Source: Spirochaetales bacterium
GTDB taxonomy: Bacteria > Spirochaetota > Spirochaetia > SZUA-6 > JAFGRV01
Reading direction: 5' to 3'
Length of the DNA: 64,000 nt
Assembly (NCBI GenBank): GCA_016935735.1
Contig: JAFGQK010000042.1
Span: forward strand, 1-64,000
In this document: positions 1 to 64,000 of the stretch, one piece after another
Layout of the letters: each line of letters begins with the position of its first letter
Numbering within the stretch: position 1 is the stretch's first letter
The notes under the pieces: model-generated
What the model was told of the DNA's origin: nothing
Seen by the model: only the letters and a program-made list of their open reading frames with translations
Databases searched by the model: none
Program-made: the position numbers and the translations under genes

Positions 1-30
1 ATCAATGCTTGAAATTTATACTTTAACAAT

Positions 31-57
31 GCCTGTAAAAAAAAAATTTTTACAGGC
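31..57. terminator. AT-rich hairpin upstream of the chemotaxis receptor
   Basis: An 11-bp perfect inverted repeat (GCCTGTAAAAA with TTTTTACAGGC) surrounds a 5-nt A loop. It may end a gene to the left of the window. There is no clean T-run after it on the plus strand, so its terminator role is uncertain. Confidence 0.4.
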
Positions 58-123
58 AGGAAAAGAAAAAATGTTAGAAAGAAATTGTATAAAATTTATA
101 ATATCTGGAAACGGGAGGGCACT

Positions 124-1935
124 ATGGTAAATCCTATTACGAATTTAAAGATTCTCTTTAAAATTTTATTAATCATTATTAATATAGTGGTTTTTATGAT
201 TATCCTGGCTGTAATAATGAATATGGGAATAAATTCCCAGAAGCAATTGATGAAAGAACTTGTCGAAAGAAGATTTATGCTCTATGAAAAAAGCGCCCAA
301 TTGACAGAAAAAATATATAAACATGACACAGACTTTGAAATGTTACTGTTAAAAAGTGATAAAGGTATTGATCCTGTGGCAGGAAAAGCGTTTAAGGACA
401 AAACAATAAAAGCACTGGATCCTCTATTGGAAGATTTGAAAAAAATAATAGTACTCCCTTATATTTCGGAACAGGAGAAATTCATGTTCGAAGCAGTGAA
501 CAAAGAACTCCAGCAATATAAACAGACAGGCATCTCAATTACTGCAATAGGCCAGCTCGGAGGGAATAATGCATTACTGGCAACAATAAAACAGGGAAGG
601 GAAGCATCTGCCAAAATAAAGGAAATTTCCTCCTCATTACAGGAATACGAAAGCAATAGAATAAATGAAATAAAAACCGCTTCTTTAAGCCAGCTCAACA
701 ACCAGGTTATCTTTTTCAATGTAATCTGTTTTATCAGCATCATCATCCCGCTTCTCATATCGTTCTTTATCGCAAGGACAATTGTAGTTCCCATTCATTC
801 ACTTGTTACTTATTCGGAAAAAGTGGCAAACGGGGATTTGAGTAAATCATTTATTATCAAATCAAAAGATGAAATGGGAATCCTTTCCAGTTGTTTTGAG
901 AGGGTGGTCATGTATATAAAAGACTTTATCAATAATATGAAATCACTCCAGGAACAAAACATAGAGGTAAAAAATGAACTCGTTTCAAGCACCTCGGAAA
1001 CCTTTGCGGCTATAACGGAAATCAGTACAAACCTGAACTCTTCTGTATCTATGCTTAAAAATTTAAATGTAACGGTCGAAGTCTCTGTAAAAACATCCGA
1101 TGAAATTTCCAGGATTGTTGCGGAATTCAGAAAACATATTGATGACCAATCTGCATCCGTTGTCCAGTCTTCCACCTCCATTGAACAGATAATCAAGTCC
1201 ATCAAAAAGGTGGCGGATGCAAGTAATGTACAATCAAAAAAATCAAAAGAATTACTGGATATTACCAAAACCGGGAGAGAAAAAATGGAAGAAACCAATC
1301 AAAAGGTAAAAGAAATGAATACCATTACCGAAGATATGGTGGAAGCCATCGACATAATCAAGGACATTGCAGAACAGACAAACCTGTTATCCATCAATTC
1401 GGCAATTGAGGCTGCTCATGCAGGTATCCAGGGAAAAAGTTTCGCCGTTGTTGCCGAGGAAATACGGAAGCTTGCAGAATCATCCACTATCAGTTCCAAA
1501 ACGATTTCCAACAGCCTGAAAAAAAATATAGAAATGATTAAAGGACTGCTGGAAGCAAGTGATAATACGGCACATTATTTTAAAACCATTGGCGAAGAAG
1601 TCCAATCGGTTGTTTCCACCTTTGAAGAAATTTCTGCAGCAATGCAGTCATTAGCCTCGGCAGGAAACCAGATATCCATATCAATTGAAAATCTAAGAAA
1701 CCTGACAAGTAATGTACAGGATAATTCAACGAATATTGAAGATAAGATGCAAAAAATTAAAACATCGATTATTGAGGTTGATAATATTACATCCGAGGTC
1801 GTTAATGCAATTACGGAAATCAATTTCGGCGCCCAGCAGATAAATAGCGCCATGTCACAGTTAAACCGGAATGCAATCATGATAGAAAATGGGATTACAG
1901 AAACTTCAAAAAAGGTAAATATGTTTAAAACCTGA
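124..1935 (+). CDS. Methyl-accepting chemotaxis protein
   Basis: This is a transmembrane chemoreceptor that would signal to CheA/CheW. A first membrane segment spans about residues 8-32, an extracytoplasmic helical region follows, a second membrane segment spans about 194-218, and a HAMP linker begins at VVPIHSL. The cytoplasmic tip has the conserved hairpin [16 protein letters not shown] near residue 418, followed by [14 protein letters not shown] chose the ATG at 124 because GGGAGG lies five bases upstream. A longer reading from position 85 has no ribosome-binding site. The ligand cannot be inferred, since the roughly 160-residue sensor region is only predicted to be helical. The stop abuts the convergent SPFH gene with no spacer. 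Confidence 0.95.
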
Positions 1936-2859
1936 TTATTGAGCAAGCATCTTCTGTATCATATTTACAAATGAGTTCATATCCCCTATATCGAGGGGAA
2001 GTATAACTTTCGTACTTGCTTTGGCCAGGTTTTTAAGCCTGGAGATATATTCCTCGGCAATACGAAGTGTTACCGCATCGTCCCCCCCTTTTTCCTGTAA
2101 TGAATCCGCCACTTTTGAAATCCCGAAAGCCGTCGCATGGGCAATTGCTTCAATCTCCTTTGCTTTTCCTTCGGCCTCATTAATTAAACGCTGCTTTTCT
2201 CCTTCACTCTTTAAGATTGCTTCTTGTTTCACCCCCATGGAATAATTAATCCTGGCCTGCATTTCTCCTTCACTTGTTGCTATGACTGCACGCTTTACTC
2301 GTTCTGCCTCCATTTGCACTTCCATAACAGAAATAATATCCCTTGGAACAGTTATATTCTTTATTTCATACCGTGTCACTTTCACACCCCAGGGATCAGA
2401 TGCTTCATCAACAGCTTTCACTACATGAGCGTTTATCTGATCCCGCTCTTCAAATGTCTTATCCATATCAAGTTTTCCGATAACACTCCGCATTGTTGTC
2501 TGTGCTAAAAGCCGTGTTGCAAAAAGAAATTTATTTATTCCATAACTCGCTTTTTTCGGGTCTACAACCCGTAAGTAAAGAATGCCGTCAACTTCCACCC
2601 GGATATTGTCCTTAGTAATACACGGTTGAACCGGAACATCAATGGCCCGTTCCTTTAAATTATGCTTATACCGTACCTTATCGACGATTGGTGCAAGTAC
2701 ATGAAACCCTGCCTCTATTGTTCTTACGTATTTTCCAAGCCGTTCAATCACCATCGCTGTTTTGGCCGGGACAATCTTAATCATTCTCGAAAGTGTAAAT
2801 AAAACCACTCCCGCTAAAAGAGACCCTAATATCCATAACAAAATCGGAAAATCAGACAT
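1936..2859 (-). CDS. SPFH/stomatin-family membrane protein (QmcA-like), copy 2
   Basis: This 307-residue membrane-anchored scaffold protein has one N-terminal membrane segment (about residues 6-27), an SPFH/band-7 domain (for example DVPVQPCITKDNIRVEVDG) and a charged Ala/Glu-rich coiled coil that drives oligomer formation in this family. It is the last gene of an nfeD-SPFH-SPFH operon on the minus strand and is a paralogue of its upstream neighbour; both share the KVTRYEI core. A strong AGGAGG precedes the ATG. NfeD/SPFH pairs are linked to membrane microdomains and membrane-protein quality control. A specific client cannot be named. Confidence 0.92.
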   Translation of the reverse strand: MSDFPILLWILGSLLAGVVLFTLSRMIKIVPAKTAMVIERLGKYVRTIEAGFHVLAPIVDKVRYKHNLKERAIDVPVQPCITKDNIRVEVDGILYLRVVDPKKASYGINKFLFATRLLAQTTMRSVIGKLDMDKTFEERDQINAHVVKAVDEASDPWGVKVTRYEIKNITVPRDIISVMEVQMEAERVKRAVIATSEGEMQARINYSMGVKQEAILKSEGEKQRLINEAEGKAKEIEAIAHATAFGISKVADSLQEKGGDDAVTLRIAEEYISRLKNLAKASTKVILPLDIGDMNSFVNMIQKMLAQ

Positions 2860-2877
2860 ATCATACTCCTCCTTTTT

Positions 2878-3822
2878 CTACCTTTTTACCTTATCCGGCA
2901 CACCCGGAACAATCCCCTTTTTCTCCATCCCGGCAAAAAGAGACTGGACAACACCTTTAAGATTTGCCAGATCAGAAGGCAGGACAGATGTGTCTGCCTC
3001 CGCAATGATATGGCCAAACTCCGTAATAAATTGTTCTGCTATCCGCAAAGCCACGGCAGATTTCCCCTTTGGCTTTTGAATCGCTTTGGCAATTTCAATT
3101 ATCCCATTTGCTGTTGCTTCGGAAATAACCTCTATCGCGTTTGCATTCCCTTCAGATACATTGACCCGTTTCTGCCGCTCCCCTTCACTTAAATTCACTG
3201 CTTCCTGTTTTTCACCCATGGATTTATTTATACGGGCAAGCTTTTCTCCTTCACTCTTTAAAATTTCTGCCCTTTTCTCCCTTTCTGCACGGACCTGTTT
3301 TTCCATAGCTTCCTGGACAGTACGGGAAGGAGTGATATCTCTAATCTCATACCGTGTGACTTTTATACCCCAGGGATCCGATGCCTCATCGACGGCCTGG
3401 ACAATTGATGCATTCAGTTTATCTCGTTCCGAGAAACTTTTATCCAGTTCAATCTTTCCTATTTCCGATCTCATGGTAGTCTGGGCAAGCTGCGCTGTTG
3501 CAAACCGGTAATTCTCAATACCATAACTTGCTTTATAAGGATCTACCACCCGAAGATAGAGAATACCATCCACTTCCACCTGAACATTATCTTTTGTAAT
3601 ACAGGTTTGGGGTGGTACATCAATCACCTCCTCTTTTAATGTATGTTTATATGCAACCTTTTGGACAACAGGAATAATGACATGAGGGCCGGCATTCAAT
3701 GCTTTTTGATATTCACCAAAACGCTCAATAATATAAGCCTCTTGTTCAGGTACAATTTTAATCATTCTGAAAAAAATAATAATACCCAGAGCAACAAGAG
3801 CCGGGATTAATACATATTCCAT
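2878..3822 (-). CDS. SPFH/stomatin-family membrane protein (QmcA-like), copy 1
   Basis: This 314-residue protein has a single N-terminal membrane helix, a band-7 domain (DVPPQTCITKDNVQVEVDG) and a long C-terminal coiled coil of repeated SEGE/KSMGEKQ units. AAGGAGG lies just upstream of the ATG. It sits 18 bp upstream of its paralogue and 22 bp downstream of nfeD, so the three genes are almost certainly co-transcribed. Such proteins assemble large rings at the inner membrane. The duplication suggests hetero-oligomers, as in HflK/HflC, although the two sequences look more like stomatin/QmcA than HflC. Confidence 0.93.
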   Translation of the reverse strand: MEYVLIPALVALGIIIFFRMIKIVPEQEAYIIERFGEYQKALNAGPHVIIPVVQKVAYKHTLKEEVIDVPPQTCITKDNVQVEVDGILYLRVVDPYKASYGIENYRFATAQLAQTTMRSEIGKIELDKSFSERDKLNASIVQAVDEASDPWGIKVTRYEIRDITPSRTVQEAMEKQVRAEREKRAEILKSEGEKLARINKSMGEKQEAVNLSEGERQKRVNVSEGNANAIEVISEATANGIIEIAKAIQKPKGKSAVALRIAEQFITEFGHIIAEADTSVLPSDLANLKGVVQSLFAGMEKKGIVPGVPDKVKR

Positions 3823-3844
3823 AAGTTACCTCCTTGTTTAATTT

Positions 3845-4324
3845 CTACATTTTTACCGGAAATTCATCATCATCTGAAAAATGCAGTTTCCTTACAATAA
3901 GAGTAAGATTATCCTTTTTTAATATTTCAACAATATCCCCTGCTTTTATATTTTCATCATAGGTAATTGCTTTCCAGGTCGTCCCCTCGAAACTGACCCG
4001 TCCGGGTTTGTTTTGATTGATCGGTTCAATCACCTCGGCAGTCTTACACACAAACTCATCTTCTCCTGTGTCTTTTTGTACTTTCCCCTTAAAAATTTTA
4101 CTAAAGAATTTTCTAAAAAACCCAAGTGCAAACCCGGAAGAAATGAGCCAGATAATAAGCTGAAGTATAAAATTATTCCTTAATGCCGGAATAAGCCATG
4201 TCAATGCAGAAAGGATAATTGCCCCAACACCAAAAAAGAAAATAACAAACCCGGGAATAATAAACTCCACCCCGATCATTAATAGCCCCGCTATAAGCCA
4301 GATGAGAGCTATATATGAATCCAT
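3845..4324 (-). CDS. nfeD: NfeD-family membrane protein
   Basis: This short-form NfeD protein of 159 residues has three or four hydrophobic segments in the first 90 residues (such as GLLMIGVEFIIPGFVIFFFG) and a C-terminal OB-fold with the typical RVSFEGTTWKAITYDENIKAGD core. NfeD proteins partner with stomatin-type SPFH proteins, and two of these follow directly in the same operon. AAAGGAG lies seven bases before the ATG. The serine-protease domain of long NfeD proteins is absent, as is usual for this class. Confidence 0.9.
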   Translation of the reverse strand: MDSYIALIWLIAGLLMIGVEFIIPGFVIFFFGVGAIILSALTWLIPALRNNFILQLIIWLISSGFALGFFRKFFSKIFKGKVQKDTGEDEFVCKTAEVIEPINQNKPGRVSFEGTTWKAITYDENIKAGDIVEILKKDNLTLIVRKLHFSDDDEFPVKM

Positions 4325-4468
4325 ATACAGACTCCTTTACTTAGAAATGGTCTGGCAGAACAATTTTCATTCCAGGCCGGTAAAAACAAAAATAATGATA
4401 ATATACAGATCATTATCTGTCAATGACAATTCTTATTTATCTGTGTTTAAAATTCCTTTCATACAGGA

Positions 4469-5728
4469 TCATTTCTTTCTTTTAAATAATCTGAAAGCCG
4501 ATAATTCAGATTTGATGCCTGCAAGCTTCTCCCTTTCCCCGGAATCATCCTTTGCTTTCTTCAGATATTCTTTTATAAATCCAATGAATAAAGAAATAAA
4601 AAATGCTGAAATGGTAACGATAATACAAATAATCACGCGGCTGGGCCTGATTTTTCTTTCAGGTACTGCCGCATCTTCTATGACCAGAAATGGATCTGAT
4701 ATATTCATTTCTTCTATATGTGCAGCTTCATATTGTTCACGTAACATCTTATAAACCGAAGCCTGTATAGAAAGCTCAAGCTCAAGATTAAGGTATTCCC
4801 GTGTTAATTCCGGAATAACATCACTGGGAAGAAACTGGTCCGAATAAATACCTATCCCTTTTTCTGTTTCTGTTATAATCTGTTTTGCATTTTCAATATC
4901 CTTTTTCTTCCGTAGAACCTTTGGATCGTTTTCCGAAAAATATTCAAGCAATTTTTTCAATTCCAGTTCATTGCTGACAAGTTGGGCTTTCATTTTAGAT
5001 AAATACTCAATTGATTGCTTTGTCTGAAGGGATATATCAATAATTCCATGTTCCTTTTTAAAAGAAATTATCTTATCCTGGATTTTTCTGTAATTCTCTT
5101 CCGTTACCTGAACACTTTCTTCAAGGAATTTTATCTTTCTACTCAAAGATTTGTGGGATATCTCGTTATATTTTGAGACTATTTCCTCTATTGCCATTTT
5201 TAAAACATCTGTTGCAAACACAGAATCAATATCCTCAAATCCTAGAGTAACAACAGTTTGTTCCAGGTTAACTTCAAAAATCATTTTTCCCATGAATAAT
5301 TCCCGGGATGCAGTAACCGGATATTGTTGAATATTATATCTTTCTATAAAATTAAATTTGTTTATTATTTTGTCACGTATTTCATTCAATTGCAATAATT
5401 CCTGAATAAATTTACCTGTATTCTGAGTTCCCTGGTTCATAACACCAAGAAGCGCACTCATTTCCTGGGCTTTTATCATAGTCGAAAATTTCCCGGTATC
5501 ACTATCACTACCAGGGAGGGTTATCAATATTTTAGCTGTAGATCTAAATTCATTGGGAAGGAGATTAAAAGGCGAATCCGGAGGAATTATCAAAGATATT
5601 ATTGAAATTCCAAGTATTAAAACAAAGGTAATACCGGTAACAAGAAATATCATTAACCTGTATTTTAATAATACAAGAATTATATCCAGTATATTAAATG
5701 AATTCCCATTTTTATTGTTTTCTTTCAT
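4469..5728 (-). CDS. Wzz/GNVR-type polysaccharide chain-length or export protein
   Basis: This 419-residue protein has the polysaccharide co-polymerase layout: an N-terminal membrane helix (about residues 25-49), a long periplasmic coiled-coil region, a proline-rich stretch (AAVPERKIRPSR) and a second membrane helix near residue 370. The cytoplasmic tail is short and has no tyrosine-kinase domain. Members control chain length or export of surface polysaccharide. I prefer the ATG at 5728 over one two codons earlier because AGGA is better spaced. No other polysaccharide gene is adjacent; glycosyltransferases occur only at about 39 and 47 kb. Confidence 0.85.
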   Translation of the reverse strand: MKENNKNGNSFNILDIILVLLKYRLMIFLVTGITFVLILGISIISLIIPPDSPFNLLPNEFRSTAKILITLPGSDSDTGKFSTMIKAQEMSALLGVMNQGTQNTGKFIQELLQLNEIRDKIINKFNFIERYNIQQYPVTASRELFMGKMIFEVNLEQTVVTLGFEDIDSVFATDVLKMAIEEIVSKYNEISHKSLSRKIKFLEESVQVTEENYRKIQDKIISFKKEHGIIDISLQTKQSIEYLSKMKAQLVSNELELKKLLEYFSENDPKVLRKKKDIENAKQIITETEKGIGIYSDQFLPSDVIPELTREYLNLELELSIQASVYKMLREQYEAAHIEEMNISDPFLVIEDAAVPERKIRPSRVIICIIVTISAFFISLFIGFIKEYLKKAKDDSGEREKLAGIKSELSAFRLFKRKK

Positions 5729-5795
5729 ATCCATCCTACTTTATTTTATTTATCACTGCCTAAGGCATGATTATGATACCTAAATGAATAGAAAT

Positions 5796-6485
5796 TTATC
5801 TTTTCCTTCCTTTATATCTATATTGCACCCTTATTTTTTTATACAACCCATCACCTTCACTTATTGTTTCTACATCCTTTAAATCATTTAATGCAGTATG
5901 AATAAGTCTTCTTTCAAAAGGATTCATCGCTTCAAGAAGAATCGATGAGCGTGTTCTTCTTACCTGATTAGCAATCTTCTGTGCATAAGATATTAAGCTT
6001 CGCTCTCTTCTTGATCTGTAGTCTTCTGTATCAATAATAAGTCGTGGTGACTTTTCCGCTTTCATCTTACCGGCATAGACATTTACCAGTAATTGAAGTG
6101 CATCAAGCGTTTTACCTTTTTTTCCAATAAGAATTCCGGAATAGTGGCTTTCGATATCAAAAATTATCCGTTCGTTATCTTTTGATTGTATTTCAACATG
6201 TCCATGAATCCCCATCCTATTAATAATTTCTGTTAGAAATTGAATGATTTTTTCCGCCAATTCCCCATTATTGTTCCCATTTACCTCTTTATTAATTTTA
6301 CCCTCACTTTTATCTTCTTCTGCATCAAAGTATACTTTTATTTTAACTCTTTTTTTCCCAAAAAGAAATTTCGGTTTTAAATCTTCAATAACCTCGATCG
6401 TTATTTCATCACGTTTCACACCTAATATATCCAGAGCATTTTCTATTGCCTCCTGCTCTGTTTTACCTTCAAATTCCTGTATCAT
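5796..6485 (-). CDS. jag: Jag/KhpB RNA-binding protein
   Basis: This 229-residue protein has the three-part Jag structure. An N-terminal Jag domain (EFEGKTEQEAIENALDILG) is followed by a KH domain with GILIGKKGKTLDALQLLVN near residues 115-135, then an R3H domain in the C-terminal third (NPFERRLIHTALND). It binds RNA and affects cell-envelope processes in other bacteria. Its place directly downstream of yidC is the conserved order in origin clusters. GGAG precedes the ATG. Confidence 0.95.
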   Translation of the reverse strand: MIQEFEGKTEQEAIENALDILGVKRDEITIEVIEDLKPKFLFGKKRVKIKVYFDAEEDKSEGKINKEVNGNNNGELAEKIIQFLTEIINRMGIHGHVEIQSKDNERIIFDIESHYSGILIGKKGKTLDALQLLVNVYAGKMKAEKSPRLIIDTEDYRSRRERSLISYAQKIANQVRRTRSSILLEAMNPFERRLIHTALNDLKDVETISEGDGLYKKIRVQYRYKGRKR

Positions 6486-6537
6486 AATTGATTAACTCCT
6501 CTATATATACCAAAATTATATATTCTTTTATTTTCTT

Positions 6538-8322
6538 TTATTTTCTTTTCTTCTTTATCACATTCCCTTTCATCGTCTCGGGTATATTCTCCTTCTTCTT
6601 TTTCTTCTGCATCGTATTTGTAAAAATCTGCTGGAAAAATGAAATGAGACTCTGAACAGTCCAGTATAAAACAACACCAGATGGCATATTATAACAGATT
6701 ACAAAGAACATAATCGGCATTGCATAAAGAAGAATTTTCATCTGGTTCGAGCCTGCTGATGCGGTTGGGGTTTGGGTGAATTTCTGTTGAACGAACATCA
6801 TTCCTGTCATAACAAACGGAAGTATATTCAGGTGTGTCCAATTAACAAAAGGAATGGAAAATGGAAAACGGAATAAATTCTCTGGAGAAGAAAGATCATT
6901 TATCCAGCCAGAAATAAAAACAGCCCCCCTTAATTCAAATTGATCTCTAAGCATTGTAAACAATCCAATAAAAATAGGAATCTGAATAAGCCATGGAAGG
7001 CATCCTGCTAAAGGATTAATATTATGTGCTTTATACAGGGCTGCTATTTCCGCCTGCATCTTCTGGGCATTATCCTTGTACCTGGCTTTTATTTCCTCGA
7101 TCTTTGGATTAAGCTCCTGCATTTTTGTTGTTGATTTAAATCCCTTCTGCGTAAGAGGAAAAAAGACAATTTTTATTATAATAGTCATAACAATAATCGC
7201 AACACCCCAATTACGAATAATTCCATACAGGAAAGTCAAAAGCCATCGTAAAAGAACAACAATCCAGTCAAAAAAAATATTTTCAGAAATCACCTTCTGG
7301 AAATCATTTTTTGAATAGCTTTTTAGTATATCCTTGATTTTCGGCCCAATATAAAACTTGAATTCTTCGTTTATTGTTTGCCTTTTTTCATATGACCTAA
7401 AAAAAAACATACTTGACCTGGCAAAAAGTCCGGGTATATTGGTCGTATCAAAACCGGCGTTATTTTCTATTATCTGTCTTGGCGGATCGGCAATAACAAC
7501 AAAATATTTTCCTTCAATTGCTGCCCATGAGATATCTTTATCTATTATGAATTTTTTATCTTTGACTTTACCGGTTATATCTTTTCTTTTATCTGCGGCA
7601 TAGTAAAGATATTTTCGAATTTCGATATTATTGTTATCAATCTTCTCTACTTTAGGCCCAATTTGGGGTCCGAATGTAAGAGTATACATTGTATCCTCGA
7701 AATTCAAAGGTAAAGAATAATTATCGACACTTTCAAGCATGATGGTAAGATCAACAATATATGGATCTTTAAAACTGAATATTTTTGTAAGTATAAAAAA
7801 CATGGAATTATTCTTTTCTCTTACTTCGTATTTCTTAGAAAACCAGTATTCTGTTTCTGACGATTTTTCCTTATTAAATAAAAATACATCCTTTGCTGTA
7901 TTATACTCCCCGAAAAACAGGGTAAAAGGAAATACATCACTTTTCTCTGATACTACCATATCAATCAGTTCTGGTTTTATATCATCATTTGGGTTTTCAT
8001 CCAGATCATAATAGTCATTCAATTTGAGATGCGTGATAAGTGCCCCTTTTTGAGAAAAGGTAACAGTATATTTATTAATCTTTATATCTTTTAATTCATC
8101 AGACACCAGAAGAATCTCGCCCTCGGATTCCACAGGAACAATAGAGCCTACATATCCAGTCTCTGTTTCTGATTCCTCCCGGGTTATTTCAGAATCCCTG
8201 GTTATAGTCTGGGTTGTATCAATCTGCGAAGGCTGTTTCCCACCTAAAAACATCTGAACCAATATATAAATAATAAAAATACCTACTGAAATTACTAATG
8301 CTAAAATTGTCCGTTTATCCAT
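6538..8322 (-). CDS. yidC: Membrane protein insertase YidC
   Basis: This 594-residue protein inserts and folds inner-membrane proteins, with or without SecYEG. It has an N-terminal membrane helix (residues 5-25), a large periplasmic domain typical of diderm bacteria, and the conserved five-helix insertase core from about residue 345 (GIIRNWGVAIIVMTIIIKIV, then NPLAGCLPWLIQIPIFIGLF). The C-terminus is very basic (KKKKKEN, KKKRK), as in ribosome-binding tails. The start at 8322 (MDKRTILA) is preferred over a GTG two codons earlier because AAAGGAG is well placed. It lies between yidD and jag. Confidence 0.97.
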   Translation of the reverse strand: MDKRTILALVISVGIFIIYILVQMFLGGKQPSQIDTTQTITRDSEITREESETETGYVGSIVPVESEGEILLVSDELKDIKINKYTVTFSQKGALITHLKLNDYYDLDENPNDDIKPELIDMVVSEKSDVFPFTLFFGEYNTAKDVFLFNKEKSSETEYWFSKKYEVREKNNSMFFILTKIFSFKDPYIVDLTIMLESVDNYSLPLNFEDTMYTLTFGPQIGPKVEKIDNNNIEIRKYLYYAADKRKDITGKVKDKKFIIDKDISWAAIEGKYFVVIADPPRQIIENNAGFDTTNIPGLFARSSMFFFRSYEKRQTINEEFKFYIGPKIKDILKSYSKNDFQKVISENIFFDWIVVLLRWLLTFLYGIIRNWGVAIIVMTIIIKIVFFPLTQKGFKSTTKMQELNPKIEEIKARYKDNAQKMQAEIAALYKAHNINPLAGCLPWLIQIPIFIGLFTMLRDQFELRGAVFISGWINDLSSPENLFRFPFSIPFVNWTHLNILPFVMTGMMFVQQKFTQTPTASAGSNQMKILLYAMPIMFFVICYNMPSGVVLYWTVQSLISFFQQIFTNTMQKKKKKENIPETMKGNVIKKKRK

Positions 8323-8348
8323 GAACACTCCTTTGTTTTTAGTATAAA

Positions 8349-8558
8349 TTACGGAACCGGGTCATATCCGCCAGGGTGAAAGGGATGACATTTTAAAATT
8401 CTTTTAATAAAAAGAAAAATACCTTTCATTGAACCGTATTTTGAAATTGCTTCTTCTGCATAATGCGAACATGAAGGATAGAACCTGCACTGGGAAGGAA
8501 AATACGGGGATATCATGTTTTGATATATATGAATAAGGAAAAGCAGTATATGTCTCAT
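8349..8558 (-). CDS. yidD: Membrane protein insertion efficiency factor YidD
   Basis: This 69-residue protein contains the YidD signature: [20 protein letters not shown], then HYAEEAI and a C-terminal [12 protein letters not shown]. The three conserved cysteines are present in the first and last parts (CRFYPSC and KCHP). It helps YidC-dependent insertion. Its ATG overlaps the rnpA stop by four bases, which indicates translational coupling. Confidence 0.96.
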
Positions 8559-8935
8559 CCTTTCTCCTGTATTCTTTTTACCTGGCCAGAAATAAAACCA
8601 TTATCACAAAATAATTTCCTTAACACTGTAAAATATTCATTATATGAGCAACTTCCGGGAACAACAAATATTATAATATCATAACCACTTTTTATAATCA
8701 ATTTTAGATGTCGGTAGGCTTCCTTTACCAGTCTCTTCTGCCGGTTTCTTATTACTGCATTCTGAAAACCCTTTTTTGCAACTACTGTAATCCGGTTTAT
8801 CTCATATTTGTTTTCCCTGTATAAAAGATACAATCCTTTATACCTGGCTCTTTTTCCTTCTTTAAAAAGACGCTTAATATCATTTCTCTTACAGAGTCTT
8901 TCTTTTCTAGTAAGGCTTTTTTTCCTCAGACACAC
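8555..8935 (-). CDS. rnpA: Ribonuclease P protein component
   Basis: This 126-residue basic protein is the protein subunit of RNase P, which matures tRNA 5' ends. The family motif [13 protein letters not shown] lies in the middle, and [14 protein letters not shown] near the N-terminus fits the usual start region. The only usable start is a GTG inside the 3' end of rpmH, giving a 29-bp overlap in another frame. No ATG lies between there and the conserved core, so the two genes are probably translationally coupled. Confidence 0.93.
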
Positions 8936-9062
8936 TCAGTTTTTTTCGACCCTTTTTCCGTCTTCTTTTTAAAATCAACCTTCCGTCCTTTGTCTTCATG
9001 CGTTTTCTAAAGCCAAATTTGCGATTCCTCTTTACTTTACTGGGTTGATATGTTCTTTTCAT
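8907..9062 (-). CDS. rpmH: 50S ribosomal protein L34
   Basis: A 51-residue reading frame encodes the L34 signature [20 protein letters not shown] followed by the basic stretch [22 protein letters not shown]34 is a structural protein of the large ribosomal subunit. AGGAG lies just upstream of the ATG. The C-terminus runs a few residues ([10 protein letters not shown]) past the usual end and overlaps the start of rnpA by 29 bp. It has its own likely promoter upstream. Confidence 0.97.
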
Positions 9063-9137
9063 TATTTACTCCTTGCTATCATTATACACTTAAACCTGAT
9101 ATTAGTCCGCATGCTTTATCCACTCACAATTTTATAT

Positions 9138-9166
9138 AATTTATTTGATTATGACTATCTTGTCAA
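9138..9166 (-). promoter_or_regulatory. Probable rpmH promoter
   Basis: On the minus strand, TTGACA (9166-9161) is followed by a 17-bp spacer and TAAATT (9143-9138). The match and spacing are good for the housekeeping sigma factor. It overlaps the stop codon of the DUF721 gene and would drive rpmH-rnpA-yidD-yidC-jag. Confidence 0.6.
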
Positions 9167-9630
9167 CTCTCTTCTTCTTTTTTTATAATACTTATATAAA
9201 GCCTTTTCAGGTTATTTTGAAGCTGTTCATCTTTTATTTCATTAAAATTTACTAAATTCTTTTCTACATTATCGTTTTTTTCTATTTTTTCATGTTCTAT
9301 CTGCTTCTGTTCATCTAAATTCCTCTCTTCTTTAAAACATTCCTGCCTTACACTGATTTTCATAGACTTTATGATAAGTTGAGGAAACATCTTCTGAACA
9401 TTTTTTATAATAATTTTTTCCCGTAATTTTACCATCTGAAGCCATCCCGGATGATCAACAGCAATAAAAAGACTTTTATTTTTTAGATCTATTATTTTTG
9501 TATGTCCATACAGCCTTTTCCCGACAATATATTCCCACTTGTTAAAAAAATGATAGTAATCCTCCCCTTCCCTGTTTTTCTGTAATAGAGTATTCAGAAA
9601 CTGATTTAAGATATTACCTGCTTTTTCCAG
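9163..9630 (-). CDS. DUF721/DciA-like protein with a non-canonical start
   Basis: Members of this family include DciA, which loads replicative helicase in many bacteria. The open frame includes the family core: LEKAGNILNQFLN, then WEYIVGKRLYGHT and a strand LFIAVDHPGWLQMVKLREKI, ahead of a divergent charged tail. The only ATG (9435) lies inside this core and would delete half the domain. Between the in-frame stop upstream and that ATG there is no ATG, GTG or TTG. I place the start at the CTG at 9630, within the end of recF, with GGAG about ten bases before it. It could be 155 residues. An ATA or ATT start, or a sequence error, is also possible. Confidence 0.8.
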   Translation of the reverse strand: MEKAGNILNQFLNTLLQKNREGEDYYHFFNKWEYIVGKRLYGHTKIIDLKNKSLFIAVDHPGWLQMVKLREKIIIKNVQKMFPQLIIKSMKISVRQECFKEERNLDEQKQIEHEKIEKNDNVEKNLVNFNEIKDEQLQNNLKRLYISIIKKEEES

Positions 9631-10709
9631 GGTTTCACTTCTCCATTTTCTATATAATATTTCAGAATATCACCTTTTTCACTTTCAATAAATGATTCAT
9701 CCGGCAAAAAAGTAAAAAAAATCTGTTCATAATCTGTTAATCTCTTGTAAAACATCATTCTTTTCACATAATCAAGTTCAAGTAATACATCATCAACAAG
9801 AAGTACCGGTTTTTTCCCGGTTTTTTCATAAAAATAGCGGGCCTGTGCAATCCGGAGAACAATGGAAAGTAAACGAAGTTGTCCCGTTGATGCATTTAAT
9901 ACAAAATTTTTTTTTCCTTCATAAAAATATATTGTATCCCTGTGAGGTCCACTGGTAGTTATTCCGAATTCCATATCAACAGGATACTTTTTATGTAAAA
10001 TATCTATTACGTTTCCAGGATTATCTGCCCCTTTCCAGGAAGGATAATATATAATTCTTATATCCTTATCAAGACCGGATATTGCTTTATAATAAAATAA
10101 AAAGGTTTTATTAAAATCATCAATAAGTATTTTTCTTTTTTTTTGAATTTCAAGGCCAATTACGGCTATTTTTTCATTGTAAATAGAAATCATATCCGTT
10201 CTTTTGCTTTTCAAGCATATATTTCGATTTTTTATATTCTTTCTGTAATCTCTTAATAAATCAATAAAAACCGGTTCAAAAAGACTTAATGTCTGGTTCA
10301 AAAACCACCTTTTTTGCTCCGGTGGGCCTTTTACAAATATCATATCGTCATGGGAAAAAGCAATACACGGAATATTTTGAATAATTTCCTTTCTGTCATT
10401 TATTAATTTATTATCAACTTTTATTTCTTTATTTTTGTTTTTAAATATCTGTACAGAAACTGTACTCTCTATATTATCCGGGAAAAAAAAAGTACCTGTA
10501 AGAAAAGCAAAATCTTCTCCATTTTTAATTATTCTCTCATTAATCCTGGTTCTAAATGAAGAACCAAAACAAAGATAATATAATCCTTCAATAAAATTAG
10601 TTTTTCCCTGTCCATTCTCACCTATTAAGAATACAACCGGTGAATGAACAGGAATCTCTGAATCTTTTAAATTCCTGTAATGTAAAAATCGAATACTGGA
10701 AAAACCCAT
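9606..10709 (-). CDS. recF: DNA replication and repair protein RecF
   Basis: This 367-residue SMC-like ATPase helps load RecA at gaps. It has Walker A GENGQGKTN near residue 30, the ABC-type signature STGQLRLLSIVL and Walker B PVLLVDDVLLELD. Its ATG overlaps the dnaN stop codon (TAATG), and its 3' end overlaps the DUF721 gene, so the dnaN-recF-DUF721 block is likely one transcript. Confidence 0.96.
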   Translation of the reverse strand: MGFSSIRFLHYRNLKDSEIPVHSPVVFLIGENGQGKTNFIEGLYYLCFGSSFRTRINERIIKNGEDFAFLTGTFFFPDNIESTVSVQIFKNKNKEIKVDNKLINDRKEIIQNIPCIAFSHDDMIFVKGPPEQKRWFLNQTLSLFEPVFIDLLRDYRKNIKNRNICLKSKRTDMISIYNEKIAVIGLEIQKKRKILIDDFNKTFLFYYKAISGLDKDIRIIYYPSWKGADNPGNVIDILHKKYPVDMEFGITTSGPHRDTIYFYEGKKNFVLNASTGQLRLLSIVLRIAQARYFYEKTGKKPVLLVDDVLLELDYVKRMMFYKRLTDYEQIFFTFLPDESFIESEKGDILKYYIENGEVKPWKKQVIS

Positions 10710-11815
10710 TATTTTTTCTGCATCGGCATAATAATATGAAGAGAATTATTATCCGGATTCGTTGTTACACTTACTGTTTTATCTGTCTGGGTAAATTGAA
10801 TGCAAATTTCATCCTCTTTTATTTCTTTTAATGGATCTAAAAGATAAACATAGTTTAATACAATTGTCCCTTCCGGACCACCGTATTGACAGGGAATCTC
10901 TTCTTTTGCCATTCCCATTTCCACCTGATCAGATGAAATAATAAGATTATCTCGTTGTGCATATAAATAAATACGTCTTGACTTTTGCTCTACCATTAAA
11001 GACACTCTTTTTACTGCATTTTCCAGATTGCTTTTCTGTACAGTAATTTTATAATTCTGGGTTTCCGGTATTACTTTCTGATAATTTGGAAACTTTCCTT
11101 CTATGAGATTAGAAGAGAATTTATGACTGCCAAATTTAATAAAAATATTTTTTTCAGTGATTGCAATATATAAATTTCCATCTCCGGGGAGTAATTTTCT
11201 TAATATATTTAGTATTTTAGCTGGTATAATAATTCCTTTAATATCATCAAAATTTCCTTTAATTGTCCTGAAAATATAAGATAACCGCCTGCCATCGGAA
11301 GCAACCATAATTAACCGGTTATCCACCTTTTCCATATAAACACCATTCATAAAAAATCGTGTTTCATCATCAGAAATTGCAAAAATAGTATTTCCTATCA
11401 TTTCTATAAGATCTTTTTGAGAAAATTCAAAATATCTATCATGGGAAATTTCCGGTAATTCAGGAAATTTATCAGCAGAAACACTTTTTAAATTAAAATC
11501 TATACGTTTAAACCTTGTTTTTATATAAAACATTTGATTGTCACCAATTTCAAATTCAACTTCTCCATCCGGAAGAGACCTTAAAATTTCATAAAATTTA
11601 TCACAGAAAATAGATATTTTTCCAGGGTGAATTACTTCAACAGGAATAGATGTTTCAAATCCTATTTTGAGATCTGAAGCTTTTATATAAAGACTATCGT
11701 TTTCTACAATAAGAAGCACATTTGACAGAATTGAAATGACTGTATGTGATGAAATAACATCCTGTGCGATCGATACAGCTTTTAGTATAATGTTCTTTTC
11801 ACAATTGAATTTCAT
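10709..11815 (-). CDS. dnaN: DNA polymerase III beta sliding clamp
   Basis: This 368-residue clamp has three tandem domains and the typical ends MKFNCEKNIILKAVSIAQ and HIIMPM. The clamp motif FAISDDETRFFMNGVYME is in the second domain. It tethers replication proteins to DNA. It lies downstream of dnaA, separated by about 200 bp that hold DnaA-box-like repeats, and it is coupled to recF. Confidence 0.97.
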   Translation of the reverse strand: MKFNCEKNIILKAVSIAQDVISSHTVISILSNVLLIVENDSLYIKASDLKIGFETSIPVEVIHPGKISIFCDKFYEILRSLPDGEVEFEIGDNQMFYIKTRFKRIDFNLKSVSADKFPELPEISHDRYFEFSQKDLIEMIGNTIFAISDDETRFFMNGVYMEKVDNRLIMVASDGRRLSYIFRTIKGNFDDIKGIIIPAKILNILRKLLPGDGNLYIAITEKNIFIKFGSHKFSSNLIEGKFPNYQKVIPETQNYKITVQKSNLENAVKRVSLMVEQKSRRIYLYAQRDNLIISSDQVEMGMAKEEIPCQYGGPEGTIVLNYVYLLDPLKEIKEDEICIQFTQTDKTVSVTTNPDNNSLHIIMPMQKK

Positions 11816-12016
11816 AACTATATCCCTTTCATTACTATATTATAAATAATAGTAGTAGTAATAGTATGCACATATAATATGTGGAAAACTATAAGATTTT
11901 TTTATCTTATAAAGAATTACATGATTAAAAAAATTAATGATATATTCACAATGTTTCCACATATTACACATTATATCATTTTATTACAATAATATTCACA
12001 ATGTTTCCACAAAATA
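11816..12016. other. AT-rich dnaN-dnaA spacer with DnaA-like repeats
   Basis: This spacer is very AT-rich and has no open reading frame. It carries a 20-bp perfect direct repeat, described separately, plus a further TGTGGAAAA (11890-11898) that resembles a degenerate DnaA box. The dnaN promoter must lie here or within dnaA. Confidence 0.6.
11942..12011. repeat. Two 20-bp direct repeats with DnaA-box-like halves
   Basis: ATATTCACAATGTTTCCACA occurs perfectly at 11942-11961 and 11992-12011, 50 bp apart. Each copy contains ATATTCACA and GTTTCCACA, which differ by one or two bases from DnaA-box forms (TTATNCACA). They probably bind DnaA, either for origin function or for control of dnaN. Confidence 0.65.
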
Positions 12017-13393
12017 TTAATATGATATTTTAAACTCTTTTATCGTCCTTATTAAATGGTTTATCGTTGGCTCCAGGGTTGGATCTGTTTTCATATTGTT
12101 TTCAATTTTCTGGCATGAATGCATGACAGTTGTATGGTCCCTTCCGCCAAATTCAAGACCAATTTCTGTTGTTGAATATTCTGTCAATTCTTTTGAAATA
12201 TACATGGCAACATGACGTGGAAAAGCAATTGCTTTTGTTCTCTTTTTTCCTTTCAAATCATTAAATGAAAGACCAAAATAATCGGCAGTTACTCTCATTA
12301 TTACACTAATAGATATGTTTTTTTGCATGGGATTTGAAAAAAAATCACTTAATTGACGTTGTGCAATCTGTAAGGTAATGTTTTTATTAACAAGATCAGC
12401 GTAAGCAATAAGTTTTGTTAATGCCTTTTCCAGATCCCTTACATTTGTTGTAACATTCCTGCAGATAAGTTCTATAACATTATCCGGGATCTTGATATTC
12501 TTTTCTTCAATCTTTTTTTTGAGAATTGCTATCCTTGTTTCATAGTTAGGTGGCTGCAGGTCCACATTCAGTCCCCTTTCAAATCTGCTTCGCAGTCTGT
12601 CTGTTAATTCTCTTAATTCAGAAACAGGTCTATCACAAGTAAATACCATTTGCTTATTTGAATCATAGAGTGCATTAAAAGTATGAAATAATTCTTCCTG
12701 TGTTTCTGTCTTTTTTTGAAGAAAATGGATATCATCAATCAAAAGAATATCAGCAGATCTGTACTTACTTTTAAAGATATGTTGTGTTTTATCTTTAATT
12801 GAAAGTATAAAATCGTTTATGAATGTTTCTGCCGTAACATATATAATAGTGATTTTTTTATTGATGTTATATGCATTATTACCAATGGATTGAAGAAGAT
12901 GTGTTTTACCTAATCCAACACCCCCGTATATTAGACAGGGATTATATGCATTTCCCGGGTTTCTTGATATGGCAAGTGCGGCATTTGCTGCAAACGAATT
13001 ATTATCGCCAATAACAAAGCTTTCAAATGTATACTCTTTATTAAGTTGTGGATGAAAAGAATATTTATTCTTATTCGGTTTTTTTTTATTTTCCTGGATA
13101 CTACTATCCGGGGGTGGGGTAGTTGACTGGAACATTTTTTTTATTGTAAAATTAATAGTTATTTTATTCCCAAGAAGTTCAAATATCTTATTTTCTATTT
13201 TTTTACTGTATCGCCGTATAATCTGGTCTTTGTAAAAGGAGGAAGGCACTGAAAGATGAATCTGGGATTTTTCAGATTTATCATAATTGATATTTTTAAA
13301 CCACATCTGGTATTCTTGTTCTGTAAGTTCCTGCTGGAACTGACGAATGGTCTCATTCCAACATTCTTCATAATCCCATGTACCCTCTTTCAT
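12017..13393 (-). CDS. dnaA: Chromosomal replication initiator protein DnaA
   Basis: This 458-residue AAA+ initiator binds DnaA boxes and opens the origin. Domain I is at residues 5-75 and a short linker follows. Domain III has Walker A GGVGLGKTHLL (near residue 155) and Walker B ILLIDDIHFL. Domain IV has the signature GRDHTTVMHSCQKI. AGGAGA lies four bases before the ATG. The gene is flanked on both sides by DnaA-box clusters, as expected for autoregulation. Confidence 0.98.
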   Translation of the reverse strand: MKEGTWDYEECWNETIRQFQQELTEQEYQMWFKNINYDKSEKSQIHLSVPSSFYKDQIIRRYSKKIENKIFELLGNKITINFTIKKMFQSTTPPPDSSIQENKKKPNKNKYSFHPQLNKEYTFESFVIGDNNSFAANAALAISRNPGNAYNPCLIYGGVGLGKTHLLQSIGNNAYNINKKITIIYVTAETFINDFILSIKDKTQHIFKSKYRSADILLIDDIHFLQKKTETQEELFHTFNALYDSNKQMVFTCDRPVSELRELTDRLRSRFERGLNVDLQPPNYETRIAILKKKIEEKNIKIPDNVIELICRNVTTNVRDLEKALTKLIAYADLVNKNITLQIAQRQLSDFFSNPMQKNISISVIMRVTADYFGLSFNDLKGKKRTKAIAFPRHVAMYISKELTEYSTTEIGLEFGGRDHTTVMHSCQKIENNMKTDPTLEPTINHLIRTIKEFKISY

Positions 13394-13426
13394 ACTATCT
13401 CCTGTTACAGAATACTTTTATTCAAT

Positions 13427-13446
13427 TTATCCACAACTTATCCACA
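13427..13446. promoter_or_regulatory. DnaA box pair 1
   Basis: Two perfect TTATCCACA boxes at 13427-13435 and 13438-13446 are in the same orientation, with starts 11 bp apart (about one helical turn). They sit 34 bp upstream of the dnaA start. Confidence 0.88.
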
Positions 13447-13622
13447 AAAATAAATATTATAAAACTGCTCTATTTACCATTTCTTCGCCAGTTATACATA
13501 TATGCATAAAATCAAATAAAATAATTCTTTATGGTATAATTAAATATATGACATATTATTAAAAATTATACACTTCATAATATTATGCGGATAATTTCTT
13601 TGTAAATAAATAAATCTAGAAT

Positions 13623-13642
13623 TTATCCACAAGTTATCCACA
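13623..13642. promoter_or_regulatory. DnaA box pair 2
   Basis: Two perfect TTATCCACA boxes at 13623-13631 and 13634-13642 repeat the 11-bp phasing and orientation of pair 1, 196 bp away. Confidence 0.88.
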
Positions 13643-13754
13643 GAACCTACGTAACAAAAGTATATAACTTTTACGTTATTTTATATGAATGATTTATTTA
13701 ATGCAAGCCAAATTTATGAATTTTTCGTATTGTTTAATCAACTAAGTTGAAAAG

Positions 13755-13842
13755 CACCTTATAAATTGCTATCGTGCCTCAACGAATGTCGAGGAGTACT
13801 CAACATTCGTTAAGTCCCGATTGTTGTTTAAATAAGGTGGTG
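13755..13842 (+). repeat. Structured repeat element, copy A
   Basis: This is the longest copy of a four-member sequence family. The outer stem CACCTTAT (13755-13762) pairs with ATAAGGTG (13832-13839). Inside are hairpin CCTCAAC/GTCGAGG (one mismatch) and hairpin ACTCAAC/GTTAAGT (one mismatch). Aligned with copy B it is nearly identical along its full length. It lies inside the origin spacer, between the DnaA boxes and gyrB. I see no promoter directly before it. Confidence 0.75.
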
Positions 13843-13910
13843 TTTTAAAAAGATTTTTTTGTAATAGAAATAGGATAGTTTATATCATTTTTTCCTTTAT
13901 ATATTAGCCA

Positions 13911-13944
13911 ATTGCAAAAATCCAATAATAATTGTATTTTTGCA
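13911..13944. repeat. Inverted repeat in the origin spacer
   Basis: TTGCAAAAAT and ATTTTTGCAA form a perfect 10-bp inverted repeat around a 14-nt loop. The second arm overlaps the spacer of the possible gyrB promoter. It may be an operator or a structural origin element. Confidence 0.5.
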
Positions 13945-13961
13945 AGAACCTCACGTATAAT
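13932..13961 (+). promoter_or_regulatory. Possible gyrB promoter
   Basis: TTGTAT (13932-13937), an 18-bp spacer and a perfect TATAAT (13956-13961) precede gyrB by about 150 bp. Gyrase promoters are commonly supercoiling-sensitive, but that cannot be judged from sequence alone. Confidence 0.5.
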
Positions 13962-13993
13962 AAGCTTAAATTTAACTGATTATGGACCTATAC

Positions 13994-14036
13994 AGTATCC
14001 TCCCGTGTTTAAGGGATACTTTACTTTTTTTTCTCT
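13994..14036 (+). terminator. Terminator-like hairpin in the gyrB leader
   Basis: AGTATCC (13994-14000) pairs perfectly with GGATACT (14014-14020) across a 13-nt loop, followed by TTACTTTTTTTT. It lies between the possible promoter and the gyrB start, so it is either an attenuator of gyrBA or a terminator for an unseen short transcript. Confidence 0.5.
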
Positions 14037-14038
14037 AA

Positions 14039-16027
<1,989 letters not shown>

Positions 16028-16039
16028 AAGGAGTTACTA

Positions 16040-18463
16040 TTGGATACAAAAGAAAGCAGGGTAATTCCTGTAGCAATTGAAGACGAAGTGAAAGAGTCGT
16101 ATCTCAATTATGCAATGTCAGTTATTGTAAGTAGAGCTCTCCCGGATATTCGTGATGGACTTAAACCAGTACACAGACGGATTCTTTTTGCTATGAATGA
16201 AATGGGTCTGCGTTCGGATAGGCCATTTAAAAAAACTGCCAGACTTGTCGGAGATATCCTGGGAAAATATCATCCCCATGGAGATCAATCGATATATGAT
16301 GCACTGGTAAGACTCGCACAGGATTTTTCCGTAAGGTATCCCATTGTCGATGGCCAGGGGAATTTCGGATCTGTGGATGGTGATCCGCCTGCAGCGATGC
16401 GGTATACAGAAGCACGGATGAATAAACTGGCAGAAGAGATGCTTAAGGACATAAATAAGGAAACAGTAGATTTTGGCCCGAATTATGATGATAGTATGGA
16501 AGAGCCCCTTATACTCCCGGCAGGAATTCCTTTTTTATTAATAAATGGGGGAAGCGGGATTGCTGTTGGCATGGCCACAAATATGGCGCCTCATAATTTA
16601 AAAGAATCAATCGATGCTACTGTTGCCCTTATTGATAATCCGGACCTTACGATTGATCAATTGATGAATTATATAAAAGGCCCGGATTTTCCGACCGGGG
16701 GAATTATTTTAGGAAAAGCGGGAATCAGAGATGCCTATAAAACCGGAAAGGGCAGGATTTTATTGCGGGCTCGAATTACCCTGGAAACCAATAGACAGGG
16801 AAAAGAAACAATAATTATTACAGATATTCCATACCAGGTAAACAAAGCTAATCTTATTATCCAGATTGCCAATTTAGTAAAAAACAAAAATATCGAAGGA
16901 ATAACCGAAATAAAAGATCTATCTGATAGACATGGTAACAGGATTGTTATTGATTTGAAGAGGGGAATAACACCAAACATTATTATCAATCAATTGTTTA
17001 CCCATACACACTGCCAGATCGCATTCTGTGTGAATAATGTTACTCTTGTGAATGGGGTGCCGAAACTGGTGAACCTTAAAGAGATTATTGAACATTTTAT
17101 TGTACATAGAAAAGAGGTGATTATCCGGAGAACCCGGTATGATTTAAGAAAAGCAGAGGAAAGAGCTCATATTCTTGAAGGGCTAAAGGTTGCACTGGAC
17201 AATATTGATGAGGTTATTGCAATCATAAAGGGATCCAATGATGTAGGAACTGCAAGAATTCACCTCATGAAAAGATTCAAGTTTACAGAGATACAAGCCC
17301 AGGCAATACTCGATATGCGGTTGCAGAAACTTACTTCCCTGGAAACAAAGAAGATTGTCGATGAACTGGAAGAGTTAAAACGGCTTATTATTCAATTGAA
17401 GGATCTTCTTTCCAGCGAAAAAAAGATACTTGGTGTGGTAAAAGATGAATTACTGGAGATTTCAACAAAATTCAATGATGAACGGAGAACCGAGATCAAA
17501 ATTGAAGAAGCCGAAGAACTGGATGTTGAGGATTTGATTATTAAAGAAGATATGGTTATTCTTCTTTCTCACAAGGGATTTATTCGGCGTATCCCGCTTT
17601 CTGCATATAGACGGCAGGGCAGGGGTGGGAGGGGATCCACATCAGCTTCCCGGGAAGATGATTTTATTGAGCATCTTTTTATTGCATCAACACATGATTA
17701 TGTACTTTTTATTACAAGTGAAGGGAAAGCATACTGGTTTAAAGTACATGAGATTCCAGAAGGTTCCAGGACATCCCGTGGGCAGAATATCAGAATACTC
17801 CTTTCCATAACAAATGACGAGGATATTACCGCAGTTTTGTCTCTGGAAGATTTTTCCAAAGAAAAAACGATTTTTATGGCTACAAGCAAAGGAATTGTAA
17901 AAAAGGTTGATTTATCTGCTTTTTCAAATGCAAAGAAAAGAGGTGTTATTGCAATAAACCTGGATACTCAGGATAAACTTATCAGTGCTAAATTAACAAC
18001 TGGTAATGATGAAATTGTTCTTGTAACACGGAAAGGAAATGCTTTGCGTTTTCACGAACAGGCAGTCAGGGCTATAGGAAGAGCTTCCAGGGGAGTTGCT
18101 GGTATCCGGATATCAAAAGAGGATGAGCTTATAGGTGTTTTACCTGTTATTGAAAACGAGGATATGTTTGTTGTATCTGAATTCGGATATGGAAAGCGTA
18201 TTGAGTATAATAATTTTACCCCGCATAATCGTGGTACCCATGGCCAGATTTGTTATAAAGCTACGGAAAAGAGTGGGGAAATCGCCGGTATCCTTTCAGT
18301 AAAAAAGCAGGATGATATTGTCTGTATTACGTCAAAAGGTCATACATTAAAGGTTCGTGTAAAGGAGATTCCTGTCCTGGGAAAAAGCGCCAGGGGCGTA
18401 AGAATTGTCGTTATTGATAAACCTGATATTGTTATAGGTGTTGCGCGGGCTGAAAAGGAATAA
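16040..18463 (+). CDS. gyrA: DNA gyrase subunit A
   Basis: This 807-residue breakage-reunion subunit starts at TTG with AAAGGAG upstream. The catalytic tyrosine lies in [10 protein letters not shown] near residue 120, after GRLVGD-type motif [16 protein letters not shown]. The C-terminal beta-pinwheel begins after residue 500 and carries a GyrA-box-like QGRGGRGS, supporting a true gyrase rather than topoisomerase IV. It forms an operon with gyrB. Confidence 0.97.
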
Positions 18464-18465
18464 AA

Positions 18466-18481
18466 TGTTTCACGTGAAACA
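18466..18481. promoter_or_regulatory. parS: parS centromere site
   Basis: TGTTTCACGTGAAACA is a perfect 16-bp palindrome and an exact match to the conserved bacterial parS consensus bound by ParB. Four A and four T bases extend the palindrome to 24 bp. It lies two bases after the gyrA stop, about 4.5 kb from the likely origin, where parS sites are expected. Confidence 0.92.
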
Positions 18482-18484
18482 TTT

Positions 18485-18709
18485 TTACACAGCAACGACT
18501 TTCAATACCCCGGGGACCTTTTCTTTAAGGTGTTTTTCAATACCCTGGCTGAGTGTCATCTGGGACATCGGGCATCCGGCACAGGCGCCTTTTAATCTCA
18601 CTTTCACAATCCCGTTTTCTGTAACATCAACAAGATCAACATCTCCACCATCCGCTTGAAGGGATGTTCTTATTGTATTAAGAGCTGTCTTAACATCATC
18701 TTTTAACAT
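18485..18709 (-). CDS. NifU-like (NFU domain) Fe-S scaffold protein
   Basis: This 74-residue stand-alone NFU domain has the cluster-binding CxxC in GACAGCPMSQMTLSQGIEKH. The N-terminal half (TIRTSLQADGGDVDLVDVTE) is a classic match. Such proteins carry Fe-S clusters to target enzymes; candidates in this window include fumarase and the radical SAM protein. It converges on gyrA across the parS palindrome. Confidence 0.93.
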   Translation of the reverse strand: MLKDDVKTALNTIRTSLQADGGDVDLVDVTENGIVKVRLKGACAGCPMSQMTLSQGIEKHLKEKVPGVLKVVAV

Positions 18710-18818
18710 TCTTTAACTCCTTAACTATCAAATTACTGATTGCTTTATAAATATATGTTTATCGGTTTCACTAAGTCAAGAAGGTTATTCGGTTTTTTTA
18801 TTAATGATGGTAATCTTT

Positions 18819-19340
18819 TTATTTTAATTGTTGTTTATAGATTTCTCTTATTTTATTTAAAATATGAATATATTCATCTGTTCTGTAATCCGGGTATGTC
18901 CATTCCACCGGTCTGAAAGTCTTCTTTTCATATACCAGTGTGATTTCTCCATAAATCCCTGAATCAAGCGGGATTCGTTGTACACTTGCCTTTGTACTGG
19001 CAAGGATAAACCGGCTTAAAAACATAACCCCCGGATCTATATTTATTTTTCTTTTTTCTTTTTCCCGGAATATATCTTCAATCCTGTTTGTTATTACTTT
19101 TATAGAGGCCAGGATTGCTGGATCAATGAGATTTTCAAAAGAAATAAAAAATCGGTATATCGGGGTTCCCAGTTCCTTGTTATAATAAGGAGAGAAGGTG
19201 AAAGGGATCTGATCGCTTGAATAATCAACTGGTCCGAAATGTTTGATGAGATTATGATAAAGAGATTCTATGAACGAATTCTGGCTGATAAGAATTCCTG
19301 TTATAAGTTTCGCATTTGGAAATGGTTTTATTATACCCAT
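18819..19340 (-). CDS. DUF4416 family protein
   Basis: This 173-residue protein of unknown function matches DUF4416: a start of PNAKLITGILISQ, the central FTFSPYYNKELGTPIYRFFISFENLIDP split over two conserved blocks, and INIDPGVMFLSRFILASTK before the YPDYRT end. The family occurs in spirochaetes and deltaproteobacteria. It is monocistronic here, and no function can be assigned. Confidence 0.85.
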   Translation of the reverse strand: MGIIKPFPNAKLITGILISQNSFIESLYHNLIKHFGPVDYSSDQIPFTFSPYYNKELGTPIYRFFISFENLIDPAILASIKVITNRIEDIFREKEKRKINIDPGVMFLSRFILASTKASVQRIPLDSGIYGEITLVYEKKTFRPVEWTYPDYRTDEYIHILNKIREIYKQQLK

Positions 19341-19561
19341 ATATTGTATTATATATTTTTTTTTCGAACAGAGGAATCACAGAATATAGAGAAATTTTAT
19401 AACCATTCAACCTGGTTAATAAAAAATGTCCTGAAATGAAAAGGCAAAATAACTGGTAAAGTTTTTTAAATATCTTATTCTCTGCTTGAAAAAAATAAAA
19501 GTACAATATACACTTTATTTATTTGGGACTTGAATATTATTTTTATGGGTTAATAAAAGGA

Positions 19562-20692
19562 ATGGGAAAAATAAAAAGCGAACAGGATTATATGACAGAG
19601 TTGCTTTCTCTTATAGATAAGATACCTTTATATACACCACAGGATATGTTCGATCTTCTAACGGATAATGGATATGTAGATCAGGATTATGCACGGAAAG
19701 CAGTGTGTCTTATGGCATTCCGTCATATAAACAGGATAAAAAAGATATATTTACAGAGGATCGACAGGAACAGGCTACCAACAAAAGAAAATATTATGCT
19801 TATTGGTCCTACAGGCTGTGGGAAAACATATTTAATTGAATTATTATTTCAAAAAGTCTTAAAACTCCCCACAGTAATTATTGATATAACCTCATATTCG
19901 GAAACCGGATATGTAGGACAGGATATTCCGTGTATTCTGACAAAACTTCTTTATGCTGCAAAAGATGTCCCTCATTTTGCATCAGTTGGAATTATTTGTA
20001 TTGATGAGTTTGATAAAATTTCCGCTGGAAAGAATACAGCAGTATTTGCAGGCCAGGGAACAACAAAAGATGTAACAGGTATCGGGGTTCAGCGTGAATT
20101 ATTAAAGATGCTTGAGAATTCCGATATTGATGTTCCCACCGAATTGAGTCATTCCACTTATGCCCCACGTATTTCCTTTAATACGGCAGACGTTCCTTTC
20201 ATTGCCTGTGGAACCTTTTCCGGATTTCGTAAAGTGCTTCGATATTCCCTTCAAAATGAATATATCGGATTTACCAGGAAACCAGAAGATTTGACTGGTG
20301 GTATCTCTCAACCCCTTACCCGGGAAGATGTTGAAAAAGCGGCAAATTTTGAAGCATATGGTATTATGCCTGAGTTGATTGGCAGGTTTTCCCGGATTAT
20401 TCCTTTTAATCCGCTTTCTGAAAAAACCTTAAAAGAAATTCTCTATAAAAATCTTATTGTACAATATAAGAACGAATTAAAACTGGATCAAATAGAACTG
20501 GAGATTGATAATTCTGTGTATGACCTGATTGTAAAAAAGTGTCTAAAAAAAGAGACAGGGGCACGTGGACTTAAATCATATATCATGGAATATCTGGAAG
20601 ATGCATGTTTTCAGGCATATTCGGAAAAAAAGAAAAACATTATCATTCACCTGATAGTAGAAAAAGAAGAAATAATTACAAGGATAGAATAG
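19562..20692 (+). CDS. ClpX-like AAA+ ATPase lacking the zinc domain
   Basis: This 376-residue unfoldase-type ATPase resembles ClpX: Walker A GPTGCGKTYLIE near residue 82, SETGYVGQDI, Walker B IICIDEFDKISAG, and the arginine-finger region GIMPELIGRFSRIIPFNPLS. The C-terminal sensor motif is GARGLKSYIMEYLEDA. The N-terminal zinc-binding domain of ClpX is absent and replaced by about 60 unrelated residues. The ClpP-docking IGF loop is not evident at its usual place. The start is uncertain: ATG 19562 is used, while ATG 19592 has better-spaced AGGA. The M28 peptidase gene follows after 3 bp, so the two are coupled. Confidence 0.85.
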   Translation: MGKIKSEQDYMTELLSLIDKIPLYTPQDMFDLLTDNGYVDQDYARKAVCLMAFRHINRIKKIYLQRIDRNRLPTKENIMLIGPTGCGKTYLIELLFQKVLKLPTVIIDITSYSETGYVGQDIPCILTKLLYAAKDVPHFASVGIICIDEFDKISAGKNTAVFAGQGTTKDVTGIGVQRELLKMLENSDIDVPTELSHSTYAPRISFNTADVPFIACGTFSGFRKVLRYSLQNEYIGFTRKPEDLTGGISQPLTREDVEKAANFEAYGIMPELIGRFSRIIPFNPLSEKTLKEILYKNLIVQYKNELKLDQIELEIDNSVYDLIVKKCLKKETGARGLKSYIMEYLEDACFQAYSEKKKNIIIHLIVEKEEIITRIE

Positions 20693-20695
20693 GGT

Positions 20696-21538
20696 ATGAT
20701 TGTTTTTGATGAAAATAAAGCATGGGAACTTCTTGCCACACTTGCCTCCCGGGGAAAAAGACCTCCCGGAACTGTGGAGCATCAGGAATCGATTCAGTAC
20801 TTATTAACGCTCATGCAGGATGTATGTTCCAGGGCGTGGCTTCAGCCATTTTCCCTTCAATTAAAAGGGAAAAACATTGATTGTGCCAATATATGTGGTT
20901 TCCTTGAAGGCAGGGATACTTCATCTACTGTTCTTGTAGGAAGTCATTTTGATACACGATGGATTGCGGATAATGAGAAAGATGTAATAATGCAGGATCT
21001 TCCGATTCCCGGTGTAAATGATGGGACCAGTGGTGTGGTGATTATACTTGAACTGGCCAGAATTTTAAAACAGATGAAACCGGAAAAAAATATATTATTT
21101 ATTCTTTTTGATGCAGAAGATATTGGAATAATAGATGGATATGAGTTTGGGTTTGGTGCCGGGTATTATGCAAAGCATGGTGATATAAGACCGGATCTTG
21201 TTATTGTTCTTGATATGGTCGGTGGTGAAAATATGCATCTAACTGTGGATCTTCATTCATTCACCCATTTGAAATCAAGAAAGGTATTTGGCAGGTTATT
21301 TGCCATTGGGAGAGACTTTGGATATCCCTGTTTTTTCAATAATAGAACCAGTTTGATTATTTCGGATCATTATCCTTTTTTAAAACGGAAAATACCTGCC
21401 CTGGTTCTTATTGATATTGACTATCCCCAGTGGCATACCCATTCTGATACAATTGATCACTGTTCCAGGAATTCATTAAAATATATAGGGGATGTATTAT
21501 TTCATTTTCTTACTCATCCTTTAAATGGTATTATTTGA
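20696..21538 (+). CDS. M28-family zinc peptidase / glutaminyl cyclase-like
   Basis: This 280-residue single-domain M28 fold has the expected metal-binding and catalytic motifs in order: SHFDTRW, GVNDGTSGV, DAEDIG, SDHYPF and WHTHSDT. The arrangement is closest to glutaminyl-peptide cyclotransferase-like members. I see no signal peptide, so it is likely cytoplasmic. It follows the ClpX-like gene by 3 bp and may process peptides made by that machine, which is an inference from position only. Confidence 0.85.
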   Translation: MIVFDENKAWELLATLASRGKRPPGTVEHQESIQYLLTLMQDVCSRAWLQPFSLQLKGKNIDCANICGFLEGRDTSSTVLVGSHFDTRWIADNEKDVIMQDLPIPGVNDGTSGVVIILELARILKQMKPEKNILFILFDAEDIGIIDGYEFGFGAGYYAKHGDIRPDLVIVLDMVGGENMHLTVDLHSFTHLKSRKVFGRLFAIGRDFGYPCFFNNRTSLIISDHYPFLKRKIPALVLIDIDYPQWHTHSDTIDHCSRNSLKYIGDVLFHFLTHPLNGII

Positions 21539-21612
21539 TATTTTTATACATCTTACTTTTAGAGAACTTTGAAAAAGATCTTTCTTTTTAAGATTAATCA
21601 TTATAAAAAAAT

Positions 21613-21641
21613 TTGACTTTATGACAATTCTCGGTTATTTT
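21613..21641 (+). promoter_or_regulatory. Probable larBC promoter
   Basis: TTGACT (21613-21618), a 17-bp spacer and TATTTT (21636-21641) lie about 50 bp before larB. Confidence 0.5.
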
Positions 21642-21691
21642 ATAGAAGATTAAAGAAAAGTATAACAGGGGAGGGGAAGACCGGTTTTTTA

Positions 21692-22438
21692 ATGTGGAAG
21701 AAATATATTTCTGAAATTCTTCAAAAAGTAAAAGATAATTGCATATCTATTGAAGAGGGATATCATCAAATTATTGAATCTGTGACCGGGGAGCTTGGAT
21801 TTGCAGAAGTGGATATTGCCCGTTCAATAAGGACAGGATTCCCGGAGGTTGTGTTCTGTCAAAATAAAGAGGATGATGATATAGTAAAGATAGTCCAGGC
21901 AATTATATCAAGAAATGATCTTGTTCTTCTTACACGGGCAAGGGAAAGCACCTATCGCCTGTTAAGTGAGTGTTTTAAAGAAGTGTTTTACTATAAACGA
22001 AGCAATACAATCACCCTGGGTAAGGCGGAATCAGAAAAAGGATTGGTATCGGTGGTATGTGCAGGTACTTCAGATATTCCTGTTGCAGAGGAAGCATTGG
22101 TAACAGCAAAGATTATGGGTTCAAGAGTAGAAAAGTATTGGGATATTGGTGTTGCTGGAATTCACCGGTTATTTTCCAAACTTAAGAAACTGCGAAAAAG
22201 TAGTGTTATTATTGCCGTGGCTGGAATGGATGGAGCACTTCCTGGTGTTATTGCAGGGTTAACAAGCTGTCCAGTTATTGCTGTTCCTACATCTATTGGA
22301 TATGGAACTGGAACCGGTGGTATTGCTGCTCTACTTACAATGCTTAATTCCTGTGCACCGGGTGTATCTGTCGTGAATATCGATAATGGTTTTGGTGCAG
22401 GGTATGTAGCTTCACTTATAAACAGGATTGGGAAATAG
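21692..22438 (+). CDS. larB: LarB, nickel-pincer cofactor biosynthesis carboxylase/hydrolase
   Basis: LarB carboxylates nicotinic acid adenine dinucleotide and releases AMP, the first step towards the nickel-pincer nucleotide of lactate racemase. The 248-residue protein has the PurE-like core AGTSDIPVAEEA, then AGMDGALPGVIAGL and PTSIGYGTGTGGIAALLTML. A strong AGGGGAGGGG lies 14 bases before the ATG, farther than usual. larC follows after four bases. larE and larA are not in this window. Confidence 0.93.
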   Translation: MWKKYISEILQKVKDNCISIEEGYHQIIESVTGELGFAEVDIARSIRTGFPEVVFCQNKEDDDIVKIVQAIISRNDLVLLTRARESTYRLLSECFKEVFYYKRSNTITLGKAESEKGLVSVVCAGTSDIPVAEEALVTAKIMGSRVEKYWDIGVAGIHRLFSKLKKLRKSSVIIAVAGMDGALPGVIAGLTSCPVIAVPTSIGYGTGTGGIAALLTMLNSCAPGVSVVNIDNGFGAGYVASLINRIGK

Positions 22439-22442
22439 TATA

Positions 22443-23555
22443 ATGTGGTATATAGAATTAAGCCGCGGTGTATCACCCACAGCGTTATGTGAAGCATTGC
22501 TTAAGCTGATTGATGATAAAAAATCACAATTTACCCGGCTATTTATCGGATATATAAAAAGGAACAAAGAACTTGTTGGAAAAATAACTGAAAGGGAATC
22601 AATGATTGACTTTTTTCTATTGAATGAACAATGTAAAGAAATTGCCCCAATGAACAGGAAAAAGGTTTTTGAACTGGCAGATGATATGTCATCCATTCTT
22701 GATACCATTCTCTCTCTTTCAGGACAGAAGCAGGTGGATGTATATGATGTTATTATATACCTGGCGTTGCTTCTTTTAATGGAAAAGCTGGACATGAAGA
22801 AAAAGATAAAAATACTCTTTCCCAGAATCGGGACCGGATCACAAGATATTGTATTTCATATTTTAAAAGGGTTGAATCTCATTCTTGATCCATTAGCCCC
22901 GGTTATTACCCCGGTATGTGCGGCATTTCTGGCGTATTACACAGATCTTTTTGTTCATGTAATCCAGGGAATTCTTACCTCTTTTATTAAAGTATCAGAT
23001 CCACTTAAAAAAGATAATTATATACAATTGTATGAATGTACTGATTGGAATAGAGATGGTAATCCGGATGGGTATGATTATGATATGGTTGGTGTCCTGG
23101 AAACAAACATCGATGATTGTACACCCGAAGTCATTTCTGGTGTTATGTCTGATATTCTCGCTTCCGGTGCCCTGGACTATATTATCATCCCTGCCATGAT
23201 GAAAAAGGGGCGAACTGGTTTTTATGTTCAGGTTCTTTGCCAGAGGAATGATATGGAGAGAATTGCCGATGAACTTTTAAAGCAAACTTCTTCTTTCGGA
23301 TTAAGGATGCAGATTCTTTTGCGAAAAAAGCTCAGGAGGGAAATCAGGACAATTCAGTCATCCTATGGTGAAGTAAGGGTGAAACTTGGATTCAAGGGAA
23401 ATCAGATTATAAAGGCAACCCCTGAATTTGATGATCTTAAGAGAATATCCGGAATCAGGGGTATTTCACTTTTTTCTCTTTATAATGAGATATCAGGTGA
23501 AATAAAAAAAGTGGTTGACTGTTTTAATAAAGATGATAAAATAACACGTTTTTAA
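22443..23555 (+). CDS. larC: LarC, nickel insertion protein (divergent N-terminus)
   Basis: LarC inserts nickel into the pyridinium dithiocarboxylate nucleotide. The C-terminal part is typical: ETNIDDCTPEVISGVMSDIL, then IIPAMMKKGRTGFYVQVLC and the RREI/GEVRVKLG region. The N-terminal 130 residues are divergent and lack the usual FSGISGDM-like motif (here IELSRGVSPTALCEALL). At 370 residues it is slightly short. I use the ATG at 22443; a TTG five codons earlier overlaps larB. Context with larB makes the call firm, but activity of this version is uncertain. Confidence 0.85.
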   Translation: MWYIELSRGVSPTALCEALLKLIDDKKSQFTRLFIGYIKRNKELVGKITERESMIDFFLLNEQCKEIAPMNRKKVFELADDMSSILDTILSLSGQKQVDVYDVIIYLALLLLMEKLDMKKKIKILFPRIGTGSQDIVFHILKGLNLILDPLAPVITPVCAAFLAYYTDLFVHVIQGILTSFIKVSDPLKKDNYIQLYECTDWNRDGNPDGYDYDMVGVLETNIDDCTPEVISGVMSDILASGALDYIIIPAMMKKGRTGFYVQVLCQRNDMERIADELLKQTSSFGLRMQILLRKKLRREIRTIQSSYGEVRVKLGFKGNQIIKATPEFDDLKRISGIRGISLFSLYNEISGEIKKVVDCFNKDDKITRF

Positions 23556-23566
23556 AAGGAGCGTAT

Positions 23567-25000
23567 GTGGCTAAAATAGTGGGAAAAGTTTTTCCCAGGG
23601 TACGGTTTTATGATCAGTACCTTGTGGACCTTTATGACCGGACATGGAACTGGATAAAGGATTTTTGGAAGAGTGGAACTATTGCAAATGGCTTTGGGGA
23701 AATATATTTTAATTATCCGCAAAATGAAGTTATCAATCAATATGAGTCGATTTTCGCAACTTTTTTTCTTGTTTATTCCAATAGGATATTTTCCGTAACA
23801 CCGCTTCTTGATAATTTTTATGCGAAACAGGAACCATCCGGTGCTATAAGGGGAATATACAGCGAAAAAGACGGAAAACCGGTGTTTACCAAAAAAAATC
23901 CCAGGTGTGTCTTGCCACCACTTTTTTCCTGGGCAGAATATAATATTTATCATAAAATCGGCTTAAAGAAACGGGTAAAAGATATTATGCCTATTTTGGA
24001 AAAATATTTTAGCTGGTTAGAACGTGAATTCAGGAATGAAAAAAATGGTCTTTACTCAGTTCCTCTTGCAGCGACAACGATGGAAAATTCTCCGCGAGGC
24101 GAGATGATGTATCCGGTTGATTTTAATGTTCAGCAGGCAATTAACGCTCTTTATATGTCTGCCCTTGGCGAAATTATGAATGATAAGGAGAAGGCGTACC
24201 GATACAAGAGGAAATACTTTTCCTTAAAAGTAAGAATAAATAAGATGATGTGGCATGATGCGGATGGTTATTATTATGACCTGGATAAAAAAGAACGCTT
24301 GCTTAAAGTAAAGACTGTTGCATCCTTCTGGTCGCTGCTGGCAGAAATACCGAATAAAATTAAGAGTGAACGGATCATTGATCACCTTCAAAACCCGGAT
24401 GAATTCGGTCTTGATAATCCATTTCCATCTGTTGCAGTGAAAAGCAGATATTTTCATAAGTTCGGGATGGGGTATCGTGGATCGATTTTTCCACACTTTA
24501 CTTTTATGATTGTAAAAGGACTTGAAAAATATGCCCGTTATGACCTGGCCAGACAGTTCTCTATCCGGCATCTTTACTGTCTCCTCGACGGGCTTCAACT
24601 GGATGATGATAAGGAAGGAACCCTCTGGGAAGCCTATTCTCCAACAGGTTCAGGTCCTGCAAAGTGGCCCGGTAAACAGGGATTTCCCCGTCCCCGTTTT
24701 CTCGCCTATGCAGCTTTGTGTACTATTTCACTTATGATCGAAAATGTGATTGGTTTTTATATCTCCCTGCCAAGAAAAACAATCGACTGGATTATCCCGA
24801 CACTGGAAGTGATGGGTATTGAGGATCTTTCACTTAAAAGAAACATGATTAAGATAATAAGCAACCAGAGTGGCCGTGGATGGGAGATCAGGTTGGAATC
24901 AGAGAAACTTTACTATTTTACTATTAATATATTGGGTGAAAAAAAGAGAACTTTACCGATTCCATCAGGTAAGTGTTCGATACTTCTGGATAAATTGTAA
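23567..25000 (+). CDS. Trehalase/GH63-like (alpha/alpha)6 glycosidase
   Basis: This 477-residue protein resembles six-hairpin glycosidases of the trehalase and GH63 type: YPVDFNVQQAINALYM, PFPSVAVKSRYF and GTLWEAYSPTGSGPAKWPGK, where the glutamate in WEAYSP matches the family's general-base region. It has no signal peptide, so its substrate would be cytoplasmic, perhaps a glucosylglycerate-like or trehalose-like solute. It starts at GTG 23567 with AAAGGAG upstream; the overlapping ATG at 23565 opens a four-codon frame. It is 11 bp after larC, in the same direction. Confidence 0.75.
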   Translation: MAKIVGKVFPRVRFYDQYLVDLYDRTWNWIKDFWKSGTIANGFGEIYFNYPQNEVINQYESIFATFFLVYSNRIFSVTPLLDNFYAKQEPSGAIRGIYSEKDGKPVFTKKNPRCVLPPLFSWAEYNIYHKIGLKKRVKDIMPILEKYFSWLEREFRNEKNGLYSVPLAATTMENSPRGEMMYPVDFNVQQAINALYMSALGEIMNDKEKAYRYKRKYFSLKVRINKMMWHDADGYYYDLDKKERLLKVKTVASFWSLLAEIPNKIKSERIIDHLQNPDEFGLDNPFPSVAVKSRYFHKFGMGYRGSIFPHFTFMIVKGLEKYARYDLARQFSIRHLYCLLDGLQLDDDKEGTLWEAYSPTGSGPAKWPGKQGFPRPRFLAYAALCTISLMIENVIGFYISLPRKTIDWIIPTLEVMGIEDLSLKRNMIKIISNQSGRGWEIRLESEKLYYFTINILGEKKRTLPIPSGKCSILLDKL

Positions 25001-25029
25001 TTCTATAACCTGTATTCTGTTCTTTTTTG

Positions 25030-25860
25030 CTATCCGGATAATTGCCGGACAGCCTGCTTGAACCACTCATACATTAATGTTGACAGGATATTTCCATGGT
25101 CTTCACTGATAGTTTTCCGGTCATTAATATCATATCGAACACCTATTTCTACTCTATCAGGATTGATCCGTGATACGAAAGAAGAGTTGATACGGATAAT
25201 TGTTTTATATAAATATAAATGTAATGTAAGTTCGGTATTCAATTGTATCTTTCCAGTGGTATCCGGGTTTGTGAGAATAAAATTGATACCATTCAAGCTG
25301 AGGTCATTGATATAACTATTCAACAATTGTTCCTGTTCACCAATCCTGATTTTTATCTTGTATTTTAAAGGGAGTAAAAACAGCCGGTACGCTTCACGTA
25401 TGGTTATTTCCTTTTCCGGATGTTTCATGAAAAGGGTATCTGACGTGTTGTGAATTGAATCTACAAGCACATGTTTTTCAGAAAAAGAATCTGTATGCAA
25501 GGAGATATTCTTCAAGTTAAAAATGGACTGTAATAGATCTCTATTTTTCATTCCATAGATAAAACTTTTTGCCGGGGCAAGAGCCGCAAGAAATTCCGAT
25601 AGATGTCCGGCAAAAGGCTTAATATGTTTTCGCTTTATACTGTTTTCTTTAATAATATAATCTATGTTAAAAAAGAATACAGTTCTTTTATGTGCGGTCT
25701 TTTTCAGGTTATGAAAAGATGTTAAATGAGCATCACAGGGTATGATTAACAGATCATTTTTTAATACATCAAGAATATCCTCCTGTGTAAGGTGTGGGGG
25801 CAGACCGATCCAGTATATTATTTTCGGGGTGGTAATAATTTCACCGTCAGCGAACCTCAA
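25030..25860 (-). CDS. PilZ-domain protein
   Basis: This 276-residue cytoplasmic protein has a C-terminal PilZ-type barrel at about residues 165-265 (LPLKYKIKIRIG, then YINDLSLNGINFIL). The first arginine pair of the c-di-GMP motif is weak (only single basic residues precede the barrel), so nucleotide binding is not assured. The N-terminal 150 residues are not recognised. The start is a TTG at 25860, with AAAGGAGG five bases upstream. It follows the GH57 gene by 15 bp and is likely co-transcribed with it. A GGDEF protein is present at 62 kb. Confidence 0.75.
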   Translation of the reverse strand: MRFADGEIITTPKIIYWIGLPPHLTQEDILDVLKNDLLIIPCDAHLTSFHNLKKTAHKRTVFFFNIDYIIKENSIKRKHIKPFAGHLSEFLAALAPAKSFIYGMKNRDLLQSIFNLKNISLHTDSFSEKHVLVDSIHNTSDTLFMKHPEKEITIREAYRLFLLPLKYKIKIRIGEQEQLLNSYINDLSLNGINFILTNPDTTGKIQLNTELTLHLYLYKTIIRINSSFVSRINPDRVEIGVRYDINDRKTISEDHGNILSTLMYEWFKQAVRQLSG

Positions 25861-25875
25861 AGCATCCTCCTTTGT

Positions 25876-28800
25876 TTATTGTTTTATTATCCATTCGTCT
25901 TCTTCATTTTTTCTTGTCTGAGAATCCAGGGAATGAGAGATCATTATTCGACCAGGTTTATCCTGTCTTATACAAAGGGGAAAGAAAGTTGAATACCGGA
26001 TATATTGCAGGGTAGTTTCAAATAATCGCAGCCCCTGTGATACACTGTATCGAGGTTGAATACTCAATTTATTCTGTTCCGGATCAATCTCTATTGTTTG
26101 TATGATATTGTCTGTCCGGTTGACAACAGTAAAAGATTGTACAGAGGATTCTTCAGTTATTCCGGATATCTTTTTTATTTTCCCGTTTATTTCAATCCAG
26201 GTAATATTATCCTGCAGGCATGACAGGTTTGTATTATTTTCAATCTCTATTTCGATATTTTGTTCCCGGTGGGTGGTCGTTATTGTATAAATAAAAATAA
26301 TAAGGGGAGTTTTTTTATTTACCCGGATCTGCTTTTTTAAAGTAATTGTCCTGGTTTTTGCTTTTATTATTATTTCATACCACAAATCTTCATCTTTCAT
26401 GGTTTCCATTTCAAAATCGTCCGTATCAAATGATCCGATTTCTTTTCCTGTTTTCATGTCACGCAACCGTGCAATCTGGTTTACAGGAAGCCGCGTATCA
26501 TAGTCTTTTAAAGCTTCGATAACATTCAGGTTCTGAACAGGTTTTGTTCTGGTTTTTGTACCTGCAAAAGCCGGTTTATCTATAAGTTCCTGGTATAATA
26601 AAATGACTTTTAGATTTGTCGGATCTTTTTTAAGGATTGTATCATATATAGTCTTTAACGATGTTATGTTGTCCCGGAATTCGGTGAAAGTGATGATATC
26701 TGTATCCAGATTATTGTAAATCTGATAATCTTCCAGGTAATTATTGGCAATCGCAACGAATTGACGATACTGGTCAAGTTTCTTTTTGAACCAGGATACC
26801 ATTTTTTTCGCATCATCATGATATGGTTCCTTTATAAGATTTATTGTATTGATTGCCGACAGGGGATTCCCCGTATCAAAATAAATCCAATCTAAAAGGG
26901 TTCCGCCGTTTTTTAAACTGATTACTGCCATCATCTGGCAGGTTATTATGATAATATCCCGGATTCGCTTTTTCTTTTCATCCTTTATTTTTATCGCTGC
27001 TTCCCTTAACTCATCTGTTAACGCACCCATAAGATCAAACCGGTACATAAGGGCATTCCCTTTTGTAAAAAAGCCTTTTTCCTCCAATGCATATAAATAG
27101 ACAGATACAGCAGCTGCAATTCCCCACATCATGTCATGACGCAGGTTGGCAAGATATCTTCCGCCAAAGACCCCATGCCAGGAACCGCAATTCACGGTTG
27201 CCCTTCCCAGCAGGTTAAGGATCAATTCTTTCAATTGTTCATTATCTATATGTTTTATTGTAAGGTTATAAAGAAATACCCATAACCGGTGATATTTATA
27301 ACTTTCTGAATATTTCAACCAGAAATTTTTCCAGGGGATTCCTTTCTCCAGAATTTTCAGTTCCTCTTCTTCCTTTTTTGTCAGGAAATAGCCGGGGATA
27401 TATCTCTTTCTGCAATGGGTTAATCGCTTTCTTTTTTTTAAAGCATTAAGGAGGATTTTATATTTTTTTATTTCAGTATTTGATAACTTTTCATATAAAA
27501 GGATTTCCTCATCCGAGATCACTTCATCATCCACTTTTTCTGCAATAGCATGATAATGGAGCAGCTGTGTTTTTAATGTTTCGATTTTTGTAATTAATTC
27601 ATTTAACCTTACCTGGTTGCCAGTCGTATGAGCCCACCAGGTCATTTCTTTATAAGCGCCAAAGGGGAGGGTGATATATCCGCAGCATGTCGTTTTTTCG
27701 ATTAATTGGCCGGTGGGAAGATAGTTTGCATAGTAGTTATTGAGTTTCGCTTCCAATTCACCATAAAGCCACTGCCGTGCAGATGCCAGATCTTCTTTAT
27801 GTTGCTTTTTATCTCCTATGTATCGCCAGAGGTTTGTGGGTTTTTCGCCATCCCCTGCCCACACCAGTGATTGATGAGGTGAATACCTGTCTTTTTGCGT
27901 TTCTTCCCACATTGCCGTCAATTTTTTTTTTGCTTTTTCATCAATATCATCAACCTTTTTTATAAGGGAGGTAAAATCATCTTTAAAGATAACATAGTCA
28001 AGTGTTTCATCTTCAAATGATAAAAGCGAATGTTTGATAAAAAAATAATCCATCATATGCCAGTTATTTTTAAATATCCTGGTTACCCTTTCTTTTGAAA
28101 TACTCCCTTTTAGATATCCCTGTAACCAGTAAGGAATAAACCTGCCCCCTTTTCTCGGTATTTCACTGAGCCAGTAAGGCCTGGCCTGCCGGTAATCCCT
28201 GTTTGCCGGGAGAATATAAAAAGGATCTGTTTCCTTTAAATCATTATTAAGGATGAAGTACCCTCTTAAATCCTTTTCGGAAAAGGCTGTAAAGGTGAAA
28301 CCGGATGCTTTGATTTCCTGCTTACGCATCTTATAGAAAAGGTGATCGTCGATTGCAGCTTTATTAATACCAAGTTTCCTTAGTTCTTTTGTAAAAAGGG
28401 CAAAATAACCGGGTTCCCATATCCGTTCAACAAGCCAGTACCCGGATGGTTTCATACCAAAGAAGTTCATGATATCGATAGAAATTTGTGTCTGCCTTAC
28501 AGCCTCTTCTATAGGGAGTGTACTTGCCAGGGATTCAAAATAGGGACTTACAAACAACTCAAAATGAGGTTTTTCATCCGGGTTTCCTGTCACCTTTCCC
28601 CGTACCAGATGTGTAAATCTCTTAAGCCAATCCGGGTGTTCCTGTGCCATCCATGTAATGAGTGTTCCTGTTAAATGAACTGTTTCTATATATCCTGCAT
28701 GAGGATTGTTTTTAATAAATGTTTCCCATACCTCCAGCTGCATAAGATAATACTCATAAAGTATATCCATGAGATCCTTAACCCCCATATATATTCCTTT

Positions 28801-29052
28801 TGCTGCATTTCCCAGGGGCTGGTGCCAGTGGAGGATATTGGTAACAGATGGCAGATCCGGCTTCATAAGGTCTTCCGGGATGTAGAGGTCTTTTTCGGTG
28901 TACTGTTCATTTGCAGCCGGAGGGTTGATGATATTCTGTAGAGAAGGACCGATCCCTGATGATCCTGTTACTTTTTTTATATAATAAACAGAATTCTTTA
29001 ATGAGTAAAACCGGGGTTTTGGAGTATCTGTTTGTTGATGAATATTCAACAT
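25876..29052 (-). CDS. GH57 alpha-amylase / 4-alpha-glucanotransferase-like enzyme
   Basis: This very long enzyme (1058 residues from the first ATG; GH57 glucanotransferases are usually near 650) would act on alpha-glucans in the cytoplasm. It has LHWHQPLGN near residue 74, WLVERIWEPGY with the probable nucleophile Glu209, AIDDHLF, WAGDGEKPTNLW with probable acid/base Asp401, and GSWHGVFGGRYLANLRHDM in the middle. The C-terminal part fits the DUF1926-type beta domain. The start is uncertain: ATG 29052 lies inside repeat copy C and has only GGGG before it, while ATG 28866 (MKPDLPSVTN) has GGAAG five bases upstream and begins directly at the catalytic domain. Confidence 0.85.
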   Translation of the reverse strand: MLNIHQQTDTPKPRFYSLKNSVYYIKKVTGSSGIGPSLQNIINPPAANEQYTEKDLYIPEDLMKPDLPSVTNILHWHQPLGNAAKGIYMGVKDLMDILYEYYLMQLEVWETFIKNNPHAGYIETVHLTGTLITWMAQEHPDWLKRFTHLVRGKVTGNPDEKPHFELFVSPYFESLASTLPIEEAVRQTQISIDIMNFFGMKPSGYWLVERIWEPGYFALFTKELRKLGINKAAIDDHLFYKMRKQEIKASGFTFTAFSEKDLRGYFILNNDLKETDPFYILPANRDYRQARPYWLSEIPRKGGRFIPYWLQGYLKGSISKERVTRIFKNNWHMMDYFFIKHSLLSFEDETLDYVIFKDDFTSLIKKVDDIDEKAKKKLTAMWEETQKDRYSPHQSLVWAGDGEKPTNLWRYIGDKKQHKEDLASARQWLYGELEAKLNNYYANYLPTGQLIEKTTCCGYITLPFGAYKEMTWWAHTTGNQVRLNELITKIETLKTQLLHYHAIAEKVDDEVISDEEILLYEKLSNTEIKKYKILLNALKKRKRLTHCRKRYIPGYFLTKKEEEELKILEKGIPWKNFWLKYSESYKYHRLWVFLYNLTIKHIDNEQLKELILNLLGRATVNCGSWHGVFGGRYLANLRHDMMWGIAAAVSVYLYALEEKGFFTKGNALMYRFDLMGALTDELREAAIKIKDEKKKRIRDIIIITCQMMAVISLKNGGTLLDWIYFDTGNPLSAINTINLIKEPYHDDAKKMVSWFKKKLDQYRQFVAIANNYLEDYQIYNNLDTDIITFTEFRDNITSLKTIYDTILKKDPTNLKVILLYQELIDKPAFAGTKTRTKPVQNLNVIEALKDYDTRLPVNQIARLRDMKTGKEIGSFDTDDFEMETMKDEDLWYEIIIKAKTRTITLKKQIRVNKKTPLIIFIYTITTTHREQNIEIEIENNTNLSCLQDNITWIEINGKIKKISGITEESSVQSFTVVNRTDNIIQTIEIDPEQNKLSIQPRYSVSQGLRLFETTLQYIRYSTFFPLCIRQDKPGRIMISHSLDSQTRKNEEDEWIIKQ

Positions 29053-29087
29053 AAGTTGAACCCCAATTGTATATAAATTAAGGTGGT
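29034..29087 (+). repeat. Structured repeat element, copy C (3' part)
   Basis: GTTGATGAATATTCAAC, then hairpin TTCAAC/GTTGAA with loop ATAA, then CCCCAATTGT and AAGGTGGT match the 3' half of copy B. The outer-stem 5' arm and second hairpin are missing. It overlaps the annotated start of the GH57 gene, in antisense direction. Confidence 0.65.
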
Positions 29088-29253
29088 AACCGTCATATTG
29101 TTCGTATGCTATATGTTATGGTATTCTTTATAGTGAGTCAAGAGACACTGTACAGGCTTTTTTCTTTAAGCAGGGCATTGTTTTTTATAAGTATTAATCC
29201 TTGACAAAAAAAATTACTTTTATTATCACTAAAGGTATTTTTAAGGAGCTGGC
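29088..29253. other. Divergent spacer with possible flavoprotein promoter
   Basis: After repeat C this spacer holds TTGACA (29201-29206) followed 17 bp later by TATCAC, or 14 bp later by TATTAT. Either could be the promoter of the flavoprotein gene. A 32-codon open frame from 29108 has no ribosome site and is not called. Confidence 0.4.
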
Positions 29254-30645
29254 ATGAAATCCGATACATTTCAGCTTATTGTGATAGGAGCAGGCGTCGG
29301 GGGATGCAGTATTGCATTTGAGGCTGCAAAAAATGGCCTGAGTGTTGTTCTTATCGATAAGCGGAAAAAGGAAAAAATCGGTGAAAAGTTTACCTGTGAT
29401 ACGATTCCTTCGTATGTTTTTGATGAATTAAGTCTTCCTTTACCAGAGGATGACGAGATACGTTTGATCGTAAAAATGTTAAAGGTATTTTCACCGGATA
29501 TGCATTCTCATTTTACCGCCGATATAGGAGCATATCTTGTAGACCGGCAGAAATTTAGTCAGCGTCTTTTGCATTATACTCTTACCCAGGGTGTCTGTCT
29601 TTATGATGAAGCAGAGTATGGGGAACCAGTTATTGAGAATGGCTTCATTATTGGTGTACATTGCCGGATGCCCGGTGGAGAAGAGAAGGAGTTCAGGGGA
29701 AAGATCATCTGTGATGCAAGCGGGTTTCCTGCTGTCGTTCGTAATTCATTGCCGGATTCTGTCTATCGTAATGAGGTGTTAAATTCTCATGATGTCTTTT
29801 GTGGATACGGTGAGGTCCGTGATATTTTTATTCCTTCCGGCACAATGGAGGGAATTGTCCCTTATAAGGATTTTCCCGGATTGTATTATTTTATTCGCAA
29901 CAGCGGCTATGCCCGGATTATTCCCGAACGTGATGGCAGGGTAAATATTGGCTGTTGGGTGCCTCTAAATTCCAGGAATTTTAATCCTGAAAAATTGACA
30001 AAACAATATGGTGATTCATTATCTGCATATATTGGTAAAAAAATATATGCTTCCAGTACCGAATCGGAAGCATATATTGCTTTAAGAACATGCCAGCCTG
30101 AACTAATAGGAAATGGATTTATGGTTGTGGGTGATGCGGCCTGCCAGGTATCCCCTATTTCTGCATTCGGTATACCAGGCTCCATGATTGGCGGAAAACT
30201 TGCCGCAGAGGCCGCTGCATCTGCAATCAGGAAGGGAGATGTAAGCAGGGAAGGACTCTGGAAATATAATATCCGCTATAAAACCGGAAGGGGAGCGGCA
30301 CAGGCTTTTATTCATCTCATACATGTTTTTCTTCAGAATATAAAAGATCAGGATATAAATATCCTCATAAAAACAGGTCTTTTGGGTGCCACAGAGTTTA
30401 ATTTATTAATGATGAATCAGACATACACTTACACAAGATTGGATTTTATTAAAAAATTTTTGTCCGGTTTTCCTCATATCCGGCTTTTATTCCGGCTTCG
30501 GTTTCTCTACTCCATGTGTAAAAAAATGGAAAAGCACTACAGGAAATTCCCCCATGACATTAAAAAGTTTGATGCATGGGGTTTAAAGAGAAAAAGGCTG
30601 TATCAGAAGCTTTTTAAAGGATTAAAATTAGAACGGGAGATATAA
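29254..30645 (+). CDS. Geranylgeranyl-reductase-type FAD oxidoreductase
   Basis: This 463-residue flavoprotein has an N-terminal FAD-binding GAGVGGCSIAFEAAKNG, a central DASGFPAVVR and the second FAD motif VVGDAACQVSPISAFGIPG, followed by KLAAEAA. This is the layout of the geranylgeranyl reductase / digeranylglycerophospholipid reductase family, which reduces isoprenoid double bonds. In bacteria other substrates are common, so the exact substrate is unknown. AAGGAG precedes the ATG. It is divergent from GH57. Confidence 0.82.
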   Translation: MKSDTFQLIVIGAGVGGCSIAFEAAKNGLSVVLIDKRKKEKIGEKFTCDTIPSYVFDELSLPLPEDDEIRLIVKMLKVFSPDMHSHFTADIGAYLVDRQKFSQRLLHYTLTQGVCLYDEAEYGEPVIENGFIIGVHCRMPGGEEKEFRGKIICDASGFPAVVRNSLPDSVYRNEVLNSHDVFCGYGEVRDIFIPSGTMEGIVPYKDFPGLYYFIRNSGYARIIPERDGRVNIGCWVPLNSRNFNPEKLTKQYGDSLSAYIGKKIYASSTESEAYIALRTCQPELIGNGFMVVGDAACQVSPISAFGIPGSMIGGKLAAEAAASAIRKGDVSREGLWKYNIRYKTGRGAAQAFIHLIHVFLQNIKDQDINILIKTGLLGATEFNLLMMNQTYTYTRLDFIKKFLSGFPHIRLLFRLRFLYSMCKKMEKHYRKFPHDIKKFDAWGLKRKRLYQKLFKGLKLEREI

Positions 30646-30678
30646 AATTACTTAAAATAAGCGACATAAAGTTTTTCC

Positions 30679-31917
30679 TTAAGGCCCATACCATTGAGTA
30701 TACAGAAAGTAATTTCCATCCAGATTAATGGTATAATCCAGGGTAACAGAAGGAAATGAAGAGGTAATAAGATATTGATGAAAGTTAAGTATTTTCCCCG
30801 GTGTCGGAACCTGGTAGGTATAATTTGCCGTGGGTGCTGAATCGATTGCCGTAAGACTGCCTCCTCTACAGGTATAATCAAATACATCCGGCAGATAAGT
30901 AACAAAGTACATTTCGTGAACCGGCCATGTTGTTTTGGGAAGTGTCAGAATCAGGGTCCCGGAAAGCAGATAATTTCCGGGGGAATTCGATAAGATCAAC
31001 TCTACTTCACCGGATTGGTCCCCGGATCTTCCCGGATTTACCTTTAACTTTATCATACGATTCTGAGTATCCGGTACGGAAAATGAATGTTGTATTTTAT
31101 TTATATAAACCTTTTCCAGTGTATATGTTTCTGGTATGAAAAATGAAATTGTCTTTTCCCCGGTAAAAAGAAGTGAATAGAGAATCCGTATAATCATTTT
31201 CCCTTCGAGGGTCGATATAACAGATGCATGTGCTTCTTTTATCATAGATTCTATTTCCGGTTGGGCTGCTTTTACAACTTTTGTTTCTTTTTTCTTTTTA
31301 TATTCCCATTCAATGTGATAGGTATTATTTTTGGGGTATATTAATACGCCATCGGATGTTACTGTTTGTATATTATTGTTATTCAGGCTGAAATAGTTAT
31401 CATCAAACCGTAGATTTAACAACGATTGAGAAGCTTTTTCAAAGCTTATGTTTATGGTGTTATTTTTTTCTTTTATCCCGGCTTTTTTAATAAACGATAT
31501 GGTAAATGTGTAAACTCCTTTGCTTTCAGTGATAAGTGTGAGTTTTTTGTCAAGATGGACGAAAAAAGCGTTGTCTATTTCCGGCAGGCTGTAAATGTTT
31601 GTCTCACTATCCACCGTAAAAAGAGGAACAGTCACCCATTCCTTGTCCGCAAGAACCATGACACTTATGGTAGCATTCATATCAACTGCCTGTTCCAGAA
31701 GTTGTCCTTTTACATCAATACGGTGAATGACTGCCTTTACTGGCGGTTGAATCCCGGGAGAAACTTTTAATTTATCTATCTCTCTGTACAGCTTAAGTAT
31801 TTCTTCCAGGGGGAGAGTTGCTGATGATTGATTAATACTCTCTTCAGCAGAGAGTGGATATATAATGATGATACATACAAATAATATGAAGAAAAAATAA
31901 TTGTTACGATCTTTCAT
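30679..31917 (-). CDS. Exported protein of unknown function
   Basis: This 412-residue protein has a clear signal peptide (residues 1-25, NYFFFILFVCIIIIYPLSAEE). The rest is beta-rich and has repeated blocks such as LIYPKNNTYHIEWEYKKKKE and SGTLILTLPKTTWPVHEMYF, suggesting beta-sandwich domains. No catalytic motif is seen. Its start overlaps the stop of the CreD-like membrane protein gene by four bases, so the two are translationally coupled and probably work together at the envelope. Confidence 0.75.
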   Translation of the reverse strand: MKDRNNYFFFILFVCIIIIYPLSAEESINQSSATLPLEEILKLYREIDKLKVSPGIQPPVKAVIHRIDVKGQLLEQAVDMNATISVMVLADKEWVTVPLFTVDSETNIYSLPEIDNAFFVHLDKKLTLITESKGVYTFTISFIKKAGIKEKNNTINISFEKASQSLLNLRFDDNYFSLNNNNIQTVTSDGVLIYPKNNTYHIEWEYKKKKETKVVKAAQPEIESMIKEAHASVISTLEGKMIIRILYSLLFTGEKTISFFIPETYTLEKVYINKIQHSFSVPDTQNRMIKLKVNPGRSGDQSGEVELILSNSPGNYLLSGTLILTLPKTTWPVHEMYFVTYLPDVFDYTCRGGSLTAIDSAPTANYTYQVPTPGKILNFHQYLITSSFPSVTLDYTINLDGNYFLYTQWYGP

Positions 31918-33161
31918 GATAACTCCTTTTTTTGTATCAATGTTGTTTTGAATGTGGATATAAGTGCCTGTATTTTATTACGGCTGGATAACCACATTAA
32001 TATACATAATCCGAGTAAGATTTCCAGTGTATATATTAACCCAGTATGACCTTCTAGAATAACTGCACATGTTGGAATAAATTGATATATTATGAATAAC
32101 CCGGCTGTGAAAAGACCTTCTTTCAGGGAGAGGGTATAGTTTATATAAAGGAAGAGCATAAGTGCAATAACAACGAAGGCAATGCCATAAGCGATATAAA
32201 AATGAAGGTAAGCGGCTAAATAAGCAAGAAGAACGAAAAAGAAAGAATAACTTGCAGCGATCAGACAAGCAGTATATAACGGAAGAGGTTTTTTTGCATA
32301 GAAGAACAAACCAATAATACCCAGAAAGAAAAAGATAAAAGTAAGCCAGCTTCTCTGTGTCATTGTCGTGATAATTTTATCAAAGGATTTTTCAGAAGGA
32401 AGGATTAAGCCAACAGGCACACCGGATTCCAGTGAAGTGTAATCCCATTCCATTATGATTTTGTCTTTATTTTCCATAGTGATCGCTGTCGCAGGGATAA
32501 CCCCTTCTGCATAATCATAATTTTTACCCCCTTCTATGAATGCGGTGAGATGGAAATTTTTTACTGGTAAATCCGGATCCAGGACATAATTGAATTCATT
32601 AAGCCCTCTTCCCGAGTAAGTAATCTCAAAATTAATAGCCTGTTCCTTTTCAAGCCTTCCTGTCCAGACAAGTTTATCCCTGGTTTCCGACAGGTCGATT
32701 GTTGAAGGTTTTTCATCAACATAGAAATTCAAATTTGAAAGGAGGATTTTATTTTTTTCCAGGTTGATAGGGAATACAAAGACAATATCGATTTTTGCAG
32801 CCTGTGAATTAACAATTGTATAATTTCCTTTAAAATTGAAATCAAAGCCTGAAAAATAAACAAGTCCTCTTTTTCTGTAATTCATGAGGGTATTGATTGT
32901 TATTGTCTGATTTGCAAAAGGTAATGGATAGAGTTCTGTAAATACTGTCCCGGTTTCAATATAACGGACGGAAGGTGCAGACTGAACGATCGGTGCTCCC
33001 CACCTTTCTATTACGTCCTTATACAGTTCTGTATTGGCAAAATGGGATCTATCTTTGATTTGAATGGGCAGGACAAGAAGAACAATCAGGACAATGATAA
33101 AACAGATAAATAGATGATAAGGAAAGAGGATTTGAAAAAGAAATTGAAAAAAACGCTTCAT
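31914..33161 (-). CDS. CreD-like inner-membrane protein
   Basis: This 415-residue protein has a membrane helix near the N-terminus (FHLFICFIIVLIVLLVLPI), a large extracytoplasmic beta-rich domain (about residues 35-265) and five C-terminal membrane helices. This topology, and the motif FNYVLDPDLPVKNFHLT-like stretch, resemble the CreD (CetA) family. I prefer the ATG at 33161 with GGAG six bases upstream over a TTG four codons earlier. No creBC-like two-component genes are near. Confidence 0.6.
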   Translation of the reverse strand: MKRFFQFLFQILFPYHLFICFIIVLIVLLVLPIQIKDRSHFANTELYKDVIERWGAPIVQSAPSVRYIETGTVFTELYPLPFANQTITINTLMNYRKRGLVYFSGFDFNFKGNYTIVNSQAAKIDIVFVFPINLEKNKILLSNLNFYVDEKPSTIDLSETRDKLVWTGRLEKEQAINFEITYSGRGLNEFNYVLDPDLPVKNFHLTAFIEGGKNYDYAEGVIPATAITMENKDKIIMEWDYTSLESGVPVGLILPSEKSFDKIITTMTQRSWLTFIFFFLGIIGLFFYAKKPLPLYTACLIAASYSFFFVLLAYLAAYLHFYIAYGIAFVVIALMLFLYINYTLSLKEGLFTAGLFIIYQFIPTCAVILEGHTGLIYTLEILLGLCILMWLSSRNKIQALISTFKTTLIQKKELS

Positions 33162-33324
33162 TACATTCTCCAATCATATAAAATGTTTGTATTCTGTAAA
33201 TAAATCTATCATGAGAATATGGTATGAATATGGTTAAGATATGAAAAAGGGTGGCAGAATAATGGCATTTTTTTGGCAAAGAATGATGAAAAGATTATAA
33301 TTATGGAGAGGGGAGTATTATGCG

Positions 33325-33756
33325 ATGAAAAAACAAAAGAAAATAAGAAACTATAGTGAAGATAAGATGATAAAGGAATTAAAGAAAAAGGAAAAAAAAG
33401 CAGAAAAACTCCTGGAAAATGCACAGGGTTTTGATAGAATATTAATTAAAATAGACCTGAAAATATCAAAAACCATTCAATTCCTTCAGGAAGTAATTGA
33501 AGATCTGAAGCTTCTTTTTGAACTTGTTAAAGATGTAGTCCGGCAAAAATATAAAGAGATACCGGTTGGTTCAGTAATTATTGTTACCGGGGCTTTACTC
33601 TATTTTCTCACTCCCCTGGATATTGCACCGGATTTTATCCCGGTAATCGGATTTACCGATGATGTGTCAGTAATTCTTTTGGTCATAAAGCAGATACAGA
33701 CGGATCTGGATAATTATAAGAAGTGGAGAAAAAAGAACAGGAAAAAAAGAAAGTAA
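33325..33756 (+). CDS. DUF1232 (YkvA-like) membrane protein
   Basis: This 143-residue protein ends in the DUF1232 domain: VIIVTGALLYFLTPLDIAPD, then FIPVIGFTDDVSVILLV. The N-terminal third is a basic coiled coil (KELKKKEKKAEKLLENA). The function of this widespread family is unknown; it has one or two short hydrophobic segments. GGGGAG lies upstream of the ATG, with an intervening ATGCGATGA mini-frame. Confidence 0.88.
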   Translation: MKKQKKIRNYSEDKMIKELKKKEKKAEKLLENAQGFDRILIKIDLKISKTIQFLQEVIEDLKLLFELVKDVVRQKYKEIPVGSVIIVTGALLYFLTPLDIAPDFIPVIGFTDDVSVILLVIKQIQTDLDNYKKWRKKNRKKRK

Positions 33757-33765
33757 CGACCGTAC

Positions 33766-33794
33766 TTGCATATTAAGAGCACGTGTACTATACT
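33766..33794 (+). promoter_or_regulatory. Probable asnS promoter
   Basis: TTGCAT (33766-33771), a 17-bp spacer and TATACT (33789-33794) lie 45 bp before the asnS start. Confidence 0.6.
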
Positions 33795-33838
33795 GGGTAA
33801 ACTAATACAACCATTACAGATCGATGGTGGAGGACGTT

Positions 33839-35137
33839 ATGTCAGAACATGTACTTGTTTGCAATATTAAAGATTATGCAGGAAAATCCGTTCTTATCAA
33901 GGGGTGGGTGCATAATCAGCGGTCATCCGGGAAGATTTCATTTATCCAGGTAAGAGATGGAAGTGGGTATATCCAGGCAGTGGCAAACAGGGGGGATTTG
34001 AAAGAAGAGTGCTGGAATACGATAAATGAAATAACCCGCGAAAGCTCAATCATGATAGAAGGATCAGTGAGTGAACACCCGAAAAAAAAGGGAGTATTTG
34101 AACTCCAGGTATCGGATGTAATGATCATAGCAAAGAGTGAGCCGTTTCCTATTGAAAAGAAAGAACATGGTCCGGATTTTCTTCTTCAGAACCGCCATCT
34201 CTGGCTGCGTTCCAAAAAACAATGGGCAATACAGCGAATCAGGAATACGATTATCTGTGCAACCTATGATTTTTTTATGGGGGAGAATTTCATTAAGGTA
34301 GATACACCGATTATTACCGCAAGTTCATGTGAAGGCACGACAACCCTTTTTGAACTGGAGTATTTTGATCTGGGTAAAGCATACCTTTCACAGAGTGGCC
34401 AGCTTTATCTTGAAGCTCTTATTTCGGCGCATGGAAAGGTTTTTGACTTTGGCCCGGTATTCAGGGCGGAAAAATCCAAAACCCGTAAACACCTTGTCGA
34501 GTTCTGGATGATGGATGCAGAGATGGCGTTTTATGAACATGAAGATAATATTGCTATCCAGGAACGGCTTGTCTGCTCTATTATCAGGCAGGTATTAAAG
34601 ATAAATCAAAAAGAGCTTGAAATACTCGGGAGGGATATCTCCAAACTTGACTCAATTTCCCCGCCATTTGAACGAATTACTCATAGCGAGGCGGTGAAAA
34701 TTCTTCAGAAAAAAGGTTCAGGCATTACAGAGGATGTAGATCTTGGGGCAAATGATGAATCCCTGCTTGCAGATGTATTTAAAGGCCCCCTTTTTATTGA
34801 ACGGTGGCCTGCTAAAATCAAGGCATTCTATATGAAACGCTGTCCGGATGATTATAATTATGTTAAAGCGAGTGATCTTATGGCCCCGGAAGGATTCGGT
34901 GAACTTATCGGAGGATCCCAGAGGGAGGATGATTATGATCTTCTTTTAAGCAGGATGAAAGAAGAAAACATGCCAATTGATGATTTCCAGTGGTATCTGG
35001 ATACACGGCGGTATGGATCAGTTCCTCACAGCGGATTTGGATATGGTCTGGAGAGGCTTGTTACCTGGATTACAGGAATAGAACACATCCGCGAAACCAT
35101 CCCGTTTCCAAGAATGCTCTACAGGTTTTATCCATAA
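33839..35137 (+). CDS. asnS: Asparaginyl-tRNA synthetase
   Basis: This 432-residue class II synthetase has an N-terminal OB-fold anticodon-binding domain (SVLIKGWVHNQRSSGKISFI), motif 2 region FRAEKSKTRKHLVEFWMMDAEM in two pieces, and motif 3 GFGYGLERLVTWITG. The mix of GSQRE and WYLDTRRYG fits AsnRS rather than AspRS. I chose the ATG at 33839, five bases after GGAGG, over one five codons earlier. The next gene downstream has its own promoter and structured leader. Confidence 0.94.
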   Translation: MSEHVLVCNIKDYAGKSVLIKGWVHNQRSSGKISFIQVRDGSGYIQAVANRGDLKEECWNTINEITRESSIMIEGSVSEHPKKKGVFELQVSDVMIIAKSEPFPIEKKEHGPDFLLQNRHLWLRSKKQWAIQRIRNTIICATYDFFMGENFIKVDTPIITASSCEGTTTLFELEYFDLGKAYLSQSGQLYLEALISAHGKVFDFGPVFRAEKSKTRKHLVEFWMMDAEMAFYEHEDNIAIQERLVCSIIRQVLKINQKELEILGRDISKLDSISPPFERITHSEAVKILQKKGSGITEDVDLGANDESLLADVFKGPLFIERWPAKIKAFYMKRCPDDYNYVKASDLMAPEGFGELIGGSQREDDYDLLLSRMKEENMPIDDFQWYLDTRRYGSVPHSGFGYGLERLVTWITGIEHIRETIPFPRMLYRFYP

Positions 35138-35232
35138 ATAAATCTAAAAAATTAAGAGAAAAAGATTTTTTATTTTTTCCAGGATCCGGGGTATACGCCT
35201 GTATAGGTGAATTTGCAATATAATTTTACCCC

Positions 35233-35262
35233 TTGACTTTTCAAATTAATTGTAGTTATATT
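35233..35262 (+). promoter_or_regulatory. Promoter of the metallolyase gene
   Basis: TTGACT (35233-35238), an 18-bp spacer and TATATT (35257-35262) are well matched. Transcription would begin near 35268, at the first arm of repeat copy B. Confidence 0.65.
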
Positions 35263-35264
35263 GT

Positions 35265-35346
35265 ACCTTATAAACCATCGTGCCTCAACAAATGTTGAGG
35301 AGTATTCAATATTGTTGAACCCCAATTGTTGTTAAAATAAGGTGGT
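35265..35346 (+). repeat. Structured repeat element, copy B (probable 5' leader)
   Basis: The outer stem ACCTTAT (35265-35271) pairs with ATAAGGT (35337-35343). A perfect hairpin CCTCAAC/GTTGAGG (35283-35300, loop AAAT) and a hairpin TTCAA/TTGAA (35305-35319) lie inside. It starts just after the promoter -10 box and ends 54 bp before the metallolyase ATG. The outer stem would bury the AAGGTGG sequence. Confidence 0.75.
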
Positions 35347-35399
35347 CTGCAATAAACCTGTATGGAGGAGGCTTTTCTGATTACAGAAAGGATCATAGA

Positions 35400-37184
35400 A
35401 TGTATTATTATGGAAAGACAAAAAATGTTAAGGAATATTCTTTTAAGAATGTCCTTGAGCCCAATCTTTTCAGAGATATTTTCCCGTATGATGAACCTCC
35501 CCGGCTTAAGTATGACAATGTCCTTGTCCCGCTGAATATCCCGGATTCGATCTGGATTACCGATACAACCTTCAGGGATGGACAGCAGGCTCATCCGCCA
35601 TTTACCGTAAAGCAGATTGTTACCCTTTATAATTATTTATATAAGCTGGGTGGAAAAGCAGGGGTGATACGTCAGTGTGAATTTTTTCTTTACAGTGATA
35701 AAGACAGAAAAGCAGTGGAAGAATGTCTTGCTCTTAATTACCAGTATCCTGAAGTAACAGGCTGGATACGCGCTGTTCCCGGTGATTTCAAGCTGGTCAA
35801 AGCAATGGGGCTTAAGGAAACAGGAATACTCACATCAGCCTCCGACTACCATATTTATCTTAAATTAAAAAGTAACAGGGGTGATATTTTAGATAAATAC
35901 CTGGGTGTCGTAAAAGAAGCTTTGAGCGAAGGGATTATTCCAAGGTGTCATTTTGAAGATATTACAAGGTCGGATATATATGGGTTTAGTATTCCTTTTG
36001 CACAGGAACTCATGAGGCTCCGGGAAGAGAGTAAAATAAATATCAAGATTCGACTTTGTGATACCATGGGATATGGGGACCCCAGTCCTGCAGGAATACT
36101 CCCACGGTCTGTACCTAAAATCGTTCATGCCCTTGTAAGTAAAGCCGGTGTACCCTCGGAATGTCTTGAATGGCATGGACATAATGATTTCCATAAAGTT
36201 CATGCCAACAGCGCGGCCTCCTGGCTTTATGGGTGTGCTTCAATAAACTCGGCTATCTTTGGCATTGGCGAACGCACCGGGAATTCCCCGCTCGAGAGCC
36301 TTATCTTTGAATACATCTCTATAAAAGGGAATGATCCCCGTATTGATACAACAATAATTACGGAACTTGCACATTATTTTGAATCAGAAATATACCAGCA
36401 CCTGCCTTATAATTATCCTTTTGTAGGGAAAAATTTTAACGTAACCCGGGCAGGAATCCATGCAGATGGTGTAATTAAAAATGAAGAAATATATAATATT
36501 TTTAATACCCAGAAATTGCTTAACAGACCGATTGGTGTTCTTATTACTGATAAATCCGGGATTGCAGGAATTGCATGGTGGCTTAATTCCCAGCTTCAGC
36601 TTCCGCCAGAAGAACGTATAGATAAACACCATCCGGGTGTAAAAAAAATTTATGACTGGGTCACGGATCAATATGAATTCGGCAGGATTGTCGGAATATC
36701 AGACGAGGAAATGACATGGCTTGCAAAAAAGTTCCTGCCCGATTATTTTGAGAGTGATTTTGATCGCCTTAAACAGAAGGTACAGGATGTTGCTGAAAGT
36801 GTCATAAGTCCTTTAAGAAAAAATGAAATTCTTATTTCCAGGGATGAACAGCAGATAGAATTACTCCTCCAAAAGATTATTGAACAGAATCCGTTTATTC
36901 AGTTGATTGTCTTTACAGACCCCAAAGGACAAAGGATGATCCATAATATTACCCAGGTAACAGACAAAGACAAATACCTTGACTTTACCAATGATGATTT
37001 TACTGCAAGTGAATGGTTTAAAAAACCGGTGGAAGACGGGAAGATCCATGTAACAGACCTCTATGTATCCAGGTTTACCGAGCGGCTTTGCATTACCGTA
37101 TCCACTCCTGTATGGGATGAAGAAGATAATATGATCGGAATTATTGCCTTTGATATAAAATTCGAAGAGGCAGTGAAGCTTTGA
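35400..37184 (+). CDS. DRE-TIM metallolyase with C-terminal Cache-like domain
   Basis: This 594-residue protein begins with an HMGL-like barrel. DTTFRDGQQAHPPFTVKQI is the first active-site strand, and EWHGHNDFHKVHANSAASWL carries the HxH metal site. The family includes 2-isopropylmalate, homocitrate and Re-citrate synthases; its long conserved blocks (SEFFLYS-like, GWIRAVPGDF, RCHFEDITRSDIYG) remind me of Re-citrate-synthase-like proteins of anaerobes. The usual LeuA regulatory domain is absent. Instead, residues from about 490 form a Cache/PDC-like domain (FTASEWFKKPVEDGKIHVTD, then PVWDEEDNMIGIIAFDI). No membrane helix is seen, so this domain is intracellular. Confidence 0.8.
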   Translation: MYYYGKTKNVKEYSFKNVLEPNLFRDIFPYDEPPRLKYDNVLVPLNIPDSIWITDTTFRDGQQAHPPFTVKQIVTLYNYLYKLGGKAGVIRQCEFFLYSDKDRKAVEECLALNYQYPEVTGWIRAVPGDFKLVKAMGLKETGILTSASDYHIYLKLKSNRGDILDKYLGVVKEALSEGIIPRCHFEDITRSDIYGFSIPFAQELMRLREESKINIKIRLCDTMGYGDPSPAGILPRSVPKIVHALVSKAGVPSECLEWHGHNDFHKVHANSAASWLYGCASINSAIFGIGERTGNSPLESLIFEYISIKGNDPRIDTTIITELAHYFESEIYQHLPYNYPFVGKNFNVTRAGIHADGVIKNEEIYNIFNTQKLLNRPIGVLITDKSGIAGIAWWLNSQLQLPPEERIDKHHPGVKKIYDWVTDQYEFGRIVGISDEEMTWLAKKFLPDYFESDFDRLKQKVQDVAESVISPLRKNEILISRDEQQIELLLQKIIEQNPFIQLIVFTDPKGQRMIHNITQVTDKDKYLDFTNDDFTASEWFKKPVEDGKIHVTDLYVSRFTERLCITVSTPVWDEEDNMIGIIAFDIKFEEAVKL

Positions 37185-37194
37185 TACGGATGAA

Positions 37195-38805
37195 ATGGTG
37201 GAAGTGAACAAACTCATTCACACGAACATAAAAGATTTTGCAGATTATCTGAAAGATGAATCACGAATATCCGGTCATGCTGATTCCATATCCTTTCCTC
37301 GTACCAGTGAGGAAATTCAATCAATTCTTTGTCACATCCGGGATATGCATAAAACCATTACCATCCAGGGAGCAAGAACAGGTATAACAGGGGGGGCGGT
37401 TCCTCATGGAGGTCATCTGCTGAACCTGAGCAGGCTGAACAGAATCCTGGCTCTTTCTTTTGATAAAGATAATAACAGATTTTTCATGAAAGTCCAGCCC
37501 GGTCTTATCCTTTCTGACCTTCAGCAGAAGATATCCGGGGGTGAAATCGATACAACAGATTGGGATGATGAATCCAGCCAGGCGTTAAAACTATTAAGGC
37601 AAGGGGATTCCTACTTTTTTCCCCCGGACCCTACAGAACCATCGGCATCAATTGGTGGTATGGCAGCCTGTAATGCATCCGGGGCATGTTCTTTTTTTTA
37701 TGGTCCCACAAGAAAATATATCCAGTCCCTTACCGTTCTTCTTGCAGATGGCTCCATTGTTTTTTTAAAACGCGGGGAGCAGAAAGCAGCAGGGAGAAGT
37801 TTTTTATTATCCACCGGTTCCGGTAGAACATATGCCGGGAACCTGCCTGCTTATGATATGCCTGAAGTGAAAAACGCAGCTGGATATTTTGCAAGGGATA
37901 ATATGGAGATGCTGGATCTCTTTATCGGATCCGAGGGTACACTGGGGATCATACTGGATATGGAAATTATCCTTATTAAAAAACCCTCTTTTATCTGGGG
38001 TATTACCAGCTTTTTACCACATGAAAAGATAATTTCCTTTATACACTATATCCGGGGTGATCATCTTACCCAGGGATTTACCAGGGGGCTTCCCTTGTTT
38101 CCCGCGGTTATTGAATTTTTTGATACCGATTCTCTCTTATTGCTTAAAAAGATGAAAGAAACACATGGGGCATTTTCATCCCTTCCCCGGATACCTGAAG
38201 GGGAAATAAGTGCTGTGTATGTCGAATTCCATGCAGATGATGAAGATATTCTGAATGATACCCTCCTTTGCCTGTCAGATGCTATAATAGATTCCGGGGG
38301 AAATGAAGAGACAACATGGTTTGCCACAAAGCCAGATGAATTAAAGCGGCTTTCTTTTTTCAGGCATGCAATTCCGGAAGCAGTGAATTTATATATTGAT
38401 ATGCAAAAAAAGGGTGGTCTTGCCATAACGAAACTCGGGACTGATATGGCGGTCCAGAATTGTTTTTTAAAGGATGTATACAGGTTATACTGTACAACGC
38501 TAAAACAAAACAACCTTCATTCTGTCATATTCGGACATATCGGAGATAATCATATTCATGTGAATATCCTTCCTGAATCAGAAAAAGAATATGAAACAGG
38601 GAAAGCTTTGTATCTGGAATGGGCAAAAGAAATCACAAAACTTGGCGGCTCGGTTTCTGCTGAACATGGTATTGGAAAATTAAAAACAGATTTTTTCAAA
38701 ATAATGTATGGAGAAAATGGAGTCAGGGAAATGCTGGCAATAAAAAAATTGTTTGATCCAGACATGATGCTGAATCCGGGCAATCTTTTTCCGGTTTCCA
38801 GATAG
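37195..38805 (+). CDS. GlcD-type FAD-linked oxidoreductase
   Basis: This 536-residue flavoprotein has an N-terminal FAD-binding domain (TIQGARTGITGGAVPHGG, DPTEPSASIGGMAACNASGA) and a C-terminal FAD-linked oxidase domain (FGHIGDNHIHVNILP, SAEHGIGKLKTDFF, FDPDMMLNPGNLFP). This is the D-lactate / glycolate / 2-hydroxyglutarate dehydrogenase family. Ten bases separate it from the metallolyase gene. With LarBC nearby (lactate racemisation) and a citrate/malate-type synthase, a role in 2-hydroxy-acid oxidation is plausible but inferred. An insert of about 30 residues after KISGGEID is unusual. Confidence 0.88.
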   Translation: MVEVNKLIHTNIKDFADYLKDESRISGHADSISFPRTSEEIQSILCHIRDMHKTITIQGARTGITGGAVPHGGHLLNLSRLNRILALSFDKDNNRFFMKVQPGLILSDLQQKISGGEIDTTDWDDESSQALKLLRQGDSYFFPPDPTEPSASIGGMAACNASGACSFFYGPTRKYIQSLTVLLADGSIVFLKRGEQKAAGRSFLLSTGSGRTYAGNLPAYDMPEVKNAAGYFARDNMEMLDLFIGSEGTLGIILDMEIILIKKPSFIWGITSFLPHEKIISFIHYIRGDHLTQGFTRGLPLFPAVIEFFDTDSLLLLKKMKETHGAFSSLPRIPEGEISAVYVEFHADDEDILNDTLLCLSDAIIDSGGNEETTWFATKPDELKRLSFFRHAIPEAVNLYIDMQKKGGLAITKLGTDMAVQNCFLKDVYRLYCTTLKQNNLHSVIFGHIGDNHIHVNILPESEKEYETGKALYLEWAKEITKLGGSVSAEHGIGKLKTDFFKIMYGENGVREMLAIKKLFDPDMMLNPGNLFPVSR

Positions 38806-38862
38806 TGTTTTCTAAATATTTGCACGTTTACCTCTTATTAAATATATGATATATAAATAATC

Positions 38863-40704
38863 ATGCTTATTCTGAATACAAAGAGATTGATAAAAAAGGG
38901 AATTCAATTTCATAAAATCTTAAAATATATAAGAAAAAAAAGCTTGTTCTTTATATCGGTTTCATTATTATTCCTTTTTCTGTATCTGGCCCTTGTTTCC
39001 AGGATAAGTGCGATCGATAAGGCATTACCATATCCGGGGCATGTTGATGAACCGACAATTATCGGGGCATCTTTACGAATTCTAAAAAGCGGTGATTTTA
39101 ATCCCCGTTCTTTTTGTTATCCCTCCCTGCCGGTCTATCTTACTTTTTTTAATATGAGTGCCGGTATGCTTTATGGTGCTTCCAGAGGTGACATTAAGAA
39201 TATAAAAGAAATAGGAACAATGTCGTATCCCTATTTTACACACCCGCATCTTGTCAGGCTGCCAAAGTATTTCTTTGCACTTTTATCTGTTCTTTCGATT
39301 TTATTTATCGCAATTGCAGGATTCTATACAATGAAAAATAAATGCCTGCTTTTTATTATTCCCTTACTCCTTTCAACTTCTGCGGTTTTCTTTTATCTTT
39401 CGCATCAGTATTTAAACACCGACATTGTTGGATGTTTCTTTGTCTGTGCCCTTATTGCTTTTCAGGCGGTATCGATGAAAAAAGATACCATTTCATACAA
39501 ATCTATTTTTCCCGGTATTATTACCGGACTGGCAACTGCATCAAAATATAATCTGCTTTTTATCATTGTTCCTTCTATTCTTGTTATTCTTTTATTTTCT
39601 AAAAAAAAGGTGCTGAATTTGCTTCTTCTTATATTGTGTATTATCGTTGTTTTTATTATTTCCGTTCCTTATAGTATTTTGGATTTTAAGACCTTTTTTA
39701 ATTCTGTCTGTTATGAAGCGTATCATTATGGGAAGGATGGACATAGAGGTTATACGGCAGAACCGGGCTGGGGGCAGTTTGCTTATTATTATTCCATCCT
39801 TATTAAGGATTTCGGCTCGTTAAGTGTTTTTTTTGTTATTTCTGGTATACTGGGACTTTTTCTTTATGATGTGAAAAAGGCAGCAGTATTATACTCCTTT
39901 CCCCTGGTTTTTTTCTGTTATATGTGTTCACAGAAGGTCCATTTTGTACGGAATATTGTTTCTCTTTTTGCTTTTTATTCTTTTTTTGCAGGCATCGGGA
40001 TTGTATTTCTTATCGGTATTCTCTACCATTCGGCAAAAGGAATATACCGGTTATTACGGGAAAGGGCGTTCGTTAAGAAGAATAACTTATTAAGAGTTAT
40101 TTTTACAAAGAAAAAATTATCTATTATATTACTCATGATTATTATCTGTATTATGCTTTTGCCTTTCGGGTTTATCGCGATAAACAGTAAAATAAACAAT
40201 CGTTCCGTTTACAAAGGATTTGATAAGATTTTCCCTTTATCGAATATCGAAAGATGGCTTCATTATCCTGTTGATTCAAGAACCCGTGCAGAAGAATGGA
40301 TAGTAAAGAATATAAAAGAAGGGCAGACAATTGTGTTTCCGGATGAGTTGCATATGGATGTAAGAAACCTTAAGCAGAGATACAGGATAGTTGTGCTAAA
40401 GTATAAAGACTATACATATTCAAAAGATGGCTTTTTTAACACCATAAAGAAATACAGGAATCCATACATCGTTATGCCTGTATTCGGCTTTGATAAGCGG
40501 TTTTCCCACCGTAAAAAGTATTCAGATAGGCTGAACTCATTTATGGAGGGGCTTGAATCAGTAATAGATTTTTTTACACCACCGGGAGAGTTCCCGGAAT
40601 ATTTTCCCGGTGAAGATCATGAGGTCCTGTATGCTTATACATATCCGGTTCCAGGCGGCAGCCCATTGTTTTCTATTTGCAGAATTAAGGATGAAAAAAA
40701 GTGA
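38863..40704 (+). CDS. GT39-like membrane glycosyltransferase
   Basis: This 613-residue integral membrane protein has about ten to twelve hydrophobic helices and a soluble C-terminal domain (from about residue 455). It resembles the PMT/ArnT (GT39/GT83) fold: HVDEPTIIGASLRILKSGDF in the first loop holds the acidic residue expected to bind the lipid-linked sugar. It would transfer a sugar from a polyprenyl phosphate donor outside the membrane. The acceptor is unknown. No strong ribosome site is seen before the ATG. Confidence 0.75.
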   Translation: MLILNTKRLIKKGIQFHKILKYIRKKSLFFISVSLLFLFLYLALVSRISAIDKALPYPGHVDEPTIIGASLRILKSGDFNPRSFCYPSLPVYLTFFNMSAGMLYGASRGDIKNIKEIGTMSYPYFTHPHLVRLPKYFFALLSVLSILFIAIAGFYTMKNKCLLFIIPLLLSTSAVFFYLSHQYLNTDIVGCFFVCALIAFQAVSMKKDTISYKSIFPGIITGLATASKYNLLFIIVPSILVILLFSKKKVLNLLLLILCIIVVFIISVPYSILDFKTFFNSVCYEAYHYGKDGHRGYTAEPGWGQFAYYYSILIKDFGSLSVFFVISGILGLFLYDVKKAAVLYSFPLVFFCYMCSQKVHFVRNIVSLFAFYSFFAGIGIVFLIGILYHSAKGIYRLLRERAFVKKNNLLRVIFTKKKLSIILLMIIICIMLLPFGFIAINSKINNRSVYKGFDKIFPLSNIERWLHYPVDSRTRAEEWIVKNIKEGQTIVFPDELHMDVRNLKQRYRIVVLKYKDYTYSKDGFFNTIKKYRNPYIVMPVFGFDKRFSHRKKYSDRLNSFMEGLESVIDFFTPPGEFPEYFPGEDHEVLYAYTYPVPGGSPLFSICRIKDEKK

Positions 40705-40723
40705 ATGCAATTTATGTTGAACA

Positions 40724-41359
40724 CTACACAGGAAGTTTCAACTCTTCGATGTTCCGAATACGGCGGGCAAGTGAATTATCGATAAGTTTGATAAGCATGA
40801 GGGTTTCTTTGTATAGAGCCCGTCCCAGTTCCTCGCTTTCTTTAAAATGAAGCTTTGAAAAATCCTGTTTTCTTTTTTCCAGCCGGTCTTCCAGTATTTC
40901 TTTTATGGAACCTGCCTTGCCCATAATTCCGCGAAGCATGCCCATCAGCCCGAGTCTGTCCAGTGCATCGGCGTCAAAGACGATCTTTTCTTCTGTGGAT
41001 AAAGGCGGGAGCATGGAAGTAGGGGTATGCCGTACAACAATGCTGCAGATTTTTTTAATTGCATCGGGTTCCACCCACGTGGTTTTTAGAAATCCTTCGG
41101 CAATACTGCCGCCCAGAAGTCCGTGAAGACGTCCGCTGGGAGCATCGACACGGCCGATATCATGAAAGAGTGCACCGGTAATAAGGATAAACGGGTCAAC
41201 TTTTTCGGAAATGCGTTCTGCTATCTGAATTGAGTACCGGGCCACCTCAAGCACATGGGAATAATCATGCCCTTCACTGCCGGAATGCTTTTCTTCAATG
41301 AATTGTATGATTTTGTTGATAAGGTCAACTTCCTTTTCCGATAATTTTCGCTCAAACAT
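40724..41359 (-). CDS. HD-domain phosphohydrolase
   Basis: This 211-residue protein has the HD metal motif: GHDYSHVLEVARYS, then GALFHDIGR, RHTPTS and FDADALDRLGL. Such proteins cleave phosphates from nucleotides or similar substrates. It is the last gene of a four-gene signalling operon; its ATG overlaps the stop of the cyclic-nucleotide-binding gene (TAATG). This suggests a link to nucleotide second messengers, but the substrate is not clear. It is not an HD-GYP protein. Confidence 0.85.
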   Translation of the reverse strand: MFERKLSEKEVDLINKIIQFIEEKHSGSEGHDYSHVLEVARYSIQIAERISEKVDPFILITGALFHDIGRVDAPSGRLHGLLGGSIAEGFLKTTWVEPDAIKKICSIVVRHTPTSMLPPLSTEEKIVFDADALDRLGLMGMLRGIMGKAGSIKEILEDRLEKRKQDFSKLHFKESEELGRALYKETLMLIKLIDNSLARRIRNIEELKLPV

Positions 41360-41853
41360 TATAACTCCTTATTCTCTTCAACATTTGTACTGAGCCGTTC
41401 CCAGATAAGCGATTCTGTATATTTGATATTTGTTTCTCTAAGCCGGGATGTTACAATCCGGGCTATATTTTTCATAACAATCAAGCCTATGCGGTGGTTT
41501 TTATTGCATAGTTCATCGAATTTGTCTGCTTCGAGGATAAATACGGAAGAGGGTCCTGCTGTTTTTGCTGTGGCTGAACGCGGTGTCCGGTCCACAAGGG
41601 ATAATTCACCAAATACTTCCCCTTCCCGGATTACATGAACAGTTGCCGGTTCATCATCAATACCCATGGTCATTTGAATATCCACCTGTCCCTGTACAAG
41701 GATATACATACCTGACCCTTTACTATTTTCCTCAAAAATAATCGAGCTGCTGTCATATTTTTTTTCACTGCATATTGCAGCAATATGTCTCACTTCCTCG
41801 TCAGTCAGACCTTTAAATACCTGATTGGTTTTTAATACATCAGCTAATTCCAT
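41359..41853 (-). CDS. Cyclic-nucleotide-binding domain protein
   Basis: This 164-residue protein is a single CNB domain: KGLTDEEVRHIAAICSEKKY, then GMYILVQGQVDIQM and the phosphate-binding cassette GEVFGELSLVDRTPRSATAK, where the glutamate and arginine expected for cAMP/cGMP are present. There is no helix-turn-helix, so it would act as a sensor subunit. AAGGAG lies upstream of the ATG. It sits between a response regulator and an HD hydrolase. Confidence 0.88.
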   Translation of the reverse strand: MELADVLKTNQVFKGLTDEEVRHIAAICSEKKYDSSSIIFEENSKGSGMYILVQGQVDIQMTMGIDDEPATVHVIREGEVFGELSLVDRTPRSATAKTAGPSSVFILEADKFDELCNKNHRIGLIVMKNIARIVTSRLRETNIKYTESLIWERLSTNVEENKEL

Positions 41854-41874
41854 AGAAATCTACTCCTTATTCTT

Positions 41875-42540
41875 TTATCTTTTCAATATATTCTTTATAA
41901 TAGCATCTGTTTTTAGTCCCTGTGTATATATTTCCTTTATATTTTCATCCAGGGATGCCAGTAAGGTCTTAATTTCCTGCATATCAGATTCTTTAAACAG
42001 TGGGAAATACTGGGACACAAGGGTCGATAATGTTTTTATTGTTTCAATGTTCAGTTTCGAATATTTATTCAGATTATGTATGGGTTGTTCAAGTTCACGG
42101 CCTAATCCCGATGTAAGGTTTTCCACAGGAGCATTTTTAATTAATGATGCCTGAATTTTTTGCAGGTCCAGATGTACTTTTATTCTGGAGAGTAATTCGT
42201 ACTTGTTGAATGGTTTGGAGATATAATCCACTCCACCGGATTCAAAAGCCTGTGTTTTACTCTTAATATCATTTAAAGCGGTAATGAAAATAATCGGGAT
42301 ATGCTTTGTTTCCTCTTTTTCTTTTAACTTTTGTGCAACTTCATACCCATCAATTTCCGGCATAAGGATATCAAGTAAGATGAGATCGGGTGGATTTTTA
42401 ACAATTTCATCCAGGTGTCTTAATACATGAATTCCCCCCCTTGATATTATAATTTCATAATCGGTGTTTTCCTTTATGAGAGATACGAGTAATTTCCTGT
42501 TTTCTGCCATATCATCTACAATCAGTACTTTTTGCTTCAT
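41875..42540 (-). CDS. Response regulator (receiver plus helical tail)
   Basis: This 221-residue protein has an N-terminal receiver domain: acidic pair VDDMAEN, phospho-acceptor LILLDILMPEIDGYE near residue 52, and ITALND and the lysine of VDYISKPFN. The last 90 residues form a helical tail with no DNA-binding fold and resemble the dimerisation/histidine-phosphotransfer type. Its ATG overlaps the stop of the kinase gene by four bases (ATGA). It is the likely partner of the hybrid kinase. Confidence 0.9.
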   Translation of the reverse strand: MKQKVLIVDDMAENRKLLVSLIKENTDYEIIISRGGIHVLRHLDEIVKNPPDLILLDILMPEIDGYEVAQKLKEKEETKHIPIIFITALNDIKSKTQAFESGGVDYISKPFNKYELLSRIKVHLDLQKIQASLIKNAPVENLTSGLGRELEQPIHNLNKYSKLNIETIKTLSTLVSQYFPLFKESDMQEIKTLLASLDENIKEIYTQGLKTDAIIKNILKR

Positions 42541-45500
42541 AATAATTCCTTTAAAAAGGGTATAAGCTCTTCTAATATATTATCGTCATAATTTTGTAAT
42601 GCCTCATTTAATACATCATTAATCCGGGCTTTATCATTCCCTTTAAGGCATGTTTTCAGTTCTTTTTTTATAATAAATACATCCTGGGGATCAAAAAGAT
42701 CACAATTCCGCTCCAAACGTTCAATGAGTTTTTTTAAATACTCCTTTTTCCCGTCTATGACACGGATGTCGTATTCTTCCGGTTTGTTTTTAACCTGTTG
42801 TTCAAACCGGGAGTGAAGTGCAATTTTTTCCTTGACTTTAAGAGCATCAACAATTGTAGTAAAGAAGCGGTTAACATCTATTGGTTTTGACATATAATCA
42901 TCACATCCCGCTTTTATATATTTCTCTTCATCTCCTTTTAATGAATGAGCTGTTAAAGCAATAACATACAGATCCTTCAAGTGGTGATCTTCCCTTATCC
43001 GGGAAATCGTTTCAAGACCGTCCATAACAGGCATTTGCATATCAAGTAATAAAAGATCATAATGCTGCTTTTTCAGCAAGTCAAGGGTTTCTTTTCCATT
43101 TGGGGCTATGTCATAGTTTACTTTTAACCGGGAAAGCAGTTCTTTGAAAAGAAGTTGGTTATCCGGGGTATCTTCTGCTACCAGGATGCGATATTTTTCC
43201 ATATTATCAATAATACCTGGATAATTAAATACATCATAGGTATTAGTTTCCTGTCCGTCAATATTCTGAACATGGGTTTTTTTATCTATTTCCGGAAGTG
43301 GAATTTGAAGGGTAAAGCATGATCCTTCATCTGGTTTACTTTCAACAATAATGCTTCCTCCCATCTTGTCCATAAGTTTCCTGGAAATGGTAAGTCCTAA
43401 CCCCGTTCCTCCATAGGTGCGTGTTGTTGATGGATCTGCCTGGCTGAATGCGGAAAAGATTACATTATGCTTGTCTCCCGGAATTCCTATACCAGTATCG
43501 GAAATACTTATTGTTGCTATATCATTTTTATAGGTGCAATCAATGATGATACTCCCTTTATGAGTAAACTTAAATGCATTTCCCACCAGATTTACAATGA
43601 CCTGCTGTAATCTTCTATCATCCCCCATCACTGTTGGTGGGACAGAAGCCTCAATATGAACGGTAAATACAAGTTTTTTTTCATAGGCTTTAAGCATAAA
43701 CATATTTCGGATGTTGGAAAGAAGATTCTCCAGGGAAAAGGGGTTTTTAGAAAACTCTATTTTATTTGCCTCTATTTTAGAAAAATCAAGGATGTCATTT
43801 ATCAGATCCAGCAGATGTTGCCCGGATCGCTGGATAATTTCCAGTTTGTCTTTTCTTTCGGTATTTTTTTCATCACTTAATAAAAGATCGGTAAATCCGA
43901 GAATCGAATTGAGGGGAGTTCGTATTTCATGACTCATATTTGCAAGAAATTCACTTTTAATCCTGTTTGCTGTTTCTGCTGCTTGTTTTTCCTGTTTTAA
44001 TGCTTCATATGCTTCTTTTAATTGTTTTTCTGCTTGTTTTAATGTATTCGCTGTTTTTTCCCTCTCAAGAATCTCCTGTTTAAGTTTTGTATGTGTTTCC
44101 ATTAAATCAACAGTTCTTTCTTTTACCAGGGCTTCCAGCCGTTTTGCCTCGGTTTTCATGGTTTCATATATAAAGACTCCTTTTAAAATACCATAAAGAA
44201 ACATCTTTCTTAAAAGGTGTTGAAGCATATCTTTGGATTGTGAGAATTCAAAGACAGTAAAACCGAGAAGAATTCTATCCCCGAAAAACGGATGTACACG
44301 GATATTATATGGTCCTTTCTGTAAAGGTTGTTCCGGAATAAATTTATTTGCCGGTAATTCGATTCCTACCATACGGGGAACAGTATTCATATTCTGGTCA
44401 TATGCGAGAATCAGTTTAGACCGGGAATAGTCGCTTTCCGGGAATATGGCAAAATAGCATCTCTGGATATCCATCTGGGGCGCTGCCCTGGCCATCAAAT
44501 CCATAAGGCTTTCTATGTTCACGGTTCCGACAATGCTTTCAGTGAGTCCGCTGAATATCTTTGTATAATCATCGGTTCTTAATTTGTTCTGCTTCTGAAT
44601 TTGTTCCAGCCGGGTTTTTATAAGGAATTGTGCTTTCAGAAAAAGGGTTTCTATGAAAAAGAATTTTTCTTTTTGATTAATGGTAGATAACACAGCCCGG
44701 ATAAGGGAGGAAACAATCTCTATCCAGTAATTATCAATTGCAGAGATAACAGGGCGTTTGTAAATTTTTTTGTTAAGGAGTTTTAGAAATAATTTATCCT
44801 TTGTATTGTCAATATCATAGAATAATGCATTCAGAAGTTCTTTCATATCTGTCATTGTCAGGGTAGAATGATTATCCATAATTTCCTTAAGATCATTATT
44901 AATGGATTTTAATAAAACGGATTCATCCCTGGTTGTCCTGTTATAACTGGCAGGTGAAGAGAGGTCTTCTTTATAGGAAAATAATGCATTAATAGAGAGA
45001 GGTTCTGTTTCCCCGCATCCACAGGATTGCCGGATAACTGCCTTTGTCGGGAGAATAATGTTCTGTGTTATTTCTATACCGTCGATAATAGCAATTATTG
45101 TTTCTAAAGCTTTTGCAGCCTGTTCATGAATGGGTTGCCGTACCGTGGTAAGGGGGGGAGAGAGTACAGCGCTGTATGGTTGGTCATCAAATCCCACTAC
45201 GGCTATTTCTTCCGGAACTTTAATATTCCGGTTCTGGAGTGCCTGAATTGCACCGATTGCCATATCATCATTGGCAGCTATAATTGCCTGCGGCCATACG
45301 TTTCTTTTATCAAGTAAAAGTTTAACAGCTGCCTGGCCTCCCCCGGGAGTGAAGTCCCCCTGTGTAACCAGGTTTTTATTAAAAGAAATTCCTGTATCTG
45401 CAAGGATGTTTTTGTATACATTAAATCTCTGTTCTGCGTCCTGGTTGTTTTCTATTCCTTTAATAAACCCGATTTTTGTATAATGATGATCATGTATAAG

Positions 45501-45881
45501 GTGTTGAATCATGTTTTTTAATCCAGTTGTATTATCCGTAATAATAGAGGTAATATCCGGGATAGCCTGGGATATGCTTACTATAGGGATAGGAGAATAT
45601 TTTTTACAGAATTGAACAAGGTCGTCTCTGGAACAATAATGTCCCAGCATCCCGGCTGCGATTATAATACCATCAACATTTTCCTTATTAACAAAACTAT
45701 AAATGATATTGCAAAGTGCTTCATGTATTTGCGGGGAGTTAATTGCGCCTCCTACCAGGGTAAGTAAATTCACCTGGTGGTTCCGGGTTGCTTCTTCTAA
45801 TGCAGAAATAAATTCAATATGATAGGCACTTTCCACCCAATCTATGAATAATCCGATTGTTTTCCTTTTTTTTATCGTCAT
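42537..45881 (-). CDS. Hybrid histidine kinase with LacI-type sensor
   Basis: This 1114-residue cytoplasmic protein has five parts. Residues 1-290 form a periplasmic-binding-protein fold of the LacI/PurR effector type (NVDGIIIAAGMLGHY, AIIAANDDMAIGAIQALQ, PEEIAVVGFDDQPYS) with no DNA-binding domain and no signal peptide. A cysteine motif RQSCGCGE follows. The middle domain is shared with the PP2C paralogue, then a coiled coil. HisKA has SHEIRTPLNSILG with phospho-His near 650. HATPase_c (GTGLGLTI) precedes a receiver domain from about 893 (LLLLDMQMPVMDG near 947). The stop overlaps the next gene by four bases. The sensed ligand is probably sugar-like, by fold. Confidence 0.88.
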   Translation of the reverse strand: MTIKKRKTIGLFIDWVESAYHIEFISALEEATRNHQVNLLTLVGGAINSPQIHEALCNIIYSFVNKENVDGIIIAAGMLGHYCSRDDLVQFCKKYSPIPIVSISQAIPDITSIITDNTTGLKNMIQHLIHDHHYTKIGFIKGIENNQDAEQRFNVYKNILADTGISFNKNLVTQGDFTPGGGQAAVKLLLDKRNVWPQAIIAANDDMAIGAIQALQNRNIKVPEEIAVVGFDDQPYSAVLSPPLTTVRQPIHEQAAKALETIIAIIDGIEITQNIILPTKAVIRQSCGCGETEPLSINALFSYKEDLSSPASYNRTTRDESVLLKSINNDLKEIMDNHSTLTMTDMKELLNALFYDIDNTKDKLFLKLLNKKIYKRPVISAIDNYWIEIVSSLIRAVLSTINQKEKFFFIETLFLKAQFLIKTRLEQIQKQNKLRTDDYTKIFSGLTESIVGTVNIESLMDLMARAAPQMDIQRCYFAIFPESDYSRSKLILAYDQNMNTVPRMVGIELPANKFIPEQPLQKGPYNIRVHPFFGDRILLGFTVFEFSQSKDMLQHLLRKMFLYGILKGVFIYETMKTEAKRLEALVKERTVDLMETHTKLKQEILEREKTANTLKQAEKQLKEAYEALKQEKQAAETANRIKSEFLANMSHEIRTPLNSILGFTDLLLSDEKNTERKDKLEIIQRSGQHLLDLINDILDFSKIEANKIEFSKNPFSLENLLSNIRNMFMLKAYEKKLVFTVHIEASVPPTVMGDDRRLQQVIVNLVGNAFKFTHKGSIIIDCTYKNDIATISISDTGIGIPGDKHNVIFSAFSQADPSTTRTYGGTGLGLTISRKLMDKMGGSIIVESKPDEGSCFTLQIPLPEIDKKTHVQNIDGQETNTYDVFNYPGIIDNMEKYRILVAEDTPDNQLLFKELLSRLKVNYDIAPNGKETLDLLKKQHYDLLLLDMQMPVMDGLETISRIREDHHLKDLYVIALTAHSLKGDEEKYIKAGCDDYMSKPIDVNRFFTTIVDALKVKEKIALHSRFEQQVKNKPEEYDIRVIDGKKEYLKKLIERLERNCDLFDPQDVFIIKKELKTCLKGNDKARINDVLNEALQNYDDNILEELIPFLKELL

Positions 45882-45956
45882 TTCAATTAATTATAGCCTA
45901 CTAAATTAAAAGCCCGTTTGTCAAATTTATTGGGTGGGATTTCCTGTGCTATATAT

Positions 45957-45985
45957 TTGACGGATATATTAAAATGAGGTATTAT
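45957..45985 (+). promoter_or_regulatory. Probable promoter of the FecR-like/TPR gene
   Basis: TTGACG (45957-45962), a 17-bp spacer and TATTAT (45980-45985) lie about 25 bp before the start region. Confidence 0.5.
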
Positions 45986-46009
45986 TTAAAGTGAAGAGGT
46001 GTAGTGGAT

Positions 46010-46924
46010 ATGAAATACAGGATATTATTCAGTATCATTATTTTGATTCTTTTTAACTGTTCTCTATGGGCAGAAAAACTTCAGGTAGAGTATCTGGAAG
46101 GAATACTGGAGGCAAAAACAGGCAAGAACTGGGTAAAGCTTTATACAGATGACTGGGTTGATACAGGTACATTGGTCCGTCTTTCCCGGGATAGTCTTGT
46201 GGAACTCAACTCGGGTGATATAAGGATTACTCTTGTCAAACCGGGTGTGTATGATCTTGCAGATATTCTGAAACAAACACAGAGCGCTGATACATATGGG
46301 CTTGATTCGATGATTTCCATGAAATTAAAGACAATGATTAGTGAAGCATCAGAAGAAGGCCAGGAATCAAACATGGGTGTGCGTGCTAATGAAGCAAGCA
46401 ATAATTTTGACGATGATGTAACAGCGGAATTATTCGAACTTGCAAACGAAGAAATGAAAAAGGGAAATTATGACAAAGCCATACGTTTGTTTCATAATGC
46501 AGTAGATGCTGCTGCAACGATGGATCCGGATGCCGATTCCATTCATATGTTTCATTATTACATCGGCTACTGTTATTATCAAAAGGGAGAAGATACAAAA
46601 GCCCTGTCATTCCTGATGAAAATTGATGTTGATGATGAAATACCATATTATTCTGATTATGTTCTTTTATATGGGAAGCTTCTTATGAAAAGTTTTGCAT
46701 ATAACGATGCAGTAACCCTGTTTAAAGAATATCTGACAAAGAATAAGAATGACAATACTTTGATTCTTCAGGATGTTTATTATCTGATTTCAGTCTGTTA
46801 TATTTACCTGGATACAATTCCCGAGGCATTGATTCACCTGAAAAAAGTTGAATCCCTGGACCCGGGGAGTGAAGTAGGGAAAAAAGCCCGGGAAATCATT
46901 AAAAAATTGGAAAAATCAACATAG
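46010..46924 (+). CDS. Exported FecR-like / TPR-repeat protein
   Basis: This 304-residue protein has a signal peptide (FSIIILILFNCSLWAE) and a FecR-like domain (residues 25-90, with WVKLYTDDWVDTGTLVRLSR). At least three TPR motifs follow from about residue 130 (ELANEEMKKGNYDKAIRLF, YYIGYCYYQKGEDTKALSFL, YLISVCYIYLDTIPEALIHL). It likely assembles partners in the periplasm. A GTG two codons earlier is also possible. Its 3' end overlaps the convergent glycosyltransferase gene by 26 bp. Confidence 0.8.
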   Translation: MKYRILFSIIILILFNCSLWAEKLQVEYLEGILEAKTGKNWVKLYTDDWVDTGTLVRLSRDSLVELNSGDIRITLVKPGVYDLADILKQTQSADTYGLDSMISMKLKTMISEASEEGQESNMGVRANEASNNFDDDVTAELFELANEEMKKGNYDKAIRLFHNAVDAAATMDPDADSIHMFHYYIGYCYYQKGEDTKALSFLMKIDVDDEIPYYSDYVLLYGKLLMKSFAYNDAVTLFKEYLTKNKNDNTLILQDVYYLISVCYIYLDTIPEALIHLKKVESLDPGSEVGKKAREIIKKLEKST

Positions 46925-47891
46925 ACTGAATTATTTTTTTAAGGTTGTTATAAAATTTATAAAAGACTGTTCTTAGCAGTGAAGGCAGGGAATAGAGTAT
47001 TTTATAAAATATATAAACGGTGATATTTACTTCTTTAAAATACACATAAAGGAGTTCTTTCATTATCTGATTTCTTATTAATGACCTCTGGATATTCCAC
47101 TTTATATAATAATTGACGTATTTCTTTATAAGGAATGCCTGCTTTTTGTCCAGTTTATCAAGTATTTTTTTTGCTGAATGATAGGCATAGGGGACTTCCG
47201 GACCGGAATAAATGGCGGTAACCTGGTCAGGGATGTTCCCGTAATAAATCAATCCCTTATATGATGACCAGGAAAAATCACAAAGCAAACCGATTCGCAT
47301 CCATGTCTCCACATCACCGCCTTTTTTACATTTTCCTTCAGGGAAACCGCCTGCTTCCCGGATGCACTTTTTTTTTACCGTAAAACAGGAAGTAAGAACA
47401 GGGGACATACTTCTGGCTACAGAGAGAAAGAATTCCTTCCTTGATACATATTTCGTTTTCCATTGTTTGTTTTTTAGCGAGAATTTATTTATTTTTTTTC
47501 TATTGTCAAAGATGCTTTCATATGCGGTAAAGTATGCCCCGGCCTGTGGATATTTATTTATGAGGAGTATAATTTGTTCAAGATAGCAGGGCATCCACTC
47601 ATCATCTGCATCAAGAAAGGAAATAAAAGCACCCTGTGCATGTGCAATTCCCAGATTCCTTGCAGCATAACCTCCCGGTCCGGGTGTTTCCCTGTGAAGA
47701 ATTCTTAGTCTTTTGTCCTTTATTTCTTTTATCCGGTAAAGGGAATTATCAGTACAGGCATCGTTAATGATAATTATTTCGAAATCGGAAAAGGTCTGAT
47801 TCAGAGCAGAAGTAAGCGCCCTTATAATATAAGCTTCCTTATTGTAAAGGGGAATAATGATGCTGAATTGCGGACTTTTATGATCTGGCAT
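46899..47891 (-). CDS. Family 2 glycosyltransferase
   Basis: This GT-A type glycosyltransferase begins with FSIIIPLYNKEAYIIRAL, has the DDS-type NDACTDNSL, GARNLGIAH-like GYAARNLGIAHAQG and the metal-binding FLDADDEW. It transfers sugars from nucleotide-sugar donors to surface glycans. I start at the ATG at 47891 (MPDHKSPQ); a TTG at 48017 opens a 42-residue extension that does not match the family. The C-terminus is basic with a weak hydrophobic patch. Confidence 0.88.
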   Translation of the reverse strand: MPDHKSPQFSIIIPLYNKEAYIIRALTSALNQTFSDFEIIIINDACTDNSLYRIKEIKDKRLRILHRETPGPGGYAARNLGIAHAQGAFISFLDADDEWMPCYLEQIILLINKYPQAGAYFTAYESIFDNRKKINKFSLKNKQWKTKYVSRKEFFLSVARSMSPVLTSCFTVKKKCIREAGGFPEGKCKKGGDVETWMRIGLLCDFSWSSYKGLIYYGNIPDQVTAIYSGPEVPYAYHSAKKILDKLDKKQAFLIKKYVNYYIKWNIQRSLIRNQIMKELLYVYFKEVNITVYIFYKILYSLPSLLRTVFYKFYNNLKKIIQSMLIFPIF

Positions 47892-48019
47892 TTTTAATAT
47901 GTACCTTATATTGATAGCTTTGTCAAAGTGTATCTGCTTTTTAATTAGTTTTAGTTCCTGTTGATTAATTTCCAAAAGAGCCCTTTTTTTATTGACGAAT
48001 TTGCATTTTCTATTCAAAC

Positions 48020-48043
48020 ATTGTGATACCGTGGAGTCACAAT
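48020..48043. promoter_or_regulatory. Inverted repeat, possible operator
   Basis: ATTGTGA (48020-48026) and TCACAAT (48037-48043) form a perfect 7-bp inverted repeat with a 10-bp centre. This resembles a CRP-like half-site arrangement (TGTGA-TCACA) but with a longer spacer than the usual six bases. Confidence 0.45.
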
Positions 48044-48047
48044 TTAT

Positions 48048-48120
48048 TATACTTTTTTATACACTATGTGCGAAAAAGTATAACTTTTTAAAGGAATTGT
48101 ATACTTTTTTATACTTTTTT
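48048..48120. repeat. TATACTTTTTT repeats
   Basis: TATACTTTTTTATAC occurs perfectly at 48048-48062 and 48100-48114. A reversed form (AAAAAGTATA, 48073-48082) lies between them, and another TATACTTTTTT follows at 48110-48120. Confidence 0.7.
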
Positions 48121-48342
48121 TGCCAAATTTTCATCTAAAAATTATATTCTGGTCTCCTTTAAATTTTTGCACCGGAGCGAAAATTACCATGGAGGCATTA
48201 TAGAAATAGACATCGGTTACCTTACGTAAATAGTGAAGTAAAAAAGAAGAATGAGAAAACAACAAATCCCCGTGACTTTTTTTGATATTTTACTGGCTTC
48301 CTTATTAAAAATTTCATATATTTTATTAATTCGGGTGAAAAA

Positions 48343-49425
48343 ATGGGAAAAGTTAGTATTGTTAAAATAGATGAAAGCATAAAGGATACTCTTCACAAAG
48401 CTCTATCGCTTATCGGTGGGATAGGTTTATTTGTACAAAAAGAAGACCGGGTTCTCCTGAAGCCGAATCTTAATGATGTTGATTGCATTACAAATATAAA
48501 TCTTGTTGATGCACTCATACAGTATCTGTTCGATTATGAGATGAAAGATATTGTCATAGCAGAATCCACATTCGGCAACAAGTATATAACAGAAGAATAT
48601 TTTAAGAAATCGGGGTATTATGAAATCAGTGAAAAATTCGGCATCCCGCTTATCAATCTGAATAAATCTGAATCAATTGAAATGAGAGTAAAGAATCCGC
48701 TGGTGTTAGAAAAAATAAAGGTAGCCAAAGAAGTAGGTGAGGCTATAAAGATTATTAACATTCCGGTTATGAAGGTTCACTATGCCACAGGTGTCACTCT
48801 TGGTTTGAAAAACTTAAAAGGATTTCTTCCCCCGGATGAAAAAAAGCATTTCCATGAAGCAGGGCTTGATAAATCAATCGCTGATTTGAATACAATCATT
48901 CACCCTGATCTTACCATTATAGACGGGATGTATTGTATGGAAAGAATGGGCCCCAAAGGAGGTGATGTATTTTACCTCGGATTGTTGATTGCAGGGGGAA
49001 ATAATGCAGAAACTGACTATGTTGCAGGACAGATTATGGGATATGATCTGCCAGAGATTAAACATCTTCGATATTATGTTTCATCTGCAGGTATTGATGT
49101 AACCGGTATCTCTGTATGTGGTGAAAAGATTGAACAGGTTATGCGTCCGTTTAAAAAAGTAGATATTAAAAAAATGATTCCAGCGAACATCATTATATAT
49201 AATACGAACGCCTGTAGTGCGTGTATGAATGCTTTATTAATTTCTTTTTCTTTTGTTAAAAAGGAGATAAAACAAAAAACCGCAATCTATCTTGGCAATA
49301 ATACAATGATACAGGATAGTGACGTAACAATTGCTTTCGGCAATTGCTGTTCAGGGATAGATGCCCAAATTCGGATTAAAGGATGCCCTCCTTATCCATT
49401 ACTTTTAGGAGAAAAATTAAAATAG
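48343..49425 (+). CDS. DUF362 protein with cysteine-rich C-terminus
   Basis: This 360-residue protein matches DUF362: VSIVKIDESIKDTLHKAL, VLLKPNLND, then IPVMKVHYATGVTLGLKNLKG and IDGMYCMERMGPKGG. The family is of unknown function and often tied to Fe-S proteins. The C-terminal third has several cysteines in ACSACMNAL, GNCCSGID and KGCPPYP, which could bind a metal or an Fe-S cluster; there is no ferredoxin domain. It is transcribed divergently from GT2. Confidence 0.8.
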   Translation: MGKVSIVKIDESIKDTLHKALSLIGGIGLFVQKEDRVLLKPNLNDVDCITNINLVDALIQYLFDYEMKDIVIAESTFGNKYITEEYFKKSGYYEISEKFGIPLINLNKSESIEMRVKNPLVLEKIKVAKEVGEAIKIINIPVMKVHYATGVTLGLKNLKGFLPPDEKKHFHEAGLDKSIADLNTIIHPDLTIIDGMYCMERMGPKGGDVFYLGLLIAGGNNAETDYVAGQIMGYDLPEIKHLRYYVSSAGIDVTGISVCGEKIEQVMRPFKKVDIKKMIPANIIIYNTNACSACMNALLISFSFVKKEIKQKTAIYLGNNTMIQDSDVTIAFGNCCSGIDAQIRIKGCPPYPLLLGEKLK

Positions 49426-49431
49426 ATCCCT

Positions 49432-49839
49432 TTATTGTTTTTGTCCGATATTTTCCATGGATGTAAAAACCTTCTTGTATTCTGTAAACACTTTTTCCAC
49501 TTCCGGGTCATTCAACAGATCGCCGTATTCCTTCTGTATTTTTACAATAATGACATATATTTCTGTTACTTTTGCCAGAAGATCAAAAGACTCAAGTGGA
49601 TTTTCCTTTGCCTTTTCCATTTTTTTATAGAGTGCCTTTACCCCTTCCTGCATCGATTCCATATTGGTGTTTGCATATGCGGATAGTTCTTCAGATAGCT
49701 TAGCCGTATCTTTCTTATTTCGCTCAAATATCCGTTCCATTTGCTTTAGATGATTTACTAAAACAGTTGATGGATCATTTTTTACTGCACAACCAGGAAG
49801 CAGCAGGAAGAGAATTCCTGTTACCAGTATATATTTCAT
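49432..49839 (-). CDS. Small lipoprotein
   Basis: This 135-residue protein has a lipoprotein signal peptide ending in LLLPGCAVKN (lipobox LPGC). The mature part is an all-helical, charged domain (EELSAYANTNMESMQEGVKA). No function is recognised. It follows the FGGY kinase by 23 bp in the same direction and is probably co-transcribed. Confidence 0.75.
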   Translation of the reverse strand: MKYILVTGILFLLLPGCAVKNDPSTVLVNHLKQMERIFERNKKDTAKLSEELSAYANTNMESMQEGVKALYKKMEKAKENPLESFDLLAKVTEIYVIIVKIQKEYGDLLNDPEVEKVFTEYKKVFTSMENIGQKQ

Positions 49840-49862
49840 TTTATCCTCCTAATTAATTGAAT

Positions 49863-51410
49863 TTATTTATTACACCAGCGTAAAGAGCGGTAAATCACAT
49901 CCTTCCAGAGTGTATAGTTCTTTTGTCTTGTTTCCTCATCCAACCTGGGCTTGAATATCTCTCCATGCATTATCATTGCTTTTATCTCATCTTCGGACTC
50001 CCAGTATCCTGATGCAAGACCTGCCATAAATGCTGCCCCAAGTGCAGTAGGCTCCGGATGTGGATAATATTCCACATCAATTCCCAGAATATCACTTAAA
50101 AACTGGCAGATAAACCTGTTCTTTGATACACCGCCATCCAGTTTCATTTTTTTTATTTTAATTTTCGTATCCCTTACAATCCCGTCAACAATATCTTTTA
50201 TTCGATAGCAAATTCCTTCCAGGGCTGCCCGGATAATATGTGCCTTTGTTGTATTCAGGTTTATGCCGAAAATATTTCCTTTTGCTGATGCATCCCAGTA
50301 GGGAAAGGTGAGTCCTGTGGTAAAAGCAGGCAGGAAAAAAACTCCATTTGTTGAATCGATGCTAAAAGCAAGGGTTTCAGTATCCCTGGCATTTTTAAAA
50401 AGGCTAAGTTCTTTCTGTATCCAGTCGATAACACTCCCGGTATTCTGGGATTGACCTTCGAGTAGATAGGTTGTTTGATTGTCTACACGCCAGGCAACCA
50501 GGGGGTAAAGTCTTCGTCTTGATGCAAAAGGCCTGACTCCTGTATTCAGATCGATAAATGAACCGGTCCCGTTTGTACACTTCATTTCCCCGTTTTCAAA
50601 ACAACATTGTCCATAGAGTGATGATTGTTGATCTGCTATTACTGCACGGATAGGGATTTCGCCCCCTCCAAATAATGATGTACTCCCAAAATCCCCCCGG
50701 GTCTCCCTGATTTCCGGGAGAATCTGACCGGGAATGCTGAAAATACCCTGTACAATACTATTCCATTTAAGGGTAAAGGGATCCAGAATACCGGAGGAAG
50801 ATGCATTTGAATAATCTGTTGCATGAACCTTCCCTCCTGTCAAATTCCATAATATCCATGAATCAATTGTTCCCCAGCATACTGAAGTATCCGGGGTATG
50901 GGCAAGACGTTTTAGTTCCGGGTTACTATGAAATAAATATCCTGTTCTTGATGATGACTGAACAGTATCAAATTTTAAGATTGAAAGAACCAGAAGTTTG
51001 GGAGAAGGAATAACACCACGAAAAATCCTGGCAAAAGTGCGTACCAATTTAAGCCATAAAAGGTTTGTTTTCTTTTCTGCATAATGGGCGCATCGTTTGT
51101 CCTGCCACGTTATGATATTTGTCAATTTTTTTCCTGTTTTTTTATCCCACATCAGGAATGAGCTTCGCTGTGTTGTAATTCCCAGGGAAACGATATTTTC
51201 CGATTTGAGTCTTTTTAATTTCATAATCTTTAATAATACGTTCCTGCTCATTGTCCAGAGTTCATCCGGATCCTGCTCCATATATCCTTCCTGCTCAATG
51301 ATATAATGTGGCTGTTCTTTCGTTTCCCCAATAATTACTCCCTTTTTATCAAAAATAAATGCCTTTATATTGGTTGTTCCGACATCCAGGATAAGTATAT
51401 ATTTTTTCAT
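49863..51410 (-). CDS. FGGY-family carbohydrate kinase (glycerol-kinase-like)
   Basis: This 515-residue actin-fold kinase phosphorylates a polyol or sugar with ATP. It has phosphate-1 ILDVGTTNIKAFIF, ITTQRSSFLMWDKKTGK, adenosine motif region TNGTGSFIDLNTG and the second FGGY region LDGGVSKNRFICQFLSD. The pattern is nearest glycerol kinase, but the substrate-binding residues are not all typical. An insert near residues 115-150 (RTFARIFRGVIPSPKLLVL) is unusual. Its Shine-Dalgarno is AAGGTGG of repeat copy D. Confidence 0.85.
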   Translation of the reverse strand: MKKYILILDVGTTNIKAFIFDKKGVIIGETKEQPHYIIEQEGYMEQDPDELWTMSRNVLLKIMKLKRLKSENIVSLGITTQRSSFLMWDKKTGKKLTNIITWQDKRCAHYAEKKTNLLWLKLVRTFARIFRGVIPSPKLLVLSILKFDTVQSSSRTGYLFHSNPELKRLAHTPDTSVCWGTIDSWILWNLTGGKVHATDYSNASSSGILDPFTLKWNSIVQGIFSIPGQILPEIRETRGDFGSTSLFGGGEIPIRAVIADQQSSLYGQCCFENGEMKCTNGTGSFIDLNTGVRPFASRRRLYPLVAWRVDNQTTYLLEGQSQNTGSVIDWIQKELSLFKNARDTETLAFSIDSTNGVFFLPAFTTGLTFPYWDASAKGNIFGINLNTTKAHIIRAALEGICYRIKDIVDGIVRDTKIKIKKMKLDGGVSKNRFICQFLSDILGIDVEYYPHPEPTALGAAFMAGLASGYWESEDEIKAMIMHGEIFKPRLDEETRQKNYTLWKDVIYRSLRWCNK

Positions 51411-51415
51411 TGAAT

Positions 51416-51457
51416 ACCACCTTGTTTAAAATTATAATTAGGGTTCAAAGTTGAACA
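51416..51457 (-). repeat. Structured repeat element, copy D (3' part)
   Basis: On the minus strand: hairpin GTTCAA/TTGAAC, then CCCTAATTATAATTTTAAAC and AAGGTGGT. It matches the 3' half of copies A-C. Here AAGGTGG lies five to six bases before the kinase ATG and must be its ribosome-binding site. A TATAAT sits about 15 bp upstream. Confidence 0.7.
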
Positions 51458-51663
51458 CTTCTCTCTTTATTAATTATATTGTATTTCAAATAGCGAATAA
51501 AACCAGTATTTTTTTTGATTGGGATATATTATCTTTATGCAGACTTAGAACCTTGAAGAATATTCTGGTATGATTTTTAGGGAAAAGCTGGTGATGAAGG
51601 TTGAGCGGTAATACTGCTTGAAAATAGAGCTATTATGAACTACACTATAATAAGGAGTTATAA
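51458..51663. other. Divergent spacer between kinase and RsbW-like gene
   Basis: No gene is seen. It contains TATAAT on the minus strand (51474-51479) before repeat D, and TATGAT (51569-51574) on the plus strand, which could be a -10 box for the RsbW-like gene with only a weak -35. Confidence 0.4.
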
Positions 51664-52206
51664 TTGTTTTATTTAAAGCTTAAATTCAGTCATGACTGGG
51701 ATGATATTGTCATTATCAGGAATTTTATTATTACCATATTGTCCCGGAAAATTACTAATTACGATGAAGCGTATCGTGTTGCCCTCGTAGCGTCGGAACT
51801 TATGGAAAATGCCTGCAGGTATTCAACAATAGGCGGGGCCAGTATAGAATTGGAACAGGGTATTAATGAAACCCATATTGAGTTTCGTATAAAAAATATT
51901 ACAAAAGAAGAAAATATTAAAGAATTTGAAAAAATTTTCCATATTATAAATACCGGCTCTGCAGGGGAAGCGTATAAAGAAATGATGCTGCGTGTTATCA
52001 ACAGGAATGATGAAACGATTAGCCAGTTGGGGCTGGCGAGAATAAGATATGAAGGGCAATCGGAAATAAGCTATGAAATAGAATCCGACCTGGAACCTCT
52101 TTTAAAAGGGAGTGAAAGAATCGATAGTCAAAAACAGCGGATACTATGCGTAAAGAGTAAAATGTCTATAATTCCGAAGAAAATTGGAGAAGCTCATGGT
52201 ATTTAA
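51664..52206 (+). CDS. RsbW-like ATP-binding regulatory protein
   Basis: This 180-residue protein belongs to the anti-sigma-factor-type HATPase group (slr1861-like). The N-box is ASELMENACRYS, and the C-terminal half has ISQLGLARIRYEGQ. In partner-switching systems such proteins bind or phosphorylate STAS antagonists. It starts at TTG with AAGGAG upstream. The following STAS gene overlaps its end by 11 bp. No sigma factor gene is nearby, so the controlled target is unknown. Confidence 0.8.
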   Translation: MFYLKLKFSHDWDDIVIIRNFIITILSRKITNYDEAYRVALVASELMENACRYSTIGGASIELEQGINETHIEFRIKNITKEENIKEFEKIFHIINTGSAGEAYKEMMLRVINRNDETISQLGLARIRYEGQSEISYEIESDLEPLLKGSERIDSQKQRILCVKSKMSIIPKKIGEAHGI

Positions 52207-52546
52207 TATCCCAAAACAGACATACAACAGAGCCATCATTTCTGCTAAAGGGGATACAATCATCCTGGAAGGAGATATTGATCATAATGACCCTGAAGTT
52301 TTTATAAAACCTTTTTTTGAAAAGGTTTTATCTCAAATGCATGAGGTATTGATAATCGACATAAGAAACCTGGAATTTCTTAATTCAGCTGGTATCAAAT
52401 GCTTGCTCGATTTCTTAAAAGCCAAACCCACAGACACCAGGGTTCTCATTAAAAGCGATAAGAAAAAGACATGGCAGCAGAAATCCATGGCAGTGATAAA
52501 ATCTCTTGATGAAGAGAATATTTCTCTTGAAGATGTTGATATATAA
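52196..52546 (+). CDS. STAS-domain anti-anti-sigma-like protein
   Basis: This 116-residue STAS protein has the core VLIIDIRNLEFLNSAGIKCL, with Ser64 in the position phosphorylated in SpoIIAA-type antagonists. GGAGAAG lies upstream of the ATG at 52196. It is coupled to the RsbW-like gene and lies 84 bp before the PP2C phosphatase gene, which would dephosphorylate it. Confidence 0.82.
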   Translation: MVFNIPKQTYNRAIISAKGDTIILEGDIDHNDPEVFIKPFFEKVLSQMHEVLIIDIRNLEFLNSAGIKCLLDFLKAKPTDTRVLIKSDKKKTWQQKSMAVIKSLDEENISLEDVDI

Positions 52547-52630
52547 GCGGAATTTACATTTTGTGGATGTTTTCCGTTTGTTTCAAAACAGCATTTATTT
52601 TATATTTGAGAAGTGAAAGATTTAAAGTAA

Positions 52631-55069
52631 TTGAAGAAAAGAATCAAATCGGATTCCCTGACAATTGGAATATTAAGTGATACATTGATGTATGACATAC
52701 CAATTCAGTATTTCAGGGCAATAAGTGATGTTGTAAAACAACATGATTTGAATCTCCTGAGTTGTACGACAAAAGCTATACGGGCACCGAATGATTATAA
52801 TATCCAGGCAAATATCCTCTTTGATCTCATGAATGAAACGAATGTCGATGGACTGCTTATTGCGTCCAATCTTCTTGCATCATTTATTCCTTTTAATGAA
52901 TTAGTGGACCTGTGCCGGAGGTACCATCCACTGCCAATTATCAGTATGGGGGCGATATTAGAAGGATATCCCAGTGTGGTAAGTGATAATTTCCAGGGAA
53001 TGTATGAAGTAGTATCACATCTTATAGAAGTACATGGGTATAAACATATCGCTTACCTGTTGGGGCCAGATGTTCATCCGGATGTACAGGAACGATATAA
53101 TGGATATGTCCTGGCTCTAAAGGACCATAATCTTTCTCTGGATCCTGAATTAACATTACCTGGTAATTTTCGGACTATTTCAGGCAATAAAGCAGTTTCG
53201 ATATTGATAGACCAGCGCAATAAAAAGCCGGGCAGAGATTTCCATGCCATCGTATGTACAAATGATTATATGGCATTTGGTGTTGTCACTGAATTACAGA
53301 ACCGTGGGATCAATGTGCCGGAAGATGTTGCTGTTACAGGATTTGATAATATTTTTAATTCGAAATACTATACCCCATCATTAAGTACAGCACACCAATT
53401 CTTCGATGAAATGGGAAAACAGGCAATGGAATTACTTCTTGCAAGGCTTGCCGGTAAAGAAATCCCGGAGATCACCAGGGTTCCGGCAAAGTATATACAA
53501 CGTCAATCCTGCGGGTGTAATGAAACGGTAATGCCTGAACCGCTGGATGAAACAGAACTCCCCCCGGATGTATCTTCGGCAATCTCTTCAGATCCCCGTA
53601 AATTTCTGCAGCAGTTAAGTGTACAATTTTATAATGCCGGACTGCCCAGGAGGGAGATTGTCACATGGGATCAGATACTTGCTCTACTCAGTCAAATCGA
53701 TAAATGGGAATGGGGAGATAAAACCGACTATTATCAGGGAATGTCATTCGGTCGCTATGCATGGTTTGCCATGGGTAAAACCAGTTATCTTGCTTTTGAA
53801 AATATAAACAATACAATAGCGACATTGTATACAGGGATGGCGTTGATATCTACCCTTGATATTTCTCAATTAATGAATATTATAGAAAAAGAATTAAAAA
53901 CATACGGTATACGGAAATGTTATCTGTCACTATACGAAAATCCCCCACCTTTTATTCATCCACAAACACCTCCTGAGTGGTCCCGGTTAATTCTGGCTGT
54001 TAATGAAAAAGGAAGAATCATTCTGCCGGAGGATGGTATACGTTTTCCAACCCGGAATCTTGTACCGTGTGAAATTCTGGAACAGGAAAGCCGGACAAGG
54101 ATGCTGATGGAAGCTTTGTACTTCCAGGAGGAACAAATCGGGTTCTGGTTGCTGGATGCAAATATATATGATGAAAAAATGAGCCGTTTTTTAACAGGCC
54201 AGATCAGCAGTTCTCTTCAAGGTGGTTTACTTCTTAAACGTTACCAGGAGCGCACCCGGGAACTGGCAATAGCCAACAGGGAGATCCAGCTCCTTAACAG
54301 ACAATTAAAAGATGAAAATTTAAGGATAAGTACGGAAATGGAAGTGGCCCGGCATATTCAGATTGCCCTGTTGCCGGAAATTATTAAAACAATTCATCCG
54401 GACTTTAAGATATCAGCACGTATGCTTACCGCAGCAGAGGTTGGTGGTGATTATTACGATATAAATCTTGACCGGGAAGGTGCACTCTGGCTGGGGATAG
54501 GGGATGTTTCCGGTCATGGGGTTACCTCGGGATTGATTATGATGATGGCACAAACAGTTCATACAACCATCACCGCGAACTACAATGCCAGTGCCCGGGA
54601 TATTGTCATTATGATAAACAATGTGCTGTTCAAGAATATTTCCGGCCGTATGGACGAAACCAGGTATATGACTTTTACTACATTGAAATACCTTGGTCGG
54701 GGCCGGTTCCAATATGCCGGATTTCATCTGGATTTACTTATCTACCGGCACCGTACAAAAGCCTGTGAGGTAATTGAAACCAGTGGTCTGTGGTTGAATG
54801 TAAAACATGATATCAGCGATAAGACACAGAATGCTGAAATAAGCCTTGAAATTGGGGATGTTCTGATCCTGTTTACAGACGGATTAACAGAGATTTTTGA
54901 CGAACAACGAAATATGCTTGATACACAAGGATTAATTGACATTATTACCAGACATGGTGATAAAGATGTGGAAGCAATGCAGGATGCAGTGTTTAAAGAT
55001 GTGACAAACTGGTGTTATGGGGAACCCAAAGATGATATGACACTGATGCTGGTGCGCCGGATAAGATAA
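52631..55069 (+). CDS. PP2C phosphatase with LacI-type sensor
   Basis: This 812-residue cytoplasmic protein has a LacI/PurR-type effector-binding fold (residues 1-290; NVDGLLIASNLLASF, AIVCTNDYMAFGVVTELQ, PEDVAVTGFDNIFNS) without a DNA-binding domain. The cysteine motif RQSCGCNE follows, then a middle domain shared with the hybrid kinase at 42.5 kb and a coiled coil. The C-terminal SpoIIE/PP2C phosphatase has VGGDYYDI, GIGDVSGHGVTSGL and ILFTDGLTEIFDE near residue 745. It would dephosphorylate the STAS protein next door in response to a ligand. The start is TTG. Confidence 0.88.
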   Translation: MKKRIKSDSLTIGILSDTLMYDIPIQYFRAISDVVKQHDLNLLSCTTKAIRAPNDYNIQANILFDLMNETNVDGLLIASNLLASFIPFNELVDLCRRYHPLPIISMGAILEGYPSVVSDNFQGMYEVVSHLIEVHGYKHIAYLLGPDVHPDVQERYNGYVLALKDHNLSLDPELTLPGNFRTISGNKAVSILIDQRNKKPGRDFHAIVCTNDYMAFGVVTELQNRGINVPEDVAVTGFDNIFNSKYYTPSLSTAHQFFDEMGKQAMELLLARLAGKEIPEITRVPAKYIQRQSCGCNETVMPEPLDETELPPDVSSAISSDPRKFLQQLSVQFYNAGLPRREIVTWDQILALLSQIDKWEWGDKTDYYQGMSFGRYAWFAMGKTSYLAFENINNTIATLYTGMALISTLDISQLMNIIEKELKTYGIRKCYLSLYENPPPFIHPQTPPEWSRLILAVNEKGRIILPEDGIRFPTRNLVPCEILEQESRTRMLMEALYFQEEQIGFWLLDANIYDEKMSRFLTGQISSSLQGGLLLKRYQERTRELAIANREIQLLNRQLKDENLRISTEMEVARHIQIALLPEIIKTIHPDFKISARMLTAAEVGGDYYDINLDREGALWLGIGDVSGHGVTSGLIMMMAQTVHTTITANYNASARDIVIMINNVLFKNISGRMDETRYMTFTTLKYLGRGRFQYAGFHLDLLIYRHRTKACEVIETSGLWLNVKHDISDKTQNAEISLEIGDVLILFTDGLTEIFDEQRNMLDTQGLIDIITRHGDKDVEAMQDAVFKDVTNWCYGEPKDDMTLMLVRRIR

Positions 55070-55099
55070 TGAGATTTATACAGGGGGGGTACATGATAA

Positions 55100-55216
55100 A
55101 AAAACAGTTGTATTGAAATTTTCGATGTATACAAAGGAACAAAGTACGATGATACATGTATTGCAGAGGTAAAATCCGGTGAAAAAATAGTAGATTCCCA
55201 GCAGGAACTGCCTTGA
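55100..55216 (+). pseudogene. Possible nuclease-like gene remnant
   Basis: An open stretch of 38 codons without a start codon encodes IEIFDVYKGTKYDDTCIAEV plus KSGEKIVDSQQELP. The AEVKSG piece resembles the third motif of a PD-(D/E)XK nuclease fold. The assignment is weak. Confidence 0.3.
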
Positions 55217-55281
55217 CTGGTTGAGAAATTAATATAAAAGATCCTGGAGGATTTCTGTGTAATCGTGATATTATCTTGCCC

Positions 55282-55428
55282 ATGAATAGTAAGGATAACA
55301 AAAAAAAAGACCCACTAACTCATGCTATTGTTGGGGTAGCTATGGAAGTTCATAGTCCAATCTGTGAAATCGGTGTAATCTGTGGTTTCATCTCTTTATT
55401 GTGGAAAATCGAAATTCCTGGACAATAA
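55282..55428 (+). pseudogene. GxxExxY-family gene remnant
   Basis: A 48-codon frame begins DPLTHAIVGVAMEVH, matching the N-terminal start of GxxExxY proteins (G..xEVH), then breaks off. The homology ends just before a tandem repeat. It looks like a truncated copy rather than a functional gene. Confidence 0.55.
55359..55385 (+). repeat. Three tandem 9-bp AATCNGTGN repeats
   Basis: AATCTGTGA, AATCGGTGT and AATCTGTGG follow each other without a gap, then TTTC. Such a pattern is often seen near GxxExxY genes in my recollection of bacterial genomes. It overlaps the GxxExxY remnant. Confidence 0.65.
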
Positions 55429-55483
55429 ATTAATATATTCTGCCAGGTTGATTTTATTCTGAATTTCTTTTACTTTAACTCCT

Positions 55484-56281
55484 ATGAAAACTGAAAATTA
55501 TCTTGATACTTCAATTATTGCAGCAAGAAAAGCCGCAGAAATACTGCTTGGATACTTTCAAAAAGAAAAAAATGTTTCTTTCAAATCCGCCCATTATGAT
55601 ATGGTGACAAAGGCAGATATTGAATCTGAAAAGATTATTGTATCGACAATAAAGGAAAAATTCCCCTGTCATAATATCCTGGCCGAAGAAAATAACTATG
55701 AACAGACCGATTCTCCTTATACCTGGATTATCGATCCGCTGGATGGTACAAATAATTTTGTTCATGGTATCCCGGTTTTCAGTATATCGATCGCTCTTGC
55801 AAAAAACGGCTCGATAATAATGGGTGTGGTTTATGATCCGACAAGGGAGGAGCTTTTTTGTGCACAACACGGGGATGGGGCAATGTTGAATAACAAACTG
55901 GTCAGGGTAACAGAAGCGGAAGACCTTTCTTCATCGATTCTTGCTACCGGTTTTTATTACAACAGGGGAAAAGAGATGGAGGAAACTCTTGACAATATAA
56001 AAAGATTCTTTTTGAGTGGAATTATCGGTATTCGCCGGATGGGTTCTGCCGCACTTGATTTATGTAATGTTGCCTGCGGGAGACTGGATGGATTCTGGGA
56101 ATATTATTTAAGTCCCTGGGATTTTGCCGCAGGGGTATATATTGTGGAACAGGCAGGAGGAAAGGTGACAGATCAGTATAATGAAAAGGTAAAAATTGCC
56201 CCTTCCTATATTGTCTCTTCCAATGGGAAAATACATACAAAGATGCTTGACATTGTGGGTAATAAAGAAAGAGGAACTTAA
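55484..56281 (+). CDS. suhB: Inositol monophosphatase family protein
   Basis: This 265-residue magnesium-dependent phosphatase has the metal-binding EENNYEQ and WIIDPLDGTNNFVHGIPV motifs and a C-terminal WDFAAGVYIVEQAGGKVTD. It dephosphorylates inositol-1-phosphate or related sugar phosphates. The stop overlaps the end of the convergent PilZ-like gene by four bases. Confidence 0.94.
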   Translation: MKTENYLDTSIIAARKAAEILLGYFQKEKNVSFKSAHYDMVTKADIESEKIIVSTIKEKFPCHNILAEENNYEQTDSPYTWIIDPLDGTNNFVHGIPVFSISIALAKNGSIIMGVVYDPTREELFCAQHGDGAMLNNKLVRVTEAEDLSSSILATGFYYNRGKEMEETLDNIKRFFLSGIIGIRRMGSAALDLCNVACGRLDGFWEYYLSPWDFAAGVYIVEQAGGKVTDQYNEKVKIAPSYIVSSNGKIHTKMLDIVGNKERGT

Positions 56282-57105
56282 AAAATATTTTTTTTCTTTC
56301 GCTTTAATGCTATTGTCTCAAGGCATTCGCCAATCCACATCTTATATTGGGGGGGGATTGCATCCTGATCAAATGTTATGATTAATGATACAAGCTTTTC
56401 ATGCTCACTTATAATATCACACCTTGTTACAATACCGACCATCTCCCCCATTTCCTTGAGTGACTGCATTTTTATAAGGAGTATTACCCGTTTCTGTGCA
56501 AAATCTGCCGGGGTGCCTTCTATGAGTACTTTTGCACTGAAAATGGAAATTTCATTTAGAATACATTTTTTTCCTTTTCCTTCAATAAATAAGAATGTTT
56601 CCATAGACTGGATACCGAATTCCAGCTGATTTGTATCATTGATGGTGATTCGTTCCTGGAAACGCTTTTCTCTCTGGGATTCAAGTTCAATATGCCGTCC
56701 CAGAATAAGGATAAAATCATCCGGTGGGCGGTTAAGGTATTCCAATGAAAAAAGGTATAGATTGGGATTACTCCCGTGATATTTATTCTGGCTATTAACT
56801 TTCGATTGAATAAAGAATGAAATTTCCTTTTTACTTTCCGGCTGGACAAAAAACAACCGTATTGAAACCTTATTATTTGCCTTTTTTAATTTTTCAAATA
56901 AAAAGACTTTAGCCAGAATGAGAATTTTAGCCATTCGCATGGATCCGAGATAAAGAATACAGGGAAATGTCTCACTTACGCATTTTAGAGAAATTCTATT
57001 GGCTATAAGACCGGTGGCAGTAATAACAGAATGATTGAACACAACCTCATGATCTGAATAGTTCTCATAATAATAGCTGATTTGACGCGCTTCTGTTTCT
57101 TTCAT
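56278..57105 (-). CDS. PilZ-like domain protein
   Basis: This 275-residue protein ends with a PilZ-like barrel (about residues 150-265) starting at REKRFQERITIN and including CILNEISIFSAKVLIEG. The N-terminal part resembles PilZN domains of spirochaetes. The c-di-GMP motif is not fully clear: the basic residues of QREKRFQ fit, but the D/NxSxxG part is altered (NEISIFSAKV). It would respond to c-di-GMP, if it still binds it. It converges with suhB. Confidence 0.65.
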   Translation of the reverse strand: MKETEARQISYYYENYSDHEVVFNHSVITATGLIANRISLKCVSETFPCILYLGSMRMAKILILAKVFLFEKLKKANNKVSIRLFFVQPESKKEISFFIQSKVNSQNKYHGSNPNLYLFSLEYLNRPPDDFILILGRHIELESQREKRFQERITINDTNQLEFGIQSMETFLFIEGKGKKCILNEISIFSAKVLIEGTPADFAQKRVILLIKMQSLKEMGEMVGIVTRCDIISEHEKLVSLIITFDQDAIPPQYKMWIGECLETIALKRKKKNIF

Positions 57106-57167
57106 AATTATGTGCCTGTTTAAAAGCCTTACTCCTATTATATGATTTTATGCATGTAAACGCAAGT

Positions 57168-57196
57168 GCCATAAGGCCAGCAGGCCAGCATAAGGC
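57168..57196. repeat. GC-rich short direct repeats
   Basis: The stretch GCCATAAGGCCAGCAGGCC continues with AGCATAAGGC; CATAAGGC and GGCCAGCA each occur twice. It stands out as GC-rich in the 108-bp spacer before the metallo-beta-lactamase gene. Confidence 0.5.
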
Positions 57197-57213
57197 AAAG
57201 ATCGGGAATTTTA

Positions 57214-59364
57214 TTAAATATCAAAATTATATGCAAGTTTCATCATAAGACCCGGGTTCTGTTCAATAAATTTCTCATAATCCTTTCGTTTCACAACATA
57301 AAGTGATACAGGTGTGTTATGATAAAATGTATATTCGGAGGGGAGTTTTCTGTCCAGTTTTACCATTGCCCCGGCAATATCACCTTTTTTTAAAACAGCA
57401 ATAGCTTTTCCCTCCCTGCTTACATTTACCTCACCTTTCCGTATAATATAGACATTTTCAAAGTTGTCTCCTTCCGAGATTAGCGTTCCCGGTTTTTCCT
57501 TTTCCTCTGGATGCAATACGGATTCCAGCCATGTTTTTTGATAGTTAGTAAGACGCCTGAATGTTTTACTGGAAGAAAGAAGATCCCAGGATTCACGGTC
57601 CCTGTTTTTTATTAAATTTTGAAGGGTTTCTTCAAATTCCGTACCGGCAATAAAACTTAAAAAATGATCCTTCTGGATTGTATATGCCACAACGTCTGTC
57701 TCTGCAATTATATCCATTGCCCGGGTTTTTTCAGTAAGAAGGGAAACCTCGCCAAAATATTCATATATCCCATAGGTTTTTTTCTTTTTATCCATATCAT
57801 ATAGAACAGAGACATTTCCGGATGCAATAATAAAAAATCTGTCTCCTTTGGTTCCTTTCTGAATTACATATGTCCCCTTTTTAAATTTCTCTTCTGTTAC
57901 AAACATGAGAAATTCCTGAACCTTATCAATAGGAAAAGACTGAAAAAAATCAAGATGCTTTAATACACTTAATATTTGATATGTTTTTTCAAACTTTGGT
58001 GGTTTTATTTTTAAATAAACAGTATTTTCAATGCCAAAGCGGGCAAGGGTAAGGTTTGTATGTTCCGGAAAATCTTTTTTTGCTATATGATAAACCACTA
58101 TTTTTTTCTTTATATTTTCCGGAAGAGAATCCAGGTATTTGATCGGAGTATGAAGCGGCGGAATACCGGATTCATGATAAATAAGGCCGGAACTCCATGG
58201 AAAGTTTGTCAATTCCTTATACCGGTCTTCAGTGATTATTCCCGAATCATAGAGTTTTTTATGGATATCCGGGTCATTCTGATGATCTGACGAATAGACA
58301 AAACTTTGATCCTGGAAATGGATAGTAAATCCTACAGCAGGAATTGAATGGAGGGTATAAAACATATGGAATTCCCCCCCATGGATAAAAACGGGTTTAC
58401 CAATCGTGACAGGTTGAAATTTAAACAATTGCCTTAAATAGCTTGCAGGTTCATTCGATAGGGCAGAATATTTACGAAGAAAACTATCAAGAATCGTATG
58501 GGTGGTATAGACAGTGATTTTTCCTTCTTCCAGGATTTTTTGAAAAGTACCTGCATCATGATCGGCATGACAGTGTGTAAGAATGATACTATCGATGAGT
58601 TTAGGATTAACATTGGAATCCTCAAGCCATTCTGTAGAGTCTACCGGCGGATCGACCATAATACCGCCATGATTAAGCCATATAATGAATCCCGATGTAT
58701 TTTCCGTAGGATCAAACCCATGACTTGGCCCAAGACAGGTAATCCCGAAAAGCGGGGGTTCGTATGGTTCGGGGAGACGCTCACCGATATTCACCTTTGG
58801 ACTGTACTCAATAATCCCTGGTATCGTGGCAATTTCCTTTTTACCCTCGTAAAGATGAAAATCTTTGTGATTGTCGATCGAGATTGTTATATCCTCAAAT
58901 GTATATGTATTATCAACAAAGTATTCAAGGGATACAAGATCCCTGAATGTAAAATTTTTATAATACTGTAATTCTGCTTTTAGATTTGTAATTTCAAGAT
59001 CATCCCGGGTGGAATAAAAATCATTGGTAATATCCAGTTCTTTTGGCCCAAAAACAGCCTCCTGAAGCACTTTCATAAGTTGTTTTGCTTGTTTTTTATT
59101 GCAGATAATCCGGGTTTTTTTTTGTTTTAGAAAAAAATTATAATAAACAGGAAATTCCAGTTCTGCAAGGCTTATTCCTTTATCCCAATTGAACAATTGA
59201 TTGGGGAGAACAAAGATATCGGGAACAGATTCGGGAAGATACATTGTATCCTTAATTGTTTCGGGAGGGGCTCCAAACTGGATATACCCTACAGGTGTGT
59301 TTACAAGGATTCCTCCCCGCGGCAGGTGAGTTACTGTTTTTTTTAATTGCTTAAGCGGCCGCAT
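57214..59364 (-). CDS. Metallo-beta-lactamase fold protein with two CNB domains
   Basis: This 716-residue protein has an N-terminal extension, then a metallo-beta-lactamase fold with SIILTHCHADHDAGTF near residue 262 and further metal ligands (VYSSDHQNDPD, VVYHIAKKD). Two cyclic-nucleotide-binding domains follow: about 450-570 (ASGNVSVLYDM, GEVSLLTEKTRAMDI) and 590-705 (RKGEVNVSREG, GDIAGAM). It matches a spirochaetal cAMP/cGMP phosphodiesterase-like family whose activity may be controlled by cyclic nucleotide. The phosphate cassette of the first CNB domain looks intact; in the second it is degenerate. Confidence 0.82.
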   Translation of the reverse strand: MRPLKQLKKTVTHLPRGGILVNTPVGYIQFGAPPETIKDTMYLPESVPDIFVLPNQLFNWDKGISLAELEFPVYYNFFLKQKKTRIICNKKQAKQLMKVLQEAVFGPKELDITNDFYSTRDDLEITNLKAELQYYKNFTFRDLVSLEYFVDNTYTFEDITISIDNHKDFHLYEGKKEIATIPGIIEYSPKVNIGERLPEPYEPPLFGITCLGPSHGFDPTENTSGFIIWLNHGGIMVDPPVDSTEWLEDSNVNPKLIDSIILTHCHADHDAGTFQKILEEGKITVYTTHTILDSFLRKYSALSNEPASYLRQLFKFQPVTIGKPVFIHGGEFHMFYTLHSIPAVGFTIHFQDQSFVYSSDHQNDPDIHKKLYDSGIITEDRYKELTNFPWSSGLIYHESGIPPLHTPIKYLDSLPENIKKKIVVYHIAKKDFPEHTNLTLARFGIENTVYLKIKPPKFEKTYQILSVLKHLDFFQSFPIDKVQEFLMFVTEEKFKKGTYVIQKGTKGDRFFIIASGNVSVLYDMDKKKKTYGIYEYFGEVSLLTEKTRAMDIIAETDVVAYTIQKDHFLSFIAGTEFEETLQNLIKNRDRESWDLLSSSKTFRRLTNYQKTWLESVLHPEEKEKPGTLISEGDNFENVYIIRKGEVNVSREGKAIAVLKKGDIAGAMVKLDRKLPSEYTFYHNTPVSLYVVKRKDYEKFIEQNPGLMMKLAYNFDI

Positions 59365-59379
59365 TCATTTTTCCTCATG

Positions 59380-59961
59380 TTATGCAAGAATATCTTCCAC
59401 TGATTTTGAAAATTTTTTCCTCCCGATCTCATATAAATCCCTTCCATAAATGTCATTCACCACAATAACCGGAAAATCCGCAACTTCCAGCCGCCGAACA
59501 GCTTCTGTTCCCAGATCATCATAAAGAACAATTTCGGATGATTTTATATGCCTGTTCAATAAAGCTGCAACTCCTCCGGTAGCAGCAAAATAGATACATT
59601 TATATAATTTACATGCGTCCCTTAGCTCCTGGGAACGCTCTCCTTTGCCTATCATTCCTTTTATTCCTGTATACTCAAGAAGTTTGATTGCATAAGGATC
59701 CATCCTGACAGCAGTCGTAGGTCCTATAGAACCTATCACTTTTCCCGGCGAAGCTGGTGTTGGTCCGGCATAAAAGATAATCGCTCCATTAAAATCAAGG
59801 GGAAGAGGCTTTTTATTATCAATATACCCGGTAAGCCTTTTATGTGCTTCATCCCTGGCAGTATATATATTTCCATTTAATAATATCCTGTCTCCCGCAT
59901 GAAGGGTTTCAATATCTGCATCGGAAAGTGGTGTATAGAGTCGTATTGTTGTCCATACCAT
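59380..59961 (-). CDS. Class I fumarase, beta subunit
   Basis: This 193-residue C-terminal Fe-S hydro-lyase subunit has GAIIFYAGPTPASPGKVIG, then GPTTAVRMDPYAIKLLEYTG and GMIGKGERS. With the alpha subunit it hydrates fumarate to malate. L-tartrate dehydratase shares the fold and is the main alternative. The start lies one base after the alpha-subunit stop; AAGGAGG is within the alpha gene end. Confidence 0.92.
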   Translation of the reverse strand: MVWTTIRLYTPLSDADIETLHAGDRILLNGNIYTARDEAHKRLTGYIDNKKPLPLDFNGAIIFYAGPTPASPGKVIGSIGPTTAVRMDPYAIKLLEYTGIKGMIGKGERSQELRDACKLYKCIYFAATGGVAALLNRHIKSSEIVLYDDLGTEAVRRLEVADFPVIVVNDIYGRDLYEIGRKKFSKSVEDILA

Positions 59962-59962
59962 T

Positions 59963-60805
59963 TTAGATAATAACCTCCTTATACCGATGACTGTGGCATT
60001 GAAAACTCAATGCCACAGGAAGGGAAGCAATATGACATGGTGCTTTTAGAATATGAACTGCAAGAGCGGTAATTGAACCACCCATCCCCTGCGGCCCAAT
60101 TCCAAGTGTATTAATCCCTTCAAGAAGTTCCCGTTCCAATGAATCAAGAGAAGGATCGGGATTCGGTGTGCCTATTTTTCTCAAAAGGGCTTTCTTGGCC
60201 AGATAAGGTGCATATTCAAAAGTACCACCTATACCAATTCCCAGGAAAAGAGGAGGGCATGGATTTGCCCCACTTTGCTTTACAGATTCCAATATGAACT
60301 TTTTCACTCCATTTATTCCTGCGGAAGGAGAAAACATTCGAAGCTGGCTCATATTCTCACATCCCCCACCTTTGGGCATAATAATAATCCTTAATTCATT
60401 ACCGGGGACAATTTCATAATGGATAAATGCCGGGGTATTATTTTTCGTATTTACACGGGAAAAGGGATCTTCGACTATTGAAAAGCGAAGGTAGTTATTT
60501 TTATATGCCCTCCGTACTCCCTCATTTACTGCACTCGAAAGATCACCACCAGTAAAGACAATATCCTGTCCAATTTCCATAAATATTAAAGCCACACCAC
60601 AATCCTGGCACAGTGGGAGTTTTTCATCCCTGGCTATTTCTGCATTCTTTAGAATTTGTCTGAATATTTCCTTTGCTGTTGGAGATGTTTCAAGGTGTGC
60701 TGCTTTTATTATGATATGAACAACCTCTTCGGGAAGTTCGAAATTTGCCATAACAAAAAGCTTTTCGATCTTATCCTGAACTTCTTCCACTGGTATTTCA
60801 CGCAT
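59963..60805 (-). CDS. Class I fumarase, alpha subunit
   Basis: This 280-residue N-terminal Fe-S hydro-lyase subunit carries three cluster cysteines in PLCQDCGVALIFMEIG, PKGGGCENMSQL and GANPCPPLFLGIGIGG. I start at ATG 60805 (MREIPVEEVQDKIEK) with ACAGGA eight bases upstream; a longer reading (to 60856) adds 17 unlikely residues. Two-subunit class I fumarases are typical for anaerobes. The gene pair would complete part of the reductive or oxidative citrate cycle with the metallolyase at 35 kb, if that is a citrate synthase. Confidence 0.92.
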   Translation of the reverse strand: MREIPVEEVQDKIEKLFVMANFELPEEVVHIIIKAAHLETSPTAKEIFRQILKNAEIARDEKLPLCQDCGVALIFMEIGQDIVFTGGDLSSAVNEGVRRAYKNNYLRFSIVEDPFSRVNTKNNTPAFIHYEIVPGNELRIIIMPKGGGCENMSQLRMFSPSAGINGVKKFILESVKQSGANPCPPLFLGIGIGGTFEYAPYLAKKALLRKIGTPNPDPSLDSLERELLEGINTLGIGPQGMGGSITALAVHILKAPCHIASLPVALSFQCHSHRYKEVII

Positions 60806-60863
60806 TATATTTATCCTGTTAAAAATAAGATAGAAGAAAATAACAGGTTTTGTCAAGGTATTA

Positions 60864-61568
60864 TTATGAATAGAGTTTTATTGTATTTAACACCAGTTTA
60901 TATGCTTCCTGGGCAAGGATAAAGTCTTCCTTTTTTACTTCCGGATTTAAGTCTGGATGAAGTCTTTTTGCTAATTTTCTAAATGCTAATTTTACCTGAT
61001 CTTTGTTCACTCCTTTTTTCACACCGAGTATCTCATATGCTTTTTCTATGGTTAAAACCTCATTTATTTTTTGTATTTCTTTTTGTGGATTAAGACCGAA
61101 ATCATAACCCAGTTGCTCGCCAAAGAAATGTCTGTATGATTCCTCACATTCTATCTGGATAGAGAGAAGATCAGCATAAAGGGTTTTAAGACTTTCTATA
61201 ATCCTGTCGGAATGAACTTTAAGCCAATCAAGTCTATTTAGCACATAGGTAATAATTGTTCTGGAAGCCCGTGTGTTTTCGGAAATAATGGAAAAATTTT
61301 TAAAAAAGTACTGGACCACAAAACGTATTTTCTTGTCCCTGGAATCTACTTTAAGAATTTCTTTGATCCTTAGAAAAAAGGTTGCAATCCGGTCGCCCAG
61401 CAAATACATTGTAGAAAGGATTTCTTGAAGAACAGGATCCGTAGTCAGGGATATAGCAAGATTAATCTCTTTACTCAGCGTTTCAAACAATCTGGCAAGT
61501 TCACTTGAACGTTTCGCTAAAGCTGATTCCTCGCTATATATTTTCATGTACATAATACTATATATCAT
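60864..61568 (-). CDS. J-domain protein with helical N-terminus
   Basis: This 234-residue protein has a C-terminal J domain (about residues 173-232; [20 protein letters not shown] and the HPD motif in LHPDLNPEV), which would stimulate a DnaK-type chaperone. The N-terminal 165 residues are helical and not recognised ([15 protein letters not shown]). This inverted order (J domain last) is unlike DnaJ. The start is taken at the second codon, ATG 61568; no ribosome site is clear. Confidence 0.8.
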
Positions 61569-61647
61569 CACTATTTATTTTTAAAGTATAAAAAGAAAAA
61601 AATCAGTATCCTGCGTAATAGATGAATAGTGCAGATTGTGTCCGGAG

Positions 61648-62520
61648 TCAGATAGATCGGAGTGAAAGAAGATTTTTTTCAAACCGGGTAATGAGATTTT
61701 TACCTTTTTGCTTCGAATGATATAATGCTTTATCTGCATAAGTAAAGAGTGTGCGGTCAGTTTTGTTCGTATCCCCGGGAAATTCAGCTATTCCGCCGCT
61801 AATTGTCACTTTTATCTTAAAGGATTCTTCTGCAACTGTCTGTCTTATTTTTTCCGAAAGAATATATGCTCCTTTTTTATCTGTCTGGGGCAGGACCAGG
61901 GCAAATTCCTCCCCCCCGTATCTGCACGGGATATCGGATACCCGGACTGTATATTGAATGATATGGGCAATCCGCTTTAAAATCATGTTTCCTTCCAGAT
62001 GCCCGAAAGTATCATTAAAAAGCTTAAAATCATCAATATCCATTATTACAAGCGAAAAAGCATGGCCGTGCCGGTTAGCCCGTGCAAACTCTTTTATAAG
62101 TTCATTTTCATAGTGCCTGTAATTAAACAGCCCGGTGAGTTCATCTTTTACAATAAGCTGATTCAAATTTTTAAAAATTTTGTCTTCAATAATCCTTGGC
62201 TCTGATGCCTCGGTTATTGTCGTAATATTTCTAATCAGATAATCCAGGAAGGCAACCCTGAAATCAAGTTCCATACCAAGGGCTTCTTCCATTTTCCGTT
62301 TGTTTTTTATAACATTTTTTAAGAAAATCCTTGCACTCTTATCATCAATCTCTATCTGGGTATACTCAAAAAAAAGTCTGGCGTATATATAATTCTTGCT
62401 TTCACTTATAAATTGCCCGAATTTTTCTTTTTCTTCTTCTGTAATACCTGCAGTTTTTCCACTTAAATAAAAAAGAATAAACTTATTAAACTCGCTGATA
62501 TTCATACGTAATGATATCAT
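61648..62520 (-). CDS. Diguanylate cyclase (GGDEF domain)
   Basis: This 290-residue protein makes c-di-GMP. The GGDEF domain spans about residues 125-285: DELTGLFNYRHYENEL, then VIMDIDDFKLFNDTFGHLEG and the active-site CRYGGEEFALVLPQTD. There is no RxxD inhibitory site four residues before GGEEF. The N-terminal helical region (1-120) has no membrane segment. The PilZ proteins at 25 and 56 kb are potential targets. Confidence 0.93.
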   Translation of the reverse strand: MISLRMNISEFNKFILFYLSGKTAGITEEEKEKFGQFISESKNYIYARLFFEYTQIEIDDKSARIFLKNVIKNKRKMEEALGMELDFRVAFLDYLIRNITTITEASEPRIIEDKIFKNLNQLIVKDELTGLFNYRHYENELIKEFARANRHGHAFSLVIMDIDDFKLFNDTFGHLEGNMILKRIAHIIQYTVRVSDIPCRYGGEEFALVLPQTDKKGAYILSEKIRQTVAEESFKIKVTISGGIAEFPGDTNKTDRTLFTYADKALYHSKQKGKNLITRFEKNLLSLRSI

Positions 62521-62562
62521 TTACCAGTAAGATTGTAAATTACTAAAAAAACAAATTTTATT

Positions 62563-64000
62563 TTAATGTACAACAGGACAGGAAGTCTTTAAAAATTCCG
62601 GCACAAATACCCTGATACTATCTTCCTGTAGTTTTTTAAGGATTTGCTTATTCTTTTTACTCCACTTTACAAGGGTCAGCCATCCATAGGCATAAAAAAA
62701 AGCAAATAACAACCTCCCCTTTATGAGGTTTTTTAAAATTCTCGTTATGGTATAAAAACCTTTCATGGCTTTTATCGTCCATATCTGGAGATGATATGGA
62801 GACATTCTTTTTGGTAAGAATACAGTATTAAAAGCATCATACCGGTCCCATTCATAACAAAGTATTCTTTGTTCATTATCCAGTTGTTCAAAATGCTTTG
62901 TGCCGGGTAGTGGTGTTATTATCAAGAATTGAACAGTGTCCACTTTGTTTTGCTTTACAAACGAAAGCGTTTCTTTAAACGTCTCTTTTCCATCTGCATC
63001 CGAGCCAAATACAAACATGCCATGAATTGCAATATTTCTTTTATGAATTTCATTGATTGCATCCTTAATATCCATAAGGGTCTGTTCTTTATTGTAAAGC
63101 TTTAATGTCTGGGGATTGATTGATTCAAACCCGATAAAAAAGATTATAAAGCCTGCCTTTTTCATTAAATCAAGAAGTTCCGCATCCCGGGCTACATCAA
63201 CCCGTACCTGTGCAGAAAAAGTCTGCACATGATGTGTTATGTTTCGTTCTTGAATAATACGCTTTAAAAGACTTTTCGTGCGTTTTTTATTGGCAGCAAA
63301 ATTATCATCATAGAAGAAAACATGTTTATTGTTAATTGATGCCAGATCCTGCATAATAAGATCCTCGGATCTCATTCTGTATTTATGTCCCAGCATTGCC
63401 GTTACCGAACAGAAACTGCAATTATATGGACACCCCCTGGAAGTCATCACGACGCCTGTGGAAAGCTTGTAATTGACAAATAAAGACCAGTCCGGGGTGG
63501 GTACTGAATTCATATCAACTTCCTGTTGTCTGGAGGGATTGTGAACAATCCTGTCCCCGATTCTCCAGGATAAACCGGGAATTTCTTTTAATGATTCTTT
63601 ATTTCCTAAAGCATCCAGGAAAGGGACAAATGTATTATCCGCTTCTCCACGTAATACATAATCCCCATATTTCATTGCTTCTTCCGGGATAAATGTCGCA
63701 TGAACCCCGCCGAAAATAATCCTTGTCTCCTTTTCCTTTTGCCTGCATATTGCCCTTGCAATCTGGGCAAGCCGGTATCCTTCCGGGGCTGTTGATGTTG
63801 TAATTGAAATTCCGATTATATCTGCCCAGAGAATATGTTTATAGGTAAGAGGGGTGACCTGCTGGTAGATAATCCTTACATTATATCCTGCCTGCCGGGA
63901 AAGGGTGCCCAGGATTGCCAGACCCATACGGGGGATTTTATACAACGAAAATATATTAAAATCCGGCGATTTTGGTTCCACAAGCAAAACGTTTTTTATG
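62563..64000 (-). CDS. B12-binding radical SAM protein (partial)
   Basis: This gene continues past the right edge; the visible reading frame starts KNVLLVEPKSPDFNIFSL with no start codon seen in the window (a TTG at 63987 is internal). A cobalamin-binding-like N-terminal domain (to about residue 140; GISITTSTAPEGYRLAQI, IFGGVHATFIPEEAM) precedes a radical SAM domain with SRGCPYNCSFCSV. The C-terminal part has FGSDADGKETFKETLSFVKQ. It belongs to a family of B12-binding radical SAM enzymes with varied methyltransferase-like reactions; the substrate is unknown. Confidence 0.88.
   Translation of the reverse strand, partial: IKNVLLVEPKSPDFNIFSLYKIPRMGLAILGTLSRQAGYNVRIIYQQVTPLTYKHILWADIIGISITTSTAPEGYRLAQIARAICRQKEKETRIIFGGVHATFIPEEAMKYGDYVLRGEADNTFVPFLDALGNKESLKEIPGLSWRIGDRIVHNPSRQQEVDMNSVPTPDWSLFVNYKLSTGVVMTSRGCPYNCSFCSVTAMLGHKYRMRSEDLIMQDLASINNKHVFFYDDNFAANKKRTKSLLKRIIQERNITHHVQTFSAQVRVDVARDAELLDLMKKAGFIIFFIGFESINPQTLKLYNKEQTLMDIKDAINEIHKRNIAIHGMFVFGSDADGKETFKETLSFVKQNKVDTVQFLIITPLPGTKHFEQLDNEQRILCYEWDRYDAFNTVFLPKRMSPYHLQIWTIKAMKGFYTITRILKNLIKGRLLFAFFYAYGWLTLVKWSKKNKQILKKLQEDSIRVFVPEFLKTSCPVVH

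Follow-up and report, generated by a model that had tools for sequence, protein, structure and literature searches.

A hairpin module of about 42 nucleotides that probably behaves as a very small mobile repeat in an uncultured Spirochaetales bacterium

We analysed a 64,000-nucleotide (nt) stretch of DNA (hereafter the window) together with the genome from which it comes, that of an uncultured member of the Spirochaetales whose GyrB is 69–74% identical to its best named relatives. Both contain copies of a short hairpin module, which is probably a very small, non-autonomous mobile element: one module would move at a time, enter a [C/G]^T target and depend on a single-strand enzyme acting in trans. 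The unit is unusually small for a mobile one, and orthologous genes record its gain in one piece. The module also illustrates how a repeat can enter a gene while keeping its reading frame, or a ribosome-binding site while bringing a replacement along, a point relevant to the persistence of these repeats in compact genomes.

Anatomy, copy number and host range

The module is 39–46 nt long (type X usually exactly 42 nt, type Y mostly 43–45 nt) and consists, in order, of T, a 7-bp hairpin, the tail C[C/A]C[A/G]AT[T/A]GTA, an A/T-rich stretch and AAGGT with two further bases. These last two bases define the subtypes, i.e. AC in type X and GG in type Y. The hairpin has a loop of 2–4 nt and a stem that is mostly N-Y-TCAAC ... 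GTTGA-R-N, and the conserved tail of 20–24 nt, ending in AAGGT, lies on one side of it.

A sequence-only reading of the window had described four copies of a structured repeat (A–D), and all four were found where it put them. Copies A and B each comprise two inverted modules (type X on the minus strand, then type Y on the plus strand), while C and D comprise one module each. In copy A, the 42-nt type X module (13754–13795, minus strand; covariance model match 13749–13799, 54.2 bits) is made up of T, the hairpin CCTCGAC/GTTGAGG and a tail ending in AAGGTGC, and the 44-nt type Y module (13797–13840, plus strand; match 13793–13845, 63.6 bits) has the hairpin ACTCAAC/GTTAAGT and the 3' end AAGGTGG. 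Copy B contains a shortened, 39-nt type X module (35263–35301, minus strand; match 35258–35305, 46.8 bits) and a 43-nt type Y module (35303–35345, plus strand; match 35299–35350, 59.9 bits). Lone type Y modules form copy C (29043–29086, plus strand; match 29039–29091, 54.9 bits) and copy D (51417–51457, minus strand; match 51412–51461, 55.9 bits). The pairing proposed earlier is real for each small hairpin, but what looked like a long outer stem in A and B (ACCTTAT/ATAAGGT) is a by-product of two inverted units, made up of their conserved ATAAGGT ends, and no separate feature. Several TTATCCACA-like boxes adjoin copy A at 13400–13660, upstream of gyrB, possibly in a replication-origin region.

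Stem changes that keep pairing, suspected from the comparison of A with B, were borne out across the modules: both partners are altered in 134 cells, where shuffles give 58 ± 6, and the signal is destroyed when the pairing partner is slid. In the congeneric genome G001, where the tail is similar, at least six of the seven stem positions show compensatory types (e.g. CTTCAGC/GCTGAAG, GCTCAAT/ATTGAGC, CTTGAAC/GTTCAAG and GTTTAAC/GTTAACC). No Rfam family matched the window at gathering score, and around copy A there were only sub-threshold matches (E 0.4–0.5).

Genome searches show that the repeat exceeds chance. A 33-base pattern of the type Y 3' half (up to three mismatches) gave 28 matches against 0 for the reversed control, a strict gapped pattern covering most of the module gave 61 against 0, and the covariance model gave at least 148 among 150 scored candidates; BLAST with copy B as query returned 54 pieces. 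Within 97 surveyed genome regions plus the window (0.78 Mb), cmsearch identified 172 modules (E ≤ 0.01) and nhmmer 222 (E ≤ 0.1). Because these regions contain, by our count, about three quarters of the strict-pattern matches, we estimate that the source genome holds roughly 220–290 modules. They occur in both orientations, intergenically and within coding regions; by a crude open reading frame (ORF) call, 148 of 221 (67%) lie wholly between ORFs, though ORFs make up 87% of the surveyed sequence.

The modules form 141 clusters: 50 lone Y units, 39 lone X units, 14 plain X-Y pairs arranged head to head and, for the remainder, tandem or mixed arrays with at most four units and a tandem period near 42. 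Units of one array are often near-identical to each other and unlike those of other arrays, one array contains a perfect duplication of an 84-nt dimer, and several contigs terminate near module arrays. Among 41 genomes of the source organism and its relatives, matches are confined to the source genome (G000), G001 and G002: the congener G001 has at least 51 modules and a same-family genome has two, while no module was found in the 38 other relatives. The strict pattern had zero matches in genome-contig and viral-contig databases, from which the source genome is excluded.

Insertion as a unit and the target site

Modules within long genes add residues in frame, and empty orthologous sites, the missing-site alleles that an insertion leads one to look for, are present for four host proteins. 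At the module, the G001 and G002 orthologues of a VWA-domain protein are each exactly 14 residues shorter, a Castor/Pollux-like channel has a gap of exactly 14 residues in G001, a protein read as apolipoprotein N-acyltransferase-like (Lnt-like) has a 14-residue gap in G001 and G002, and a fourth protein has a gap of 15 aligned columns in the same two genomes. These sites were compared at the protein level; the DNA of G000 and G001 differs by ∼30%, so the insertions may be old. Since the gaps match one unit, the protein alignments indicate that one 42-nt unit is gained whole, without net target duplication.

Inside ORFs, module lengths are multiples of three in 16/16 type X and 5/5 type Y copies, compared with 61/96 and 16/71 between genes, a statistic that is partly circular because frame-breaking copies would not score as inside an open frame. 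Genic copies are seen to be tolerated when they measure 42 or 45 nt and leave the frame open. Three large genes read as polyketide synthases carry in-frame type X modules at an equivalent position, just 3' of a ketosynthase-like NAHxxLEE motif (L130 near 4002, L131 near 13029 and L152 near 4002); this may reflect either a single insertion that was duplicated along with the domain or targeting of this position more than once.

The ends of the unit are sharply defined. Of 76 single modules, 74 have T immediately before the hairpin, and in 57 of the 76 the base preceding that T equals the unit's last base, mainly as C-C and G-G, with a tail base following the same split; ends and targets change together between the subtypes. 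The outer flanks of 91 same-direction clusters yield the consensus TTGANNA[CG]^TNTTCAA, which is weak (0.2–0.5 bits per position) and whose two halves tend not to co-occur. As read from these flanks, the insertion point lies between [C/G] and T, beside a TTGA or TTCAA half-site. The first bases of the unit, TNYTCAA, resemble the right half of this target.

No target-site duplication was found at the modules. One had been suspected because the last base of the unit agrees with the one preceding the insertion; we rejected this given that mismatched cases are common (e.g. TC before and AC at the end) and that the agreement tracks subtype. An empty target folded as a hairpin was also rejected, as sites with one half tend to lack the other. 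A base-pairing guide code between tail base and target fits most G000 copies; several G001 variants fail it, and we do not claim it. At five loci (L122, L141, L200, L135 and L201) the module is directly preceded by the common sequence GGCTTTTT[A/G]GACAGCCCCA, which may be the terminus of a different mobile element. At four G001 loci (L103, L108, L321 and L323) the modules are embedded in a larger repeat that contains TGTCATTTCCTTTTAC, has TGACAATT...AATTGTCA-like arms and resembles a MITE carrying the module.

We propose that the moving unit would be one module, i.e. T, the 7-bp hairpin and the tail ending in AAGGT[AC or GG]. Each insertion would rebuild the target at its own start, with the base before the cut tending to equal the unit's last base. 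Such rebuilding would explain both the tandem arrays with a period of ∼42 and the head-to-head pairs, and new units could enter in front of old ones to form arrays. Movement would be effected in trans by a Y1 HUH-type single-strand enzyme; we infer this because the module is like IS200/IS605 and REP elements in its conserved hairpin, its invariable cut before T and its missing duplication, and the agreement of the ends with the target also fits Y1 HUH single-strand transposition. The first guess of the sequence-only reading, a small mobile REP- or MITE-like repeat, is supported by the dispersed copies, the filled and empty sites, the tandem arrays and the inverted pairs.

Modules could instead be substrates of site-specific recombination, with a tyrosine or other double-strand recombinase binding the TTGA...TCAA arms and exchanging strands. 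An imperfect palindromic consensus at the cut, the absent target duplication and the resemblance of the unit's own start to the target are all compatible with this. However, the target halves tend not to co-occur, the conserved, compensating short hairpin (loop of 2–4 nt) suits a folded single strand better, and no recombinase gene was found beside modules, which leaves this explanation unlikely. We consider it quite improbable that the inverted pair, REPIN- or MITE-like as in A and B, is the replicating unit and that single modules are its decayed halves. Pseudomonas REP doublets have been proposed as the unit there, with singlets as remnants (PMC3116915), and the 14 plain X-Y head-to-head pairs and other mixed-orientation clusters would match such a history; yet singles outnumber pairs by about six to one (89 versus 14), their stems and ends are intact, tandem arrays consist of one-direction single units, and the clean empty sites in four genes correspond to the gain of one 42-nt unit.

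Type Y modules at ribosome-binding sites

Extragenic type Y modules lie within 60 nt of a start codon in 36 of 71 cases, compared with 17% of random intergenic sites. In 13 of 76 type Y modules the start codon of a long ORF follows 6–16 nt past AAGGT, and several of these 13 directly follow AAGGAG, ATAGGAG, GAGAGAAG or GAAGAG. Copy D, for example, comes directly after GAGAGAAG, and its AAGGTGG end is 6 nt upstream of the ATG of an FGGY-family kinase gene (49863–51410, minus strand). In these cases the module comes between the native Shine-Dalgarno sequence and the start codon, and the AAGGTGG at the module's end occupies that position. This position suggests that AAGGTGG works as a replacement Shine-Dalgarno sequence in translation; insertions into ribosome-binding sites would then be tolerated because AAGGTGG can stand in, and single copies may have been recruited as ribosome-binding sites.

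A conserved hairpin that often lies just 5' of start codons could also point to a cis-regulatory RNA leader, the second guess of the sequence-only reading, or to a structured non-coding RNA family. This is very improbable: Rfam gave no match, many copies lie in coding regions and in both orientations, the modules form tandem arrays and are nearly restricted to one genus, and the orthologues of the genes downstream of B (in G001, G002 and G003), C (in G001) and A (in G002) have no module upstream.

Candidate mobilising enzymes and comparison with known repeat classes

No gene was found to recur next to modules. Four Y1 genes were found in the source genome, three of them RAYT-like and the fourth longer, and no module lies in their surveyed flanks. 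Repeats with a GGGACGGAG core, by contrast, lie beside RAYT-like genes in G000, G001 and G002: arrays of them adjoin RAYT-like Y1 genes of about 165–175 aa at L059, L060 and L062 (G000:C75, C271 and C80), at L294 and L299 in G001 and at L293 and L297 in G002. The GGGACGGAG repeat may be the true partner of these enzymes. RAYT genes also occur in module-free relatives. We rejected RAYT as the cognate mobiliser, both because none of the four Y1 genes is near modules and a different repeat lies beside the RAYT-like ones, and because the RAYT genes of module-free relatives leave no co-occurrence of RAYT with modules.

It is possible, though doubtful, that the modules represent near genus-restricted, single-hairpin units of ∼42 nt with a self-stacking start and a Shine-Dalgarno-mimicking Y end, with neither a dedicated transposase nor a known tag, and moved by a single-strand enzyme that may be undescribed. 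The clear boundaries, readable target and natural subtypes make the mobiliser of REP-like elements that lack their own RAYT testable.

Our module resembles the REP, BIME and REPIN elements of the GTAG superfamily in its short hairpin, its hundreds of mainly intergenic copies, its occurrence as singles, tandem clusters and inverted pairs, and the proposal of movement in trans (PMC8266576, PMC3116915). The E. coli TnpAREP cleaves REPs at a CT on either side (PMC8266576). Unlike GTAG REPs, the module has no GTAG, the bases bordering its hairpin being AC-T or AG-T at one end and C[C/A]C[A/G] at the opposite end; it also has a conserved AAGGT tail on one side, single units appear to move, and the repeat that flanks this genome's RAYT genes is a different one. 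A REP in the general sense is a short palindrome in more than 100 copies that are mainly extragenic, and this describes the module (at least 148 model matches; 148 of 221 between ORFs). A REPIN spreads as an inverted doublet, whereas here there are 89 singles versus 14 plain pairs, and insertions are of single units.

CGTC-tagged REPs, including Rickettsia palindromic elements (RPE), are likewise short palindromes found in frame within coding regions; no dedicated transposase is known for them, and they are reported from Spirochaetes too (PMC3733652). The four hairpin-adjacent bases on the unit's minus strand are different, i.e. CGTG in type X and mostly YGGG/TGGA otherwise, and neither a conserved tail of this kind nor arrays with a period near 42 appear in the description of CGTC REPs and RPE consulted here (PMC3733652).

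IS200/IS605 elements use folded single strands, for which guide pairing has been described (PMC8266576), and small dispersed repeats (SDR) are named from cyanobacteria (PMC3116915). Classical MITEs differ from the module, in that its single units have no terminal inverted repeat and the insertion equals the unit length, with no net duplication. Integron attC sites and CRISPR repeats were dropped on anatomy, the modules being dispersed over many contigs with no spacers and no cassettes. The cyanobacterial SDR are also very small dispersed mobile repeats, but size, sequence and hosts differ, and they serve as a lead only. Like the ends of IS200/IS605, the module has a subterminal hairpin, a fixed cut, insertion beside a short fixed sequence and no target duplication; unlike them, it has one hairpin per element, no internal gene, one base between cut and hairpin, and no demonstrated guide. 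Because both superfamily tags and the REPIN doublet fail to describe it, we place the module among short palindromic mobile repeats as REP-type in behaviour and outside the GTAG, CGTC and REPIN families.
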